Positions 1 to 46,682 of a stretch of DNA of 46,682 nucleotides are shown here, one piece after another. The notes under the pieces are model-generated. The model made no database searches. It was not told the DNA's origin and worked only from the letters and a program-made list of their open reading frames with translations. The first letter of the stretch is position 1. Every line of letters begins with the position of its first letter. Source of the DNA: Planctomycetota bacterium (GTDB lineage Bacteria > Planctomycetota > Phycisphaerae > Sedimentisphaerales > Anaerohalosphaeraceae); contig VGXU01000017.1 of NCBI GenBank assembly GCA_016873215.1, positions 1 to 46,682 of the forward strand. Direction: 5' to 3'. A program made the position numbers and the translations under genes.

Positions 1-76
1 TCTTGTGCATATCCTTCAGTCGAACAACTTCCGCTTTGCTTAACTCAAATCCCTTCATGTCTTTATTATCGGACAT
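1..76 (-). CDS. 5' end of an unidentified gene, cut by the window edge
   Basis: Reading leftwards from the ATG at 76-74 an open frame runs off the window edge, giving 25 residues that begin MSDNKDMKGFELSKAEVV and are rich in Lys, Asp and Glu. An AGGCGAG sequence a few bases upstream could act as ribosome binding site. The segment resembles the N-terminal region before a helix-turn-helix in some transposases of the IS630 type, but that is only an impression from a short piece. Its start lies about 20 bases after the stop of the lectin-like gene on the same strand. Confidence 0.4.
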   Translation of the reverse strand, partial: MSDNKDMKGFELSKAEVVRLKDMHK

Positions 77-96
77 TCTCGCCTATTTCAATAATT

Positions 97-612
97 TTAC
101 CAGACTTTTCCAGTCAGGAACGGTATAAAACTGCTCCATTTGTTGGCACGTTCCACGCCGTCAAAGTGAAGCGATATTTCATGGGAACCCAACTTCTGGT
201 AATCATCGGGGCAGTAAATATCGAAGCCTGCGGCAAACGAACCGGTCAGCGACGGTTCCTCGCCAATGACCGGGCCGGCGCCGGTGGTGCCGTAAGTTGT
301 GTCATTCAGCAGTGCAAAGCCAAAACCGTCCGCTCCTGAAACGATGCTGAAATCCCACTCGGCCACGACACGCCGATAAAGCCCTGTGTCAGTTTGATTG
401 AAGGCGATGACATTGTTCTGGCTGCTGGTACTGAGCATCCGAAGCGAATCACTGACGATACTGGCCGAGGGCGCGGCTCCGTATTGGGTCAGCGTATAGG
501 AAGTCTGCCCTGCCCCGCCCTGAAAATCCTGAATCGTTGCCGCTGTGACACTGCCAAAGAAAACCGATCCTGCCATCACACAGAATAGTTTTAGTATATG
601 AAATGTCCTCAC
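97..612 (-). CDS. secreted L-type-lectin-like protein, apparently truncated at the C-terminus
   Basis: The frame is open up to 855, but the GTG at 612 is the better start: it has AAAGGA about nine bases upstream and is followed at once by a signal peptide (hydrophobic core FCVMAGSVFFGSV, then Ala-x-Ala-like cleavage before TIQDF). The mature part, about 150 residues, has the beta-sandwich look of a legume/L-type lectin domain (QNNVIAFNQTDTGLYRR, then DGFGFALLND and HEISLHFDGVERANKW). Such domains normally run on for another 60-100 residues after the FDG motif. Here the protein stops 15 residues later with an unrelated tail, SSFIPFLTGKVW. A different frame overlapping the tail reads MEQFYTVPDWKSLVKLLK and then stops, so the 3' end may have been replaced by foreign sequence. 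Probably exported, possibly carbohydrate-binding, possibly no longer functional. Confidence 0.6.
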   Translation of the reverse strand: MRTFHILKLFCVMAGSVFFGSVTAATIQDFQGGAGQTSYTLTQYGAAPSASIVSDSLRMLSTSSQNNVIAFNQTDTGLYRRVVAEWDFSIVSGADGFGFALLNDTTYGTTGAGPVIGEEPSLTGSFAAGFDIYCPDDYQKLGSHEISLHFDGVERANKWSSFIPFLTGKVW

Positions 613-1019
613 GCCGCTCGTCCTTTCTCTTTTTTTCTCGGTCTTCCGAGCGTTTTTAATGCAATACGCAATTCTGAATTTGAAACTCAACGCTTGGGTT
701 TGCTCCAGAAGACCTCTGCTGGGGTCCGATAGTTTAAATATTTCCAAAACCCCGAAGTCTATTATCCAGCATTTCCAATGAAGCCACTTGCAAAACCCTC
801 CGAAACGCGGCAGAACCGCTCTGACGCCAACCTTTCGGAAAGCCTCACTATTCAAGCACTATTGTAGCGAAAATAACTTCGATTTTCAAGTCCAAAATTC
901 GTTTTATTATTTTTTGAAAAACTCACAAACTCCTTATTTATAAGTTTTTATGTTCAGTTCAATGAGGTGTCATACCTGTAATAATCAGTAAAGTTGCCCA
1001 CAACGAGGAGATACATGGT

Positions 1020-1106
1020 ATGACAGCAATAGAAAATCCTGGCAGTCTGTGGGACATGAGCGATATAAGTCACGTCGAGGAATTTGCCGTTTTTCAAACC
1101 CTGTAA
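1020..1106 (+). CDS. possible 28-residue small protein
   Basis: ATG at 1020 is preceded by a GAGGAG at about ten bases and runs 28 codons to TAA at 1104-1106, giving an acidic peptide that begins MTAIENPGSLWDMSD. The ribosome binding site is good, but the peptide matches no family I know. The frame could equally be a remnant of a larger gene. No promoter is obvious. Confidence 0.2.
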   Translation: MTAIENPGSLWDMSDISHVEEFAVFQTL

Positions 1107-1167
1107 AGGCCATTAGTCTGCGACTGATGGAATTGAGAATTACGAATTGAGAAATAAATAAAACTGG

Positions 1168-1187
1168 ATTCCCGCCTACGCGGGAAT
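1168..1187. repeat. perfect 8-bp inverted repeat, REP-like
   Basis: ATTCCCGC, loop CTAC, then GCGGGAAT. The form (a palindrome ending in a GGGAAT/ATTCCC box) is that of dispersed intergenic repeats seen in many bacterial genomes. It may also act as a terminator stem for the leftward permease gene, though no U-run follows in that direction. Confidence 0.6.
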
Positions 1188-1196
1188 GACAGAGAC

Positions 1197-1214
1197 ACAG
1201 CCGGGGGAGGCTGT
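1197..1214. repeat. 6-bp inverted repeat
   Basis: ACAGCC and GGCTGT flank a six-base G-rich loop. It lies ten bases after the REP-like palindrome and is probably part of the same composite repeat. Confidence 0.4.
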
Positions 1215-1234
1215 GCTACATTTTAATTCTATCG

Positions 1235-1250
1235 GGCGGCTTGCGCCGCC
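1235..1250 (-). terminator. GC-rich stem downstream of the ABC-2 permease gene
   Basis: GGCGGC, loop TTGC, GCCGCC: a perfect 6-bp GC stem 27 bases past the stop of the leftward permease gene at 1277. In the minus-strand direction it is followed by AGAATTAAAATG, with no clean U-run, so a terminator role is only plausible. Confidence 0.35.
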
Positions 1251-1276
1251 GCGCTTCTGTTTTTATTTGGATGGTG

Positions 1277-2242
1277 TTATCCGACCTGGCGGCGCTGGAA
1301 GAATGCGACGGCAAGGGCAAGAATAGCCGTTGTATAGGAGGCGGAATAGCAGAGACCCTTCCAAAGGTAGGCAACGGGGACTTTGCCGGTCTCATAGATG
1401 GCGTCGCTGACCCAGAAGACCTGCATATTGGGCAGGAGATTTGCGGCCATTTTTGCCCAGAGGAACCGGGCGGCGAATTGGCCGTACAGCCAGTCGCTGA
1501 TGAGTCCCAATAAAAATACCGCGACGCAGCAGGTCAAAGTCAAAATGACGTTCATCCGAGTCGAGAGAAGCACCGCCAGCGCGACCAAAATGAGGATTCC
1601 AAACAGCAGGAGGAGGCTGGCAGAGATATCGAAGGGGTTAAATTGTCCCGCAAACGGGCCAACCTGCCATTCCTTATTCACAAAGCTTAAAAGGACGACG
1701 GCAAAGCTGGCGAGGATAGTGGTGATAACGATGGCCGTGGCCGAGAGGTTCCAGTCGTAATTGTAGTTCAGATATGCACTTATGAGCAGTGAAAGCAACA
1801 AGATAACCACTGCGGCTATGATGACAGGCATGTCCGGCTCGTCTGAGGCGCGTTCGAGGACGCCGAAGCGTGCGGCCAGGAGGTAAGCGAGGGTTCCCAG
1901 ATAGTGGGCCAGGGCGACGGCGGCGGCGACGCCGAGGAATTTACCGATGATAAAGACCGGCCTTGCGACGGGCTTGGACAGGACGGTGGTGATGGTCTTG
2001 CTTTCGATTTCTTCGGTGACGGCCCCGGTAGCACTAAAAACGGCAATGAACAAACCCGCCAGGAACAGCGTAGATAACCCCAACTCCCGCAGCAGCTTGA
2101 CGTCTTCGTCAAGGGTGTACATGCTGATGCTGGGAGCCAGGATGAAAAGCAGGAGGGCTGAGACGATAATGACGGCGTAAACCGGCTGTCGCAGGGTTTC
2201 GACGAACGTATTCTTGGCAATGCTGTATAATGCGGAAAACAT
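1277..2242 (-). CDS. ABC-2 type transporter permease
   Basis: A 321-residue integral membrane protein with about six hydrophobic segments: residues ~22-42, 55-75, 95-125, 140-160, 170-190 and the C-terminal third. After the first helix it has the typical ABC-2 cytoplasmic motif TEEIESKTITTVLSKPVARP, followed by IIGKFLGV. The same motif layout (DEIKRRQIFMVVTKPVSRW, then LLGKFLGV) occurs in the permease at 9962-11329, so the two are paralogues. No ATPase gene adjoins this one; the ATPase at 8706-9965 in the divergent operon may serve both. The substrate cannot be read from the sequence. Confidence 0.8.
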   Translation of the reverse strand: MFSALYSIAKNTFVETLRQPVYAVIIVSALLLFILAPSISMYTLDEDVKLLRELGLSTLFLAGLFIAVFSATGAVTEEIESKTITTVLSKPVARPVFIIGKFLGVAAAVALAHYLGTLAYLLAARFGVLERASDEPDMPVIIAAVVILLLSLLISAYLNYNYDWNLSATAIVITTILASFAVVLLSFVNKEWQVGPFAGQFNPFDISASLLLLFGILILVALAVLLSTRMNVILTLTCCVAVFLLGLISDWLYGQFAARFLWAKMAANLLPNMQVFWVSDAIYETGKVPVAYLWKGLCYSASYTTAILALAVAFFQRRQVG

Positions 2243-2316
2243 AAATTTTTGGAAAAAAGTACTTAACCTATCTACACAATCCTGTTATATTTTTATGCCG
2301 GATTAACAAGTTGATA

Positions 2317-2345
2317 TTGTAATTCTCTACTAAAGTTATTATAGT
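2317..2345 (+). promoter_or_regulatory. candidate sigma70 promoter of the SPFH/P-ATPase operon
   Basis: TTGTAA at 2317-2322 and TATAGT at 2340-2345 are separated by 17 bases; the boxes match consensus at 4/6 and 5/6. They lie in the 160-base divergent gap about 60 bases before the ATG at 2404. Short AT-rich matches are common, so this is tentative. Confidence 0.4.
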
Positions 2346-2403
2346 TTTACCCTTTTGGCAATAGAAAGTTCTGTGAATTTTCCAGAAGACGGGAAACGCG
2401 GTT

Positions 2404-4452
2404 ATGACAATCTCATCAAAGAAGGCTCAGCATACAGCGCTGCTGGCGTTGTGTTTGTCGGTTGTGTTTTTTATTGCGACGCTGCTGCTGAGCGCGTACT
2501 GGCAAATCCTTGCGGTGTATATATTGAGCTGGCAGATTCTATGCGGGGCGCTGGTATGGGGCGTGCTGGTGGTTCAATTTTATCACCAGTCGGCGGCCGA
2601 GCAGGAGAATCTGGATAAGGCCCGGATGTCGAAGTCGCTTGAGCAGGAGACGATATTTTCGGGCGGGGGCGGGCGGACGACATTGTTTGAACAGGCGCAT
2701 AAGCGTCTGGCTTTTTTTGAGAAGTGGATACTTCCCTCTTTGGGCATACTCATTGCAGTGGTGGAAATCGCCCTTGGGCTTCTGTTGTACCGGGCATCGG
2801 CCGGGGCTCAGGACTGGAAGCCACAAAATCCGCTTTTATGCGCGGTTCTGGTGGTCTTGATTTCATTCGTCAGCTTTCTCCTTAGCCGATACGCTACAGG
2901 AATGAGCTGCGAATCGGCGTGGCGGCCGCTGCGGGCAGGCGGGAGCTATTTTCTGACAACGGCGATTCTGGGCTTTTTTGTAACGGTGTCGCTTGCTTTT
3001 GCTCAATTCAAATACCCTATCGGCCTGCAGATTCTGGAATATGGTATTCCGTGGCTGCTGGTTGTGTTGGGTTGTGAAATTCTTTTAAACAGCGTTTTTG
3101 ATATTTATCGTCCCCGTTTGGCGGGGCAGTACAGCCAAAGCGCTTTTGACAGCCGGCTGCTGGGATTGATCAATGAGCCTGGGGGGCTGTTTCATACTAT
3201 TGCCGGGGCGATAGATTATCAGTTTGGTTTTCAGGTTTCGCAGACATGGTTTTATAAACTGCTGGGAAAAGCGATTCTGCCGCTGGCGCTGTTCACCGCG
3301 GCGATGCTGTATCTGATGACCGGGATAGTAATTGTGGGTCCGGGTCAAATGGGCGTCATCGAGCATCTTGGCAATCCGAACCCCCAATATGGCGGACGGC
3401 AGGTAGGGTCCGGGCTGACTTTCAAGTGGCCATGGCCCTTTGATAAAGTTTATTTGTACCCGGCCGACCTGATTCAGAACATTAATGTCGGGTTTATTGA
3501 AGGGGACGATAAAAAAGACAACAACCTGTTGTGGGGCAAGGAGCATTATAAGGAAGAATATAATCTGCTTGTGGCCTCGGCGGGGCAATCTTCCGAGGGC
3601 AAAGAGGATACGGTGCCGGTGAGCATCATTCGCGCCAATATTCCGGTGCTGTATCGCATTAAAGACGTCTCGGCGTATTTGTATAATCATAGCGACCCGA
3701 AACAAACACTCGAAGCTGTTTGTTATCGTGAACTGACACGATTTGGCGCCAGTGCGACGATTGAGACGGAGAAAGAGTTCATCGAATCAAGTCTGCTGGG
3801 CCGGGGGCGTCTGGAGGGTTCCCGTGTGCTTCAGCAGCGTATTCAGCAGGCCGCGGATGAGGCCGGGCTGGGCGTGGAAATCGTTCTGTGCGGATTGCAG
3901 GGAATTCATCCGCCGCCGAAGGTGGCCGCGGATTATCAGGATGTTGTCGCTTCGGTTCAGACGCGTCAGGCTTCGATAATGAATGCGATGGCGGAGCGAA
4001 ATAAAACGCTGACAGAGCTGGCCGGGTCACTGGAAGAGGTCGATTCGCTATATGCTCTTGTTAAGAAATATTCACAGGTCAAGGACAGTTTGTCGGAAAA
4101 GCAAGACCAGCAAATGAGACAGGAACTTGCGTTGGCGCTGGAGGGTGCGAAGGGACAGGTGTTTAAGACAATTCGTCAGGCCGAGGCGGACGCGTTTGCA
4201 AAAGCGACGCTGGCAGAGGCGACCGGCGAGCGTTTCAAGGGACAGCTTAAGGCGTATCAGGCCAACCCGGCATTATACAAACGGATTGAACGATTGAAGG
4301 TGCTGGAAGAGTCACTTGAAAAAGTTCGTAAATATGTCATTGCGGCGGATACGAAGGATACACAGGTGTATATTGTGGATTTGCAGGAGAAGCTGACTCC
4401 GTCGCTGTATGATATGGATGTGACCGGCGTGATTAAGGAAGCGAATAAGTAA
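2404..4452 (+). CDS. polytopic SPFH/band-7 domain protein (HflK-like)
   Basis: 682 residues. The first ~315 hold about seven hydrophobic segments, near residues 10-30, 32-55, 105-130, 140-160, 180-200, 210-230 and 292-312. An SPFH/band-7 domain follows, starting GPGQMGVIEHLGNPN and continuing through GSGLTFKWPWPFDKVYLYP. After it comes an Ala/Glu/Lys-rich helical tail (residues ~515-660) of the kind that forms coiled coils in HflK and flotillins. HflK itself has one membrane helix, so the polytopic front is unusual. SPFH proteins form large oligomeric cages or microdomains at the inner membrane and often regulate membrane proteases or transporters. This is the first of three SPFH genes in a row, 49 bases before the next, so the three probably build one hetero-oligomer. 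The start has only a weak ribosome binding site (GGGAAA). Confidence 0.8.
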   Translation: MTISSKKAQHTALLALCLSVVFFIATLLLSAYWQILAVYILSWQILCGALVWGVLVVQFYHQSAAEQENLDKARMSKSLEQETIFSGGGGRTTLFEQAHKRLAFFEKWILPSLGILIAVVEIALGLLLYRASAGAQDWKPQNPLLCAVLVVLISFVSFLLSRYATGMSCESAWRPLRAGGSYFLTTAILGFFVTVSLAFAQFKYPIGLQILEYGIPWLLVVLGCEILLNSVFDIYRPRLAGQYSQSAFDSRLLGLINEPGGLFHTIAGAIDYQFGFQVSQTWFYKLLGKAILPLALFTAAMLYLMTGIVIVGPGQMGVIEHLGNPNPQYGGRQVGSGLTFKWPWPFDKVYLYPADLIQNINVGFIEGDDKKDNNLLWGKEHYKEEYNLLVASAGQSSEGKEDTVPVSIIRANIPVLYRIKDVSAYLYNHSDPKQTLEAVCYRELTRFGASATIETEKEFIESSLLGRGRLEGSRVLQQRIQQAADEAGLGVEIVLCGLQGIHPPPKVAADYQDVVASVQTRQASIMNAMAERNKTLTELAGSLEEVDSLYALVKKYSQVKDSLSEKQDQQMRQELALALEGAKGQVFKTIRQAEADAFAKATLAEATGERFKGQLKAYQANPALYKRIERLKVLEESLEKVRKYVIAADTKDTQVYIVDLQEKLTPSLYDMDVTGVIKEANK

Positions 4453-4501
4453 ATAGACAAATGAAAAATAAATAGTTAATCAGAGATTGGGATAAACGGA
4501 T

Positions 4502-5395
4502 ATGAAAAATTTCTGGGGCGTAACGAGTATTATCGTGGTGGTGGCGGCGCTGGGACTGGCGATGTGCAGTTTCCAGGTGCGCCAGACGGAAACGGCGCTG
4601 GTGACGCGGTTTGGGCAGCCGGTGCGGGCGATTACGGAGCCGGGATTTCAGTTTCGCTGGCCCGTGGGAATTGAAAGCGTGTACAAATTTGATTCCCGCC
4701 TGCAGTTGTTCGAGGGCGTTCTGGAGGAGACGACGACAGCCGGGGGCGAGCCGATTATTATCAACAGTTTTGTTCTGTGGCGGATCACGAACCCGCAGAA
4801 GTTTCTGGTATCGGTGCATGATACCAAAGGCGCGCAGAAGAATCTTCAGAGCCTGCTGCGTAACGCCCAGAATGTCGTTGTCGGCCGGCATCGCTTCAGC
4901 GATTTTGTGAATACGGCCAAAAACAAGATTGAAGCGGTTGAAAAGGAAATTCAGACTGAAATAACCGTACAAAACAAGGTCGAAGAACAATATGGGATTC
5001 AAATCGCGACAGTAGGGGTCAAGCGATTAATGATTAGCGAAAAAGTTACGGATAAGGTGTTTGACCGGATGCGGTCCGACCGCAAGCGCAAGACGGAGTC
5101 GATTCTGGCGGAGGGCAATGCCGAGGCGGATAAAATTAAAAGCGACGCGATGGCTAAGCAAAAGGAATTACTGGCGGTAGCCGAGGCCCAGGCCAAGGCG
5201 ATTCGGGGCGCCGGCGACGCGGAAGCAGCATCCTATTATAAGATGCTTGACGCCGACCCGCAGTTGGCGATGTTTTTGCGAGACTTGGAAGCCCTGCGTA
5301 CCATCCTGAAAGACCGTTCCACGATCGTGCTGGGCACCGATACGGAGCCGATGCATTTACTGAAAGAAATTCCGAATTTAGAAAAGAAGCCGTAG
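4502..5395 (+). CDS. SPFH/band-7 protein, HflC-like
   Basis: 297 residues with the plain HflC layout. One N-terminal membrane helix (residues ~8-24) is followed by an SPFH domain whose opening RQTETALVTRFGQPVR and EPGFQFRWPVGIESVYKFD are typical. A coiled-coil stretch then reads ILAEGNAEADKIKSDA, and the end has the canonical LRDLEALRTILKDRSTIVLGTD. In E. coli HflC pairs with HflK and encloses the FtsH protease. Here the likely partners are the SPFH proteins encoded on either side; no ftsH lies in the window. It is the most conventional of the three and sits 21 bases before the next gene. Confidence 0.85.
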   Translation: MKNFWGVTSIIVVVAALGLAMCSFQVRQTETALVTRFGQPVRAITEPGFQFRWPVGIESVYKFDSRLQLFEGVLEETTTAGGEPIIINSFVLWRITNPQKFLVSVHDTKGAQKNLQSLLRNAQNVVVGRHRFSDFVNTAKNKIEAVEKEIQTEITVQNKVEEQYGIQIATVGVKRLMISEKVTDKVFDRMRSDRKRKTESILAEGNAEADKIKSDAMAKQKELLAVAEAQAKAIRGAGDAEAASYYKMLDADPQLAMFLRDLEALRTILKDRSTIVLGTDTEPMHLLKEIPNLEKKP

Positions 5396-5416
5396 GCCAA
5401 CCGGCAGGAAAATACT

Positions 5417-6700
5417 ATGTCGCATAATCACGACCATCATCATCATTCCGAGTGCGGGTGCAGACCGCAGACGTCATTTGAGCCGCAGGACGCGGCGGGC
5501 AAATCTCTGACGACGGCGCTGCAAACCAGTTTCCGGATATTAAAAATCATTATGATCATTCTGGTGGCGCTGTTTCTGGTCAGCGGGATGTTCAAAGTCC
5601 AGCAGGACGAACAGGCGCTGGTACTGATTTTCGGCAAAATGAAAGGTCTGGGCGATACACGGGTGCTGAATCCGGGGCTGAAATTTACTCTGCCCGAACC
5701 TCTGAGCGAGATTATCCGCATCCCGGTAAAAAAAGTGCAGACGCTGAACGTGGAATCGTTCTGGTATTTTGAGACCGAGCAGGAAAAACTGAGCCAGCAG
5801 AAAAGCACGTCCTTTTCAGGTACGCTGGATCCGATTAAAGACGGCTATTGTCTGACCCGGAATGAAAACCCGGCCGAAACGGAAGGAATGGATTACAATA
5901 TTGTCCATTCGCGCTGGACGGTGACGTATTCGATAGACCGTCCGGAGCTTTTCTTTGAGAATATTTATTATCGCCAGCCTCAGCCCGGGGAGGATTTTCT
6001 GGATGCGGCGGCGGAAACGGTCAAGCCGATATTGGAAAGTTTTACTTCCAACGCGGTTGTCAGCACAATGGTGGAATACGGTATTGACGATGCGGTGACC
6101 AGCAAGGCGGATATTTCTGAAGATGTAAAACGTCGTTTGCAAAAGAAGCTGGATGGGATAGAAAGCGGGATTCGGATAGACGCGGTCCGGGCAGACCGAA
6201 TTGTATGGCCGCGGCAGGTGGACGACGCGTTTACGGCGTCCATCCAGGCCAGCCAGCAAAGCAAAACGGCCGTGACCGATGCCATCGCGTTCAAGGATAA
6301 ACTGCTGACGGATACGGCCGGGCCGGACGCGGAATCGGTGCTGGCGCAATTTAAGCAGCCCGACCTGACGCAGCAGCAAAAAGAAGACCTTATGGCGCCG
6401 ATGAAAGGGCAGGTCCAGGGATTGATTGCCGAAGCAAGGGCATACAAGACGCGGGTGGTCGAAGAAGCCAAGGCCAATGCGGACTATCTGCAAAAGCTGC
6501 TGCCAGAGTACAAAAAACGTCCGCAATTAGTTTTGCAGCGGCTGTACCAGGACGCGATGGAGGAGATTATGGCCGCGGCGGACGAAAAGATAATGCTTCA
6601 GCCGGGCGAGGGACAAAACGGCAAAGAAATTCGAATCCAGATCAACCGCGACCCGAAAGCCCAGAAGAAGCAGACCCAGGAACAGAATTCACAGAAATAA
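5417..6700 (+). CDS. SPFH/band-7 protein with a His/Cys-rich N-terminal tail
   Basis: 427 residues. It opens with a soluble tail crowded with metal-ligand residues (MSHNHDHHHHSECGC: six His and two Cys within the first 15 residues). One membrane helix follows at ~40-60 (IIMIILVALFLVSG), then an SPFH domain (QQDEQALVLIFGKMKGLGD, then NPGLKFTLPEP). The region around 120-175 is longer than in HflK, and a Gln/Ala/Lys-rich helical C-terminus ends in a polar tail. The His tail would be cytoplasmic, since the SPFH domain faces outward in HflK-type topology. The next gene, 26 bases on, is a P1B-type metal ATPase, so the tail may bind or buffer the transported metal or tether the pump. AGGA precedes the ATG by about eight bases. 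Confidence 0.8.
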   Translation: MSHNHDHHHHSECGCRPQTSFEPQDAAGKSLTTALQTSFRILKIIMIILVALFLVSGMFKVQQDEQALVLIFGKMKGLGDTRVLNPGLKFTLPEPLSEIIRIPVKKVQTLNVESFWYFETEQEKLSQQKSTSFSGTLDPIKDGYCLTRNENPAETEGMDYNIVHSRWTVTYSIDRPELFFENIYYRQPQPGEDFLDAAAETVKPILESFTSNAVVSTMVEYGIDDAVTSKADISEDVKRRLQKKLDGIESGIRIDAVRADRIVWPRQVDDAFTASIQASQQSKTAVTDAIAFKDKLLTDTAGPDAESVLAQFKQPDLTQQQKEDLMAPMKGQVQGLIAEARAYKTRVVEEAKANADYLQKLLPEYKKRPQLVLQRLYQDAMEEIMAAADEKIMLQPGEGQNGKEIRIQINRDPKAQKKQTQEQNSQK

Positions 6701-6726
6701 TTTTATCCTAAACGAGACGGTTTGTT

Positions 6727-8676
6727 ATGGTACATACACATATTGGAGTTAAAGCAACGGAACTGGAAGGCGGCCATACGCACGGCAAGCAGATGCGTGT
6801 GAGTTTTGCGTTGTTTGGTACGCTGGCCGGCGGGGCGCTGCTGTTCAACGCACAACTGGCATCGTGGATGCCGGGGCTGTTTGGAACAGAGGGAGATGTA
6901 AGCACCCTTGCGGCGATGGTTGGGGCGATACTGCTGGGACTTCCAATCGTTCTGCACGCAGTCAAAGGCATTATCCACGGTCACATGCATATGGACGAAC
7001 TGGTGGCGCTGGCGGTGTTCGCCGCTTTTGTGACGGGCAATTACGTGACGGCGGGGGTGGTTGGTTTTATTATGCTGCTGGCCGAGTTGATGGAGACGCG
7101 AACGGCGCTGGGCGCCAGGGCTTCCATCGAATCGCTGATTCGTCTGACGCCTACGACGGCGAATCTTCTGGCGGGCGACGGCTCGGAAACGGAAATTGAA
7201 GTCGCCCGGCTCAAAACCGGCGATGTTGTGCGTGTTCGTCCCGGCGATAACATTCCGGCCGACGGCCAGATTCGAAGCGGCCTGAGTTCCATTAACGAAG
7301 CAACGATTACCGGCGAATCTCTGCCGGTGGACAAGGTTGCGGGGATGCAGGTTTTTGCCGGGACAACCAACCTGACCGGCGCACTGGATATCGTCGTGAC
7401 CAAGGCGGGGCATGATACCACGCTGGGTAAAGTCCAGCAGTTGATTATGGCCGCCGAGAAAACGCAGCTTCCTATTATGCGGATGATCGACCAGTATGTG
7501 ACGTGGTATATCCCGACCATTTTGATGATCAGCGTCATTATTTATTTCTTTACCAAGGACTGGAACCGTTCGATTGCGGCGCTGGTGATATCGTGTCCGT
7601 GTCCTCTGATTCTGGCGACGCCGACAGCGATGGTGGCGGCATTGTCCGCGGCCGCCCGGCTGGGAATTCTGGTCAAAAATGTTTCCCTGCTGGAAATCGC
7701 GGGCAAGATCACCGCGGTGGTGTTTGACAAGACCGGCACGCTGACGACGGGCCAGCTTTATGTGACCAAACTTGAACCCGCGGCGGGCGTGGAACCCGCG
7801 GAAATGCTGAGCTTGACGGCTTCGGCGGAGCAGATGAGTAAGCATCCGGCGGCCCGCGCAGTCGTCACTCTTGCCAAAGAGGCGAATGTGCAATTTGAAA
7901 CGGCGTCGGAATTCCGTGAAACACCCGGTAAAGGCGTCTCCGCCAGGGCGAAGGGCGTAACGGTGCTGGTGGGACGTGACAGTTTTTTGAAGGAAAAAGG
8001 CATCGACGTCAGCCGGGTGCCGAACCCCTCACTGCACGAAGAGCAGGGATTCAGCACATTGTATGTGGCGCGGGACAATCAGTGTATCGGATGGATTGGT
8101 TTGCAGGACAAATCGCGGCCTGAAGCGCAGCAGGCGGTTCAGGAATTATTCGGTTGCGACGTCCGTCGCGTTACGATGCTGACCGGCGACCGCGGCGAAG
8201 TCGCCAATCGGATTTCGGCCGAGCTGGGCTGTACGGATTACAAGGCGAACTGTCTGCCGCAGGACAAACTGGCGGTAGTGGAACGCATCAAGCAGGACGG
8301 CCATATCGTTGCCGTTGTCGGCGACGGTATCAATGACGCTCCGGCGCTGGCCGCGGGCGATTTGGGCATTGCAATGGGCGCCGCAGGCAGCGACGTGGCG
8401 ATTAACTCCGCGTCGATTGCCCTGATGAGCGATGACCTGCGGCGACTGCCTTTCCTTATGCAGCTTTCCCGCAAAACCCGCGGTGTTATCAATCAGAATT
8501 TGTTTTTCGGGGTTTTGTTCATTGTTCTTGGCATTTCCGCATCCGCCGTCGGCTGGCTTCCGCCGATTATGGCGGCGTTTCTGCATTTCGGCGGCTCCGT
8601 CCTGGTGGTGTTTAACAGCGCCCGCTTAGTACGGTTTGGTGAGCATTTGGACCCGCATATTACCGTCAGGAAATAA
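6727..8676 (+). CDS. P1B-type heavy-metal-translocating P-type ATPase
   Basis: 649 residues with all catalytic signatures of a P-type ATPase: TGES actuator loop at 195-198, phosphorylation site DKTGT at 334-338 (Asp334), the P1B-specific HP dipeptide at 373-374, TGD near 486 and GDGIND at 532-537. Membrane helix 6 carries CPC (290-292), as in Cu and Zn/Cd/Pb pumps. The last helix reads FLHFGGSVLVVFNSARL, with His620 where ZntA-type pumps have Asp, recalling the HEGGT motif of P1B-4 pumps. There is no N-terminal HMA domain. Instead the N-terminus has scattered His (MVHTHIG, GHTHGK), and HGHMHMDEL at 84-91 sits at the membrane entry platform. It lies inside an operon with three SPFH proteins. 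Substrate unknown; a divalent transition metal is the best guess. Confidence 0.88.
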   Translation: MVHTHIGVKATELEGGHTHGKQMRVSFALFGTLAGGALLFNAQLASWMPGLFGTEGDVSTLAAMVGAILLGLPIVLHAVKGIIHGHMHMDELVALAVFAAFVTGNYVTAGVVGFIMLLAELMETRTALGARASIESLIRLTPTTANLLAGDGSETEIEVARLKTGDVVRVRPGDNIPADGQIRSGLSSINEATITGESLPVDKVAGMQVFAGTTNLTGALDIVVTKAGHDTTLGKVQQLIMAAEKTQLPIMRMIDQYVTWYIPTILMISVIIYFFTKDWNRSIAALVISCPCPLILATPTAMVAALSAAARLGILVKNVSLLEIAGKITAVVFDKTGTLTTGQLYVTKLEPAAGVEPAEMLSLTASAEQMSKHPAARAVVTLAKEANVQFETASEFRETPGKGVSARAKGVTVLVGRDSFLKEKGIDVSRVPNPSLHEEQGFSTLYVARDNQCIGWIGLQDKSRPEAQQAVQELFGCDVRRVTMLTGDRGEVANRISAELGCTDYKANCLPQDKLAVVERIKQDGHIVAVVGDGINDAPALAAGDLGIAMGAAGSDVAINSASIALMSDDLRRLPFLMQLSRKTRGVINQNLFFGVLFIVLGISASAVGWLPPIMAAFLHFGGSVLVVFNSARLVRFGEHLDPHITVRK

Positions 8677-8705
8677 ATACAGTTCAGTTTGAAATGAGGC
8701 ATATC

Positions 8706-9965
8706 GTGGCGGAAAGTCAATTTGCGATAGAAACGATTGCGTTGACCAAGGTTTTTCCCGACTGGTGGGGCCGGTCCCGCGTTGTGGCGGTGGATAATCT
8801 GAACCTGCGAATCCGTACCAACGAAATTTACGGATTTCTTGGGCCTAATGGTTCGGGCAAAACGACGACCATCAAGATGCTGCTGAATCTGCTGCATCCC
8901 ACGAGCGGCGCAGCGGTGGTGCTCGGCGGCAGCAGCTCAGAGGCGGCCGTTTCGTCCCGCATCGGCTATCTTCCGGAGGATTCGTATTTATACCGGTATT
9001 TGACAGCGTATGAGACGCTGGATTTTTACGGCCGGTTGTTTGGGCTTCCGTCATCCATACGAAAATTGCGTATCGAAACCCTGCTGGATATGGTGGGGCT
9101 GGCGGGGGTTGGCAATCGCCAGGTTGGGACGTTTTCCAAAGGGATGGCACGGCGTATTGGTCTGGCGGGAGCGTTGATTAACGACCCGGACCTGCTGATT
9201 CTTGATGAGCCTACATCAGGAATGGACCCGATGGGAACCCGTCAAATCAAAGATTTGCTGGTGGAACTGGCGCGCCGCGGGAAAACGATATTATTATGCA
9301 GTCATCTGCTGGCCGACGTGGAAGATATCTGTGACCGCATCGGTATCCTGTACGGCGGAAAAATGCAGGTGGAGGGGTCGGTTCGGGAATTGCTGGAACA
9401 GACCGGCGAAACGCAGATTCGGACACACAGTCTGAACGAATCGGCGACTCAGCGTATCCGTCAGATTCTGGAAGAGGAACAGGGGGAATGCGAAATTACG
9501 CATCCGATGGATAAACTGGAAAGTTTTTTTGTGCGTGTTGTTGCCAAAGCACAGCAGGAAATGCAATTGACCAGCGGAGCGGGAGCGGGGGCGGGCATCA
9601 GCGGTTTTCTTGCGGACAAAGAAATTGTACGTCAGCTGGGGATACTGGAGCAACTGGTCTCGGCGGAACCCGTGCAAAATCCGACAATAACCGAAGCAGA
9701 TGCCGTGACGATACAAACCCAACTACGGCCTGTGACGGAGTCGTCTTCGCCCGACAATAGTTTATTGCGTACACTGACGGCCTCCAAGACGGAAGTTCCG
9801 CTGTCGGGGAAAATGGAATCTTCTCCGTCCGGCGCAGCGCAGCAGCCTAAACCGGCTGAGGCGGTCAAAAAAGACATACTGGAAGACCTGCTGGGTCGAG
9901 GAAAAAAGACCGACGGCACAACCACTCCCACGGATTCCAAAACAGATGGAGAGACAGCGGAATGA
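8706..9965 (+). CDS. ABC transporter ATP-binding protein with C-terminal extension
   Basis: I chose the GTG at 8706 because GAGG lies six bases upstream; the in-frame ATG at 8694 has no ribosome binding site. The first ~235 residues form an ABC-2-exporter type ATPase. It has Walker A GPNGSGKT, a signature of the form FSKGMARR, Walker B LLILDEP and the switch histidine in LLCSHLLADVE. About 180 residues follow that are not part of the nucleotide-binding fold. They include a Gly/Ala run (SGAGAGAGIS) and a Pro/Ser/Thr-rich, low-complexity tail that is probably disordered. The gene overlaps the permease gene by four bases (ATGA), so the two are translated together and surely form one transporter. 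Confidence 0.88.
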   Translation: MAESQFAIETIALTKVFPDWWGRSRVVAVDNLNLRIRTNEIYGFLGPNGSGKTTTIKMLLNLLHPTSGAAVVLGGSSSEAAVSSRIGYLPEDSYLYRYLTAYETLDFYGRLFGLPSSIRKLRIETLLDMVGLAGVGNRQVGTFSKGMARRIGLAGALINDPDLLILDEPTSGMDPMGTRQIKDLLVELARRGKTILLCSHLLADVEDICDRIGILYGGKMQVEGSVRELLEQTGETQIRTHSLNESATQRIRQILEEEQGECEITHPMDKLESFFVRVVAKAQQEMQLTSGAGAGAGISGFLADKEIVRQLGILEQLVSAEPVQNPTITEADAVTIQTQLRPVTESSSPDNSLLRTLTASKTEVPLSGKMESSPSGAAQQPKPAEAVKKDILEDLLGRGKKTDGTTTPTDSKTDGETAE

Positions 9966-11329
9966 AAAAAGTCTGGGCAGTCGCGCGAAATACCATCGCT
10001 CAGGCTCTTCGGATGAAGATCGCAGGTGTTGTTATTATTCTGCTGCTGATTCTGCTGCCGATGATGAGCCTTGTGATGATCGGCGACGGCACGCTGCTGG
10101 GGAAACTTCAGACCTTTTCCAGTTACAGCCTGAGTCTGGTGGGCCTGATGCTGTGCGTTCTGACTATCGCGATTTCAACGTTTACGCTCAGCGATGAAAT
10201 CAAGCGCAGACAGATTTTTATGGTGGTGACCAAGCCCGTGAGCCGATGGACCATTTTACTGGGGAAGTTTTTAGGCGTGGTACTGATCGATGTTTTTCTT
10301 CTGATTTTCTTTGCGTCCGCCGTTTATGGCCTGACCTGCCTGATTCCATACTGGACGGAGGTTGCTCCGCAGGAATACCAACAGGCGCAAAATGAGTTTT
10401 TCACCGCCCGTGAAGGGATTAAAGTCGTTATCGATAACGCTGAAATTCAAAAGCGGGCAAAAGAACGGTATCAGCAAATGGAAAAAGACCGCCGTTTGCC
10501 TGAAACGATGACGCCGAAGGAAATTAAGGCTCAGTTGTTCAATGAAGAGCGTATTCGTGAGCAAAGTATTGAGCCGGGTCGGTCTCGCCAATGGGATTTT
10601 AATGGGGTACGTCCAGCATCGGACCCCAACGCGCTGATTTTTGTGCGATATAAGTACGATGCTTCCGCGACGCCGCCGGACGGCAGAGTTTTCGGTCTCT
10701 GGAGTATCGGCGATTTACAAAGTTATGAACAGGGGACGCTGACGACACCGATTTATAATGTTCGCCGGGATGCTCCGACGCGGTCGGCGCAGGAATTTGC
10801 GGTTCCCGCCGGCGCCGTGGCCAAGCAGGGATATCTTGGGGTTGGATTTGTCAACAGCCCCGAATTGAACGTTTCGACGGTGATGGTACAGGACCTGGAA
10901 ATATTATACAAAGTCGGGAGTTTTACGGAGAATTACTGCCGAATGGTTTTACTGTTATTGATTCGTCTGATTTTTCTGGCCGTATTGGGCATTGTCCTGA
11001 CGACGTGGCTGTCATTTCCGGTGGCGATTCTGGTTTGTACGGTGATTTTTGGTTTGGGTACCGTAAACGGGTTTATCGTGGAATCTTTTGACGGTTTTGG
11101 AGTGGGAATGGGGACGGTGTATCACTATAGCATCCAGCCATTATTGTCGCTGCTGCCGCGATTTGACGGCGATTTCAGTCCGACAAAGTATATCATTTCA
11201 GGACGAATGGTTCGTGGGATGTTTTTGCTTAGGGCCGCCGTCGAAACAATCGGGTTCAAAGCGTTTTTATTAATGCTGCTGGGCATGTGGGTTTTCCGGT
11301 CGCGTGAAGTAGCTAAAACGGCGGTGTAA
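9962..11329 (+). CDS. ABC-2 type transporter permease
   Basis: 455 residues. An N-terminal cytoplasmic stretch and two membrane helices (~20-40, 55-75) lead into the ABC-2 motif DEIKRRQIFMVVTKPVSRW. A helix at ~100-122 is followed by a roughly 190-residue loop (residues ~125-310), predicted extracytoplasmic, and then four more helices to the end. The large loop sets it apart from the shorter paralogue at 1277-2242. Gene order and the 4-base overlap make it the membrane partner of the preceding ATPase. Substrate unknown. Confidence 0.85.
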   Translation: MKKVWAVARNTIAQALRMKIAGVVIILLLILLPMMSLVMIGDGTLLGKLQTFSSYSLSLVGLMLCVLTIAISTFTLSDEIKRRQIFMVVTKPVSRWTILLGKFLGVVLIDVFLLIFFASAVYGLTCLIPYWTEVAPQEYQQAQNEFFTAREGIKVVIDNAEIQKRAKERYQQMEKDRRLPETMTPKEIKAQLFNEERIREQSIEPGRSRQWDFNGVRPASDPNALIFVRYKYDASATPPDGRVFGLWSIGDLQSYEQGTLTTPIYNVRRDAPTRSAQEFAVPAGAVAKQGYLGVGFVNSPELNVSTVMVQDLEILYKVGSFTENYCRMVLLLLIRLIFLAVLGIVLTTWLSFPVAILVCTVIFGLGTVNGFIVESFDGFGVGMGTVYHYSIQPLLSLLPRFDGDFSPTKYIISGRMVRGMFLLRAAVETIGFKAFLLMLLGMWVFRSREVAKTAV

Positions 11330-11339
11330 GGACAGAATA

Positions 11340-13121
11340 ATGCGCGGGAAGGATTACGGAATTATTTTAATAAGCCTGGTAATAGCCGGCGGGATGTTTT
11401 ATCTGTCGGCGATACAGCAGGATCCGATCCGTCAAAGCCGGGAGAAAATGGGGCTGGTGATGAATACGTCGCTGGAGAATGCGCCGCCGTCGCTGGCCTT
11501 TGCCACCGTGGCGATGGGTGCGTTTCGCGGCCTGGTGGTTGATATTCTCTGGATGCGTGCCGACAAGCTCAAGCAGGATGGGCAGTTTTTCGACGCCAAA
11601 CAATTGGCGGAGTGGATTACGATTCTTCAGCCGCGGTTCGCTACGGTCTGGGATTTCCATTCGTGGAATATGGCCTACAATATTTCAGTGACGATTCCCA
11701 ATACGCAATGTCAGGAGCGCTGGCGATGGGTACGCAACGGCTACGAACTTCTGCGAGACAAAGGCATTCCGCTCAACCCCAAAAGCATTATTTTGTATCG
11801 CCAGCTTGCCTGGATTTTTCTGCATAAAATCGGTGACGTTTCAGATGATTGTCATCTCTATTACAAGAAGGAATTAGCATTGTCGATGCGGTCGCTGCTG
11901 GGCGACAACAGTAACACTGAGTTTGACAGTCTGGCCGAGGCTCCTAAAACGCTCAAGGACGCCTTACAGGACAAGGAGACGTCGCAATTTGTCTCTTCGC
12001 TGCAGAAAGCCGATGCGGAGTTTATCCCGCCGGACAAGCTGGCGGAGCGGTACCTGGCATTACGTCAGACTCCGGAGCGATTTTCCAAAGAAGCCTTTGC
12101 CGTTGTGGATCAATTTCGCAATACCGAAGGACTGAAACGATTTGATTATTTTTCCCGGGCGTATCAGATTCGCAATGTCTGGAAGATGGACCCGGTGTAT
12201 ATGCGGAAAATGAATCAGATGTATGGTCCTGTCGATTTGAACGACCCAAACCAGCGAACGCCGCTCAACTGGGAACATCCGGCCGTGCATGCGATGTACT
12301 GGGGGTCTCTGGGGCTTGAAATCGCCGGCCGTCCGGAACAATACCGTGTGGACGAAAAGAACACTGACCGCATTATTTTTCACGGTTTGCAGTTGCTGTA
12401 TCGGACGGGTAAAACCACCGTTTACACCACGAAGGACGGCCAAAGCAGTATTTTTCTAAGGCCGGACCTGCGGATGTTTGACAGTTGCGATCAGATATAT
12501 AAGAAAGTGATAGCGAAGTATGAATCGCTGGAAAAAGGCAACCCCAGGGCGCTTCGCGGGGGTCATAAAAATTTGCTGCAAAACGCGGTAATGAGTTTTT
12601 ATCAGGCCGGGCACATCAACCACGCCCTGCGGGTTTATAAGGAACTGGTGACGCTGTACCCAACGGATGAATCGGGGTTTGAATACAAAGAACATAAGCT
12701 GCCGATGGTTGAGTTTGTCAAATACCAGCTCAAGGAGGAATTTAGCGGCTTAGGCATTCAGGACGCGACGGAGTTCATCGTAATGGTTTTGCGTGAAGGG
12801 TATTTTCGTTATGCCGTTCATGATGATGACGAAGCCGCGGGCCGGGAAAAACTGGCTCAGGATGTCTATACGATGTACCAGAATGAAAACCGCAGCGAGT
12901 CCTATCGTCTTGGAATGCCGAGTTTTGAAATGCTGCGCTATATGGCGTTTATGGATTTTCTTAACGACCTGGAATATCCTCAGGAATTACGGATGAGTCT
13001 GCTGGGGCGGATTCAGGTGGAGCGCCCGGATCTATTTGAAAAGCTGCAGAAGCAGGAAAAGCAGTATTTTGAAGCACTCCGCAAACAGCAGGAGTTGCAG
13101 TCGCAGCCGGCCAATCCGTAA
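11340..13121 (+). CDS. membrane-anchored protein of unknown function, probably helical-repeat
   Basis: 593 residues. One N-terminal membrane helix (IILISLVIAGGMFYLSAI, residues ~8-25) is followed by a large domain predicted outside the cytoplasm. The region at ~50-130 has a conserved look (GAFRGLVVDILWMRADKLK, then AEWITILQPRF and DFHSWNMAYN). Alternating helices and phrases such as YQAGHINHALRVYKELVTLYP (residues ~420-440) suggest TPR-like repeats. The C-terminus is Gln-rich. The ATG follows the permease stop by ten bases with AAGGA in between, so it belongs to the transporter operon. A role as extracytoplasmic partner of the ABC exporter is an inference from position only. Confidence 0.7.
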   Translation: MRGKDYGIILISLVIAGGMFYLSAIQQDPIRQSREKMGLVMNTSLENAPPSLAFATVAMGAFRGLVVDILWMRADKLKQDGQFFDAKQLAEWITILQPRFATVWDFHSWNMAYNISVTIPNTQCQERWRWVRNGYELLRDKGIPLNPKSIILYRQLAWIFLHKIGDVSDDCHLYYKKELALSMRSLLGDNSNTEFDSLAEAPKTLKDALQDKETSQFVSSLQKADAEFIPPDKLAERYLALRQTPERFSKEAFAVVDQFRNTEGLKRFDYFSRAYQIRNVWKMDPVYMRKMNQMYGPVDLNDPNQRTPLNWEHPAVHAMYWGSLGLEIAGRPEQYRVDEKNTDRIIFHGLQLLYRTGKTTVYTTKDGQSSIFLRPDLRMFDSCDQIYKKVIAKYESLEKGNPRALRGGHKNLLQNAVMSFYQAGHINHALRVYKELVTLYPTDESGFEYKEHKLPMVEFVKYQLKEEFSGLGIQDATEFIVMVLREGYFRYAVHDDDEAAGREKLAQDVYTMYQNENRSESYRLGMPSFEMLRYMAFMDFLNDLEYPQELRMSLLGRIQVERPDLFEKLQKQEKQYFEALRKQQELQSQPANP

Positions 13122-13224
13122 GTTTTCTGCAAAAGACATGTGAGTCATCCTTGCATTTCCATTCGAGTATCGGTATCCTCAAGGCCTGTTTTTACGTATT
13201 GAATTTTGGTGTGGAGGAATAACT

Positions 13225-15366
13225 TTGTCTGTTGCAGTTCCATTGGATAAACTGACCGCCTCTCAAAAAAAGGCAGTATTTCACAAGGAAGGCCCGCTGC
13301 TGGTCCTGGCCGGTCCGGGCAGCGGTAAAACGCGTGTGATTACGTGCCGGATTGCCGCACTGATAGAATCAGGCATCCGGCCGTGGCAGATTTGCGCGAT
13401 TACATTTACCAATAAAGCCGCCGAGGAGATGCGGAATCGGGCATTTGCCGGCGGGTCGTCGGGTGCGTTTATCAGCACGTTTCATTCACTGTGCGTCTGG
13501 GTTTTGCGGCGGTATGCCGAGCAGGCGGGCATCAAACCCAATTTCAGCATTTATGACGCCGCCGACCAGCTTCGCTGTATGAAAGAGGCGGTCGGGCAGT
13601 GCCAGGCGGACAGCACGAATTTTTCGCCGTCGCGGATGCTGGAATTTGTGTCGCGTCTGAAAAATAATCTGGAGGACGCCGAATCATTCAAAGCCAACGC
13701 ATGGGATTATTTCGGAAAAACCGCCGGAAAAATTTATAGCGCTTATCAGCAGATTCTGGCCAAGAATAATGCGCTGGATTTCGACGACCTGCTGGTCAGG
13801 ACGGCACTGCTGCTGCGGAATTGTGCTGATGTGCGGAATGAATTGAGCAATCGTTTTCAGTATTTGTTGATTGATGAGTATCAGGATACCAATCACGCCC
13901 AGTATCAGATTGCTCACCTGCTGGCCGAGGCTCACGGGAATATCTGCGTGACCGGCGACCCGGACCAGTCGATTTACCGCTGGCGGGGGGCGGATATAGG
14001 GAATATTCTGGCGTTTGAGAAAGACTGGCCCAACGCGACGGTGGTCAAGCTGGAGGAGAATTTTCGTTCCGTGCCGGATATTCTTGAAAAGGCCGACAAA
14101 CTTATCGCATCCAATACCCGCCGGAAAGCCAAGACGCTGATACCAACCCGCCCGGCCGGTGCGACGGTGCAAATTGTCGGCGTTGAAGATGAAAATGCCG
14201 AAGCGAGAACGCTGACGGAAAAGATTCAAACGCTTTTGGACGGAGGCAAAGACGCCGCCCAAATCGCCGTTTTTTACCGTGTCAATTCGATGAGCCGGCC
14301 CCTGGAAGAGGCGTTTATTCGTGCGCGGATACCCTATCAGATTGTCCGCGGGATGGAATTTTATGCCCGTAAGGAAATTCGGGATTTGCTCAGTTATCTG
14401 AAACTGATTGTCAATCCCGCTGATGATATCGCTTTTATGCGGGCGATAGGGACGCACAGCCGGGGGATTGGCAAAACCTCGGTGGAACGGCTGGCGGAGT
14501 TTGCCCGTCAGGGCAGTCTGAGTCTTTTTGACGCGGCCTGCCAGGCTCGACGATTAGATACGATTTCGACGGCGACACGAACCCATTTTGCGGAATTCGG
14601 GCAGATGATTCAAAAATTTCAGAATGATGTCGCCGGCGAAGTCGCTCCGCTGATGGATTGCGTGTTTGCCGAAAGCGGACTGGCCGAGGCCCTGAAGAAA
14701 GGCGGCGATACCGAGGCGATAGAGAATATCAATGAATTAATCAATGCCGCGGCGGAGTACGACGGTCAGGCTGAAACGCCGTCGCTTCTGGATTATTTAC
14801 AGTCCATCGCCTTATACAGCGATACGGATGCTTATGACCCCGATGCCTCACGGGTGTCGCTGATGACACTGCACGCGGCCAAAGGGCTGGAGTTTGATTT
14901 TGTTTTTATCATCGGGCTGGAAGAGGGGGTTTTGCCGCATGAGCGCAGCCAGGCCAATCCGGAGGATATGGAAGAGGAGCGACGGCTGTTTTTTGTCGGG
15001 ATCACCCGTGCCCGGGACGAGTTGGCAATCACTTACGCCCGGTATCGCGTTTTGCGCGGGCAGTTTATCCGTTCGGTGCCGTCGCCGTTTCTGTATGAGA
15101 TTGGCTTTGGCGGCGAGACGGTTCAGTTTCAGGAAGACCGCCAGAAACATCCAGGAGACTATCCGGATGCGTTTTCGGGACCTATTCCGCCAGGGGGCGA
15201 AGGTTTTCAAGTTAACGAGTTAGTGAGCCATTCCAAATTTGGCTCCGGGCGGGTTAAGGAATTTCTCAACCTTGGGCCGGACAGCATTGTGGTTGTGAAA
15301 TTCCAGTCTGGCCAAACGAAGTCATTGATGGTAAAATATGCCAACCTGACCCGCGCAGGCCAGTAA
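13225..15366 (+). CDS. UvrD/PcrA-type 3'-5' DNA helicase
   Basis: 713 residues, the usual size for a superfamily 1A helicase. It has the Q motif (LTASQKKAV), Walker A GPGSGKT at ~30-36, motif Ia (ITFTNKAAEEM), the FISTFHSLC motif, Walker B DEYQDTN, motif III (GDPDQSIYRWRGA), motif IV (LEENFRS), motif V (MTLHAAKGLEF) and motif VI (RRLFFVGITRARDEL). The last ~60 residues (ELVSHSKFGSGRV onwards) form the Tudor-like domain that in PcrA/UvrD binds RNA polymerase. Roles in nucleotide-excision repair, replication-conflict removal or recombination control are likely. The start is TTG at 13225, set by GGAGG eight bases upstream. It is separated from the transporter operon by about 100 bases. Confidence 0.92.
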   Translation: MSVAVPLDKLTASQKKAVFHKEGPLLVLAGPGSGKTRVITCRIAALIESGIRPWQICAITFTNKAAEEMRNRAFAGGSSGAFISTFHSLCVWVLRRYAEQAGIKPNFSIYDAADQLRCMKEAVGQCQADSTNFSPSRMLEFVSRLKNNLEDAESFKANAWDYFGKTAGKIYSAYQQILAKNNALDFDDLLVRTALLLRNCADVRNELSNRFQYLLIDEYQDTNHAQYQIAHLLAEAHGNICVTGDPDQSIYRWRGADIGNILAFEKDWPNATVVKLEENFRSVPDILEKADKLIASNTRRKAKTLIPTRPAGATVQIVGVEDENAEARTLTEKIQTLLDGGKDAAQIAVFYRVNSMSRPLEEAFIRARIPYQIVRGMEFYARKEIRDLLSYLKLIVNPADDIAFMRAIGTHSRGIGKTSVERLAEFARQGSLSLFDAACQARRLDTISTATRTHFAEFGQMIQKFQNDVAGEVAPLMDCVFAESGLAEALKKGGDTEAIENINELINAAAEYDGQAETPSLLDYLQSIALYSDTDAYDPDASRVSLMTLHAAKGLEFDFVFIIGLEEGVLPHERSQANPEDMEEERRLFFVGITRARDELAITYARYRVLRGQFIRSVPSPFLYEIGFGGETVQFQEDRQKHPGDYPDAFSGPIPPGGEGFQVNELVSHSKFGSGRVKEFLNLGPDSIVVVKFQSGQTKSLMVKYANLTRAGQ

Positions 15367-15426
15367 AAATTAAAAGGTGAAATTAAAGATCAGTCCGTTG
15401 GGCTGAACTGAGAAAAGGAAGAAAAA

Positions 15427-16836
15427 ATGAACAATTCCAAAGTCCATTTTTACTATAAGAATGTGACCGCCGAAGTCATCGGAACCGAACACGGCATCAC
15501 GGCTGAGCAGATTGATGAGCTGGCGCAGAAGACGACGCCGTTGATTGAAAAGCTCAACGAGCATCGCAAGGCCGGCAAAACCCGCTATCGCGACCTGCCC
15601 TATAACGAGCAGTATCCCAAACAGGTGTGTGAAATCGCCGGTCAGGTGACGAAAGAATGTGAGAATTTTGTCGTACTGGGTATCGGCGGCTCGGCGCTGG
15701 GCAATATCGCGCTGCAGACGGCCCTGAATCCGTATCTGTATAATCTTGACCCGGCGCAGCGGAAAGGCCCGCGGCTGTTTGTGTTTGATAATGTGGACGC
15801 GATGCAATTAACCAGTTTTCTGAGCTGGATCGGCGACAAGCTCGACAAGACGATTTTTAATGTTGTGAGTAAATCGGGGCGTACCGCCGAGACAGCTGCG
15901 CAGTTTTTGATTATTCGTCAGATGCTACTGGAGAAACTTGGCCCGACCGGGTACAAAAAACAAATTATCGCCACCACCGATCCCAAAGAAGGAACAATGC
16001 GGAAAATCGCCAGCGAGGCGGGTTTTCGAACACTGGAAGTTCCTGACGGTGTGGGCGGGCGATTCAGTGTGCTCAGTCCCGTGGGGCTGCTGAGCGCGGC
16101 GTTATGCGGCATTGATATTGAAAGTCTTCTGGCCGGGGCGCGGGATATGGATCAGCGGGTCAGCCGGACGGATTTCTTCGCCAATCCGGCGGCGCTGAAT
16201 GCCGCGATCAACTGGCATTATTACAATCGCGGCAAACGCATCTCCGTGATGTTCCCTTACGCATGGCGGCTCAAAGACCTGTCCGACTGGTATCGCCAGT
16301 TGTGGGCGGAGAGCCTCGGCAAGTCCAAGAACATCAAGGGGCAGGATGTCTTTATTGGCCCGACGCCCGTCAACGCGCTGGGGACGACCGACCAGCACAG
16401 CCAGGTACAATTGTACCGTGAAGGGCCAAATGATAAATTGTTCACGTTCCTGCAGGTCAGGGATTTTGATAACGATATCGTTATTGGCGCGGCGCCGGAA
16501 AGCACGCCTGAATTGAATTATCTGGCGGGCAAGCATATGTCGCGTCTGCTCAACAGTGAAAAAACAGGCACGGAGTACGCCTTGCTGCACGATAAGCGTC
16601 CATGCCTGACGGTATTTTTTGATCAGGTCAACGCCTTTACGATAGGGCAGTTTATTTACCTGTTCGAGACAACCACCTCGCTGGCGGGATTATTGTTCGA
16701 AATTAATGCGTATGACCAGCCTGCGGTGGAGCTGGGTAAAGAAGCAACGTTTGCCCTGATGGGGCAGCCCGGCTATGAGGAACTGGCCGAAAAAATTAAG
16801 CCGGTTCAGCAGATTGACGGCGGGTACCTCGTATAA
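15427..16836 (+). CDS. pgi: glucose-6-phosphate isomerase
   Basis: 469 residues, the length of the shorter bacterial Pgi type. It converts glucose-6-phosphate to fructose-6-phosphate in the cytoplasm. Family features are GIGGSALGN near residue 80, the phosphate-binding SKSGRTAET, GGRFSVLSPVGLL, the active-site LWAESLGKSKN with its Glu, GTTDQHSQVQLYREGP and the C-terminal NAYDQPAVELGK. The phosphate loop has Arg where SKSGTT is usual, which is an oddity but probably tolerated. AGGAAG lies about eight bases before the ATG. The following gene encodes a 6-phosphogluconolactonase domain, so this is a glycolysis / pentose-phosphate pair. Confidence 0.93.
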   Translation: MNNSKVHFYYKNVTAEVIGTEHGITAEQIDELAQKTTPLIEKLNEHRKAGKTRYRDLPYNEQYPKQVCEIAGQVTKECENFVVLGIGGSALGNIALQTALNPYLYNLDPAQRKGPRLFVFDNVDAMQLTSFLSWIGDKLDKTIFNVVSKSGRTAETAAQFLIIRQMLLEKLGPTGYKKQIIATTDPKEGTMRKIASEAGFRTLEVPDGVGGRFSVLSPVGLLSAALCGIDIESLLAGARDMDQRVSRTDFFANPAALNAAINWHYYNRGKRISVMFPYAWRLKDLSDWYRQLWAESLGKSKNIKGQDVFIGPTPVNALGTTDQHSQVQLYREGPNDKLFTFLQVRDFDNDIVIGAAPESTPELNYLAGKHMSRLLNSEKTGTEYALLHDKRPCLTVFFDQVNAFTIGQFIYLFETTTSLAGLLFEINAYDQPAVELGKEATFALMGQPGYEELAEKIKPVQQIDGGYLV

Positions 16837-16874
16837 GCGGGACAACAAAAGATAAAATCAAAGCAGTAGAGTCC

Positions 16875-18032
16875 ATGCGATATCTTGCCATTGACCACGG
16901 TCAAAAGCGTATCGGCCTTGCCGTCAGCGACGCGGGCGGTTCGATGGCCTTTCCGCATTCGGTTCTTGAGGCCGGGCCGAATCTGATACCTCAGATTGTT
17001 CACGCAATTGGGGAAGAGCGGATTGATGCGATTGTGGTCGGCCTTCCCTTGAATATGGACGGCTCGGAAGGTCCCGCCACGGTTGCGGCACGAAAATTCG
17101 CTCAGGCGATTTCGGCCAAGGTATCACAGGCCATCATTTTTTTTGATGAACGGCTCAGCAGCGCCGAGGCGGACTGGAAACTGGCCGGGGTGGGAATGAG
17201 CCGCCAAAAAAAGAAGAACCTCCAGGATGCCGTTGCCGCCGCTGCTTTTTTGCAGGCATTTCTGGATAAAAAGAAGGAGACGGAGAAGCCCAATTCAATC
17301 TCCGCTCCTCAAATCACTCGGCTGGAAACCCCTCAACTTGTTGCGCAGAGCGCTCTCGATATATTTTCTGCGTGTTTTCATCAGGCGATTGAGGAACGGG
17401 ACGTTTTCTTTTGTGCCGTCAGCGGCGGCGACAGCCCGGCGGAATTTTTTAAGCTGCTGGCAACGGATGATTCGCTGGACTGGACAAAGATTCATCTTTT
17501 CTGGGCGGATGAACGGGGTGTCGGGCCGGAGCATCCGGACAGCAATTTTTACTTGGCGAAAAATACATTTCTATCTGAGATTTCGATTCCGGCCGACAAC
17601 ATCCATCGCATACGGGCCGAGCAGACCGATATACGCCGGGCGGCCGCGGAATATGAGCAAACGCTGCAAAAAACATTTTCGCTTTCGCCGGGACAGATTC
17701 CGGAGTTTGACTTGATTCTGTTGGGGCTTGGGGCGGATGGTCACACAGCATCGCTGGCAGCGGATACGAACACAACCGATATTCAGGACAGCCTTGCGAC
17801 GGCGGTTTTTTCGTCGTCACTGCCGTATCCCCGCGTCACTCTGACTGTGCCGGTGCTGCTTGCCGCTCGAAAATTGATGTTTTTGGTTACAGGTTCGCAT
17901 AAGGCACAGATTATTCGCAGGGTTCTTTTTGAAAGTTCTGATGCGGGGCGTCAGCCGGTGCGTTCATTGTGGGCGGCGCGTCAAAAAATGGTCTGGCTCT
18001 TAGACGCCGACGCCGCGTCTTTACTGCATTAA
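16875..18032 (+). CDS. RuvX/YqgF nuclease domain fused to 6-phosphogluconolactonase
   Basis: 385 residues forming two complete, normally separate proteins in one frame. Residues 1-~132 are YqgF/RuvX, an RNase H-fold nuclease for Holliday junctions and pre-16S rRNA. Visible are AIDHGQKRIGLAVSD (Asp7), VVGLPLNMDGSEG, DERLSS at 91-96 and QDAVAAAAFLQAFL at 117-130 with Asp118. A Lys/Glu-rich linker (KKKETEKPN) leads into residues ~148-385, a 6-phosphogluconolactonase of the DevB/SOL type. This half shows SGGDSP at 183-188, the ADERGV to DSN block at 211-224 and LGLGADGHTASL at 283-294 with His290. The second half hydrolyses 6-phosphogluconolactone in the oxidative pentose phosphate path, which fits pgi 38 bases upstream. 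No stop or frameshift separates the halves. Confidence 0.9.
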   Translation: MRYLAIDHGQKRIGLAVSDAGGSMAFPHSVLEAGPNLIPQIVHAIGEERIDAIVVGLPLNMDGSEGPATVAARKFAQAISAKVSQAIIFFDERLSSAEADWKLAGVGMSRQKKKNLQDAVAAAAFLQAFLDKKKETEKPNSISAPQITRLETPQLVAQSALDIFSACFHQAIEERDVFFCAVSGGDSPAEFFKLLATDDSLDWTKIHLFWADERGVGPEHPDSNFYLAKNTFLSEISIPADNIHRIRAEQTDIRRAAAEYEQTLQKTFSLSPGQIPEFDLILLGLGADGHTASLAADTNTTDIQDSLATAVFSSSLPYPRVTLTVPVLLAARKLMFLVTGSHKAQIIRRVLFESSDAGRQPVRSLWAARQKMVWLLDADAASLLH

Positions 18033-18035
18033 AGT

Positions 18036-18755
18036 TCATCCGCAGAGAGGTTTTTCTTCCAGCAATTGACATTGGCTTTGCGTCAGCAGTTTGCTCAGGC
18101 GGTCAAATTGCTGTGTCGTCTTGCAGAAAATCAATCCTGCTTTGGCGCTGGAGGCGATAAGTTTTCGGTCGGGATGGCCGTCCAGATAGGGGATGTTTAT
18201 TAAAATGGTGTCGAAACAATTTTCAGCGGATTGAATGACGCTGCGCAGATTCATCTGGCCGAAGCGGACAAAAAATTCGGCCGGCCAAAGCGAAAGATTT
18301 TCCAACGGAGTAGGCAGAGGTTTAGGGCTTATGCAGTTTTTGACGATGTTTTCGTTCAGGTCGAACGCTCTGGCCGCGGCGTTTCGCTTTGTGTCGAGGT
18401 CAATCAACAGGATTTTTTTGCCGGCCTGTGCCAGCCGTACGGCGGTCTGGACGGGAATTGTGACCGGCAGATACTCCAATCCCGCCCCGGCCAGCAGGAT
18501 AACTTTGTCATGACTTTTGAGAGAGATGATTTTCTCGTATATCAACAGAGAAATATCCCTACACTGTTGTCGGATGAGTGTCGGGCGTTCGGAAGGAACG
18601 GGGCTGGTTTTGGATTTTGGTTTACGAAGCAGCAGCCACACGGCGCCAAGCAGAATAACGAGAGCAAGGCCGCCGAATACGCCGTAGATATACGGCGATG
18701 CCGTGATATTATTGGCCCATCCGATGAGCGAGACTGAAATTACGGTATTCGACAT
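18036..18755 (-). CDS. membrane-anchored ParA/BY-kinase-like protein with degenerate P-loop
   Basis: 239 residues. One membrane helix at ~24-45 (VFGGLALVILLGAVWLLL) is followed by a cytoplasmic domain with the fold pattern of CpsD/Wzc-type or ParA-type ATPases. That pattern comprises an N-terminal helix, strand VILLAGAGLEYLPVTIPVQ where Walker A should be, KILLIDLDTKRNAAARAFD as the Walker A' equivalent, then NCFDTILINIPYLDGHPDRK. The phosphate loop lacks the GKS/GKT, so nucleotide binding is doubtful. It starts six bases after the stop of the coiled-coil gene and is surely cotranscribed with it. A role in surface-polymer export or cell organisation is a guess from the fold. Confidence 0.65.
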   Translation of the reverse strand: MSNTVISVSLIGWANNITASPYIYGVFGGLALVILLGAVWLLLRKPKSKTSPVPSERPTLIRQQCRDISLLIYEKIISLKSHDKVILLAGAGLEYLPVTIPVQTAVRLAQAGKKILLIDLDTKRNAAARAFDLNENIVKNCISPKPLPTPLENLSLWPAEFFVRFGQMNLRSVIQSAENCFDTILINIPYLDGHPDRKLIASSAKAGLIFCKTTQQFDRLSKLLTQSQCQLLEEKPLCG

Positions 18756-18761
18756 CCCCGT

Positions 18762-20648
18762 TTAATTACTTTTCCACATCCAATCAGTTTTTTGAAAGGC
18801 CTGTTTTTTGGCTTCAAGAAATTGCGAAATATCCCGTCGTACAATCTCGGCGATCAGCGTCTCGTTCGGCGAAGAGTCAATTTTGGCGGAACCCAAACTC
18901 TCCGCCGGAGGCGTGATTTCAGCCGCATCCGAAACCGGCAGAACCTCGCTTTCTTTGTGAGGCGGCGGCGTTGTGCGGGTTGATTCGGTCGAACCGACAA
19001 ACTGGTTAACCACCTTTTGTACGGAGTCTTTTTTATTGGCATGGGGCCGTGCGGCCGGGGCCTGTCTTTGGGAAGCGACAGCTTTGCGATGCTCGGCCAT
19101 AATCTGCTCGGCAAGATTAAAACCTGGAATTTCCGGCCGCTCTTCGGCGGTTTCTGTTGCCTGCGGAGTCTGTGGAGACCCGTGCAGCATTTCCATTTCT
19201 TCGGGCGATACGAAAACTTCGGTTTTGTTGGGTTGGGCGGGTTTTTCGCTCAGTTCTTTGATTTGCTGATACACCCGTTCCAGTTCCTGGTCCCGAAGAT
19301 GCAGCAAATGGTGGAGATGATTGTTTTCTTCGCCGACGAGCTGATGATCGCCCTTGAGGCGTTCCAATTGGCGGTTCAGCACTTCATTTTTCTGTTGAGC
19401 CTGCCGGAGCTGTTCCCGCAGTTGTTCCGCCTCCTGTTCGCCGGCCAGCAGACGGTCATTATGGGCCTGAAGTGCGGCCAGGCGATTTTCCATTTCTCGT
19501 TTCTGGCGGTCTGTTTTTTCCAGCCGGGCCTGATAGTCCTGTACGAGGGTCTGGAGTTCCGTTTTTTCTTTGGCGGCCTGTTCGGAAAGCTCCCGCAATT
19601 GATTTTCCATCTCCGCAAGATGTGTCTGTAATTGTTCCGCCTGCCTGGCCAGTTGTTTTTCTTTTTGCTGTGTTTCGGCCAGCATTGTTTGCGCCTGTTG
19701 TTTCTGGTTTTCCATTTCGGCAAGGAGCTGCTGGCGTTCCTGCAACAGGACATTCAGTTGGGCCTGTGTTTCCGTCAGCTCCAGTTGTTTTTGTTCATTT
19801 TGATTTTGCAGCGATTGTATGTCTTTATTCAAATCCGCCGAGGCGAGTCCGATTTGTTTGAGTTGGTCCTGAAGCTGCTGATCCTGTTTTTCGAGCAAAT
19901 CGAGGCGGGATTTCAATTGGATATTTTGGGCTTCCAGCGGTTCCTTTTGTTCCAGCGTTTGTTTTTGCTGTTTTACCGCCTCCGATAAACGCTCAACCAG
20001 ATGCTGCTTTTCCTGAAGTTCCTGTTGTGTGTTTTGCAAATTGTCGCGAAGGTCTTCAATCTGTTCCCGCAGCGAGGAAATGGTTTGCTGGACGCTGCTG
20101 TCTTTGCCGGCAGCCGTCTGGATTTCCTCTTCCCGGGCGGCCAATTGTTCCTGCATAGTCCGGATTTTCGTTTGCAGCGTTTGTTTTTCCGTTTGCGCTG
20201 TCTGCAGAGTATTGCGGGTATTCTGAAGTTCATTCTGCAGGGTCGAAAGATTTTCCAGAGCCTGACGAGTCTTTGCGGCGAGAGTTTGAATATCCGTGTT
20301 TTTGGCGGCAAGCTGCTGTCGCAGACTTGCGATTTGCGTCTGAAGCTCTTTCTCCGCCTCGGCCGAGGGTTCGGAATACGTTTTTTGCGGCTGTGCCGCC
20401 TGCGGTTTTACGGCCGGTACGGCTTCAATTTTTCGAGGGATATCTGAGGCTGTGATTTCGGGGGCGTCAGCGACAGGAGCAGGGGACAGAGGGGTGGCTT
20501 TCTTTTCCGCCGGTGGCGCCGGCATGGGCTGTGGATTGCCGGGAACCGCGTTTTTTTGCGCAGTCTGCTGAACGGCTCGCAAAATGTCGGCCCGACATTG
20601 TAGAATATCCGCATCCAGCATTTCTTGTGCAGGTTTTTCCGGATTCAC
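18762..20648 (-). CDS. long coiled-coil protein of unknown function
   Basis: 628 residues, starting at GTG 20648 with AAGGG eight bases upstream. Residues ~30-90 are Pro/Ala-rich and probably disordered. Residues ~95-460 are a nearly unbroken heptad-rich coiled coil, very rich in Gln, Glu, Leu and Lys (for example LREQLRQAQQKNEVLNRQLE). The tail is again low-complexity, then ends in a short helical segment (SPNETLIAEIVRRDISQFLE). There is no signal peptide or membrane helix, so it should be cytoplasmic and filament-like or a scaffold. The partner gene six bases downstream is membrane-anchored and ParA-like; such pairs often position or polymerise together, but the actual role is unknown. Confidence 0.75.
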   Translation of the reverse strand: MNPEKPAQEMLDADILQCRADILRAVQQTAQKNAVPGNPQPMPAPPAEKKATPLSPAPVADAPEITASDIPRKIEAVPAVKPQAAQPQKTYSEPSAEAEKELQTQIASLRQQLAAKNTDIQTLAAKTRQALENLSTLQNELQNTRNTLQTAQTEKQTLQTKIRTMQEQLAAREEEIQTAAGKDSSVQQTISSLREQIEDLRDNLQNTQQELQEKQHLVERLSEAVKQQKQTLEQKEPLEAQNIQLKSRLDLLEKQDQQLQDQLKQIGLASADLNKDIQSLQNQNEQKQLELTETQAQLNVLLQERQQLLAEMENQKQQAQTMLAETQQKEKQLARQAEQLQTHLAEMENQLRELSEQAAKEKTELQTLVQDYQARLEKTDRQKREMENRLAALQAHNDRLLAGEQEAEQLREQLRQAQQKNEVLNRQLERLKGDHQLVGEENNHLHHLLHLRDQELERVYQQIKELSEKPAQPNKTEVFVSPEEMEMLHGSPQTPQATETAEERPEIPGFNLAEQIMAEHRKAVASQRQAPAARPHANKKDSVQKVVNQFVGSTESTRTTPPPHKESEVLPVSDAAEITPPAESLGSAKIDSSPNETLIAEIVRRDISQFLEAKKQAFQKTDWMWKSN

Positions 20649-20688
20649 AAATTCACCCTTCTCAATTCAGAAAATAGAATTATTATTT

Positions 20689-20717
20689 ATTATACCCCAA
20701 AAAGAGTTAAAAAGCAA
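20689..20717 (-). promoter_or_regulatory. candidate promoter of the coiled-coil operon
   Basis: On the minus strand a perfect TATAAT (20694-20689) lies 17 bases after TTGCTT (20717-20712, 3/6 to consensus), about 40 bases before the GTG start at 20648. It is divergent from the strong rightward promoter at 20751-20780. Confidence 0.4.
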
Positions 20718-20750
20718 GCCCGGACAACAGTGTAAAAATAGGTAAAATAT

Positions 20751-20780
20751 TTGACAAAACAGGATGGGGTATTGTATAAT
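20751..20780 (+). promoter_or_regulatory. consensus sigma70 promoter of the GLUG surface protein gene
   Basis: TTGACA at 20751-20756 and TATAAT at 20775-20780 match consensus at 12 of 12 positions with an 18-base spacer. Transcription would start near 20787, leaving a leader of about 54 bases before the ATG at 20841. The leader ends in AAGGAGG about eight bases before the start codon, so both transcription and translation signals are unusually strong. Confidence 0.75.
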
Positions 20781-20840
20781 GTCCGGTTATGTCGCTTATT
20801 ATCAGACGAACCTTGGAACCTTTTTAAGGAGGGTGATGAA

Positions 20841-22352
20841 ATGAATTCGATAGTAAAGCGAGTTTTGGGCATTGCGAGCGCAGTTTTTCTGTCTTCCATT
20901 TCTTTTGGCTATTCCGGTGGTTCAGGAACTACGGATGCTCCCTATCAAATTGCTGATGCCGATGATCTGTTGGAATTGGCTGCCGATACTGGCAATTATG
21001 ATAAATATTTTATCCTGACGGCGGATATTGACCTGGCTGGGTACAGTTTTACTACTGCGGTAATCGCCCCTAACACCGACGATAATTCGACAGTCTTTAC
21101 AGGCACTTTTAACGGCAATTACCATGTAATTTCCAGTTTGACGATTGACACGCAGGGGCAAAATCAGGGCTATTTAGGTTTATTCGGCAATATACAGAGC
21201 AGTACGATAAAACGGCTTGGATTGAAGAATGTCTCCGTCACCTGCGGCGATGAGTCGGCCTATGTGGGTACGCTTGCCGGACTCAACCAGGGCACGATTG
21301 ATCAATGTTATGCAAAAGGTGCGATTCACGGCGGTGTATCCCCCCAAAACCTCGGAGGGTTTGTCGGCGCATCCGCAGGAACTGTCACCAATTGCCATGC
21401 GGATGTCGATGTGTACGCGGGTGCAAGTGCGCAAATACTCGGCGGCTTTGCGGGTACGGCGTATGGAGTACTTTCCAATTGTTATGCGAGCGGCTTCGTA
21501 GATAGTCGAGCATCGGCGGGGGGCTTCGGCGGGATAATACACCCCTGGTTTTCTCTTCTGTTAAATTGCTATTTTCTGTCCCCCGGCGACGGCGGCGGGC
21601 CGAACAATGGAATCGGGACACTCCTTAGCGATTCACAAATGCGGCAGCAAAGCAGTTTTGTCGGCTGGGATTTTCAAGGGAGCGCCGCAGACGGCGAGGA
21701 GGAAGTCTGGCAAATGAACGGCGGTTATCCGGTTTTGGCATGGCAAGTCCCTGTGGGGATGCGACAACTGGTTGTGTTGAGCCGGTACTGGCAGGCAACC
21801 GGGTGTATTTCCGGCCAGCCGTGTGTGATTGCAGACTGGTACGACGATAACGTTATCGACACAAAAGACCTGGCTCTTCTGGTCCAAAGCTGGCTGGAGC
21901 CGGCAATACAAACAGATTATCCAAAGACCGAGGATAATTTTGAAACAGGCGATTTTACCAAACTGCCATGGGTGCAGGGGGGCAACGCCGGCTGGACGAT
22001 TGTCTCCTGTTCGAATGTTTATGATGGTCTTTATTCGGCCAAATCCGGCGCTATCGGCCATAGCCAGTCCAGCACACTTGAATTGACGGCGGCAGTTTCC
22101 GGAAAGAGCGAGATTGTTTTTGCCGTCAAAGTTTCCAGTGAAAGCGGATTTGATAAACTTGATTTTTATATTGATGGCAGCATCCGACTTATGGGGCTGT
22201 CCGGCGAATATGGCTGGAATGAGATGCGTTTCAGCGGTTTCTCGGACGGCGTCCATACATTTAAGTGGTCTTACTCAAAAGACAGCAGCGGAATCGGTGG
22301 AAGCGATTGCGCCTGGATTGACAATGTCAGGATTCTTCGTCTGGAAGAATAA
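20841..22352 (+). CDS. secreted GLUG-repeat surface protein with dockerin-like motif
   Basis: The ATG at 20841 has AAGGAGG in place; the open frame further upstream covers the promoter and is not translated. 503 residues. A signal peptide (residues 1-~24, ending SSISFGYS) is followed by the GGSGTTDAPYQIADADDLLEL opening common to planctomycetal surface proteins. Right-handed beta-helix type GLUG repeats come next (GYLGLFGNIQ, VGTLAGLNQG, LGGFVGASAGTVTNCHAD, LGGFAGTAYGVLSNCYASG). A single dockerin-like calcium loop (DWYDDNVIDTKDLALLVQSWL, residues ~332-352) leads into a C-terminal jelly-roll domain of ~135 residues (DNFETGDFTKLPW to AWIDNVRI). Probably a cell-surface adhesin or glycan-binding protein. 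The gene converges on the M16 gene with only 14 bases between. Confidence 0.75.
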   Translation: MNSIVKRVLGIASAVFLSSISFGYSGGSGTTDAPYQIADADDLLELAADTGNYDKYFILTADIDLAGYSFTTAVIAPNTDDNSTVFTGTFNGNYHVISSLTIDTQGQNQGYLGLFGNIQSSTIKRLGLKNVSVTCGDESAYVGTLAGLNQGTIDQCYAKGAIHGGVSPQNLGGFVGASAGTVTNCHADVDVYAGASAQILGGFAGTAYGVLSNCYASGFVDSRASAGGFGGIIHPWFSLLLNCYFLSPGDGGGPNNGIGTLLSDSQMRQQSSFVGWDFQGSAADGEEEVWQMNGGYPVLAWQVPVGMRQLVVLSRYWQATGCISGQPCVIADWYDDNVIDTKDLALLVQSWLEPAIQTDYPKTEDNFETGDFTKLPWVQGGNAGWTIVSCSNVYDGLYSAKSGAIGHSQSSTLELTAAVSGKSEIVFAVKVSSESGFDKLDFYIDGSIRLMGLSGEYGWNEMRFSGFSDGVHTFKWSYSKDSSGIGGSDCAWIDNVRILRLEE

Positions 22353-22366
22353 ACATTGATTATTTA

Positions 22367-23587
22367 CTATGCGGTCGGGCCCATGGCCAGGCAGGTGAAA
22401 TCGCCGGGCTGAAATTCAGCGGTGAGGCTGTTGACGTCCTGGACGGTGACGGAACGAATGGCGGCGATATCATCGGCCAAAGTCCGGTATTCCTGACTAT
22501 AGACCCAATTGAAGCCCAACCCCAGCAGCCGGCCCATCGGCTGTTCGGATTTGATGGCCAGAGTGCTGAGGACTTTATTTTTGGCGGCCTGCAATTCTTT
22601 TTCGGAAACACCATTTTCGGTGATGTCCTTAAAGATACCGCCGACAATATCCATCACTTTTTGGGCCGCTGTTGGTTCGCAGCAGATATAGCTGTATATC
22701 GCGCCGATGCCGTCCATCGCTTCGGCCTGCATCGATGCGACTTCGGCAATGGCGGGGTCCACCAGCGACCAGAAGTAGCGTGAGCCGGTGCTATCGCCAA
22801 GAATCATACCCAGAAGAGACGCCGCGAATCGCCGCGGGTCCTGCATCGACACGGACGGGCTGAGCAGGCAGATATGATGACGGGCCAGGGATTCTTTACG
22901 GATGGATTTTTTTTGACGGGTTCCCTCAAAGTATGAAATTGTGCGGTCCGTCTGTACGGGCTGCCAGCCGCCGCAGAGTTGCTCAATATGACTGCTGAAC
23001 ACGTCGAAGTCGAAATTCCCACAGCAGGCGACCACCAGATTATTCGGGGCGTATCGCTTTGTGAAATAATCGCGCATTTGCTGTACGGCCATCGCTTTAA
23101 TGCTTTCGTCCGTGCCGGGGACGCTGTTGCCGCAGGGGTGGGAGCCGAAATGCAGAGTGCGAGCCTGGTCAACCACATCGAATTGAGGCATATCTTTGTA
23201 CATGGCGATTTCTTCGAGGATGACATTTTTTTCAAGGTTAAAATCCTCTTCGCGCAAAGCCGGACGCATGAGTTGGGACCAGAGTTTGGCCACGTCGGGC
23301 AGATATTCGGCCAGAACCGCCGCAAAATAGACGGTGTTTTCCTCGCCGGTGAAGGCATTAAAACTGGCGCCAAGTCCGTCGAATGCCTCATTGACCTGCT
23401 GCCAGGATAGTGTTTCCGTGCCCTTGAAAAGCATGTGTTCGAGGAAATGCGAAACGCCGCTGATGGCGGCGGTTTCGTCGCGTGAACCAGTCCGCACAAA
23501 AAACCCCATCGCCGCGGTTTGGGCGTGAGGTTGTATTTCCCCGATAAGGGTCAGTCCATTTTGGAGTTGTTTGTGTTTGAATTGCAT
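22367..23587 (-). CDS. M16 zinc peptidase, catalytic subunit
   Basis: The frame is open to 23716, but the ATG at 23587 gives the family N-terminus (FKHKQLQNGLTLIGE) and sits seven bases after the preceding gene. About 406 residues, the length of a two-domain M16B subunit. The zinc site is intact: inverted HxxEH as HFLEH (His47, Glu50, His51), with the third ligand Glu in NVILEEIAMY about 75 residues later. The C-terminal half lacks the Arg/Tyr substrate-binding motif (it reads STGSRYFWSLVDPAIAE). The neighbouring paralogue has the opposite pattern, so the two should form a heterodimer that degrades peptides. No signal peptide, so probably cytoplasmic. Confidence 0.9.
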   Translation of the reverse strand: MQFKHKQLQNGLTLIGEIQPHAQTAAMGFFVRTGSRDETAAISGVSHFLEHMLFKGTETLSWQQVNEAFDGLGASFNAFTGEENTVYFAAVLAEYLPDVAKLWSQLMRPALREEDFNLEKNVILEEIAMYKDMPQFDVVDQARTLHFGSHPCGNSVPGTDESIKAMAVQQMRDYFTKRYAPNNLVVACCGNFDFDVFSSHIEQLCGGWQPVQTDRTISYFEGTRQKKSIRKESLARHHICLLSPSVSMQDPRRFAASLLGMILGDSTGSRYFWSLVDPAIAEVASMQAEAMDGIGAIYSYICCEPTAAQKVMDIVGGIFKDITENGVSEKELQAAKNKVLSTLAIKSEQPMGRLLGLGFNWVYSQEYRTLADDIAAIRSVTVQDVNSLTAEFQPGDFTCLAMGPTA

Positions 23588-23594
23588 AGGCCGA

Positions 23595-24824
23595 TTAGGG
23601 TTGAATTTTCTTAGGTCCGATGGTAACGACGGTAAAGTTTTCAAAGGGATTGGCGTCCAGAAAATCCTGCACGGATTGGATGGTGATTTTTTCCAGCCGC
23701 CGGCGAATTTCGTCAAGCGCTCTGACGCGTCCCAGATAAGCGAAATCGCCGGCGATTCCCGACGAACGGGCCTGTGTGGATTCGCTTTGCATAATCAGTT
23801 TGCTTTTGAGTCCGATTTTCGCCCGCTGCAATTCTTCTTCTGTAATACCCTGGCGGAGCCGGCGGAATTCCTGCCGAATGACGTCATACGCTTCCTGGGC
23901 CTTGTCGGGCATGGTTCCGGTATAACAACTGACCCCGGCGGTATTTTTCAGTGATTGATATCTGGCGCCGACGGCATAGCAAAGGCCGCGTTTTTCGCGT
24001 ACCTCCGTGAACAATCGGCCGCTCATTCCGCCGGACAGGACCGACACTGCAGCCAGAATATCATAATAGCGGTCGTCGCCGATAGAGGGCGCGGTAGTCA
24101 TCATTCCGATGTGCACCTGGGCGCCTTCGTTGGCATGATGAGTATATCGCTGTCCGCGATCGCCAAAGCCGGGACGCTGAATCCCGGTACCGGACAGAGC
24201 GGCGAATCGTTTTTCGAGCGTATCGCAAACCGCCTGAAAGTCGTATTTGCCCGCGACAGTGAAAATGCACTGCGACCAGTCCAGTCGCGATTGAATCATC
24301 TCTCTGCATCCCTGCGGCGTCAGGGCCTGAAGGTCTTCGACGGTGCCCTCGGCGGGACGGTTGTAAGGATACGGATAAAATTGTTCTTTCGTCAACAGCA
24401 TCACTTTATGCTGCGGGTCATCTTCCAGCCCGGCCAATTCGTGCAGGGCAAGCTGCCGGGAAGGCTCAAACTGGTCGTCGTCAAAGCGGGGCCGAATTAA
24501 TATATCGGCAAACAAATCCATTGCCGCAATCATGTTTCCCGCTTCCAGCGACGCGCTGAGCGAGAAGTGCTCTTCCGTGACGGCGCTGCCGCGATGAATG
24601 CCGAGATTGTCGAGCGTTTCAGTCAGTTGGCGGTTATTTCGAATTCCTGCGCCGCGTAAAATCCAGTCGGCGATGACCTTGCCGGCGCCGCAGCAGCCGT
24701 CGGGAAACGAGGCGTTGCCGGCGGGCAGCAGAAAATGGAACGAGACCGATTCCACTTCATCCATCGGCTCGCCGAGGATAACCATCCCGTTGTTCAGACG
24801 ATACTGGTCCAGCCGTTCTTTCAT
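23595..24824 (-). CDS. M16 peptidase-like subunit without zinc site
   Basis: 409 residues with M16 fold throughout (FHFLLPAGNASFPDG, LGIHRGSAVTEEHFSLSASLE, then GGMSGRLFTEVREKRGLCY). The HxxEH box is missing; the aligned segment reads GAGKVIADWILRGAG, so it cannot bind zinc. It does keep the C-terminal Arg/Tyr pair (REKRGLCYAVGARY) that positions substrate. In heterodimeric M16B enzymes one chain carries the zinc site and the other the R/Y pair, and that division is exactly what these two adjacent genes show. It lies upstream of the catalytic subunit and 42 bases downstream of smc. Confidence 0.88.
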   Translation of the reverse strand: MKERLDQYRLNNGMVILGEPMDEVESVSFHFLLPAGNASFPDGCCGAGKVIADWILRGAGIRNNRQLTETLDNLGIHRGSAVTEEHFSLSASLEAGNMIAAMDLFADILIRPRFDDDQFEPSRQLALHELAGLEDDPQHKVMLLTKEQFYPYPYNRPAEGTVEDLQALTPQGCREMIQSRLDWSQCIFTVAGKYDFQAVCDTLEKRFAALSGTGIQRPGFGDRGQRYTHHANEGAQVHIGMMTTAPSIGDDRYYDILAAVSVLSGGMSGRLFTEVREKRGLCYAVGARYQSLKNTAGVSCYTGTMPDKAQEAYDVIRQEFRRLRQGITEEELQRAKIGLKSKLIMQSESTQARSSGIAGDFAYLGRVRALDEIRRRLEKITIQSVQDFLDANPFENFTVVTIGPKKIQP

Positions 24825-24866
24825 AACAGGGAATTTCCCTTACGGTTCATTTTTCCGTGAGTTAAC

Positions 24867-27800
24867 TTATGCGACCGCCGCTTCCGAATCGGACGAATCC
24901 CGCAAATTGCCGTGTTCAAACTGAACGCTGATTTTCTTACTAATGCCCTGCGTTTGCATTGTGATGCCGTACAGCATGTCCGCGATGCTCATTGTCCGCT
25001 TGGAGTGCGTAATGACGATGAACTGCGATATTTCCTGGAACTGCCGGACAATCATATTGAACCGTTCGTTGTTCGCCTCGTCGAGCGCCGCATCAACTTC
25101 GTCAAGGACGCAGAACGGCGACGGTTTGCTGCGGAATACCGCGAACAGCAGGGCGATGGCGGTCATGGATTTTTCGCCGCCGGACAGCAGGCTGATGGTC
25201 CGGGTTTCCTTGCCGGGCGGGCGGGCGACGATTTCAATGCCCGATTCGAGAATGTCCTCCGGATTTTCGAGAAAGATATCAGCCTTGCCGCCGCCGAACA
25301 GCTTACGGAACAATTCCTGGAAGTGAATCCGTACCTGTTCAAATGTCGTCTGGAATTTTTCCCGGCTTTCTTTATTGATTCGCTCGATGAGTTCTTCGAG
25401 CTGCGTTTTACTCTGGTTGAGGTCTTCGGCCTGGGCGGCAAGGAACTGGTATCGTTCCTCCAGTTGCTGCTGCTGGTCGATGGCATCGACGTTGACGTTG
25501 CCCAGCCGGTCGATTTTGCCCCGCAATTCGGTGATTTCATCCCGCACCGCATCCCAGTCGATTTCCTGCTGAGTATAGCTTTGGTACGCCGCGGCCAGCT
25601 CCATCTGGAGTTCTTCCCGCACCCGCTGACAAAGGTCTTCCTCGCGAACCGTAAGCTGGCTCAATTCAAGCTGAAACTGATGAATTTGCTGCTCGATTTC
25701 GGTTTGTTCCGTGCGGCCGGCGCGAAGCGCCTGGTCAGTTTCTTTCTGCTGAACGGTTAATTTCTGCTGTGCGGTGTGAAGCCCGAGACTTTCTTTTTGC
25801 GACTGTTCTTTTTCGACGTACAGGCTGCACAGGGCGGACTCGGTCGCCAGAATATTTCGCTGTGTCTGTTCGATTTGCTCATCACAGGCAAGGGCTTCCG
25901 TGCGGGAAGTTTCAACGGCAGTACGCCCCTGCTGAATCTGGCTGCCTGTCGCCGTCATGCGCTGGCGGATGGATTTTTGCTGTTCGCCGACGCGCCCAAT
26001 TTGAATTTTCAGTTCCGTCGCCTCGGCGGTGCGGTTTTGCAGCGTGTGCTGTTCTTCATCCAGAGATTGTTGAATGCTTTCAATCCGAGCGGTTCGCTGG
26101 GTATTAATTTCCTCCAACTCCTGGAGTTTCTGGCGGGAGTCGTGTTCTTTCTGAACGGATTGCCGGACCTCGTCTTCGAGCAGCCGGATTTCATCGGCCA
26201 GAATCGGCTGTTCTTCGCCGAGACGCTTGATATTTTGTTCAACCATACGCAATCGCGATTCCGCATCGACCTTTTCCGTGTTGGCCTCATAGATGCTGGT
26301 ACGCAGTTCCTTGCAGAGTTCGCCGAGGTGTTCGTTTTTATGTTCGGTCTGTTCAAGCGTTTGCTCCAGATGCCGGATGTATTCGTTGAGCGATGCGGTT
26401 TCTTCTTCCAATTGTGTGATTCGGCTTTTACGGGAAATCAACCCGGCGGCTTTACCCACCGGCCCGGCGTTCAGTACGCAGCCGTCCGTGAAAACCTCCC
26501 CTGTGGGAGTCACAAAGCGGTATTGTTTTCCGAAACGCGCCGACAATTTCATCGCGATACTCAGTGATTCGACCAGAATGACCCGTCCCAGCAGATGCCA
26601 TGCCAGCGGAGCGTAAGCATCGTCGAATTGTACGAATTGCACCAGCCTGCCGAGCACACCCTGTTCCTCGGCGAAATCCGCCGCGTCCGCGAACGGCTCA
26701 ATCCGGTCCATACACAGGATTGACAGTCTGCCGGTCAGTTTTTCACGAATGGAAGTATCTTCCAGAAACCGTGAAGTACAGTTGACCAGCAGCGTATCGG
26801 TTCTGCCCTCCAGAGCCGCTTCCACGACCGTGGAGTGATGAACCTGAGCGGACAGGACATCGGCGATGATACCTTCGATATAATCCCCTTTGCCGTCGCG
26901 GTCGCGTTCTTTGAGAACGGTCTTAATCGTGTCGCTGACACCCTGCCTCCGCGATTCCATATCCCGCAGGACATTTCCTTCACTCATCAGGGCGCTGCGC
27001 TGCTGTTTGGCTTCGGAAAGCTCGTTCAACGAAGTTGCCTTTTGCCCGCCGATGGCTTCCATTTCGGTGCGTTTGGCGTCCAGACTATTCTGAAGCTGGG
27101 ACAGCACGGAAAAAATCTCCTGCCGTTTCGCCTCGCATTGCGCCTTTTCAGTCAGCCATGCGGCCAGTTGTTCCTGAGCCTGGGTGGCCCGGCCGCAAAG
27201 GCGGGTTTTTTGCCCGGCCAGATTATCCCGATAGTGACTTAAACTCTGAATTTCATTATGGAGCTGGGCGGTTCGTCGAACGATGTCGATTACGCCGGAT
27301 TTCTCATCTTCCAGTTTAGCCTGCCACTCCGCGCATCGCAGGTTGATTTGAGATAAAGTGTTTTCGACCGCGGCAAGCCGACCGGTTTGTTCGGCAAGCT
27401 CTTTCTGGTTTTCTTCCAGTTCTCGTTTGCAGGTTTCCAGTTCCTTTTCCAATTGACGAATTTGTTCAAAAAATTTATGTCCATGGGCAATTGCGGCGGT
27501 TTTGCGCTGGGACAGTTCGCTGACTTTACCATTCAGGAAACCGATTCGTTCGGTATGCTGCTCAATTCGGCTTCGCGCCGCGACAAGGGCGTTGTCCCAC
27601 CGGCCGATTTGGGTTTCGGTTTCGAGGATGTGTGCGGCCAGTTCGCCCGCCGCCGCATCATACCGGGCCACCGCCGCGGCTGTGGCAGCGAAACGCTCCT
27701 GCCAGCCCGCAAGGTCCTCTTTTTTCTGCCGGCCGGCGGTGACGATTTTATGATACTCGGCCAGCGAATAATTGACTCTTAGTTCTTTAAGCCGCTGGCT

Positions 27801-28451
27801 GTATTCGAGCCAGCTTCTGGCTTTCCCGGCCTGGAGTTTGATGCTGCGAAGCTGTTTTTGCACCTCGTTGACGATGTCCGCCAGACGCAGCAGATTCTGT
27901 TCGGTGCGTTCAAGTTTTCGCAGAGCCTCTTTTTTATGCATTTTGAATTTACTGATTCCCGCGGCCTCTTCGAAGATAATCCGCCGGTCGGTCGAGGAAG
28001 ACCGGAGCAATTGGTCAATCTGGCCCTGTTCGATGATGGAATAAGCGTTGACGCCGACGCCCGTGTCTAAGAATAAATTCCTGATGTCGCGCAATCGACA
28101 TGGTTTATTATTGATGAGGTATTCGCTTTCGCCGCTGCGGAACAGCTTGCGGGAAATCTCCAGTTCCTCCTGTTCCAACCCCAGCCCCTGCACGTTGGAG
28201 AAATGCAGACACACCTCAGCCAGACTGCTGGGCTTTCGGCTGCTGCATCCGCTGAAAATGACGTCGGCCATTTGGCCGCTGCGCAGACTTTTGGGGCTTT
28301 GATTGCCCAGTACCCACTTGAGGGCATCCACGACGTTGCTTTTTCCGCAACCGTTTGGCCCTACAATCGCCGTAATCGGCTGATTAAAGTGAAGTTCAGT
28401 TTTATCCGCAAAGCTCTTGAATCCATGGATGACTATTTTTTCCAGTTTCAT
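24867..28451 (-). CDS. smc: chromosome segregation protein SMC
   Basis: 1194 residues, full length for bacterial SMC. The N-terminal head has FKSFADKTELHF and Walker A GPNGCGKSN. Two long coiled-coil arms flank a hinge at about residues 510-670 (GKGDYIEGIIADVLSAQ to FVTPTGEVFTDGCVLNAG). The C-terminal head has LLSGGEKSMTAIALLFA, then Walker B VLDEVDAALDEANN and the switch His in QFIVITHSK. It forms the condensin ring with ScpA and ScpB, which are not in the window, and organises and segregates the chromosome. The M16 pair follows in the same direction and may be cotranscribed, with no evident functional link. Confidence 0.95.
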   Translation of the reverse strand: MKLEKIVIHGFKSFADKTELHFNQPITAIVGPNGCGKSNVVDALKWVLGNQSPKSLRSGQMADVIFSGCSSRKPSSLAEVCLHFSNVQGLGLEQEELEISRKLFRSGESEYLINNKPCRLRDIRNLFLDTGVGVNAYSIIEQGQIDQLLRSSSTDRRIIFEEAAGISKFKMHKKEALRKLERTEQNLLRLADIVNEVQKQLRSIKLQAGKARSWLEYSQRLKELRVNYSLAEYHKIVTAGRQKKEDLAGWQERFAATAAAVARYDAAAGELAAHILETETQIGRWDNALVAARSRIEQHTERIGFLNGKVSELSQRKTAAIAHGHKFFEQIRQLEKELETCKRELEENQKELAEQTGRLAAVENTLSQINLRCAEWQAKLEDEKSGVIDIVRRTAQLHNEIQSLSHYRDNLAGQKTRLCGRATQAQEQLAAWLTEKAQCEAKRQEIFSVLSQLQNSLDAKRTEMEAIGGQKATSLNELSEAKQQRSALMSEGNVLRDMESRRQGVSDTIKTVLKERDRDGKGDYIEGIIADVLSAQVHHSTVVEAALEGRTDTLLVNCTSRFLEDTSIREKLTGRLSILCMDRIEPFADAADFAEEQGVLGRLVQFVQFDDAYAPLAWHLLGRVILVESLSIAMKLSARFGKQYRFVTPTGEVFTDGCVLNAGPVGKAAGLISRKSRITQLEEETASLNEYIRHLEQTLEQTEHKNEHLGELCKELRTSIYEANTEKVDAESRLRMVEQNIKRLGEEQPILADEIRLLEDEVRQSVQKEHDSRQKLQELEEINTQRTARIESIQQSLDEEQHTLQNRTAEATELKIQIGRVGEQQKSIRQRMTATGSQIQQGRTAVETSRTEALACDEQIEQTQRNILATESALCSLYVEKEQSQKESLGLHTAQQKLTVQQKETDQALRAGRTEQTEIEQQIHQFQLELSQLTVREEDLCQRVREELQMELAAAYQSYTQQEIDWDAVRDEITELRGKIDRLGNVNVDAIDQQQQLEERYQFLAAQAEDLNQSKTQLEELIERINKESREKFQTTFEQVRIHFQELFRKLFGGGKADIFLENPEDILESGIEIVARPPGKETRTISLLSGGEKSMTAIALLFAVFRSKPSPFCVLDEVDAALDEANNERFNMIVRQFQEISQFIVITHSKRTMSIADMLYGITMQTQGISKKISVQFEHGNLRDSSDSEAAVA

Positions 28452-28524
28452 AAAAGTCTATAATTCCGAATACCCTTTATTTTGTACACCGCCTGTTTTT
28501 GTCTACCTATTTATATTATCGGTC

Positions 28525-30144
28525 TTAAGCCGGTGGTTTCTCCACAAAACCGCCGGCATTAGTCAGAGGTCCTTCCATATATTTTGCAGGAATCATATTT
28601 TCAAGACACATTTTTTCGAGAATTACGAGAATTTCGGAATAGGAAATCCCCAATCCCGGCCAAGGGTATTTTTGGGGGTCTGTTTCCGTGGCGTAGCCAA
28701 GCGTACGGATAATATCTTCGACATTGTAACTGCATTTCAGGGGGCCGACCAGTTCGGGGCGAGACGGACGTTTACGGGCGAGAGATACATATTTATCCTC
28801 CGGCCTGGCATTAATCATCACCTGGTTGATGTCGATAAACATATTTTTCTCACAGATAATGGGGGCGCCGAACAAAACAATTCGAGCATTATCTTTGCGA
28901 TAAGCGTAGATTATTTTGTCACCGGGGAAGCTCACTATATCGATGAAGAAATCCCCGCCGACGTAAACCCGTTTGACTAAAATGCTGTTTAAGCCGGCCA
29001 GTTGTTCATACGCGCACAGACGGACATCGAAGCTTTCATCCTGCAGCAGCGGTGACAGCAACGGCTCAACATCTTTAAGTTTAGCTTTTGACAGAGATTC
29101 AATCACGGCGATTCGAAATTCGGATTTCGGGTCATACGCAATATTTTTCAGGACGGGCAACCCGCGGTTGTCACCCATGTTCAGCATGCAGCGGGCGGCG
29201 GCAAAACGAACGGAAGCTTCCGGATGGCTGAGCAGTTCAGTCAGTTTTGTCATGGCGGGTTTGCCAATGGCTTCCAGTGCCATTTCCGCCGTTGCGGCTG
29301 TTTGCGGCTCCGCGAGTTGAGAAGACATTACTTCAATTCGCTGTTTTCTGAGAGCGTCATCTTCGGAGAGGTACAATAGTTGAATCATTGAAAGGAATCG
29401 CAATCGCTGGTTGCGATATTGGATTGGGATGACGACTTGTATTTCCGATCTCGATATGGCATTGGCGGTATTCGGGCCAAACCGTTCATTGAGGCGATTG
29501 CGAATGATGCTGGCGACGTAATAATTGGGCTGATTCAAAATCATGGAAACAGCGATGTTTAGCGTTGCCGTCCCACCTCCAAAAACATAATAGCGATCTT
29601 CCTTTGTTGCCGCATCGGTTGTGCTGAAAATCTGTCCTTCCGCCGAACCGATGGTTTTTGTATATTGGTCGAAACCACCCATTCGGCTCATTTCTTTCAA
29701 TTCTGCGGTGTAAAGAGTACCACCGCGAAGAGACGTAGTCTGAGTCTGTGCCAAAGGTTTAATCTGAATGTCAAAGCGGTCTCCGGCAATGGCCAGTGGA
29801 GGAATAATACCGGAGATTTCCACTACGGCCGTATCGGTACTTTCGATAAACCGGGCAACCTCGCCGGCCGTGGCGTTTGGCAGCCGCTGCCAGATATGCT
29901 TTTCCAGTTGTTTGCGAAGCTCACTGGGGCATTCCGACGACCCTGTCCCCCATAGACCGGCCACAATACCGTATCCTTGTACCGGGATGGAAACCATGGG
30001 TGCAAAACTCGCCAGTTGGCCGACGGTGGTATCCAGATTGATTTCCAGATCCAAATCGACATCTTTTTTTTCGGATTTTCCGCAGGATGTCAGCATCAAC
30101 GACACGCATCCAAAAATCAGAAGAAAAAGGCTGTTTTTTTTCAT
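28525..30144 (-). CDS. lipoprotein with FlgI (flagellar P-ring)-like domain and HEAT repeats
   Basis: ATG at 30144 opens a lipoprotein signal (MKKNSLFLLIFGCVSLMLTS then Cys21, lipobox LTSC); the frame further upstream is untranslated. About 539 residues. Residues ~50-250 match the P-ring protein FlgI in order: GYGIVAGLWGTGS for its GYGLVVGLxGTGD, VVEISGIIPPLAIAGDRFDI for the LPPFxxxGxxID block, then TTSLRGGTLYTAELK. Residues ~285-395 are HEAT-like repeats (ALEAIGKPAMTKLTELLSHPEASVRFAAARCM and relatives). True FlgI is an unlipidated periplasmic ring with no HEAT repeats, and no flagellar gene is nearby. A ring or gasket role in the outer envelope is possible; function unknown. Confidence 0.65.
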   Translation of the reverse strand: MKKNSLFLLIFGCVSLMLTSCGKSEKKDVDLDLEINLDTTVGQLASFAPMVSIPVQGYGIVAGLWGTGSSECPSELRKQLEKHIWQRLPNATAGEVARFIESTDTAVVEISGIIPPLAIAGDRFDIQIKPLAQTQTTSLRGGTLYTAELKEMSRMGGFDQYTKTIGSAEGQIFSTTDAATKEDRYYVFGGGTATLNIAVSMILNQPNYYVASIIRNRLNERFGPNTANAISRSEIQVVIPIQYRNQRLRFLSMIQLLYLSEDDALRKQRIEVMSSQLAEPQTAATAEMALEAIGKPAMTKLTELLSHPEASVRFAAARCMLNMGDNRGLPVLKNIAYDPKSEFRIAVIESLSKAKLKDVEPLLSPLLQDESFDVRLCAYEQLAGLNSILVKRVYVGGDFFIDIVSFPGDKIIYAYRKDNARIVLFGAPIICEKNMFIDINQVMINARPEDKYVSLARKRPSRPELVGPLKCSYNVEDIIRTLGYATETDPQKYPWPGLGISYSEILVILEKMCLENMIPAKYMEGPLTNAGGFVEKPPA

Positions 30145-30314
30145 TGTTTTTGCCTCAAAAAGTAGGCTTTCAGTCGCAAAAATTCTATCTTTATCATGCT
30201 GTAGAATAGAGTTTTCAAGGACCTCCGTCAAGAACAATCTCTTGTGTTCCCGCAAAGATTTATTCGCAAGATATAGTTGTTTTGGGAGACAAGCCGGGGC
30301 AATAACGGGGAGCT

Positions 30315-30340
30315 TTTTTTTCGATTTTAATCGAAAAAAA
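30315..30340. terminator. AT-rich palindrome, possible terminator
   Basis: TTTTTTTCGAT, loop TTTA, ATCGAAAAAAA: an 11-bp perfect dyad in the 290-base gap between the FlgI-like and NfeD/S49-like genes. Both strands carry a T-run, so it could end transcription coming from the S49-like gene. The GC content of the stem is low, which weakens the case. The rest of the gap shows only a 6-bp GCCGTC/GACGGC dyad. Confidence 0.35.
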
Positions 30341-30435
30341 CTCTTGCTGTTCAGTCGGACCTTTCCTCAATTTTTATGAGAATCCGCCCTGTTATTATTA
30401 GGAAGCCGTCGGCAGCCTGCTATCTCCTGACGGCG

Positions 30436-31986
30436 CTATCTGAATCGAAGATTATCAGCCAGAGCCATCGCGGAATTCATATTGTTTTCAAGGGTTTGCA
30501 CTGTCACTTCCGTTGGCAGCACACCAACCCATCGCTTGGCTGAGGCAATGGTTTGGCGATATTCGGCGACTAAATTGGTCAGCACATACGACAACTCCAC
30601 CTTGACTTTTTCGACCGCCACGGAAGGCTCGCTGGAGGTTACAGTTTCTGAATTGGTTACCCCGTAGAGCTTGTTTCGTATCCGGTCCGAGCGATTTTCG
30701 ATGTCTGTGGGCATGGGGTACTCATTGGAATGAACGACAGTTCCTCCTTCGCTGTCGGAATACGCATATCTGTTACCGAATAAATAGACTCGTCCCCGTT
30801 GTTGAGGAGAACGATTTTCTCTGCGTGTCTGGGTGCGTGTTGTTGGCGTTGTTCGAATTTGCTGTTCGATGGTATTAAGCTGTTCTTCAAGAGTCGCGGT
30901 CCGATTTTCAAGAAACTCAATTTGGGACAGATTTTTACGGATGTTTTTTCGGGCGACGACAAATTGTTTTACCGCCGTATCAATTCCCGGAGCTCTGGCG
31001 AATTGAGCATCGGACGCATTCATTTCCGCCAGTATATCCTGGTCTGAATCGACAATTTTGTCGGCAAGTTTCAATCGAACGGCCTCCGTGGGAGTCAGAT
31101 TCAGGACTCGGTTGTGAATATCCGGCGGTAAGGTGGTTTTGGGAGTTTTATCGGATGAAGCAGTAGGTTGTTCCTGCGACGATGAAAATCCTTCACAAAT
31201 GGTTTTAACGACCGTTTGTGTGGGCTGGCGGAGGGCTTTTTCGACAATGGACTGTTTGCCCTTGTCATCAATCACTTCCACCAGAGCGATTTTTTTATCC
31301 AGCAGGGCTTTGGCAAGCAGGGCGGGCCGCTGATGGGTTTCCGCCAGCGTTGCGGCGAAGACGCTGAAGGAGGCGAGATTGTCGGCGCTGTAGTCTTTTA
31401 CAAAGTTCTCGTTGGATTGTCCGCCGGAGATGCCCACAAAGGGGCTGATGGCGGATATAGAGGCGGTGGGAGCGATAAATACTTTGTCGCAGGCCATGGC
31501 CAATATGGCCGCGGCGGAATGAGCACCGCCAAAAGGACCGCCGATGATGTAAGCCACGACTTTGCAGTTATCGGTGGTTTTCGATATGGCTGAACACAGG
31601 TCTTTCATGTATTCGCCCCGGCCGCCGGGATTGTCAATTTTTAGAAGCACAAATTTGGGGCCGGTATCGGACCCATGGACAATGGCGTCGGCTATCGTCC
31701 TGGCGACAGTCTCGGAGAGAAGTGCTTCCGCATCGGTGATGGAAACCAGTACAACATAGGGTCGCCGGCCGTTGTCGTCCATGGTGATTTCATATTCGCG
31801 CAAATCCAACAGATCCGATTTTTTTGTCGAATCGTTAAACACCAGCGTTTTACTGGCGGTGCTTTTCTGGGTACGGAACCCGTAGAAAATCTCCCCGGTT
31901 TTCTTGTTTTTGAAGGTGTCGGCCGCTGCCGGTACAAGACCTGCAATTGCAACTACGAGCAGCACCCATAGACTTTTCCGTGTCAT
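30436..31986 (-). CDS. NfeD/S49-type ClpP-fold serine protease-like protein
   Basis: 516 residues with a signal peptide (SLWVLLVVAIAGLVPAAAD). Residues ~75-260 have the ClpP/crotonase-like fold of NfeD N-terminal domains and SppA: PYVVLVSITDAEALLSET, FVLLKIDNPGGRGEYM (the oxyanion-hole glycines), KVVAYIIGGPFGGAHSAAA with candidate nucleophile Ser157, then ACDKVFIAPTASISAISP. A Lys about 40 residues on (Lys197) could be the dyad partner. The C-terminal half holds a coiled-coil stretch (IEFLENRTATLEEQLNTIEQ) and a polar region, not the membrane domain of full NfeD. The start has GGAGG eight bases upstream. Probably periplasmic; its substrate is unknown. Confidence 0.7.
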   Translation of the reverse strand: MTRKSLWVLLVVAIAGLVPAAADTFKNKKTGEIFYGFRTQKSTASKTLVFNDSTKKSDLLDLREYEITMDDNGRRPYVVLVSITDAEALLSETVARTIADAIVHGSDTGPKFVLLKIDNPGGRGEYMKDLCSAISKTTDNCKVVAYIIGGPFGGAHSAAAILAMACDKVFIAPTASISAISPFVGISGGQSNENFVKDYSADNLASFSVFAATLAETHQRPALLAKALLDKKIALVEVIDDKGKQSIVEKALRQPTQTVVKTICEGFSSSQEQPTASSDKTPKTTLPPDIHNRVLNLTPTEAVRLKLADKIVDSDQDILAEMNASDAQFARAPGIDTAVKQFVVARKNIRKNLSQIEFLENRTATLEEQLNTIEQQIRTTPTTRTQTRRENRSPQQRGRVYLFGNRYAYSDSEGGTVVHSNEYPMPTDIENRSDRIRNKLYGVTNSETVTSSEPSVAVEKVKVELSYVLTNLVAEYRQTIASAKRWVGVLPTEVTVQTLENNMNSAMALADNLRFR

Positions 31987-32135
31987 GATACGTACCTCCT
32001 GTCATATTATTGCTTCTTTTTAAGTATATTCCATTTTTCCCGATAAGGTTCAGTAAAAAATTAATTTCGCACAGATTTCAGTTTAAATACTAATTTCGTA
32101 TTCTGGTTTTTCATTCGATGCTCCCTCCGATGACA

Positions 32136-33329
32136 TTAAATCTTCAGAAAATACTCCATTAAATCCGAGCCTTTTTCGATACGGAAAGCCGATGCGAAGC
32201 TGTTGGTTTCTCCGAACGGTTTATGCAGAACGCCCGTTATCCCCGTTCCGGCCATCGCGAACGGAACCGGCTGGTCACAGTGGCAGCGGCTTTCCACCGG
32301 CGTCGGATGGTCCGGCATCACCAGAATCCGCCACGTCTCATACTGCCGGATTGCTTCATAGACCGGCCCAACAATATGCTTATCGATCATTTCGACGGCT
32401 TTTTTCTTTTGAAGCGGACTTCCATTATGCCCCGCCTCATCAGGAGCCTCGACATGAACCAGCACAAAGTCATATTTTTTCAGGGCTTCAATCGCCGCCT
32501 GACCTTTGCCCGCGTAATTGGTATCCAGGTAACCCGTGGCGCCTTCAACGGAAATTAAATCAAACCCAATCAGCTTGGCCAAACCTCGCACCAAATCCAC
32601 CGCCGTAATCGCCGCTCCGGTTTTGCCATAGACCTTGCTGAATTTTTCCATGAACGCCCGCTGTCCCTGGCCCCACAGCCAGATACTGGATACCGGATTT
32701 TCCTTGAGGTCTTTGCGGATTCGGTTGATGGGGTGGTTTTCAAAAAACTGCACCGACAGTGCAATCAGGTCTTTCAGGAAATCCGCCTGTTTGCCTTTGG
32801 GGAGAATCTTGCTTATTTTTTCGCCGATGAAATCGTGCGGCGGGAAAGTTTCAACTTTGGAAAAATCCATCCCCGAAATGACGCACAAATGGCGATAACT
32901 CACGCCGGTATAGAATCGCACATTCGGGTTCTTAATGACCTGCTGAAATTCATGGATGAATTCCGAGGCTTCGCGGGTGGAAATATGGCCTGCGCTGTGG
33001 TCGGCCATCATACCATCGGCGGTAGTGACCAGATTGCAGCGGAAAACCCAATCTCCCGCTTCCAGCGGGATATCCTGCGCTGCGGCCTCAATGGGAGCAC
33101 GGCCCGTGTAATTTTGCTTCGGGTCATACCCCAGGAGGCTCATCATCGCCACGTCGCTGCCCGGCTGCAGTCCCTGCGGTACCGTCTGGACGATGCCCTG
33201 TCTGCCTTCCATGGCGATTTTATCGATATTGGGCGTATCCGCCGCTTCCAGTACGGTCTTGCCGCCGAAGATTTCCTGTGGGTTATCCGCCGCGCCGTCA
33301 GGAACAATCAATACGTATTTCGGTTTCAA
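32136..33329 (-). CDS. phosphoglycerate-mutase-family protein, probable homoserine kinase
   Basis: 397 residues of the archaeal-type cofactor-independent phosphoglycerate mutase family (alkaline phosphatase superfamily). Metal- and phosphate-site motifs are VPDGAADNP, GSDVAMMSLLGYDP, YTGRAPIEAAA, HVEAPDEAGHNG and MPDHPTP. A branch of this family, encoded next to homoserine dehydrogenase in genomes lacking thrB, is annotated as a proposed homoserine kinase. Here the TTG start at 33329 overlaps the hom stop (TTGA), with GAGGA six bases upstream, so the genes are translationally coupled. That favours threonine biosynthesis over glycolysis. An ordinary phosphoglycerate mutase remains the alternative. 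Confidence 0.85.
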   Translation of the reverse strand: MKPKYVLIVPDGAADNPQEIFGGKTVLEAADTPNIDKIAMEGRQGIVQTVPQGLQPGSDVAMMSLLGYDPKQNYTGRAPIEAAAQDIPLEAGDWVFRCNLVTTADGMMADHSAGHISTREASEFIHEFQQVIKNPNVRFYTGVSYRHLCVISGMDFSKVETFPPHDFIGEKISKILPKGKQADFLKDLIALSVQFFENHPINRIRKDLKENPVSSIWLWGQGQRAFMEKFSKVYGKTGAAITAVDLVRGLAKLIGFDLISVEGATGYLDTNYAGKGQAAIEALKKYDFVLVHVEAPDEAGHNGSPLQKKKAVEMIDKHIVGPVYEAIRQYETWRILVMPDHPTPVESRCHCDQPVPFAMAGTGITGVLHKPFGETNSFASAFRIEKGSDLMEYFLKI

Positions 33330-34645
33330 TCCTTATCCTCCGGTATTTCGACAATTCGAATACAGACAGGCTTTCCACTAATAATATCCAATGTTGCAAT
33401 TTCCTCAAGGGCCGCGTTCATATTCTTTTGCTGTGTCGGATGGGTGGTGATCACCACGGGGACGGTATTGTCCGGCCCCATTCCCTCGTGCTGAATGGCG
33501 CCGCTGATGCTGATGTTGTGGTTTCCGAGAACCTGAGCATATTTGGCGGTAACGCCGGGGACATCTTTGGCCATCAGCCGGACATAATAGCGGCAGGTGA
33601 TATTATCGATGTTTTGAATTTTCGGTTTTTCATCGCTTCGCAGTATCGGCATTGCCTCGAAAAGCCGCTGACTGTTGCCCATAGCGATTTCGATGAGGTC
33701 GGCTACGACGGCACTGGCAGTGGCCATCATCCCCGCGCCGCGTCCGAAGTACATCGTGTTGCCCACGGCGTGTCCGAAAACACTGATTGCGTTGAACGGC
33801 CCGCCAATCCGCGCCAGCGGTGTATCCTCGTGAATCAGCGACGGATGAATACGCAGCGAAACCGCGCCTTCGGCATTAACCTGCCCGATGGCAAGCAGTT
33901 TCAGCACATATCCCATTTCCTGTGCATTGCGGATATCCTCAATCTGAACGGTCTCAATGCCTTCGACGCTGATATCTTTCATCCGGAACTGGTATCCGAA
34001 CGTCAATCCTGCCAGAATAGCCAGCTTGTGGGCTGCGTCCGTGCCGTTAATGTCGAATGTCGGGTCGGACTCGGCATACCCTTTTTGCTGGGCCTGCGCC
34101 AACGCGGTCGGGAAGTCCAGCCCTTTTTGAGTCATATTGGTCAAAATGTAATTGCATGTTCCGTTGAGAATTCCGTACAGGGCGGTGATGCGGTTTGCCG
34201 CAAGCCCTGTGCGGAGCGCGGAAATAATCGGAATGCCGCCGGCGCAACTGGCTTCAAAGGCAATACATTTGTTCTGTTTGCGGGCCAGTTCGAAGAGCGA
34301 TTGGCCGTGTTCAGCCAGCAAAGCCTTATTGGCTGTGACAACGTGTTTGCCGGCCTGGAGCATTTTTTCCTGAATTTGCCTGGCGATTTTTGTCCCGCCG
34401 ACAAGTTCGACGCCAATCTGGATAGAGGGGTCATTCAGTACCCGGCCCAGGTCGTCGGAGAGCATTCCGGCCGGAAGATTAAACTTGCGGGCCGTTTTGG
34501 TGTCTTTATCGACAACGCAGACCAGTTCCAAGCGGATGCCCGTTCGCCGATAAATCGCCTCGGCCTCTTCCAGCAGCAGCCGAGCCACCCCGGTACCTAC
34601 TATCCCGAATCCGACCAGTCCAATACGAACAGAGTTGTGCAGCAT
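33326..34645 (-). CDS. hom: homoserine dehydrogenase
   Basis: The ATG at 34645 with AAGGA nine bases upstream is preferred over earlier in-frame codons. 439 residues. The NAD(P)-binding domain opens with VRIGLVGFGIVGTGVARLL; GTCNYILTNMTQKG and ESDPTFDINGTDAAHKLAIL are the catalytic-domain hallmarks of the family. A C-terminal ACT domain (YYVRLMAKDVPGVTAKYAQ onwards) implies feedback control by threonine. It reduces aspartate semialdehyde to homoserine. It follows xylA by 38 bases and overlaps the putative homoserine kinase, so it may be transcribed with both. Confidence 0.95.
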   Translation of the reverse strand: MLHNSVRIGLVGFGIVGTGVARLLLEEAEAIYRRTGIRLELVCVVDKDTKTARKFNLPAGMLSDDLGRVLNDPSIQIGVELVGGTKIARQIQEKMLQAGKHVVTANKALLAEHGQSLFELARKQNKCIAFEASCAGGIPIISALRTGLAANRITALYGILNGTCNYILTNMTQKGLDFPTALAQAQQKGYAESDPTFDINGTDAAHKLAILAGLTFGYQFRMKDISVEGIETVQIEDIRNAQEMGYVLKLLAIGQVNAEGAVSLRIHPSLIHEDTPLARIGGPFNAISVFGHAVGNTMYFGRGAGMMATASAVVADLIEIAMGNSQRLFEAMPILRSDEKPKIQNIDNITCRYYVRLMAKDVPGVTAKYAQVLGNHNISISGAIQHEGMGPDNTVPVVITTHPTQQKNMNAALEEIATLDIISGKPVCIRIVEIPEDKD

Positions 34646-34683
34646 TATCGTTCCTTGTAAAAATGACACTTAATAAATCCATT

Positions 34684-35994
34684 TTAGAGATATTCGTTGA
34701 GGATATTTTCGAGCAGTTCCTGCCGGCCGGACTGGAGTTTCGGTTCGCCGTTTTCGAGAATATAGGTCTCCAGCTTCTTGAAGTTCATCTTGCCTGACTC
34801 AATCATTCTGCCGAATCGGGTATCCCACCCGGCGTAGCGTTTGGCAACGGCCTTCTCGATGACCCTGTCTTTAATCAGTTTGGCCGCGATTTTCAGACCG
34901 CGTGCAAAGGCATCCATCGCGCCGATGTGCGCGTAGAACAAATCAATGTGGTCAATCGACTGCCGGCGGACGTGGGCGTCGAAATTCAGGCCGCCGGTCT
35001 TAAAGCCGCCGGCCTTGAGGATCGTGTACATCGCCAGCGACGTATCGTACAGGTCGGTCGGGAACTGGTCGGTGTCCCAGCCCAGCAGCAGGTCGCCGCG
35101 ATTGGCATCGACAGAACCGAGTATGCCGTTGGCTGCGGAAAATTCCAGTTCATGATGGAACGTGTGGGCCGCCAGTGTCGCGTGGTTGGCCTCGATATTC
35201 ATCTTGAAGTACGGCAGCAGGTTATACTTCTGCAAGAAAGCAAGGCAGTTGCCCGCGTCAAAATCGTATTGATGCTTGGTCGGCTCTTTAGGCTTCGGCT
35301 CGATATAAAGCTGACCCTTGAAGCCGATTTTCTTTTTATGGTCAACGGCCAGATGCAGCAGCATCGCCAGATGGTCCAGTTCCCGCCCCATATCGGTATT
35401 GAGCAGGGTGTCGTAGCCTTCCCGACCGCCCCAGAAGACGTAGCCCTGACCGCCGAGTTCCTTGGTGATTTCCATCGCTTTCTTAATCTGGCTGGCGGCA
35501 TAAGCGAATACGTGCGGATTGGGATTCGTCCCCGCCCCGGCCATAAACCGCGGATGCGAAAAGGCGTTGGTCGTACCCCACAGCAGCTTGACGCCGGTGT
35601 TGCGCTGGAGCTTTTTGGCCAGCTTGGTCATCTTGTCCAGCCGGCTGTTCGTCTCGGCCAGTGTCTTGGCTTCCGGAGCGATATCCCTGTCGTGGAAGCA
35701 CCAGAACTGCACGCCCAGCTTGGTGAAAAATTCAAACGCCGCATGCATCGTATCTTCGGCCCGCTGCATCGGGTCGGCGGCCTTGTTATATCGGCGGACA
35801 ATCGTATTGGCTCCGAATTGGTCCGTCCCCAGCCCTTTGAGCGTGTGCCAATAACAAACAGCGAAACGCAGATGCTCGGCCATTGTCTTGCCTAAGATTT
35901 TCTCTTTTGCATTGTAATGCTTAAAGGCCAGCGGATTCTTGGACTTCGGACCTTCGTACTCAATTGTCTTTTTTACTTCTGGAAAAAATTCCAT
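34684..35994 (-). CDS. xylA: xylose isomerase
   Basis: 436 residues, class II length. It interconverts D-xylose and D-xylulose using two divalent metals. Motifs: [12 protein letters not shown] with the catalytic His, [35 protein letters not shown] with metal-binding Glu and the active-site Lys, and [18 protein letters not shown]; the C-terminal region reads [19 protein letters not shown]. The ribosome binding site is weak. It lies 84 bases downstream of xylB, in the reverse of the common xylA-xylB order, with a palindrome in the gap. Confidence 0.96.
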
Positions 35995-36043
35995 TTTATA
36001 AATCTCTTGTCAAAAGTTTTAATTTCCGGTTCCTGCGGAGTTT

Positions 36044-36057
36044 CTATCTTAAGATAG
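36044..36057. promoter_or_regulatory. 14-bp perfect palindrome between xylB and xylA, possible operator
   Basis: CTATCTTAAGATAG, 49 bases upstream of the xylA start. A very similar dyad, CTATC and GATAG around a 5-base centre, lies directly before xylB. Two related dyads at the heads of two xylose genes suggest a regulator site, but the evidence is pattern only. Confidence 0.35.
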
Positions 36058-36078
36058 CCGCAATAAGCAATTACTGCG

Positions 36079-37563
36079 TCAAATTCCGGCTTTTTCCAAT
36101 GCTTTCAGCCAGTTTCCATACGCTTTTTTGCAGGCGGGTTTCATTTTTGCGTCCGGCTCTATCGTTTGTAATTTCTTGAGCGTTGCGAACGCCTCCGGGG
36201 CGGACTTATAGATTTCCGCTCCCAGCCCCGCGCCGCGTGCAGCACCCTCTGAGCCATCGGTATTATACAATTCTACCATCGCACCGGTCAGTGATGCGAA
36301 AGTTTTCGCAAAAATACCCGACAGGAACATATTCGCCTTGCCTGCCCGGACGGTTTTGATTCGCAGGCCCATATCCTTCATAATCTCCAGTCCATAATTA
36401 AGGGCGAAGACGATACCTTCCTGCGACGCCCGCAGAATATGGCCCAGATGATGCGTGTTCAAATCGAGGTTTTGGATTGAAGCGCCGATATTGTTATTTT
36501 CAAGCGTCCGCTCGGCGCCGTTGCCGTAAGGCAAAATCACAAGCCCATCGCTGCCGACGGCAATCTTCTCCGCAAGGGCGTTCATCTCCGGATAGTCCTT
36601 CCCGGCCATCACATTATGCTTGAGCCAGCTATTGAGCCGGCCTGTACCGTTGACGCAAAGCAATACGCCGTTACGGCAGGCCTTGGGGGTATCATTGACG
36701 TGCAAAAATGTATTGACGCGGGACTTCGGGTCGTACGCGGCTTTGTTGCTGATGCCATAGACGACGCCGCTGGTGCCGGCGGTAGCGGCAATTTCGCCGG
36801 GGTTGAGAACATTGAGCGAAAGGGCGTTATTCGGCTGGTCACCGGCGCGATACGTCACCGGTGTCCCGGCCATAAGTCCAAGCTCGTTTGCCGCCGCCGC
36901 AGTCAATTGTCCCTGCATCCCGAATGTCGGCACAATCTCCGGCAGAAACGATTCGTCAAAGCCGTAATGCTTCATCAGGAAATCCGCCGGTTTGCGCTTA
37001 ATGAAATCCCACAATATCATTTCCGATAGTCCCGAAGCGGTCGTGGCCGCAAGGCCTGTCATTTTCATCGCCAGCCAATCGCCGGGAAGCATAATTTTGA
37101 AAACCCGCTTGAAATTGGGGGGTTCGTTTTCTTTGACCCATCGGAGTTTGCCGGCGGTGAAATTGCCGGGCAGATTGAGGAGATTTTTAAGGCATTTCTT
37201 GGCCCCGATTTTCTGTACGGCTTTTTGACCGATTTTGACTGCCCGGCTGTCGCACCAGATAATTGACGGGCGAATCACAGTCATAGCCTTATCCACGCAC
37301 ACCAGCCCGTGCATCTGGTAGCTGATGCCGATGGCCTTGATATCGGCGGGGTTGACCCCCGATTCAGCCAGGACGCGGGCGGTGGCGCCTTTGAGGTTGT
37401 CCCACCACAGTTGCGGGTTCTGCTCGGCAAAGCCGGGCTGGGGCGACTGGATGGGCATCTCTGTCGGCGGCCAGCAACAGGACGATTCGACCTGGCCCGT
37501 CTGGGCATTCAGCAAGGTCGCTTTAATCGACGATGTGCCGGAATCGTAGCCGAGTAGAAACAT
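36079..37563 (-). CDS. xylB: xylulokinase
   Basis: The ATG at 37563 has GAGGA six bases upstream and gives the canonical FGGY-kinase start FLLGYDSGTSSIKATLL. 494 residues. It phosphorylates D-xylulose to xylulose-5-phosphate. Other family marks are QMHGLVCVDKAMTVIRP (substrate-binding MHG), WCDSRA, GDWLAMKMTG and the ATP-site AATAGTSGVVYG. The C-terminal glycine motif lies in DGSEGAARGAGLGAEIY. With xylA downstream it makes a complete xylose entry route into the pentose phosphate pathway. Confidence 0.94.
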   Translation of the reverse strand: MFLLGYDSGTSSIKATLLNAQTGQVESSCCWPPTEMPIQSPQPGFAEQNPQLWWDNLKGATARVLAESGVNPADIKAIGISYQMHGLVCVDKAMTVIRPSIIWCDSRAVKIGQKAVQKIGAKKCLKNLLNLPGNFTAGKLRWVKENEPPNFKRVFKIMLPGDWLAMKMTGLAATTASGLSEMILWDFIKRKPADFLMKHYGFDESFLPEIVPTFGMQGQLTAAAANELGLMAGTPVTYRAGDQPNNALSLNVLNPGEIAATAGTSGVVYGISNKAAYDPKSRVNTFLHVNDTPKACRNGVLLCVNGTGRLNSWLKHNVMAGKDYPEMNALAEKIAVGSDGLVILPYGNGAERTLENNNIGASIQNLDLNTHHLGHILRASQEGIVFALNYGLEIMKDMGLRIKTVRAGKANMFLSGIFAKTFASLTGAMVELYNTDGSEGAARGAGLGAEIYKSAPEAFATLKKLQTIEPDAKMKPACKKAYGNWLKALEKAGI

Positions 37564-37565
37564 AG

Positions 37566-37580
37566 CTATCCTCAAGATAG
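37566..37580. promoter_or_regulatory. dyad overlapping the xylB ribosome binding site, possible operator
   Basis: CTATC-CTCAA-GATAG on the + strand; on the minus strand it reads CTATCTTGAGGATAG and includes the GAGG of xylB. It shares its CTATCTT half with the palindrome before xylA (36044-36057). Confidence 0.3.
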
Positions 37581-37651
37581 TAAAGGTTTTAGTCTGTCAG
37601 AGGGATAGTATGACGGCCTCGGTCGGGGATGTCAAGTTTTAAGTTAAGCGG

Positions 37652-38209
37652 CTATGGCTTGGGCGATTTTTCTTCTGTTTTCAGCTTCATCGCCGCGGAG
37701 TTGATGCAGTACCGCAGGCCCGTCGGGCCGGGGCCGTCGTCGAAAACATGCCCCAGATGGCCGCCGCAGCGCGAGCAGATGATTTCCGTGCGTATCATAC
37801 CGTGGCTGGAGTCCCGGCGTTGTTTGACGCTGTTGGCGTCGGCGGGGGCCGTGAAGCTGGGCCAGCCGCAGTGCGAATTGAACTGGTCTTTGGTCGAGAA
37901 AATAATATTGCCGCACCCGGAACAGACGTAATTGCCGTCTTTATCCGGCTTGAGATAATATAGTCCCGTGAAGGGGCGTTCCGTGCCTTTCTTACGCAAT
38001 ATAGTGTATTGCTCGGATGTCAGCCTGTTTTCCCATTGCATATCGGTCAATTCCTGCCAGTTAATCGGTTCATCTTTTTTCGTATCCATGACAGAAACCT
38101 CCTTTGTTTGGTTGGGTACGGTTAACACGGTTCCCTCGCCGGGTTTGTCCGAGCAGCCCGGAAACATAATTAAAAACATCGCGTAAAATAAAACATATAT
38201 AGTCGGCAT
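37652..38209 (-). CDS. msrB: peptide methionine (R)-sulfoxide reductase MsrB, lipoprotein form
   Basis: 185 residues. The N-terminus is a hydrophobic signal ending in a Cys (FLIMFPGCSDKP, Cys19), so it is probably a lipoprotein. After a short spacer comes a complete MsrB domain: structural zinc cysteines at 96, 99, 145 and 148 (CSGCG and CSRCGGHLGHVFDDGP), the HCGWPSF loop with Cys114, and the catalytic Cys168 in GLRYCINSAAM. It repairs oxidised methionine, here on the outer face of a membrane. It follows the GH2 gene by 58 bases with GGGAT before the start. Confidence 0.93.
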   Translation of the reverse strand: MPTIYVLFYAMFLIMFPGCSDKPGEGTVLTVPNQTKEVSVMDTKKDEPINWQELTDMQWENRLTSEQYTILRKKGTERPFTGLYYLKPDKDGNYVCSGCGNIIFSTKDQFNSHCGWPSFTAPADANSVKQRRDSSHGMIRTEIICSRCGGHLGHVFDDGPGPTGLRYCINSAAMKLKTEEKSPKP

Positions 38210-38267
38210 TTGATAATCCCATATCTCTTTTATATGTTTTACGCGTGCGGAGACAGAGGCGTTCGGA

Positions 38268-41093
38268 TTATTTCGTTGGATTTAAGATATCTTGGACTGC
38301 TGCGATGTCGACTTCGATTTTGGGATTGAAGTATTTTGAATTCATATAGCGCAGCAACGAGTATTTTAATTGTCTTTCAACCGGACGGCTGTCAAGATTG
38401 TCAGAGATATTCACGCTGCATACCACAAGCGAACCAGTGCCGACTTTGGCTTCAAATACCAGGCCGAGCTTTTGAGGTTCGAACCAGTCCGGTACGACCT
38501 GGATAATCGGCCGCAGGGATTTGGGCAGATGGTCCATGGGTATGGCCGCGGCATTTCGTATAGGTGAGGACCACTGCCAGTTGCTGTGGTATTCAGTAGG
38601 GAAGTCCGCCAGGGCCGGGTGTTTAGGATCACATAGTATTCCCAGCGTATGCGGCGCCTGGCCGCCGGTCCAGGCGGTATTCCAGAAGATTGAAGAGAAG
38701 CCGATTTTGACATCGGTTTTAACCGTCGCGGGATTTAAGGCCAGAAGCACTTTGCCGCCCCGTCGGAGGTAATCGATCGTTTCGGGTGTGAGGTTATGAG
38801 CGACCCTGACCTTATCATCGGCAGGAGGAGTAACCGTATCCGGATAGACCCAGATATCCCAGTCATTGGCTGAAGTTGTTTTTTCAATTGCCAGTTGGAG
38901 TTTGTATTTGGCCGGGATTGATAAATCCGATAGAACAATCTTGATATCACCCATGGTGTAGAGGTCGCCGGCCGGCAGTTGGTCTTTATGCAGAGTGCCT
39001 TGCCTGACGGTTTTACCCGCTGTGTCCAGAAGGAACCATTTGATATTGACATTACTCAGGTCGGTCGGTCCGAATTGGCTGACATCAACCTGTGCCGAGA
39101 GGGTCTCTGATGAGGTAAATACGCGTTTAGACAGTCGAGCCAGGGGTACTACAGGTCCGCAAAATCGGTTGTATTCCTCAGGGCTGACATACGGTTTGGA
39201 ATCCCAGAAAGGATCCAGTACGCCTACCAGGGCCGTTCCCTGGCCGGGGAAGTCGTGCAGGTCAAGCAGTTGAAAACCGCCGAAATGCGGGGTTCGCAGC
39301 GCTGATTCGATTTCCTCTTTGTAGCAGAGCGTTTGCAGTTTACCGGATGCCATGAGAAAATCATGGGCCTGGTCGAGCATATTCTTCTGCTTAAGGAACT
39401 CGCGAAAAACTTCGAAATTTTTGGGCTTTAATACGCCGGTGTATTTTTTCATTTCATCGAAGTTGGGATAGACGCACCATTGACCGATCTCATGGGAAAT
39501 AGTCGGCTGATTGGGAAATTGTTTTATATAACCGCTATAGTCGGTCATGGTTTCAGGAGCTTTGCTGTTGATGCGGCTTTTGAGTTCCTGGCCCCATCCC
39601 TGGATTCGCGGACCGGGAGTAACATGGTAATCGCTTTCTTTGATGAGCGGCCAGGCGGAGGCGCTGGTTACCAGGCGGCGGGAATCCTCTTGTTTGTAGT
39701 GCGATACCCATTTTCTCAGATATGCGGCGCCGCGTTCCGGGCCAGCCGGTTCGTTTCCATAGGCAAAAAGTAAAAAAGATGGATGATTTCCGTAGGCCTT
39801 CAGTATCGCGTCGGCTTCTTTATACAGCCAGGCGTCAACGGGTTTTCCGTCACCGATACTTGACCCCCCGTTGGCCCAGGACGAACATTCAACCTGGTAA
39901 TAAAAACCAAGTTTATCGGCGGCAATGAAGGCAGCCTCGGGCGGACACCACGAATGAAAACGAATGTGGTTCAGACCATGGTTTTTGCAGATATTGATGA
40001 TGCGTTTCCATGCCTTGACATCTGTAGGCGGGTAGCCGGTCTTCGGGAAGATACAGCATTCCAGCGTACCCCGCATGAAGGCGGGGAGGCCGTTGAGGAT
40101 AATACGGTTTTCCTTTGTCGTCACTTCTCGCATGCCGAAGACTGTTTCGTGTTCATCCTCGCCGGCATTTGAGAGAAACTGTATTTTTAATTTGTATAAA
40201 TTGGGGTTAAATTCATCCCATACTTTTATGTTGTCACCCAGTGGAACAATTATTTCTGTGCCGCCAAGTGCGGAATCCACGACGAATGGACTTTCGGAGG
40301 ATTTGACCTTTCGGCCGTTAAATAAAACATCCAGAATCAATTGGCCGGATATCGACTGGCCTGTCCGATTGCCAAATTGGACTTGAACCTTGACTGAGCT
40401 GCTTTTTAAATCGGGGTAAACCAGCACATCCTCAATCCAGGCGGCGGGGTCGGCCTGCAATTCAATTTTCCCGACGATGCCGTTCCAGTTGGATTGCGTA
40501 TGATCGGAAATACTATGAGAATTGGCTCCAACATCAACAATCACCCGGTTATCGACACGAATGGTCAGGGTATGTTTGCCGGGTGTGAGAAATTGGCTCA
40601 AGTCATAAAGGTGCGGCGTTGACAGATGATTGGCCGAACCGACTGTATGAGAATCAATCCAAACTGTTGTCTCCCAGTGCGGCCGTTCGAGTGTGAGGGT
40701 GATATGCTTATTTTCCCATGACTTTGAAATAGTCACTGTTTTTTGGTACCATGCCGCGCCTTTGTAATACTTATACGGCTGAAGCCAGAAAGGACACTTG
40801 AAATCCTCGGCCCGAATATAACTCTGAAATCGCGGTTCGGACAGCAGCTCTTTGCCTATCCGCGTCGTCCATTCGGTTTTCGCAGAAGGCTTGTCGCCGA
40901 ATCCCTCCTCCTGCAAAGAACCGGGCAGATGAATCGTGTCGGTCGTTTTAAGGTCGCCGGCAAACCATTTCTGCTCGATGCCCTGGTTCTGTTTATCCAG
41001 TGCAAATCGCCAATCACCGGATAAATCCATCTTAAGCGGGCTTGAATGTGCAATTGAGACCATGCTAATAAACAGTACGCCTATCGTTCTCAT
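38268..41093 (-). CDS. glycoside hydrolase family 2 protein, exported
   Basis: 941 residues with a short signal peptide (IGVLFISMVSIAHS). Domain order follows GH2. A sugar-binding jelly roll (~20-215) contains LTLERPHWETTVWIDSHTVG; an Ig-like domain (~220-320) follows. The TIM-barrel catalytic domain (~325-610) has HIRFHSWCPPEAAFIAADKLG, the acid/base Glu448 in YGNEPAGPE and the nucleophile Glu535 in SHEIGQW. The last 300 residues are extra beta-rich domains. Specificity (beta-galactosidase, glucuronidase, mannosidase) cannot be settled by eye. AGAAAGG precedes the ATG. The gene follows a symporter remnant by 19 bases, which hints at a former uptake and hydrolysis operon. Confidence 0.88.
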   Translation of the reverse strand: MRTIGVLFISMVSIAHSSPLKMDLSGDWRFALDKQNQGIEQKWFAGDLKTTDTIHLPGSLQEEGFGDKPSAKTEWTTRIGKELLSEPRFQSYIRAEDFKCPFWLQPYKYYKGAAWYQKTVTISKSWENKHITLTLERPHWETTVWIDSHTVGSANHLSTPHLYDLSQFLTPGKHTLTIRVDNRVIVDVGANSHSISDHTQSNWNGIVGKIELQADPAAWIEDVLVYPDLKSSSVKVQVQFGNRTGQSISGQLILDVLFNGRKVKSSESPFVVDSALGGTEIIVPLGDNIKVWDEFNPNLYKLKIQFLSNAGEDEHETVFGMREVTTKENRIILNGLPAFMRGTLECCIFPKTGYPPTDVKAWKRIINICKNHGLNHIRFHSWCPPEAAFIAADKLGFYYQVECSSWANGGSSIGDGKPVDAWLYKEADAILKAYGNHPSFLLFAYGNEPAGPERGAAYLRKWVSHYKQEDSRRLVTSASAWPLIKESDYHVTPGPRIQGWGQELKSRINSKAPETMTDYSGYIKQFPNQPTISHEIGQWCVYPNFDEMKKYTGVLKPKNFEVFREFLKQKNMLDQAHDFLMASGKLQTLCYKEEIESALRTPHFGGFQLLDLHDFPGQGTALVGVLDPFWDSKPYVSPEEYNRFCGPVVPLARLSKRVFTSSETLSAQVDVSQFGPTDLSNVNIKWFLLDTAGKTVRQGTLHKDQLPAGDLYTMGDIKIVLSDLSIPAKYKLQLAIEKTTSANDWDIWVYPDTVTPPADDKVRVAHNLTPETIDYLRRGGKVLLALNPATVKTDVKIGFSSIFWNTAWTGGQAPHTLGILCDPKHPALADFPTEYHSNWQWSSPIRNAAAIPMDHLPKSLRPIIQVVPDWFEPQKLGLVFEAKVGTGSLVVCSVNISDNLDSRPVERQLKYSLLRYMNSKYFNPKIEVDIAAVQDILNPTK

Positions 41094-41112
41094 AAAAGCC
41101 TTTCTGTGACAT

Positions 41113-41565
41113 TTACCAGAAAATGATATAAAAGATTACAATCAATGCCAGGACAATCCCGCCGATAATTTTCACTTCCGGTTTTGTTTCGGTGTCAATA
41201 TCTGTGCGTATCGGCAGCGTTTTGGATTTATCCAGAGGCATCCAGAAGGTCAACAGAATCATGATTAAAAGCACCAGTTGGAATGTGACCGCGACCGGAA
41301 TCAGAAAATGCAGGCCGGGAGCGTACTTCTGGAATATCGCGTAAATAAGAGGCCCCGAAATCAGCGCCGCAACACCCGCCATGCCCGGCGCGCTGGGCAC
41401 CAGTATCCCAAACAAAAACGCCGCCACAACGCCCGGCCAGATGTACCCCTGAAATTGCTGAATATATTGAAACACGCCGCCGAACTTCGGATCGTCAAGC
41501 ATCGGAGCCAATAAACATCCTCCCGCCGCGAAAACAAGCGGATGCCTTTGGGACGCTTTGCCCAT
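41113..41565 (-). pseudogene. C-terminal remnant of a sodium/solute symporter (SSS family)
   Basis: From about 41517 leftwards the frame encodes the end of an SSS-family symporter: APMLDDPKFGGVFQYIQQFQ, then GYIWPGVVAAFLFGILVPSAP and three more membrane helices to the usual C-terminal helix (IVLALIVIFYIIF). The first ~400 residues of such a protein are absent. Upstream, the frame enters sequence that in another frame encodes URO-D. The first in-frame ATG (41565) lies inside that other gene, so any product would be a 150-residue fragment. This is a deletion remnant or an assembly chimera, not a functional transporter. Confidence 0.75.
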
Positions 41566-42194
41566 GGTGTTGGTACCAGCGCGGTATCGCCGAATGCCAA
41601 CCCGGGCAATGTCATATAAATGCCGTAGTCGGTGGTATTGTAGTAATGCTTGACTTCACGGACAAAATGGGCGACATCTGCATCGCTCAATTCGCCGAAT
41701 TCCTCACAGTTATCCAGATAATTCAGTTTCTCGTCGTCAATCGGCTCCTGCCTGCGAATTGAATCCCAGAAAAAGCTGTCTTTGGGCATCTTGGCGCTGG
41801 CGCCGATGGAACTGTCACCTTGCGGGTACATCAGCAGGGCACCGTTGTCATCGACGGTATAGTTGAAATCCTCCGGCACAAGTACTTCTGTACCATCGAC
41901 CGGCATTATAAACGGTTTCCATTGGTCGTGAGTGAGGCCAAACATATCTTTGCGCGGATGAACACCCACGACATCAAGACCAAGGGCCTTACGAAGTGGG
42001 TCGTCGATTTCCCCCAGCATCTGGTAAGGCTCCGTCACCTTGACACGCCACTTCTTGTCGCCCAGCACGGCCTGCCGCAGTCGATGCACGGCACAAACCC
42101 CCATTCCCGTCTGACCGCCTGCGCCGAAATCGACGCATAGCCGGTCGGCAACTTTATGTTCCAGTACCGCCTGCAGTCGCTGTCGCGGTGTCAT
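41361..42194 (-). CDS. truncated uroporphyrinogen decarboxylase-like (URO-D/MtaA family) protein
   Basis: Residues 1-~219 match the URO-D / methylcobamide methyltransferase family found in planctomycete sugar loci: MTPRQRLQAVLEHKVADRLC, VDFGAGGQTGMG, then GIYMTLPGLAFGDTALVPTP and PKGIR. Full members run to roughly 330-400 residues. Here, after about residue 219 (position ~41538), the frame continues for 58 residues of Arg/Trp/Cys-rich sequence that is simply the symporter DNA read out of frame. The gene has lost its C-terminal third. The product is unlikely to be active, since part of the TIM barrel is missing. Confidence 0.75.
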   Translation of the reverse strand: MTPRQRLQAVLEHKVADRLCVDFGAGGQTGMGVCAVHRLRQAVLGDKKWRVKVTEPYQMLGEIDDPLRKALGLDVVGVHPRKDMFGLTHDQWKPFIMPVDGTEVLVPEDFNYTVDDNGALLMYPQGDSSIGASAKMPKDSFFWDSIRRQEPIDDEKLNYLDNCEEFGELSDADVAHFVREVKHYYNTTDYGIYMTLPGLAFGDTALVPTPWAKRPKGIRLFSRREDVYWLRCLTIRSSAACFNIFSNFRGTSGRALWRRFCLGYWCPARRAWRVLRR

Positions 42195-42312
42195 TTCTTT
42201 CCCTTTCCGTACGTCGGGTTATATATCATAAACAGACGGCTTTGAAAAGACACATTCCCGGATAGTATAGTTTCAAGGTGGGGGTGTTATTGAGGAGAAA
42301 GGGTGTGCCGGC

Positions 42313-43503
42313 TTACAGGATTTCCATCCCCAGCAGGGTGATGTCGTCAATCTCCGCCGAAGTGCGTTTCCATCCCTCTGCGGCATGTTCAATCGCCTCC
42401 ATCATGGATATAACGGGCATTTCGCACAGGCTTAAAAACAGGTCGGTGAAAACAAACTGTCCATTGCCGCTGGTTTCACCAATTAATGGCTCGACGCCGT
42501 CGGAATAGAGCAGGATTTTATCGCCGGGCTGCACCGCGACGGTCTGTTCTTCAAGGTCCATTTCCTCAAAAACGCCCAGCAATCCGCCCCGGCTCTCCAG
42601 TAAAACCGGTTGGCAGCCGCGACGCAACAGAATCGGGTACGGGTGTCCGGCGCGGGCGAAGGTAAAGCTTTTTTTCTGTGTATCCAGCAGTCCGTAGCAG
42701 CAGGTGGCGAATAAACAGCCTTTAAGCTGCTGTGCAAGCATCTGCTGATTCAGATTTTCAAGAACATGCTGCGGAGAAAAAATAACCGGCTGTTTATTAC
42801 GAGTCTCGCGAAGAACGGCGGAGTGCTTGAGAAACATTGTCAGCAGGGCCGCCGGTATCGAATGGCCGACAGCATCAATCAAATACATCCCGACGTGTTT
42901 TTCATCTAAGCGAACAATGTCATAAATGTCGCCGGAGACCCATTCGGCGGGGTGGTAGATACAGGCGAAGCGAACACCGTCAACATCGGGCAATGTCTGG
43001 GGCAGAAAATTTCGCTGCACGGTCCCGGCCATCTTCAACTGCTCCTGCATTTGCCGCTGCTGCTCGGTTGCCGGAGGATTTTCCGTCAGCACCGTCGAAA
43101 ACTGCATCGCCGATTCAATCCGGGCCCAGATTTCTTCAATGTATGCCGAACGCACTTTGAATGCCAGTCGAAAGCCGGGTAACTCCATCATGATGGGCCA
43201 GTTCAGCAGAATGACGGGGATATTTTTCCGGCCGAAGGCGTGGATTTTCTCTTCGAGATGTTTCCATTCGCTCGGCGCAACGTGGCCGGCGTCAAGCAGA
43301 ATAGCGGTCGGCAAATCCTTTGTTTCGTCGAAATCAAGAAATGCCGCAAGACCGATTTTTCGCCATTGCCATTTTTGACCGGCCATCCGTGTGCAAATAG
43401 TCTGCGGCAGGTCAAGGCCGTCCGACGCAAATAACAGCGTCGCCAGGCCGGGCCGGCCCGCGATAAGAACCGGGGATTTCTCCGTTCGAATTTCAGACGT
43501 CAT
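42313..43503 (-). CDS. SpoIIE/RsbU-type PP2C serine phosphatase
   Basis: 396 residues. Residues ~10-125 look like a degenerate receiver domain (TAILLDAGHVAPSEW has an Asp near the usual site, and IPVILLNWP follows). A short coiled linker (TEQQRQMQEQLKMAGTVQRNFLPQ) leads into a PP2C-type phosphatase at ~170-390. Its metal-site motifs are SGDIYDIVRLDEKHVGMYLIDAVGHSIPAALL, DGVEPLIGETSG and EIDDITLLGMEI. Enzymes of this form dephosphorylate anti-sigma-factor antagonists in partner-switching cascades; no such partner is encoded nearby. No ribosome binding site is obvious before the ATG. Confidence 0.87.
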   Translation of the reverse strand: MTSEIRTEKSPVLIAGRPGLATLLFASDGLDLPQTICTRMAGQKWQWRKIGLAAFLDFDETKDLPTAILLDAGHVAPSEWKHLEEKIHAFGRKNIPVILLNWPIMMELPGFRLAFKVRSAYIEEIWARIESAMQFSTVLTENPPATEQQRQMQEQLKMAGTVQRNFLPQTLPDVDGVRFACIYHPAEWVSGDIYDIVRLDEKHVGMYLIDAVGHSIPAALLTMFLKHSAVLRETRNKQPVIFSPQHVLENLNQQMLAQQLKGCLFATCCYGLLDTQKKSFTFARAGHPYPILLRRGCQPVLLESRGGLLGVFEEMDLEEQTVAVQPGDKILLYSDGVEPLIGETSGNGQFVFTDLFLSLCEMPVISMMEAIEHAAEGWKRTSAEIDDITLLGMEIL

Positions 43504-43682
43504 ATAGTTTGCACAGAAATTGCGTTACAAAAGGGGTTTTCCACCACGTTGTTCCGGAAAAACCCGTATGTGCTTCTGTAATTTCATCGGCCCAAAAGCC
43601 GGTCAACTTAAGGCATGAAAGGATGAAAAATTATCGGACGAAAAACGGATAGGATAAATCGATGCTGAAAGCCGCCAAAAAG

Positions 43683-44399
43683 TCAGGCGAAAATGGCCGA
43701 ACCGATGCGAACCATCGTGGCGCCCATTTCGATGGCGATTTCATAGTCCTGGCTCATTCCCATACTCAGGTGATGAAACCGTGAACCGACGATTTTTTCG
43801 GACTTGATTTCCTCAAACAGTTCCCGGGCGCGGGCAAAGGCCGTGCGGACAACTTCTTTGTCCATCGTCAGCGGCGCCATCGTCATCAGTCCTTCCAGAC
43901 GGAGATTGGGCATCGAGGCGATTTGTTCGGCCAAATGAATCACCGCCCCGACGGGAGCGCCGTATTTTTGCGGTTCTTCGGAACAATTAACCTGCAAAAG
44001 GATAGGAACATGCAAATGAAGTTTCGCCGCGGCCGCGTCAATTTCCTCGGCCAGACGCAGCGTATCGACCGAATGAATCATCGTGCAGATTTGCAGCGTG
44101 GGTTTGACCTTGTTGCGCTGCAGATGGCCGATCATGTGCCAATGGATTTGCGAAGCTAAGTGCGCCTGGCCGGAAGCCTGCAGCGATTCGCCGACCTGGT
44201 CGGCAATCTGCTTGAGGTGCTGGACGCGGTTTTCACCCAACTCGATAAAACCCGCCCGCACAACCTCGATAATCTGCTCGATGGAAGCGGTCTTGGTGAC
44301 AACAATCAACTGAGCGCTGTCGGGCTTTCGGCCCGCTTTCACACAGGCCGATGCGATGCCGTCCTGAATCTGTCTGAGTTTTTCCGCAATCGGAGGCAT
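43683..44399 (-). CDS. YggS/PLPBP family pyridoxal phosphate homeostasis protein
   Basis: 238 residues, the usual length of the single-domain alanine-racemase-fold family. The PLP Lys is in LIVVTKTASIEQIIEVV; FIELGENRVQ, IHWHMIGHLQRNK, LQVNCSEEPQKYG and LSMGMSQDYEIAIEMGATMVRIGSAIF follow in the standard order. It binds PLP and keeps its free level in check rather than catalysing a reaction. It ends right of a gap that holds no clear regulatory element and begins 39 bases after the topoisomerase gene stops. Confidence 0.94.
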   Translation of the reverse strand: MPPIAEKLRQIQDGIASACVKAGRKPDSAQLIVVTKTASIEQIIEVVRAGFIELGENRVQHLKQIADQVGESLQASGQAHLASQIHWHMIGHLQRNKVKPTLQICTMIHSVDTLRLAEEIDAAAAKLHLHVPILLQVNCSEEPQKYGAPVGAVIHLAEQIASMPNLRLEGLMTMAPLTMDKEVVRTAFARARELFEEIKSEKIVGSRFHHLSMGMSQDYEIAIEMGATMVRIGSAIFA

Positions 44400-44437
44400 G
44401 GATTCCGTTCAACCCATAAGAAATGGTTCTGAATCGT

Positions 44438-45526
44438 TTAAGGTAAAAACTTCGACGGGTCTTTCAGCTTTTTCGGCAGGTACTCGGTGACGACAAACTC
44501 AAGGCCGTGCTTGGCGAACGCCTGCTGTTCGACGCGGACGCCCATATTCAGCATCTGGTTCATCGCCGCCTGCCACGGTTTGTAATACTTGACAAAGGGG
44601 TCGTTTTTCAGGGCGTCCTTGGCCCGTTTGATGTCCACGTCCTTGAGCGGATGGGTCGGCAGCTTGTAATCCACAATGTCCTGCGGCGTTACGCCCAGAA
44701 ACCGCGCCTGCGGAACGCAGAAAAATTCATTCAGATGCGCCGCGTTGCCCGAGCCGACTTTTAAGGTACGGTAAATATTAAAATAGCCGTAAGGGTCGCC
44801 GTCCACAAAGGCATAAACCGGCAATTTCAGTTTATCGCTGAGCCGGCGGATAAACCGTCGGCACGCCCGTGTCGGAACGCCGCCCATGCTGATGAGGATG
44901 CAGTGCGTTTTTTTCCAGTAGTCGTATTTGACTAACCGCTGGAAGGCACCGGCGGTTTCAATTGCCAAAATAAATTTGGCGTCGGAAATAAAATCGAGGT
45001 CTTCAACAACGGTGGGAATGGAGTAGGCGCCGGAACCGAATTTGGTGCAGTCGATTTTGAGTTTCTTGCCGGAGGCATCTTTGTCAATGACGAACAAATT
45101 CCCGGCCACGTCGCCGCCTTTTTCTTCGGGGATGAATTTCAGTTGTTCGCGGTTGACGCTGAACATCGCCTCGATATCATCCATGATCGTGTCCGATTCA
45201 GGCTGCTCGGCAAACGCGGCCTTGCCCCAGTTCTTCGAGATATAATAGGCCTCTCGTTTGGTGGCCATATCGTCTTTTTCCACCAGTTCCTTGCTCAGGG
45301 CCATCATCTTCAGCGTCTGAGCAAAGGTCTTGACGGTGCCGACTGTCAGCGTGCGATTCTTGAATTTATCCTGAATCTGGAAATGGCCTTTCTTCTCCAT
45401 GTATTTCACATTGGCCAGTGAACGCACGGGGGTGCTCATCATGGGCTTCTGGCCGACCATCACTTTGTCATAAACCTCACGGGCGTTGTCTTTGATTTTT
45501 TCGACAATATTTATTTTATTTGCCAT
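44438..45526 (-). CDS. top6A: DNA topoisomerase VI subunit A (Spo11-like)
   Basis: ATG at 45526 with GGAG upstream; 362 residues, normal for the A subunit. The winged-helix/CAP part holds the DNA-cleaving tyrosine in TKREAYYISKNW (Tyr94 or 95). The TOPRIM domain follows with Glu190 (FILAIETAGAFQRL) and Asp242/Asp244 (VYAFVDGDPYGYFNIYRTLK). Together with the GHKL ATPase subunit B it makes a type IIB topoisomerase that passes one duplex through another. The type is standard in archaea and plants and rare in bacteria, where some planctomycetes have it. A gene for subunit B usually adjoins; none lies on either side here. Confidence 0.92.
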   Translation of the reverse strand: MANKINIVEKIKDNAREVYDKVMVGQKPMMSTPVRSLANVKYMEKKGHFQIQDKFKNRTLTVGTVKTFAQTLKMMALSKELVEKDDMATKREAYYISKNWGKAAFAEQPESDTIMDDIEAMFSVNREQLKFIPEEKGGDVAGNLFVIDKDASGKKLKIDCTKFGSGAYSIPTVVEDLDFISDAKFILAIETAGAFQRLVKYDYWKKTHCILISMGGVPTRACRRFIRRLSDKLKLPVYAFVDGDPYGYFNIYRTLKVGSGNAAHLNEFFCVPQARFLGVTPQDIVDYKLPTHPLKDVDIKRAKDALKNDPFVKYYKPWQAAMNQMLNMGVRVEQQAFAKHGLEFVVTEYLPKKLKDPSKFLP

Positions 45527-45745
45527 ATTACACTCCAAAATGGCGTCCTGCTGTCACAATAACGATAGAAGTCATATAATACTGATAAATGTAAGTGAAA
45601 ATCAAATCCTATGCAAGGGGGAATTAAAATCATCGTGTGTAGGTAAAAGTACCGATATATTTCTGCAAAGCGGACGTCCTGACCGGCGGAATAAAACAAT
45701 TGCTCTTTAAAATTCATTTTTTTTGCATTTTTGTCGATAGATAGA

Positions 45746-45774
45746 TTGACAATTATATGGGTAATGATTATATT
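45746..45774 (+). promoter_or_regulatory. sigma70-type promoter of a candidate small RNA
   Basis: TTGACA at 45746-45751 (6/6) and TATATT at 45769-45774 (5/6), separated by 17 bases. Transcription would begin around 45781, at the first base of the structured RNA. No protein gene follows on this strand before the window ends. Confidence 0.65.
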
Positions 45775-45780
45775 GCTAAT

Positions 45781-45890
45781 AGGAGCATAAGCAGTCGCCG
45801 CATGGGTGACTGAGTGTATAAACCTCGGCGAGGCTATGTGGTCATCCGTTTTCCCCCCCAGACGGACCCACTACCTCGCCACTTTTTTGT
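45781..45890 (+). ncRNA. candidate structured small RNA of about 110 nt
   Basis: Starting about seven bases after a good -10 box and ending in a U-run, the segment folds into two hairpins. Hairpin 1 spans 45792-45812: CAGTCGCC pairs with GGGTGACTG (8 pairs including one G-U, loop of 5). Hairpin 2 spans 45827-45879: GGCGAGG with CCTCGCC, GTGG with CCAC, TCCG with CGGA, capped by a 13-base loop holding TTTT and six C. Six T follow at 45882-45887. The CCTC at 45823-45826 could also pair with GAGG of hairpin 2, allowing an alternative fold. I do not recognise it as 6S, SRP RNA, tmRNA or a known riboswitch. A C-rich loop of this kind can target ribosome binding sites. Confidence 0.55.
45827..45887 (+). 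terminator. intrinsic terminator of the candidate small RNA
   Basis: Hairpin with a 7-bp GC-rich base (GGCGAGG/CCTCGCC), extended by two inner helices and followed two bases later by six T. A classic Rho-independent form. It does not serve a protein gene on this strand. Confidence 0.65.
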
Positions 45891-46032
45891 CTCTTAAAAA
45901 AAGACCCCATCTGTCTTGTATAGCTCTGTTTATAGAAACGCGGCTGTTTTGATAATCTTAAAATATACAAGAGCGTTTTACTTTTGTTTTAGTCCAGAGA
46001 TTGAATAGGGTGTCAATATAGATAGCAGTTAT
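45888..46032. other. intergenic stretch, nothing further recognised
   Basis: AT-rich DNA between the candidate small RNA and the end of the yjbQ-like gene. No open frame, promoter of note or repeat was recognised. The topoisomerase promoter should lie between 45527 and 45745, on the minus strand, but I could not pick a convincing one. Confidence 0.5.
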
Positions 46033-46443
46033 TTATTCCCCTGAAATCTGGACGTGTAATGTCCTGCTTCTTGGCCCATCGAACTCACAGAAGAAAATTC
46101 CCTGCCAGGGTCCAAGCACAAAACTTCCGTTATGGATAAAAATTTGCCGGCTGCACCCGATAAGGGAGGATTTGACATGGGCGTCGCTGTTGCCTTCGTT
46201 GTGCTGATAGCCGGGTAGATTTTGAGGAATCAGTTTTTCAAGGGTCAGCAGGATGTCGTGCGGCACGTCAGGGTCGGCGTTTTCGTTAATGGTCACCGCC
46301 GCGGTGGTGTGAGGGCAATAGACCGTCGCGCAGCCGTTTTGAATTCCGCTTTGGGTAACCAACTCAGACACCTGACGGGTAATGTCTATCATCTGGCATC
46401 GCCTTGAACTGCGAAGGGATAACACATCCTGCGCAATCTTCAT
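46033..46443 (-). CDS. YjbQ/UPF0047 family protein
   Basis: 136 residues, full length. The family signature residues are all present: CPHTTAAVTINENADPDVPHD, HNEGNSDAHVKSSLIG with its His/Asp/His ligands, and GPWQGIFFCEFDGPRSR at the end. Some members were reported to have weak thiamine-phosphate synthase activity, but the physiological role of the family is unsettled. GGAGG five bases before the ATG makes the start secure. Confidence 0.93.
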   Translation of the reverse strand: MKIAQDVLSLRSSRRCQMIDITRQVSELVTQSGIQNGCATVYCPHTTAAVTINENADPDVPHDILLTLEKLIPQNLPGYQHNEGNSDAHVKSSLIGCSRQIFIHNGSFVLGPWQGIFFCEFDGPRSRTLHVQISGE

Positions 46444-46466
46444 ACAACCTCCTTATAAAAAAAACT

Positions 46467-46559
46467 CGCAAGCGACGGGATTTCCAACAAAAACGCAGTA
46501 GCACGGAGCGCAAGCGACGGGATTCCCAACAAAAACGCAGCAGCCCGGAGCGCAAGAGC
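46467..46559. repeat. 42-bp tandem repeat, two full copies and a 9-base third
   Basis: Copies at 46467-46508 and 46509-46550 differ at three positions; 46551-46559 begins a third. Each starts CGCAAGCGACGGGATT and contains CAACAAAAACGCAG. The array sits upstream of the yjbQ-like gene, in what should be its promoter region. 42 is a multiple of three, and the minus strand reads through as a 14-residue repeat, but no start or family supports translation. Confidence 0.8.
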
Positions 46560-46682
46560 TTTTTGCATCAAAATCCAATTTTAACATATTAATTTCTCCA
46601 AGCATTATAAAATATCATTTTACCACGTACCCAATTTTCAACTCGGAATTTCGTGCGAACCCAATTGGGCAATGGTTTGAGG
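46560..46682. other. intergenic end of the window
   Basis: AT-rich sequence with a short CCCAATTGGG palindrome near 46661. No gene seen. Confidence 0.4.

Follow-up and report, generated by a model that had tools for sequence, protein, structure and literature searches.

Work on SPFH scaffolds has centred on how they organise membranes and control proteases rather than on metals. In E. coli HflK, the N-terminus is Gly/Asn-rich and not His-rich. Overexpression of this protein with an octa-His tag engineered onto its N-terminus has been described (PMC12048511). In M. tuberculosis, metal ligands sit on the disordered tail (DLHDHDH) of PacL1, a small, scaffold-like membrane protein encoded beside the P1B pump CtpC (PMC9374683). 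The PacL1 tail peptide binds Zn with a Kd of about 6 µM, and the tail is needed only at high zinc and is dispensable at low metal (PMC9374683). In the planctomycete DNA studied here, a His/Cys-rich N-terminal tail lies on the third of three SPFH proteins (SPFH3), whose gene adjoins that of a P1B-type heavy-metal ATPase. The first-pass annotation suggested that this tail might act as a metal-delivery part for the neighbouring pump. We compared the tail, the pump and their gene neighbourhood across orthologous loci; our search of the literature on SPFH clusters in Planctomycetes found no relevant paper.

The SPFH3 gene, its neighbours and its tail

The window, i.e. the whole 46,682-nucleotide stretch that was analysed (contig VGXU01000017.1), contains the following features of the cluster:

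1277..2242, − strand: divergent ABC-2 permease at the 5′ end of the cluster (Pfam ABC2_membrane_2, 4.6e-7; synteny)
2404..4452, + strand: SPFH1, 682 aa, with Band_7 at residues 310-531 (Pfam Band_7, 1.6e-12)
4502..5395, + strand: SPFH2, HflC-like SPFH protein (Pfam Band_7, 8e-23; TIGR01932 hflC, 2.5e-35)
5417..6700, + strand: SPFH3, HflK-like SPFH/Band_7 protein, 427 aa; tail at residues 1-21, juxtamembrane motif and membrane helix at about 26-55 (Pfam Band_7, TIGR01933, Foldseek)
5417..5461, + strand: His/Cys-rich N-terminal tail of SPFH3, MSHNHDHHHHSECGC (sequence, genome pattern search, AlphaFold2 model)
6727..8676, + strand: P1B-type heavy-metal ATPase with a CPC motif and no HMA domain (TIGR01525, 8e-167)
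8694..9965, + strand: ABC transporter ATPase of the conserved cluster (Pfam ABC_tran, 3.4e-28; synteny)
9962..11329, + strand: ABC-2-like permease of the conserved cluster (weak Pfam ABC2_membrane matches; synteny)
11340..13121, + strand: 593-aa protein of the conserved cluster (no Pfam match at E ≤ 0.01; synteny)

The order divergent ABC-2 permease, SPFH1, SPFH2, SPFH3, ABC ATPase, ABC permease and 593-aa protein is found class-wide, and SPFH3 was present in 235 of the 257 class genomes searched. A three-SPFH membrane scaffold with an ABC exporter is kept across Phycisphaerae, and the conserved block of three SPFH genes, ABC-2 exporter and 593-aa protein spans 1277-13121 of the window. In SPFH1, the Band_7 domain is preceded by a long hydrophobic N-terminal part, and SPFH2 of the window has no His tail. 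In a congener (G001), SPFH3 (L039:4263-5556) is spread over two overlapping frames, either by an assembly frameshift or as a broken gene.

SPFH3 is a member of the SPFH/Band_7 family, matching Pfam PF01145 at 5e-16 (59.6 bits, cut-off 23.6). Its match to TIGR01933 (hflK; 7.5e-33) scored 114.1 bits, under the curated equivalog cut-off of 159.4, and we therefore call it HflK-like only. Foldseek of the SPFH3 model matched stomatin, prohibitin and HflK/C, with E. coli HflK (7vhq_E) as the top match (E = 1.5e-18); the same entry was closest among PDB entries in a sequence search (1.2e-12).

In agreement with the first-pass annotation, the first 15 residues of SPFH3 (MSHNHDHHHHSECGC, 5417-5461) hold six His (positions 3, 5, 7, 8, 9 and 10) and two Cys (13 and 15), the others being Met1, Ser2, Asn4, Asp6, Ser11, Glu12 and Gly14. 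The start of this protein is firm, since no ATG, GTG or TTG lies ahead of 5417 in a frame that opens at 5396, and since the conserved juxtamembrane motif (DAAGKSL..AL) precedes the next Met, which is inside the membrane helix. A wrong start codon was ruled out, ATG 5417 being the sole possible start in frame; AGGA lies 8 nt upstream of it. Assuming 2.2% His, at least six His in 15 residues are expected with a probability of ∼5e-7 per protein. The coding pattern for HxHxHHHH occurred a single time in the whole 2.69-Mb genome, this one DNA pattern being the only measure of His-rich N-termini genome-wide.

In the AlphaFold2 model of SPFH3, the first ∼21 residues are disordered (pLDDT mostly <50) and are followed by a helix at 26-55. 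If SPFH3 is oriented like its homologue HflK, its tail should lie on the cytosolic side. The conserved N-terminal part of the protein is not the tail; it is the juxtamembrane motif D-x-A-x-x-S-L-x-x-A-L, which is found at 5492-5590 ahead of the membrane helix and is far better kept than the tail.

Recurrence and turnover of the tail

Our comparison set comprised 157 orthologous loci from the class and phylum, covering 25 families, and a tail was scored as His-rich when any 15 of its residues held at least four His. By this measure, SPFH3 tails were His-rich at 56 of the 157 loci and in 15 of the 25 families. Both tail states occurred within 11 families. As a control, the N-termini of other proteins from the same loci were scored. 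His-rich N-termini were found in SPFH3 (42/130) and in the P1B ATPase (39/94), in none of about 680 other cluster proteins (SPFH1, SPFH2, ABC and 593-aa proteins; 0/134 for SPFH1 and 0/130 for SPFH2 orthologues) and in 8/326 other open reading frames of the loci. A genomic background of His-rich N-termini was ruled out by these control proteins and by the single pattern match in the genome.

The tail is optional, being frequently gained and lost among relatives: on the tree of the 131 pump-linked loci, the ligand-rich state has changed at least 21-26 times. This very fast turnover, the lack of a tail in many close relatives and its predicted disorder would all be expected if it were a neutral, or nearly neutral, low-complexity extension, with His runs that arise by repeat slippage and persist because they are harmless. 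However, such runs were missing from SPFH1 and SPFH2 and rare in the other reading frames, and Cys pairs accompany the His residues. Of the 17 tails with Cys, 16 have it paired as CC or CxC, and Cys was nearly always accompanied by His (Fisher's exact test, not corrected for kinship; P = 1.5e-4). The His codons speak in the same direction, since most tails mix CAC and CAT, which disfavours fresh repeat slippage as their source. In addition, relatives within families that share 60-95% of their core residues kept 66% of the His/Cys sites (23% through a synonymous codon) compared with 31% of other tail sites, a difference to be read with care because the pair counts are not independent, and because alignment of low-complexity His runs favours matches and may inflate the ligand-site figure. 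We take this ligand-site conservation as moderate evidence that the tail is probably more than drift, and consider a neutral extension unlikely. Free variation like that of a disordered extension, which the first-pass annotation had named as one outcome that would speak against it, thus describes the rapid turnover of the tail but not its His/Cys sites, which were kept twice as often as other tail sites.

Two related loci (L114:905-990 and L231) carry a tail with Cys only (MGKNCCCSI.SP.C) and no His.

A His-rich tail could also serve a function other than metal binding, as a pH-responsive or polyampholyte (HD/HG) segment that tunes assembly, or as a handle for the Zn-protease FtsH. Long tails at two loci (L122 and L124) are rich in alternating His-Asp, the charge of which shifts near neutral pH, and HflK/C is a partner of FtsH in E. 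coli (PMC12048511). A pH function, however, leaves the Cys pairs unexplained, and we judge a non-metal role to be very improbable.

The tail and the neighbouring P1B pump

The ATPase next to SPFH3 is a heavy-metal P1B ATPase and, as first annotated, lacks an HMA domain (no Pfam match). It bears a His motif of its own at the N-terminus (MVHTHIGVKATELEGGHTHGKQ), of the form MxHxH[LI]xxK...HTHGKQ (6727-6800), which is kept in most relatives of the order. Among the 81 pumps encoded directly downstream of SPFH3, 65 start with MxHxH[LI], and 79 have at least two His in their first 40 residues. Since the pump carries this conserved N-terminal motif, a delivery module is not evidently missing, contrary to the idea that the SPFH3 tail fills such a gap. 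The second His pair of the motif is missing in some genera (e.g. L111, L213 and L218-L221). P1B-2 pumps have an Asp at a C-terminal site where the window pump has LHFGGSVLVVFNSARL, combined in this protein with the CPC motif. In the genome of the window, the ATPase was the sole match to itself at E ≤ 0.001.

The P1B gene lies between SPFH3 and the ABC gene throughout the order to which the window belongs, at the 5′ end of the block in several other families (among them f9, f43, f71, f76 and f77), and was not found near the block in some others. The place of the gene thus shifts between families (L141, L181-L189 and L119-L124). We classed loci by this position, taking 'no pump' to mean that no P1B gene lay within about 10 kb upstream of SPFH3 or next to it; the remaining loci of the 157 ended at contig ends and were left unclassed.

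The tail had been expected whenever, and only when, the pump gene was adjacent, and neither direction held. With the pump directly downstream, only 24/81 tails were His-rich, and 33/81 had no His at all; with the pump at the 5′ end, the count was 14/23, and with no pump nearby 13/33. Taken together, linked loci (38/104) and unlinked loci (13/33) did not differ (Fisher's exact test; P = 0.84), and no positive association between tail and pump appeared at any His threshold from 3 to 6. Pump-less loci with a His-rich tail were also found in closed, single-contig genomes (G423, with a tail starting MAHKHHHDHDHEH, and G474, with a tail containing CGCGHDHGHHHHHH). As for pump position (5′ versus 3′), the data hold only one independent change. 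The failure of both directions rules out coupling of the tail to pump adjacency, and the two vary independently. An essential role for the tail is impossible, because both states occur within the 11 families and because 33 of the 81 pump-adjacent loci lack tail His.

A delivery module that replaces the missing HMA domain would explain why the SPFH3 and pump genes adjoin throughout the order, the window included. It would also fit a weak inverse trend, in that pumps with an expanded His/Cys N-terminus went with poorer SPFH3 tails (rho = −0.32, P = 0.004, not corrected for kinship). This reciprocity was retested with thresholds set beforehand, 40 added loci and independent pairs, of which none changed in the same direction and about 4.3 in opposite directions (median P = 0.125). 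A second threshold, chosen post hoc, gave no trend. A reciprocal swap of ligands between tail and pump N-terminus was therefore not significant once kinship was respected, and we treat it as a lead and not as a result.

The tail may instead depend on a pump anywhere in the genome, and not on adjacency. Nineteen genomes with a pump-less or unresolved locus were searched, and 18 of them had a close pump orthologue elsewhere (50-58%), in line with the delivery module; the one in which none was found is G265, with a locus that stops at a contig edge. Three families (f8, f11 and f12) had no His tails in 16 loci, and no close pump orthologue was found in the seven genomes searched. As they may form one clade, they count as at most one event. 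Given the pump-adjacent tails without His, the His-rich tails in pump-less clusters and the His motif that the pump itself retains, we now regard a delivery module for the adjacent ATPase as improbable. Of the first metal reading, the tail itself stood, as a real and recurrent feature (15/25 families) with partly constrained ligand sites, and the tie to the pump did not.

A proposed optional metal-ligand tail and its known counterparts

The explanation we prefer, and to which we give an even chance, is that SPFH3 carries an optional, cytosolic, disordered metal-ligand tail, which would provide local metal buffering or capture on an SPFH scaffold, independently of the pump and dispensably. SPFH3 would belong, as one subunit, to a membrane scaffold of three SPFH proteins, and the segment ahead of its membrane helix an optional tail of HxH motifs, His runs and CxC or CC pairs. 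Judging from HflK, this segment is most likely cytosolic, and it probably binds ions of the Zn/Cu/Ni type, with low affinity and reversibly. The rings that SPFH proteins form would bring many tails together at one membrane patch, where they could buffer or capture metal locally. From there, metal could pass to any exporter at hand, the P1B pump included. The tail would not have been built for the pump, and the scaffold could do without the tail. Frequent turnover, as observed, is what would be expected of an optional tail carried by an essential scaffold.

The pump is the only link of the cluster to metals, and in many families it is absent from the cluster or far from it. A metal-ligand tail on SPFH3 is plausible on the sequence comparison, which refutes the pump coupling as it was stated. 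A metal-ligand tail that recurs on a single member of the conserved SPFH trio would tie SPFH scaffolds to metal homeostasis. The locus also carries a caution: a His/Cys tail beside a metal pump seemed a matched pair, and in a wide comparison both vary independently.

Among known systems, E. coli HflK is like SPFH3 in its SPFH fold and in its arrangement, in which a short N-terminal segment leads into a single membrane helix, followed by the SPFH domain and a long helical stalk. SPFH3 differs in staying under the hflK cut-off (114 versus 159 bits) and in being clustered with two further SPFH genes and ABC genes. P1B ATPases with N-terminal His motifs or HMA domains (ZntA, CopA and CtpC) resemble the window pump in having an N-terminal ligand motif. 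In contrast to these, the window pump has no HMA domain; its motif is the short MxHxH[LI]...HTHGKQ, and its CPC goes with LHFGGSVLVVFNSARL.

PacL1-CtpC is a parallel in the way the parts may work. PacL1 is anchored in the membrane, oligomerises as a scaffold and bears a short, disordered tail of the HDH type, and its gene adjoins that of a P1B ATPase. In our data, the scaffold gene lies next to the P1B gene in the window as across its order; elsewhere the pump is at the other end or not nearby. Unlike the tail of PacL1, that of SPFH3 is independent of pump adjacency. PacL1 is, moreover, a small DUF1490 protein and not an SPFH protein, its tail is C-terminal, and its foci exclude the flotillin-like Rv1488. 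Pfam found only Band_7 and no DUF1490 in SPFH3, placing it outside the PacL family. SPFH3 is thus no PacL homologue, and the parallel is one of analogy only. A more ambitious version of this analogy is an SPFH-based effluxosome, in which the three-SPFH scaffold would gather metal-binding tails at a membrane patch together with the P1B pump and the ABC exporter, the ligands being carried by either scaffold or pump and moving from one to the other in the course of evolution. We hold this to be quite unlikely; if true, such an effluxosome would be built on SPFH proteins in place of PacL.

Follow-up and report, generated by a model that had tools for sequence, protein, structure and literature searches.

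The closest working analogue of the RNA described here is the 6C/B11 small RNA of Actinobacteria (RF01066), likewise a short stand-alone RNA with a C-rich loop in an intrinsic-terminator hairpin. In the sections of the published accounts that we consulted, M. marinum 6C/B11 uses its C-rich terminator loop to pair with guanine tracts close to ribosome binding sites (PMC12395582). For M. abscessus B11, the consulted sections name a six-G tract in the 5' UTR as the presumed site, and either C-loop represses a reporter with a G6 tract in its 5' UTR (PMC10470900). The present RNA differs in coming from another phylum, in having another sequence that the RF01066 model does not match, and in carrying one C-rich loop where B11 has two. 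The consulted parts of the B11 literature make no mention of a GGCGAGG/CCUCGCC stem.

The locus lies near the end of a window (the whole stretch of DNA that was analysed) of 46,682 nucleotides from a genome of the order Sedimentisphaerales, where a first-pass annotation had placed a stand-alone small RNA. It has the following features:

45746 to 45774, plus strand: promoter, with TTGACA at 45746-45751, a 17-nt spacer and TATATT at 45769-45774
About 45781 to 45888, plus strand: predicted transcript of ~108 nt, its start inferred from the -10 box and its end from the T-run
45785 to 45817, plus strand: hairpin 1, with a sequence free to vary between genomes and a hairpin retained at the site
45823 to 45833, plus strand: CCTCGGCGAGG block, whose GGCGAGG (45827-45833) forms the 5' strand of the lower stem
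45827 to 45888, plus strand: terminator hairpin, with the GGCGAGG/CCTCGCC stem, two covarying upper stems, the C7 loop and T6
45853 to 45859, plus strand: C7 of the apical loop, the presumed pairing part, C6-C8 in 65 of 65 relatives
46033 to 46443, minus strand: yjbQ (UPF0047), convergent neighbour (Pfam PF01894, 1.1e-43)
44438 to 45538, minus strand: topoisomerase VI subunit A (top6A, Spo11-like; Pfam), divergent neighbour

The promoter matches the consensus at 11 of 12 positions and is the best among 11 promoter-like sites in 44000-46682. The site is also kept in relatives: 53 of 63 loci have TTGAC at a distance of 50-95 nt upstream of the core, where shuffles would give 6.9, and 43 of 63 have a promoter with at least 9 of 12 matches (4.7 in shuffles). 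The TTGACA-17-TATATT promoter of the first-pass annotation is thus confirmed. Its gene-free gap is borne out too, as no open reading frame of at least 60 amino acids overlaps 45746-45890 on either strand. The structured unit proposed there as an RNA of ~110 nt also stands, with the predicted length now put at ~108 nt. The locus combines what is expected of an independent small RNA gene, namely its own promoter, a terminator, a conserved structure and no reading frame.

The stretch 45782-45890 folds with an energy of -44 kcal/mol (-44.0; z = -4.8), and none of 200 shuffles folded as well. Behind the promoter come the variable hairpin, a nearly fixed CCUCGGCGAGG block, the long terminator hairpin with its C7 loop, and U6. 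The two hairpins and U-run terminator proposed earlier are therefore present, as hairpin 1 and a long GC-rich hairpin followed by TTTTTT (45883-45888); a simple terminator scanner listed no terminator here, probably because the hairpin has internal loops. The apical loop had been described as TTTT and six C. Its C-run holds, but consists of seven C (45853-45859), and the minimum-energy fold pairs three of the four U, leaving a loop of U plus C7. The suggestion of two alternative folds, with an upstream CCUC competing for GAGG, is not supported. CCTC is present at 45823-45826, but the fold that uses CCUC/GAGG reaches -32.9 kcal/mol against -44.0 for the main fold, i.e. 11 kcal/mol worse. The CCTC is intact in 62 of the 65 relatives; the other three carry CCAC or TCAC, and all five further loci L277-L281 carry CCAC. 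A short-lived CCUC/GAGG form may be conceivable during transcription.

The gene is single-copy in its own genome, and querying 98 relatives with the DNA gave strong matches, mostly restricted to query positions 115-192. We aligned 65 sequences, omitting L071 (its contig ends inside the RNA) and leaving out L031-L035 (weak matches in the own genome and one duplicate) when the alignment was built. Of the 73 core positions, 22 are invariant in all 65 sequences: CGGCGAGG, the C two positions ahead of it, one G of a stem, six C of the loop, and CTCGCC. The loop C-run is C7 in 53 sequences, C8 in 11 and C6 in one. All 16 pairs of the terminator hairpin are retained (100% of cells paired), a figure that falls to 37-53% when the partners are slid by 1-3 columns. 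Changes on both sides occur at seven of the 16 pairs (46 cells vs 14.8 in shuffles), all within the two upper stems, whereas the lower stem is invariant in this alignment except for two G-U pairs. Family f2, which has diverged, shows changes in the lower stem as well, and L266 has GGCGAGA/TCTCGCC with pairing kept. Hairpin 1 behaves differently: its sequence is wholly different between genomes while some hairpin persists there (mean z of -2.2 over the 65 loci vs -0.3 in a control stretch), and its loops are variable and not C-rich, the C-run being confined to the terminator hairpin. Covariance analysis in related genomes, which the first-pass annotation had put forward as a check, thus reveals conserved sequence and structure throughout the order. 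This is a real RNA family, so far without a name.

Using the covariance model R1 and counting positives at E <= 0.01, we found matches in 133 of 161 Sedimentisphaerales genomes, 126 of them with a best E <= 1e-11. The remaining seven are G047, which we count as real despite its 36 bits because it adjoins yjbQ; G088, whose match belongs to a second RNA class located at flgM-like 3' ends; and the weak matches in G394, G428, G096, G077 and G062. When completeness of 90% or more and contamination of 5% or less are required, 61 of 66 genomes have the RNA, weak matches included. It is absent from all five genomes of family f4 (G041, G046, G050, G054 and G058), three of which are single contigs of 98-99% completeness. 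No such hairpin was seen after yjbQ in G041, and R1 found none at yjbQ in four genomes of f4 (loci L282-L285), where one match reached 10.8 bits (E 1.9). Family f2 retains a diverged copy at the locus, and some of its genomes have two in tandem. At L269:2852-3073 (minus strand) and L273:3001-3225 (plus strand), such tandem copies lie ~150 nt apart.

Outside the order, no convincing match was present in 294 genomes sampled evenly across the phylum. Nine genomes matched, seven of them from the order and two at 26-28 bits; the latter two matches sit in apparent coding stretches and were rejected as chance. A pattern scan of named genomes, for which 80 loci were listed of at least 116 stretches, contained 15 true members (at least 77 bits), while the others scored at most 19.3 bits or gave no match. 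Of 22 genomes, 15 have the hairpin GGCGAGG..CCTCGCC-T4 once, two have it twice and five lack it. Being mostly single or absent, it is not a common terminator, and we dropped that reading.

The surroundings of the RNA are also conserved. A convergent yjbQ lies beside it in 60 of the 80 loci with at least 700 nt of sequence on that side, and top6A or yggS (names from Pfam) lies upstream in 60 of the 69 loci with at least 1300 nt on that side, counts that include a few genomes twice. The next gene beyond is argS. This mostly kept neighbourhood points to vertical descent and argues against mobility. Just upstream of yjbQ, positions 46465-46560 of the window hold two direct copies of a unit of ~50 bases (CGCAAGCGACGGGATT.CCAACAAAAACGCAG).

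Rfam 15 gave no match at the gathering threshold anywhere in the window. Relaxed to E <= 10, the scan of 45740-45920 produced RybB and SNORD49 only, at chance level, and neither 6S nor 6C, in agreement with the earlier statement that no known RNA class was recognisable. The 6C model matched none of nine genomes, in a search with a weak control (Corynebacterium glutamicum appeared only below the cut-off). The RNA shares with 6C the C-rich loop of an intrinsic terminator, but C-runs of about six or more in both hairpin loops are not found. Because it has no model match and a single C-loop, it is not a 6C member. CsrA/RsmA-titrating RNAs (the CsrB and RsmX/Y/Z class) are stand-alone structured RNAs as well, and CsrA is encoded in all 12 genomes tested. 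Unlike these titrating RNAs, the Sedimentisphaerales RNA has no conserved single-stranded ANGGA; none was found outside the stems in the alignment, which makes a CsrA sponge unlikely. The most fitting description is that of a new RNA family with a possibly 6C-like mode of action; we regard it as neither a CsrA sponge nor a riboswitch. At the level of titles and listings, we did not find it described in the literature on small RNAs in Planctomycetes, Sedimentisphaerales and Phycisphaerae, and none of the papers listed deals with small RNAs of this order.

How might such an RNA work? We lean slightly towards a trans-acting, Hfq-independent small RNA that represses G-rich targets through its C7 loop. 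The gene itself is well supported: it stands alone in the Sedimentisphaerales genomes, is present in one copy and has been passed on vertically. Its RNA of ~108 nt presumably starts from a sigma-70-type promoter belonging to the gene and stops at the intrinsic terminator. The terminator hairpin, with its nearly fixed GGCGAGG/CCUCGCC lower stem, would double as the working part. Its U-C7-A loop would base-pair in trans, without Hfq, with G-rich stretches of target mRNAs, typically ribosome binding sites, and so lower the translation or stability of these mRNAs. Hairpin 1 may be a variable spacer or a 5' stabiliser. We favour C7 as the pairing part because the loop is constant at C6-C8 in all 65 sequences and 6C/B11 provides a precedent; the run is kept though the surrounding stem pairs vary and hairpin 1 changes freely. 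Hfq, which the host of an Hfq-dependent trans-acting RNA would encode, was found in none of the 11 genomes tested, in a search that detected it in five of 14 controls. Strong G-C pairing, able to do without a chaperone, would suit the tested genomes, which have CsrA but no Hfq. Across the order one RNA gene has stayed almost unchanged, and the usual RNA chaperone was not detected in the genomes tested. Should the C7 loop be the working part, the order would join the actinobacterial 6C RNAs as a second lineage in which a C-rich loop on a terminator serves as a seed without a chaperone, and a fixed sequence would be available for target searching.

In the own genome, G6 is followed by ATG at 2-12 nt 78 times, compared with 34 for the reversed pattern, an excess that may reflect nothing beyond ordinary G-rich ribosome binding sites. 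Most of the 78 places lie inside genes or have no reading frame, and a repeated element explains several. Once duplicates and internal sites are removed, about four G6 sites precede a plausible gene start. We traced two of the genes in relatives, the sigma-54 activator L350 and the helicase L307, and found a G6 tract near the estimated start in only one of 10 and one of 17 related loci, respectively. Other G6 sites lie before a photolyase-related gene (L305, by Pfam) and a ThuA-like gene (L296, by eye). No conserved target emerged from this G6..ATG search of the own genome with two genes traced in relatives. The earlier idea that the C-rich loop is suited to G-rich ribosome binding sites gains from the constancy of the loop and the 6C/B11 precedent, and loses from the lack of a conserved G-tract at the two candidates. 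The same genome also carries a repeat, GGGGGGACGATGTACCATG, in at least five places, several of them near contig ends (e.g. G000:C32:29003-29021, C39:23760, C63:13416, C88:6800 and C106:2900).

Pairing in trans through the loop leaves the near-constancy of the lower stem without an explanation, which hints at a bound protein and makes a protein partner the main rival. The lower stem and the block CUCGGCGAGG...CCUCGCC would then bind a protein that the RNA titrates or guides, with the C-loop serving for recognition and not as a seed. This would suit the identity of CGGCGAGG and CUCGCC in 65 of 65 sequences while the upper stems covary, as well as the similar stem found again at the 3' ends of flgM-like mRNAs, each with two CsrA-type ANGGA sites. 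However, no candidate protein came to light and no conserved ANGGA lies outside the stems. The f2 lower stem, changing with pairing kept (L266), is not fully fixed, and a protein site would not by itself require seven loop C. We regard this explanation as possible, if rather unlikely. Less probable still is a cis-acting element of the yjbQ locus, providing antisense or 3' end control of the yjbQ mRNA or simply blocking transcription between convergent genes. The convergent yjbQ in 60 of 80 loci speaks for it, but yjbQ was not found (within 2 kb or the available sequence, often 1.5 kb) in the other 20 and lies 0.9-1.9 kb off in eight of the 60, while G041 keeps yjbQ without the RNA. Such an element also sits poorly with the RNA having its own promoter, and a terminator needs no conserved loop.

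Two further explanations seem to us very improbable. A 5' leader or riboswitch-like attenuator of a downstream gene could use CCUC:GAGG as its antiterminator, as the two are able to pair and a terminator is present, but the downstream neighbour is on the opposite strand in most loci. We dropped the riboswitch or switch reading on the fold energy and the non-conservation of CCUC described above. A divergent 6S RNA or other housekeeping RNA would agree with a gene found almost throughout the order, usually in a single copy. 6S RNA, however, is far longer than ~108 nt and has a large central bubble; the present RNA is much shorter and has no such bubble, and no 6S was among the Rfam matches at E <= 10.

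Besides the small RNA itself, R1 also detected hairpins that resemble its terminator elsewhere. In a second RNA class of 13 loci from genomes of the order (L251-L263, 34-46 bits), a similar terminator hairpin ends the mRNA of a small FlgM-like protein, in a feature extending about 75 nt ahead of the R1 match and 68 nt beyond it. Exactly two ANGGA (CsrA-type) motifs precede the hairpin in all 13. What the two classes share is thus the stem and not the seed, since most of the 13 loci have a shorter C-run and L259 has none. The likeness to the small RNA may be due to common descent or convergence, and the element is possibly a CsrA-binding 3' UTR. The FlgM-like protein has no Pfam or solved-structure match, and NCBIfam FlgM matches two of the 13 (best E 0.0064); we chose the name mainly from inspecting the protein and, upstream in L254, an apparent sigma-28-like factor. 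It is tempting, though quite doubtful, to imagine a core riboregulator of this Hfq-less order, in which the fixed C7 would be a "universal seed" that restrains G-rich translation starts globally. Its terminator scaffold would also have been added to the 3' ends of fliA-flgM-type operons beside two CsrA sites, linking the C-seed regulator, CsrA and motility. A further hairpin, at L264:298-364 (minus strand) in genome G044, has the same UUUCCCCCCCAG loop and a T-run on an unrelated lower stem (AACCCAGAUU/AAUCUGGGUU); G044 also has the main RNA.
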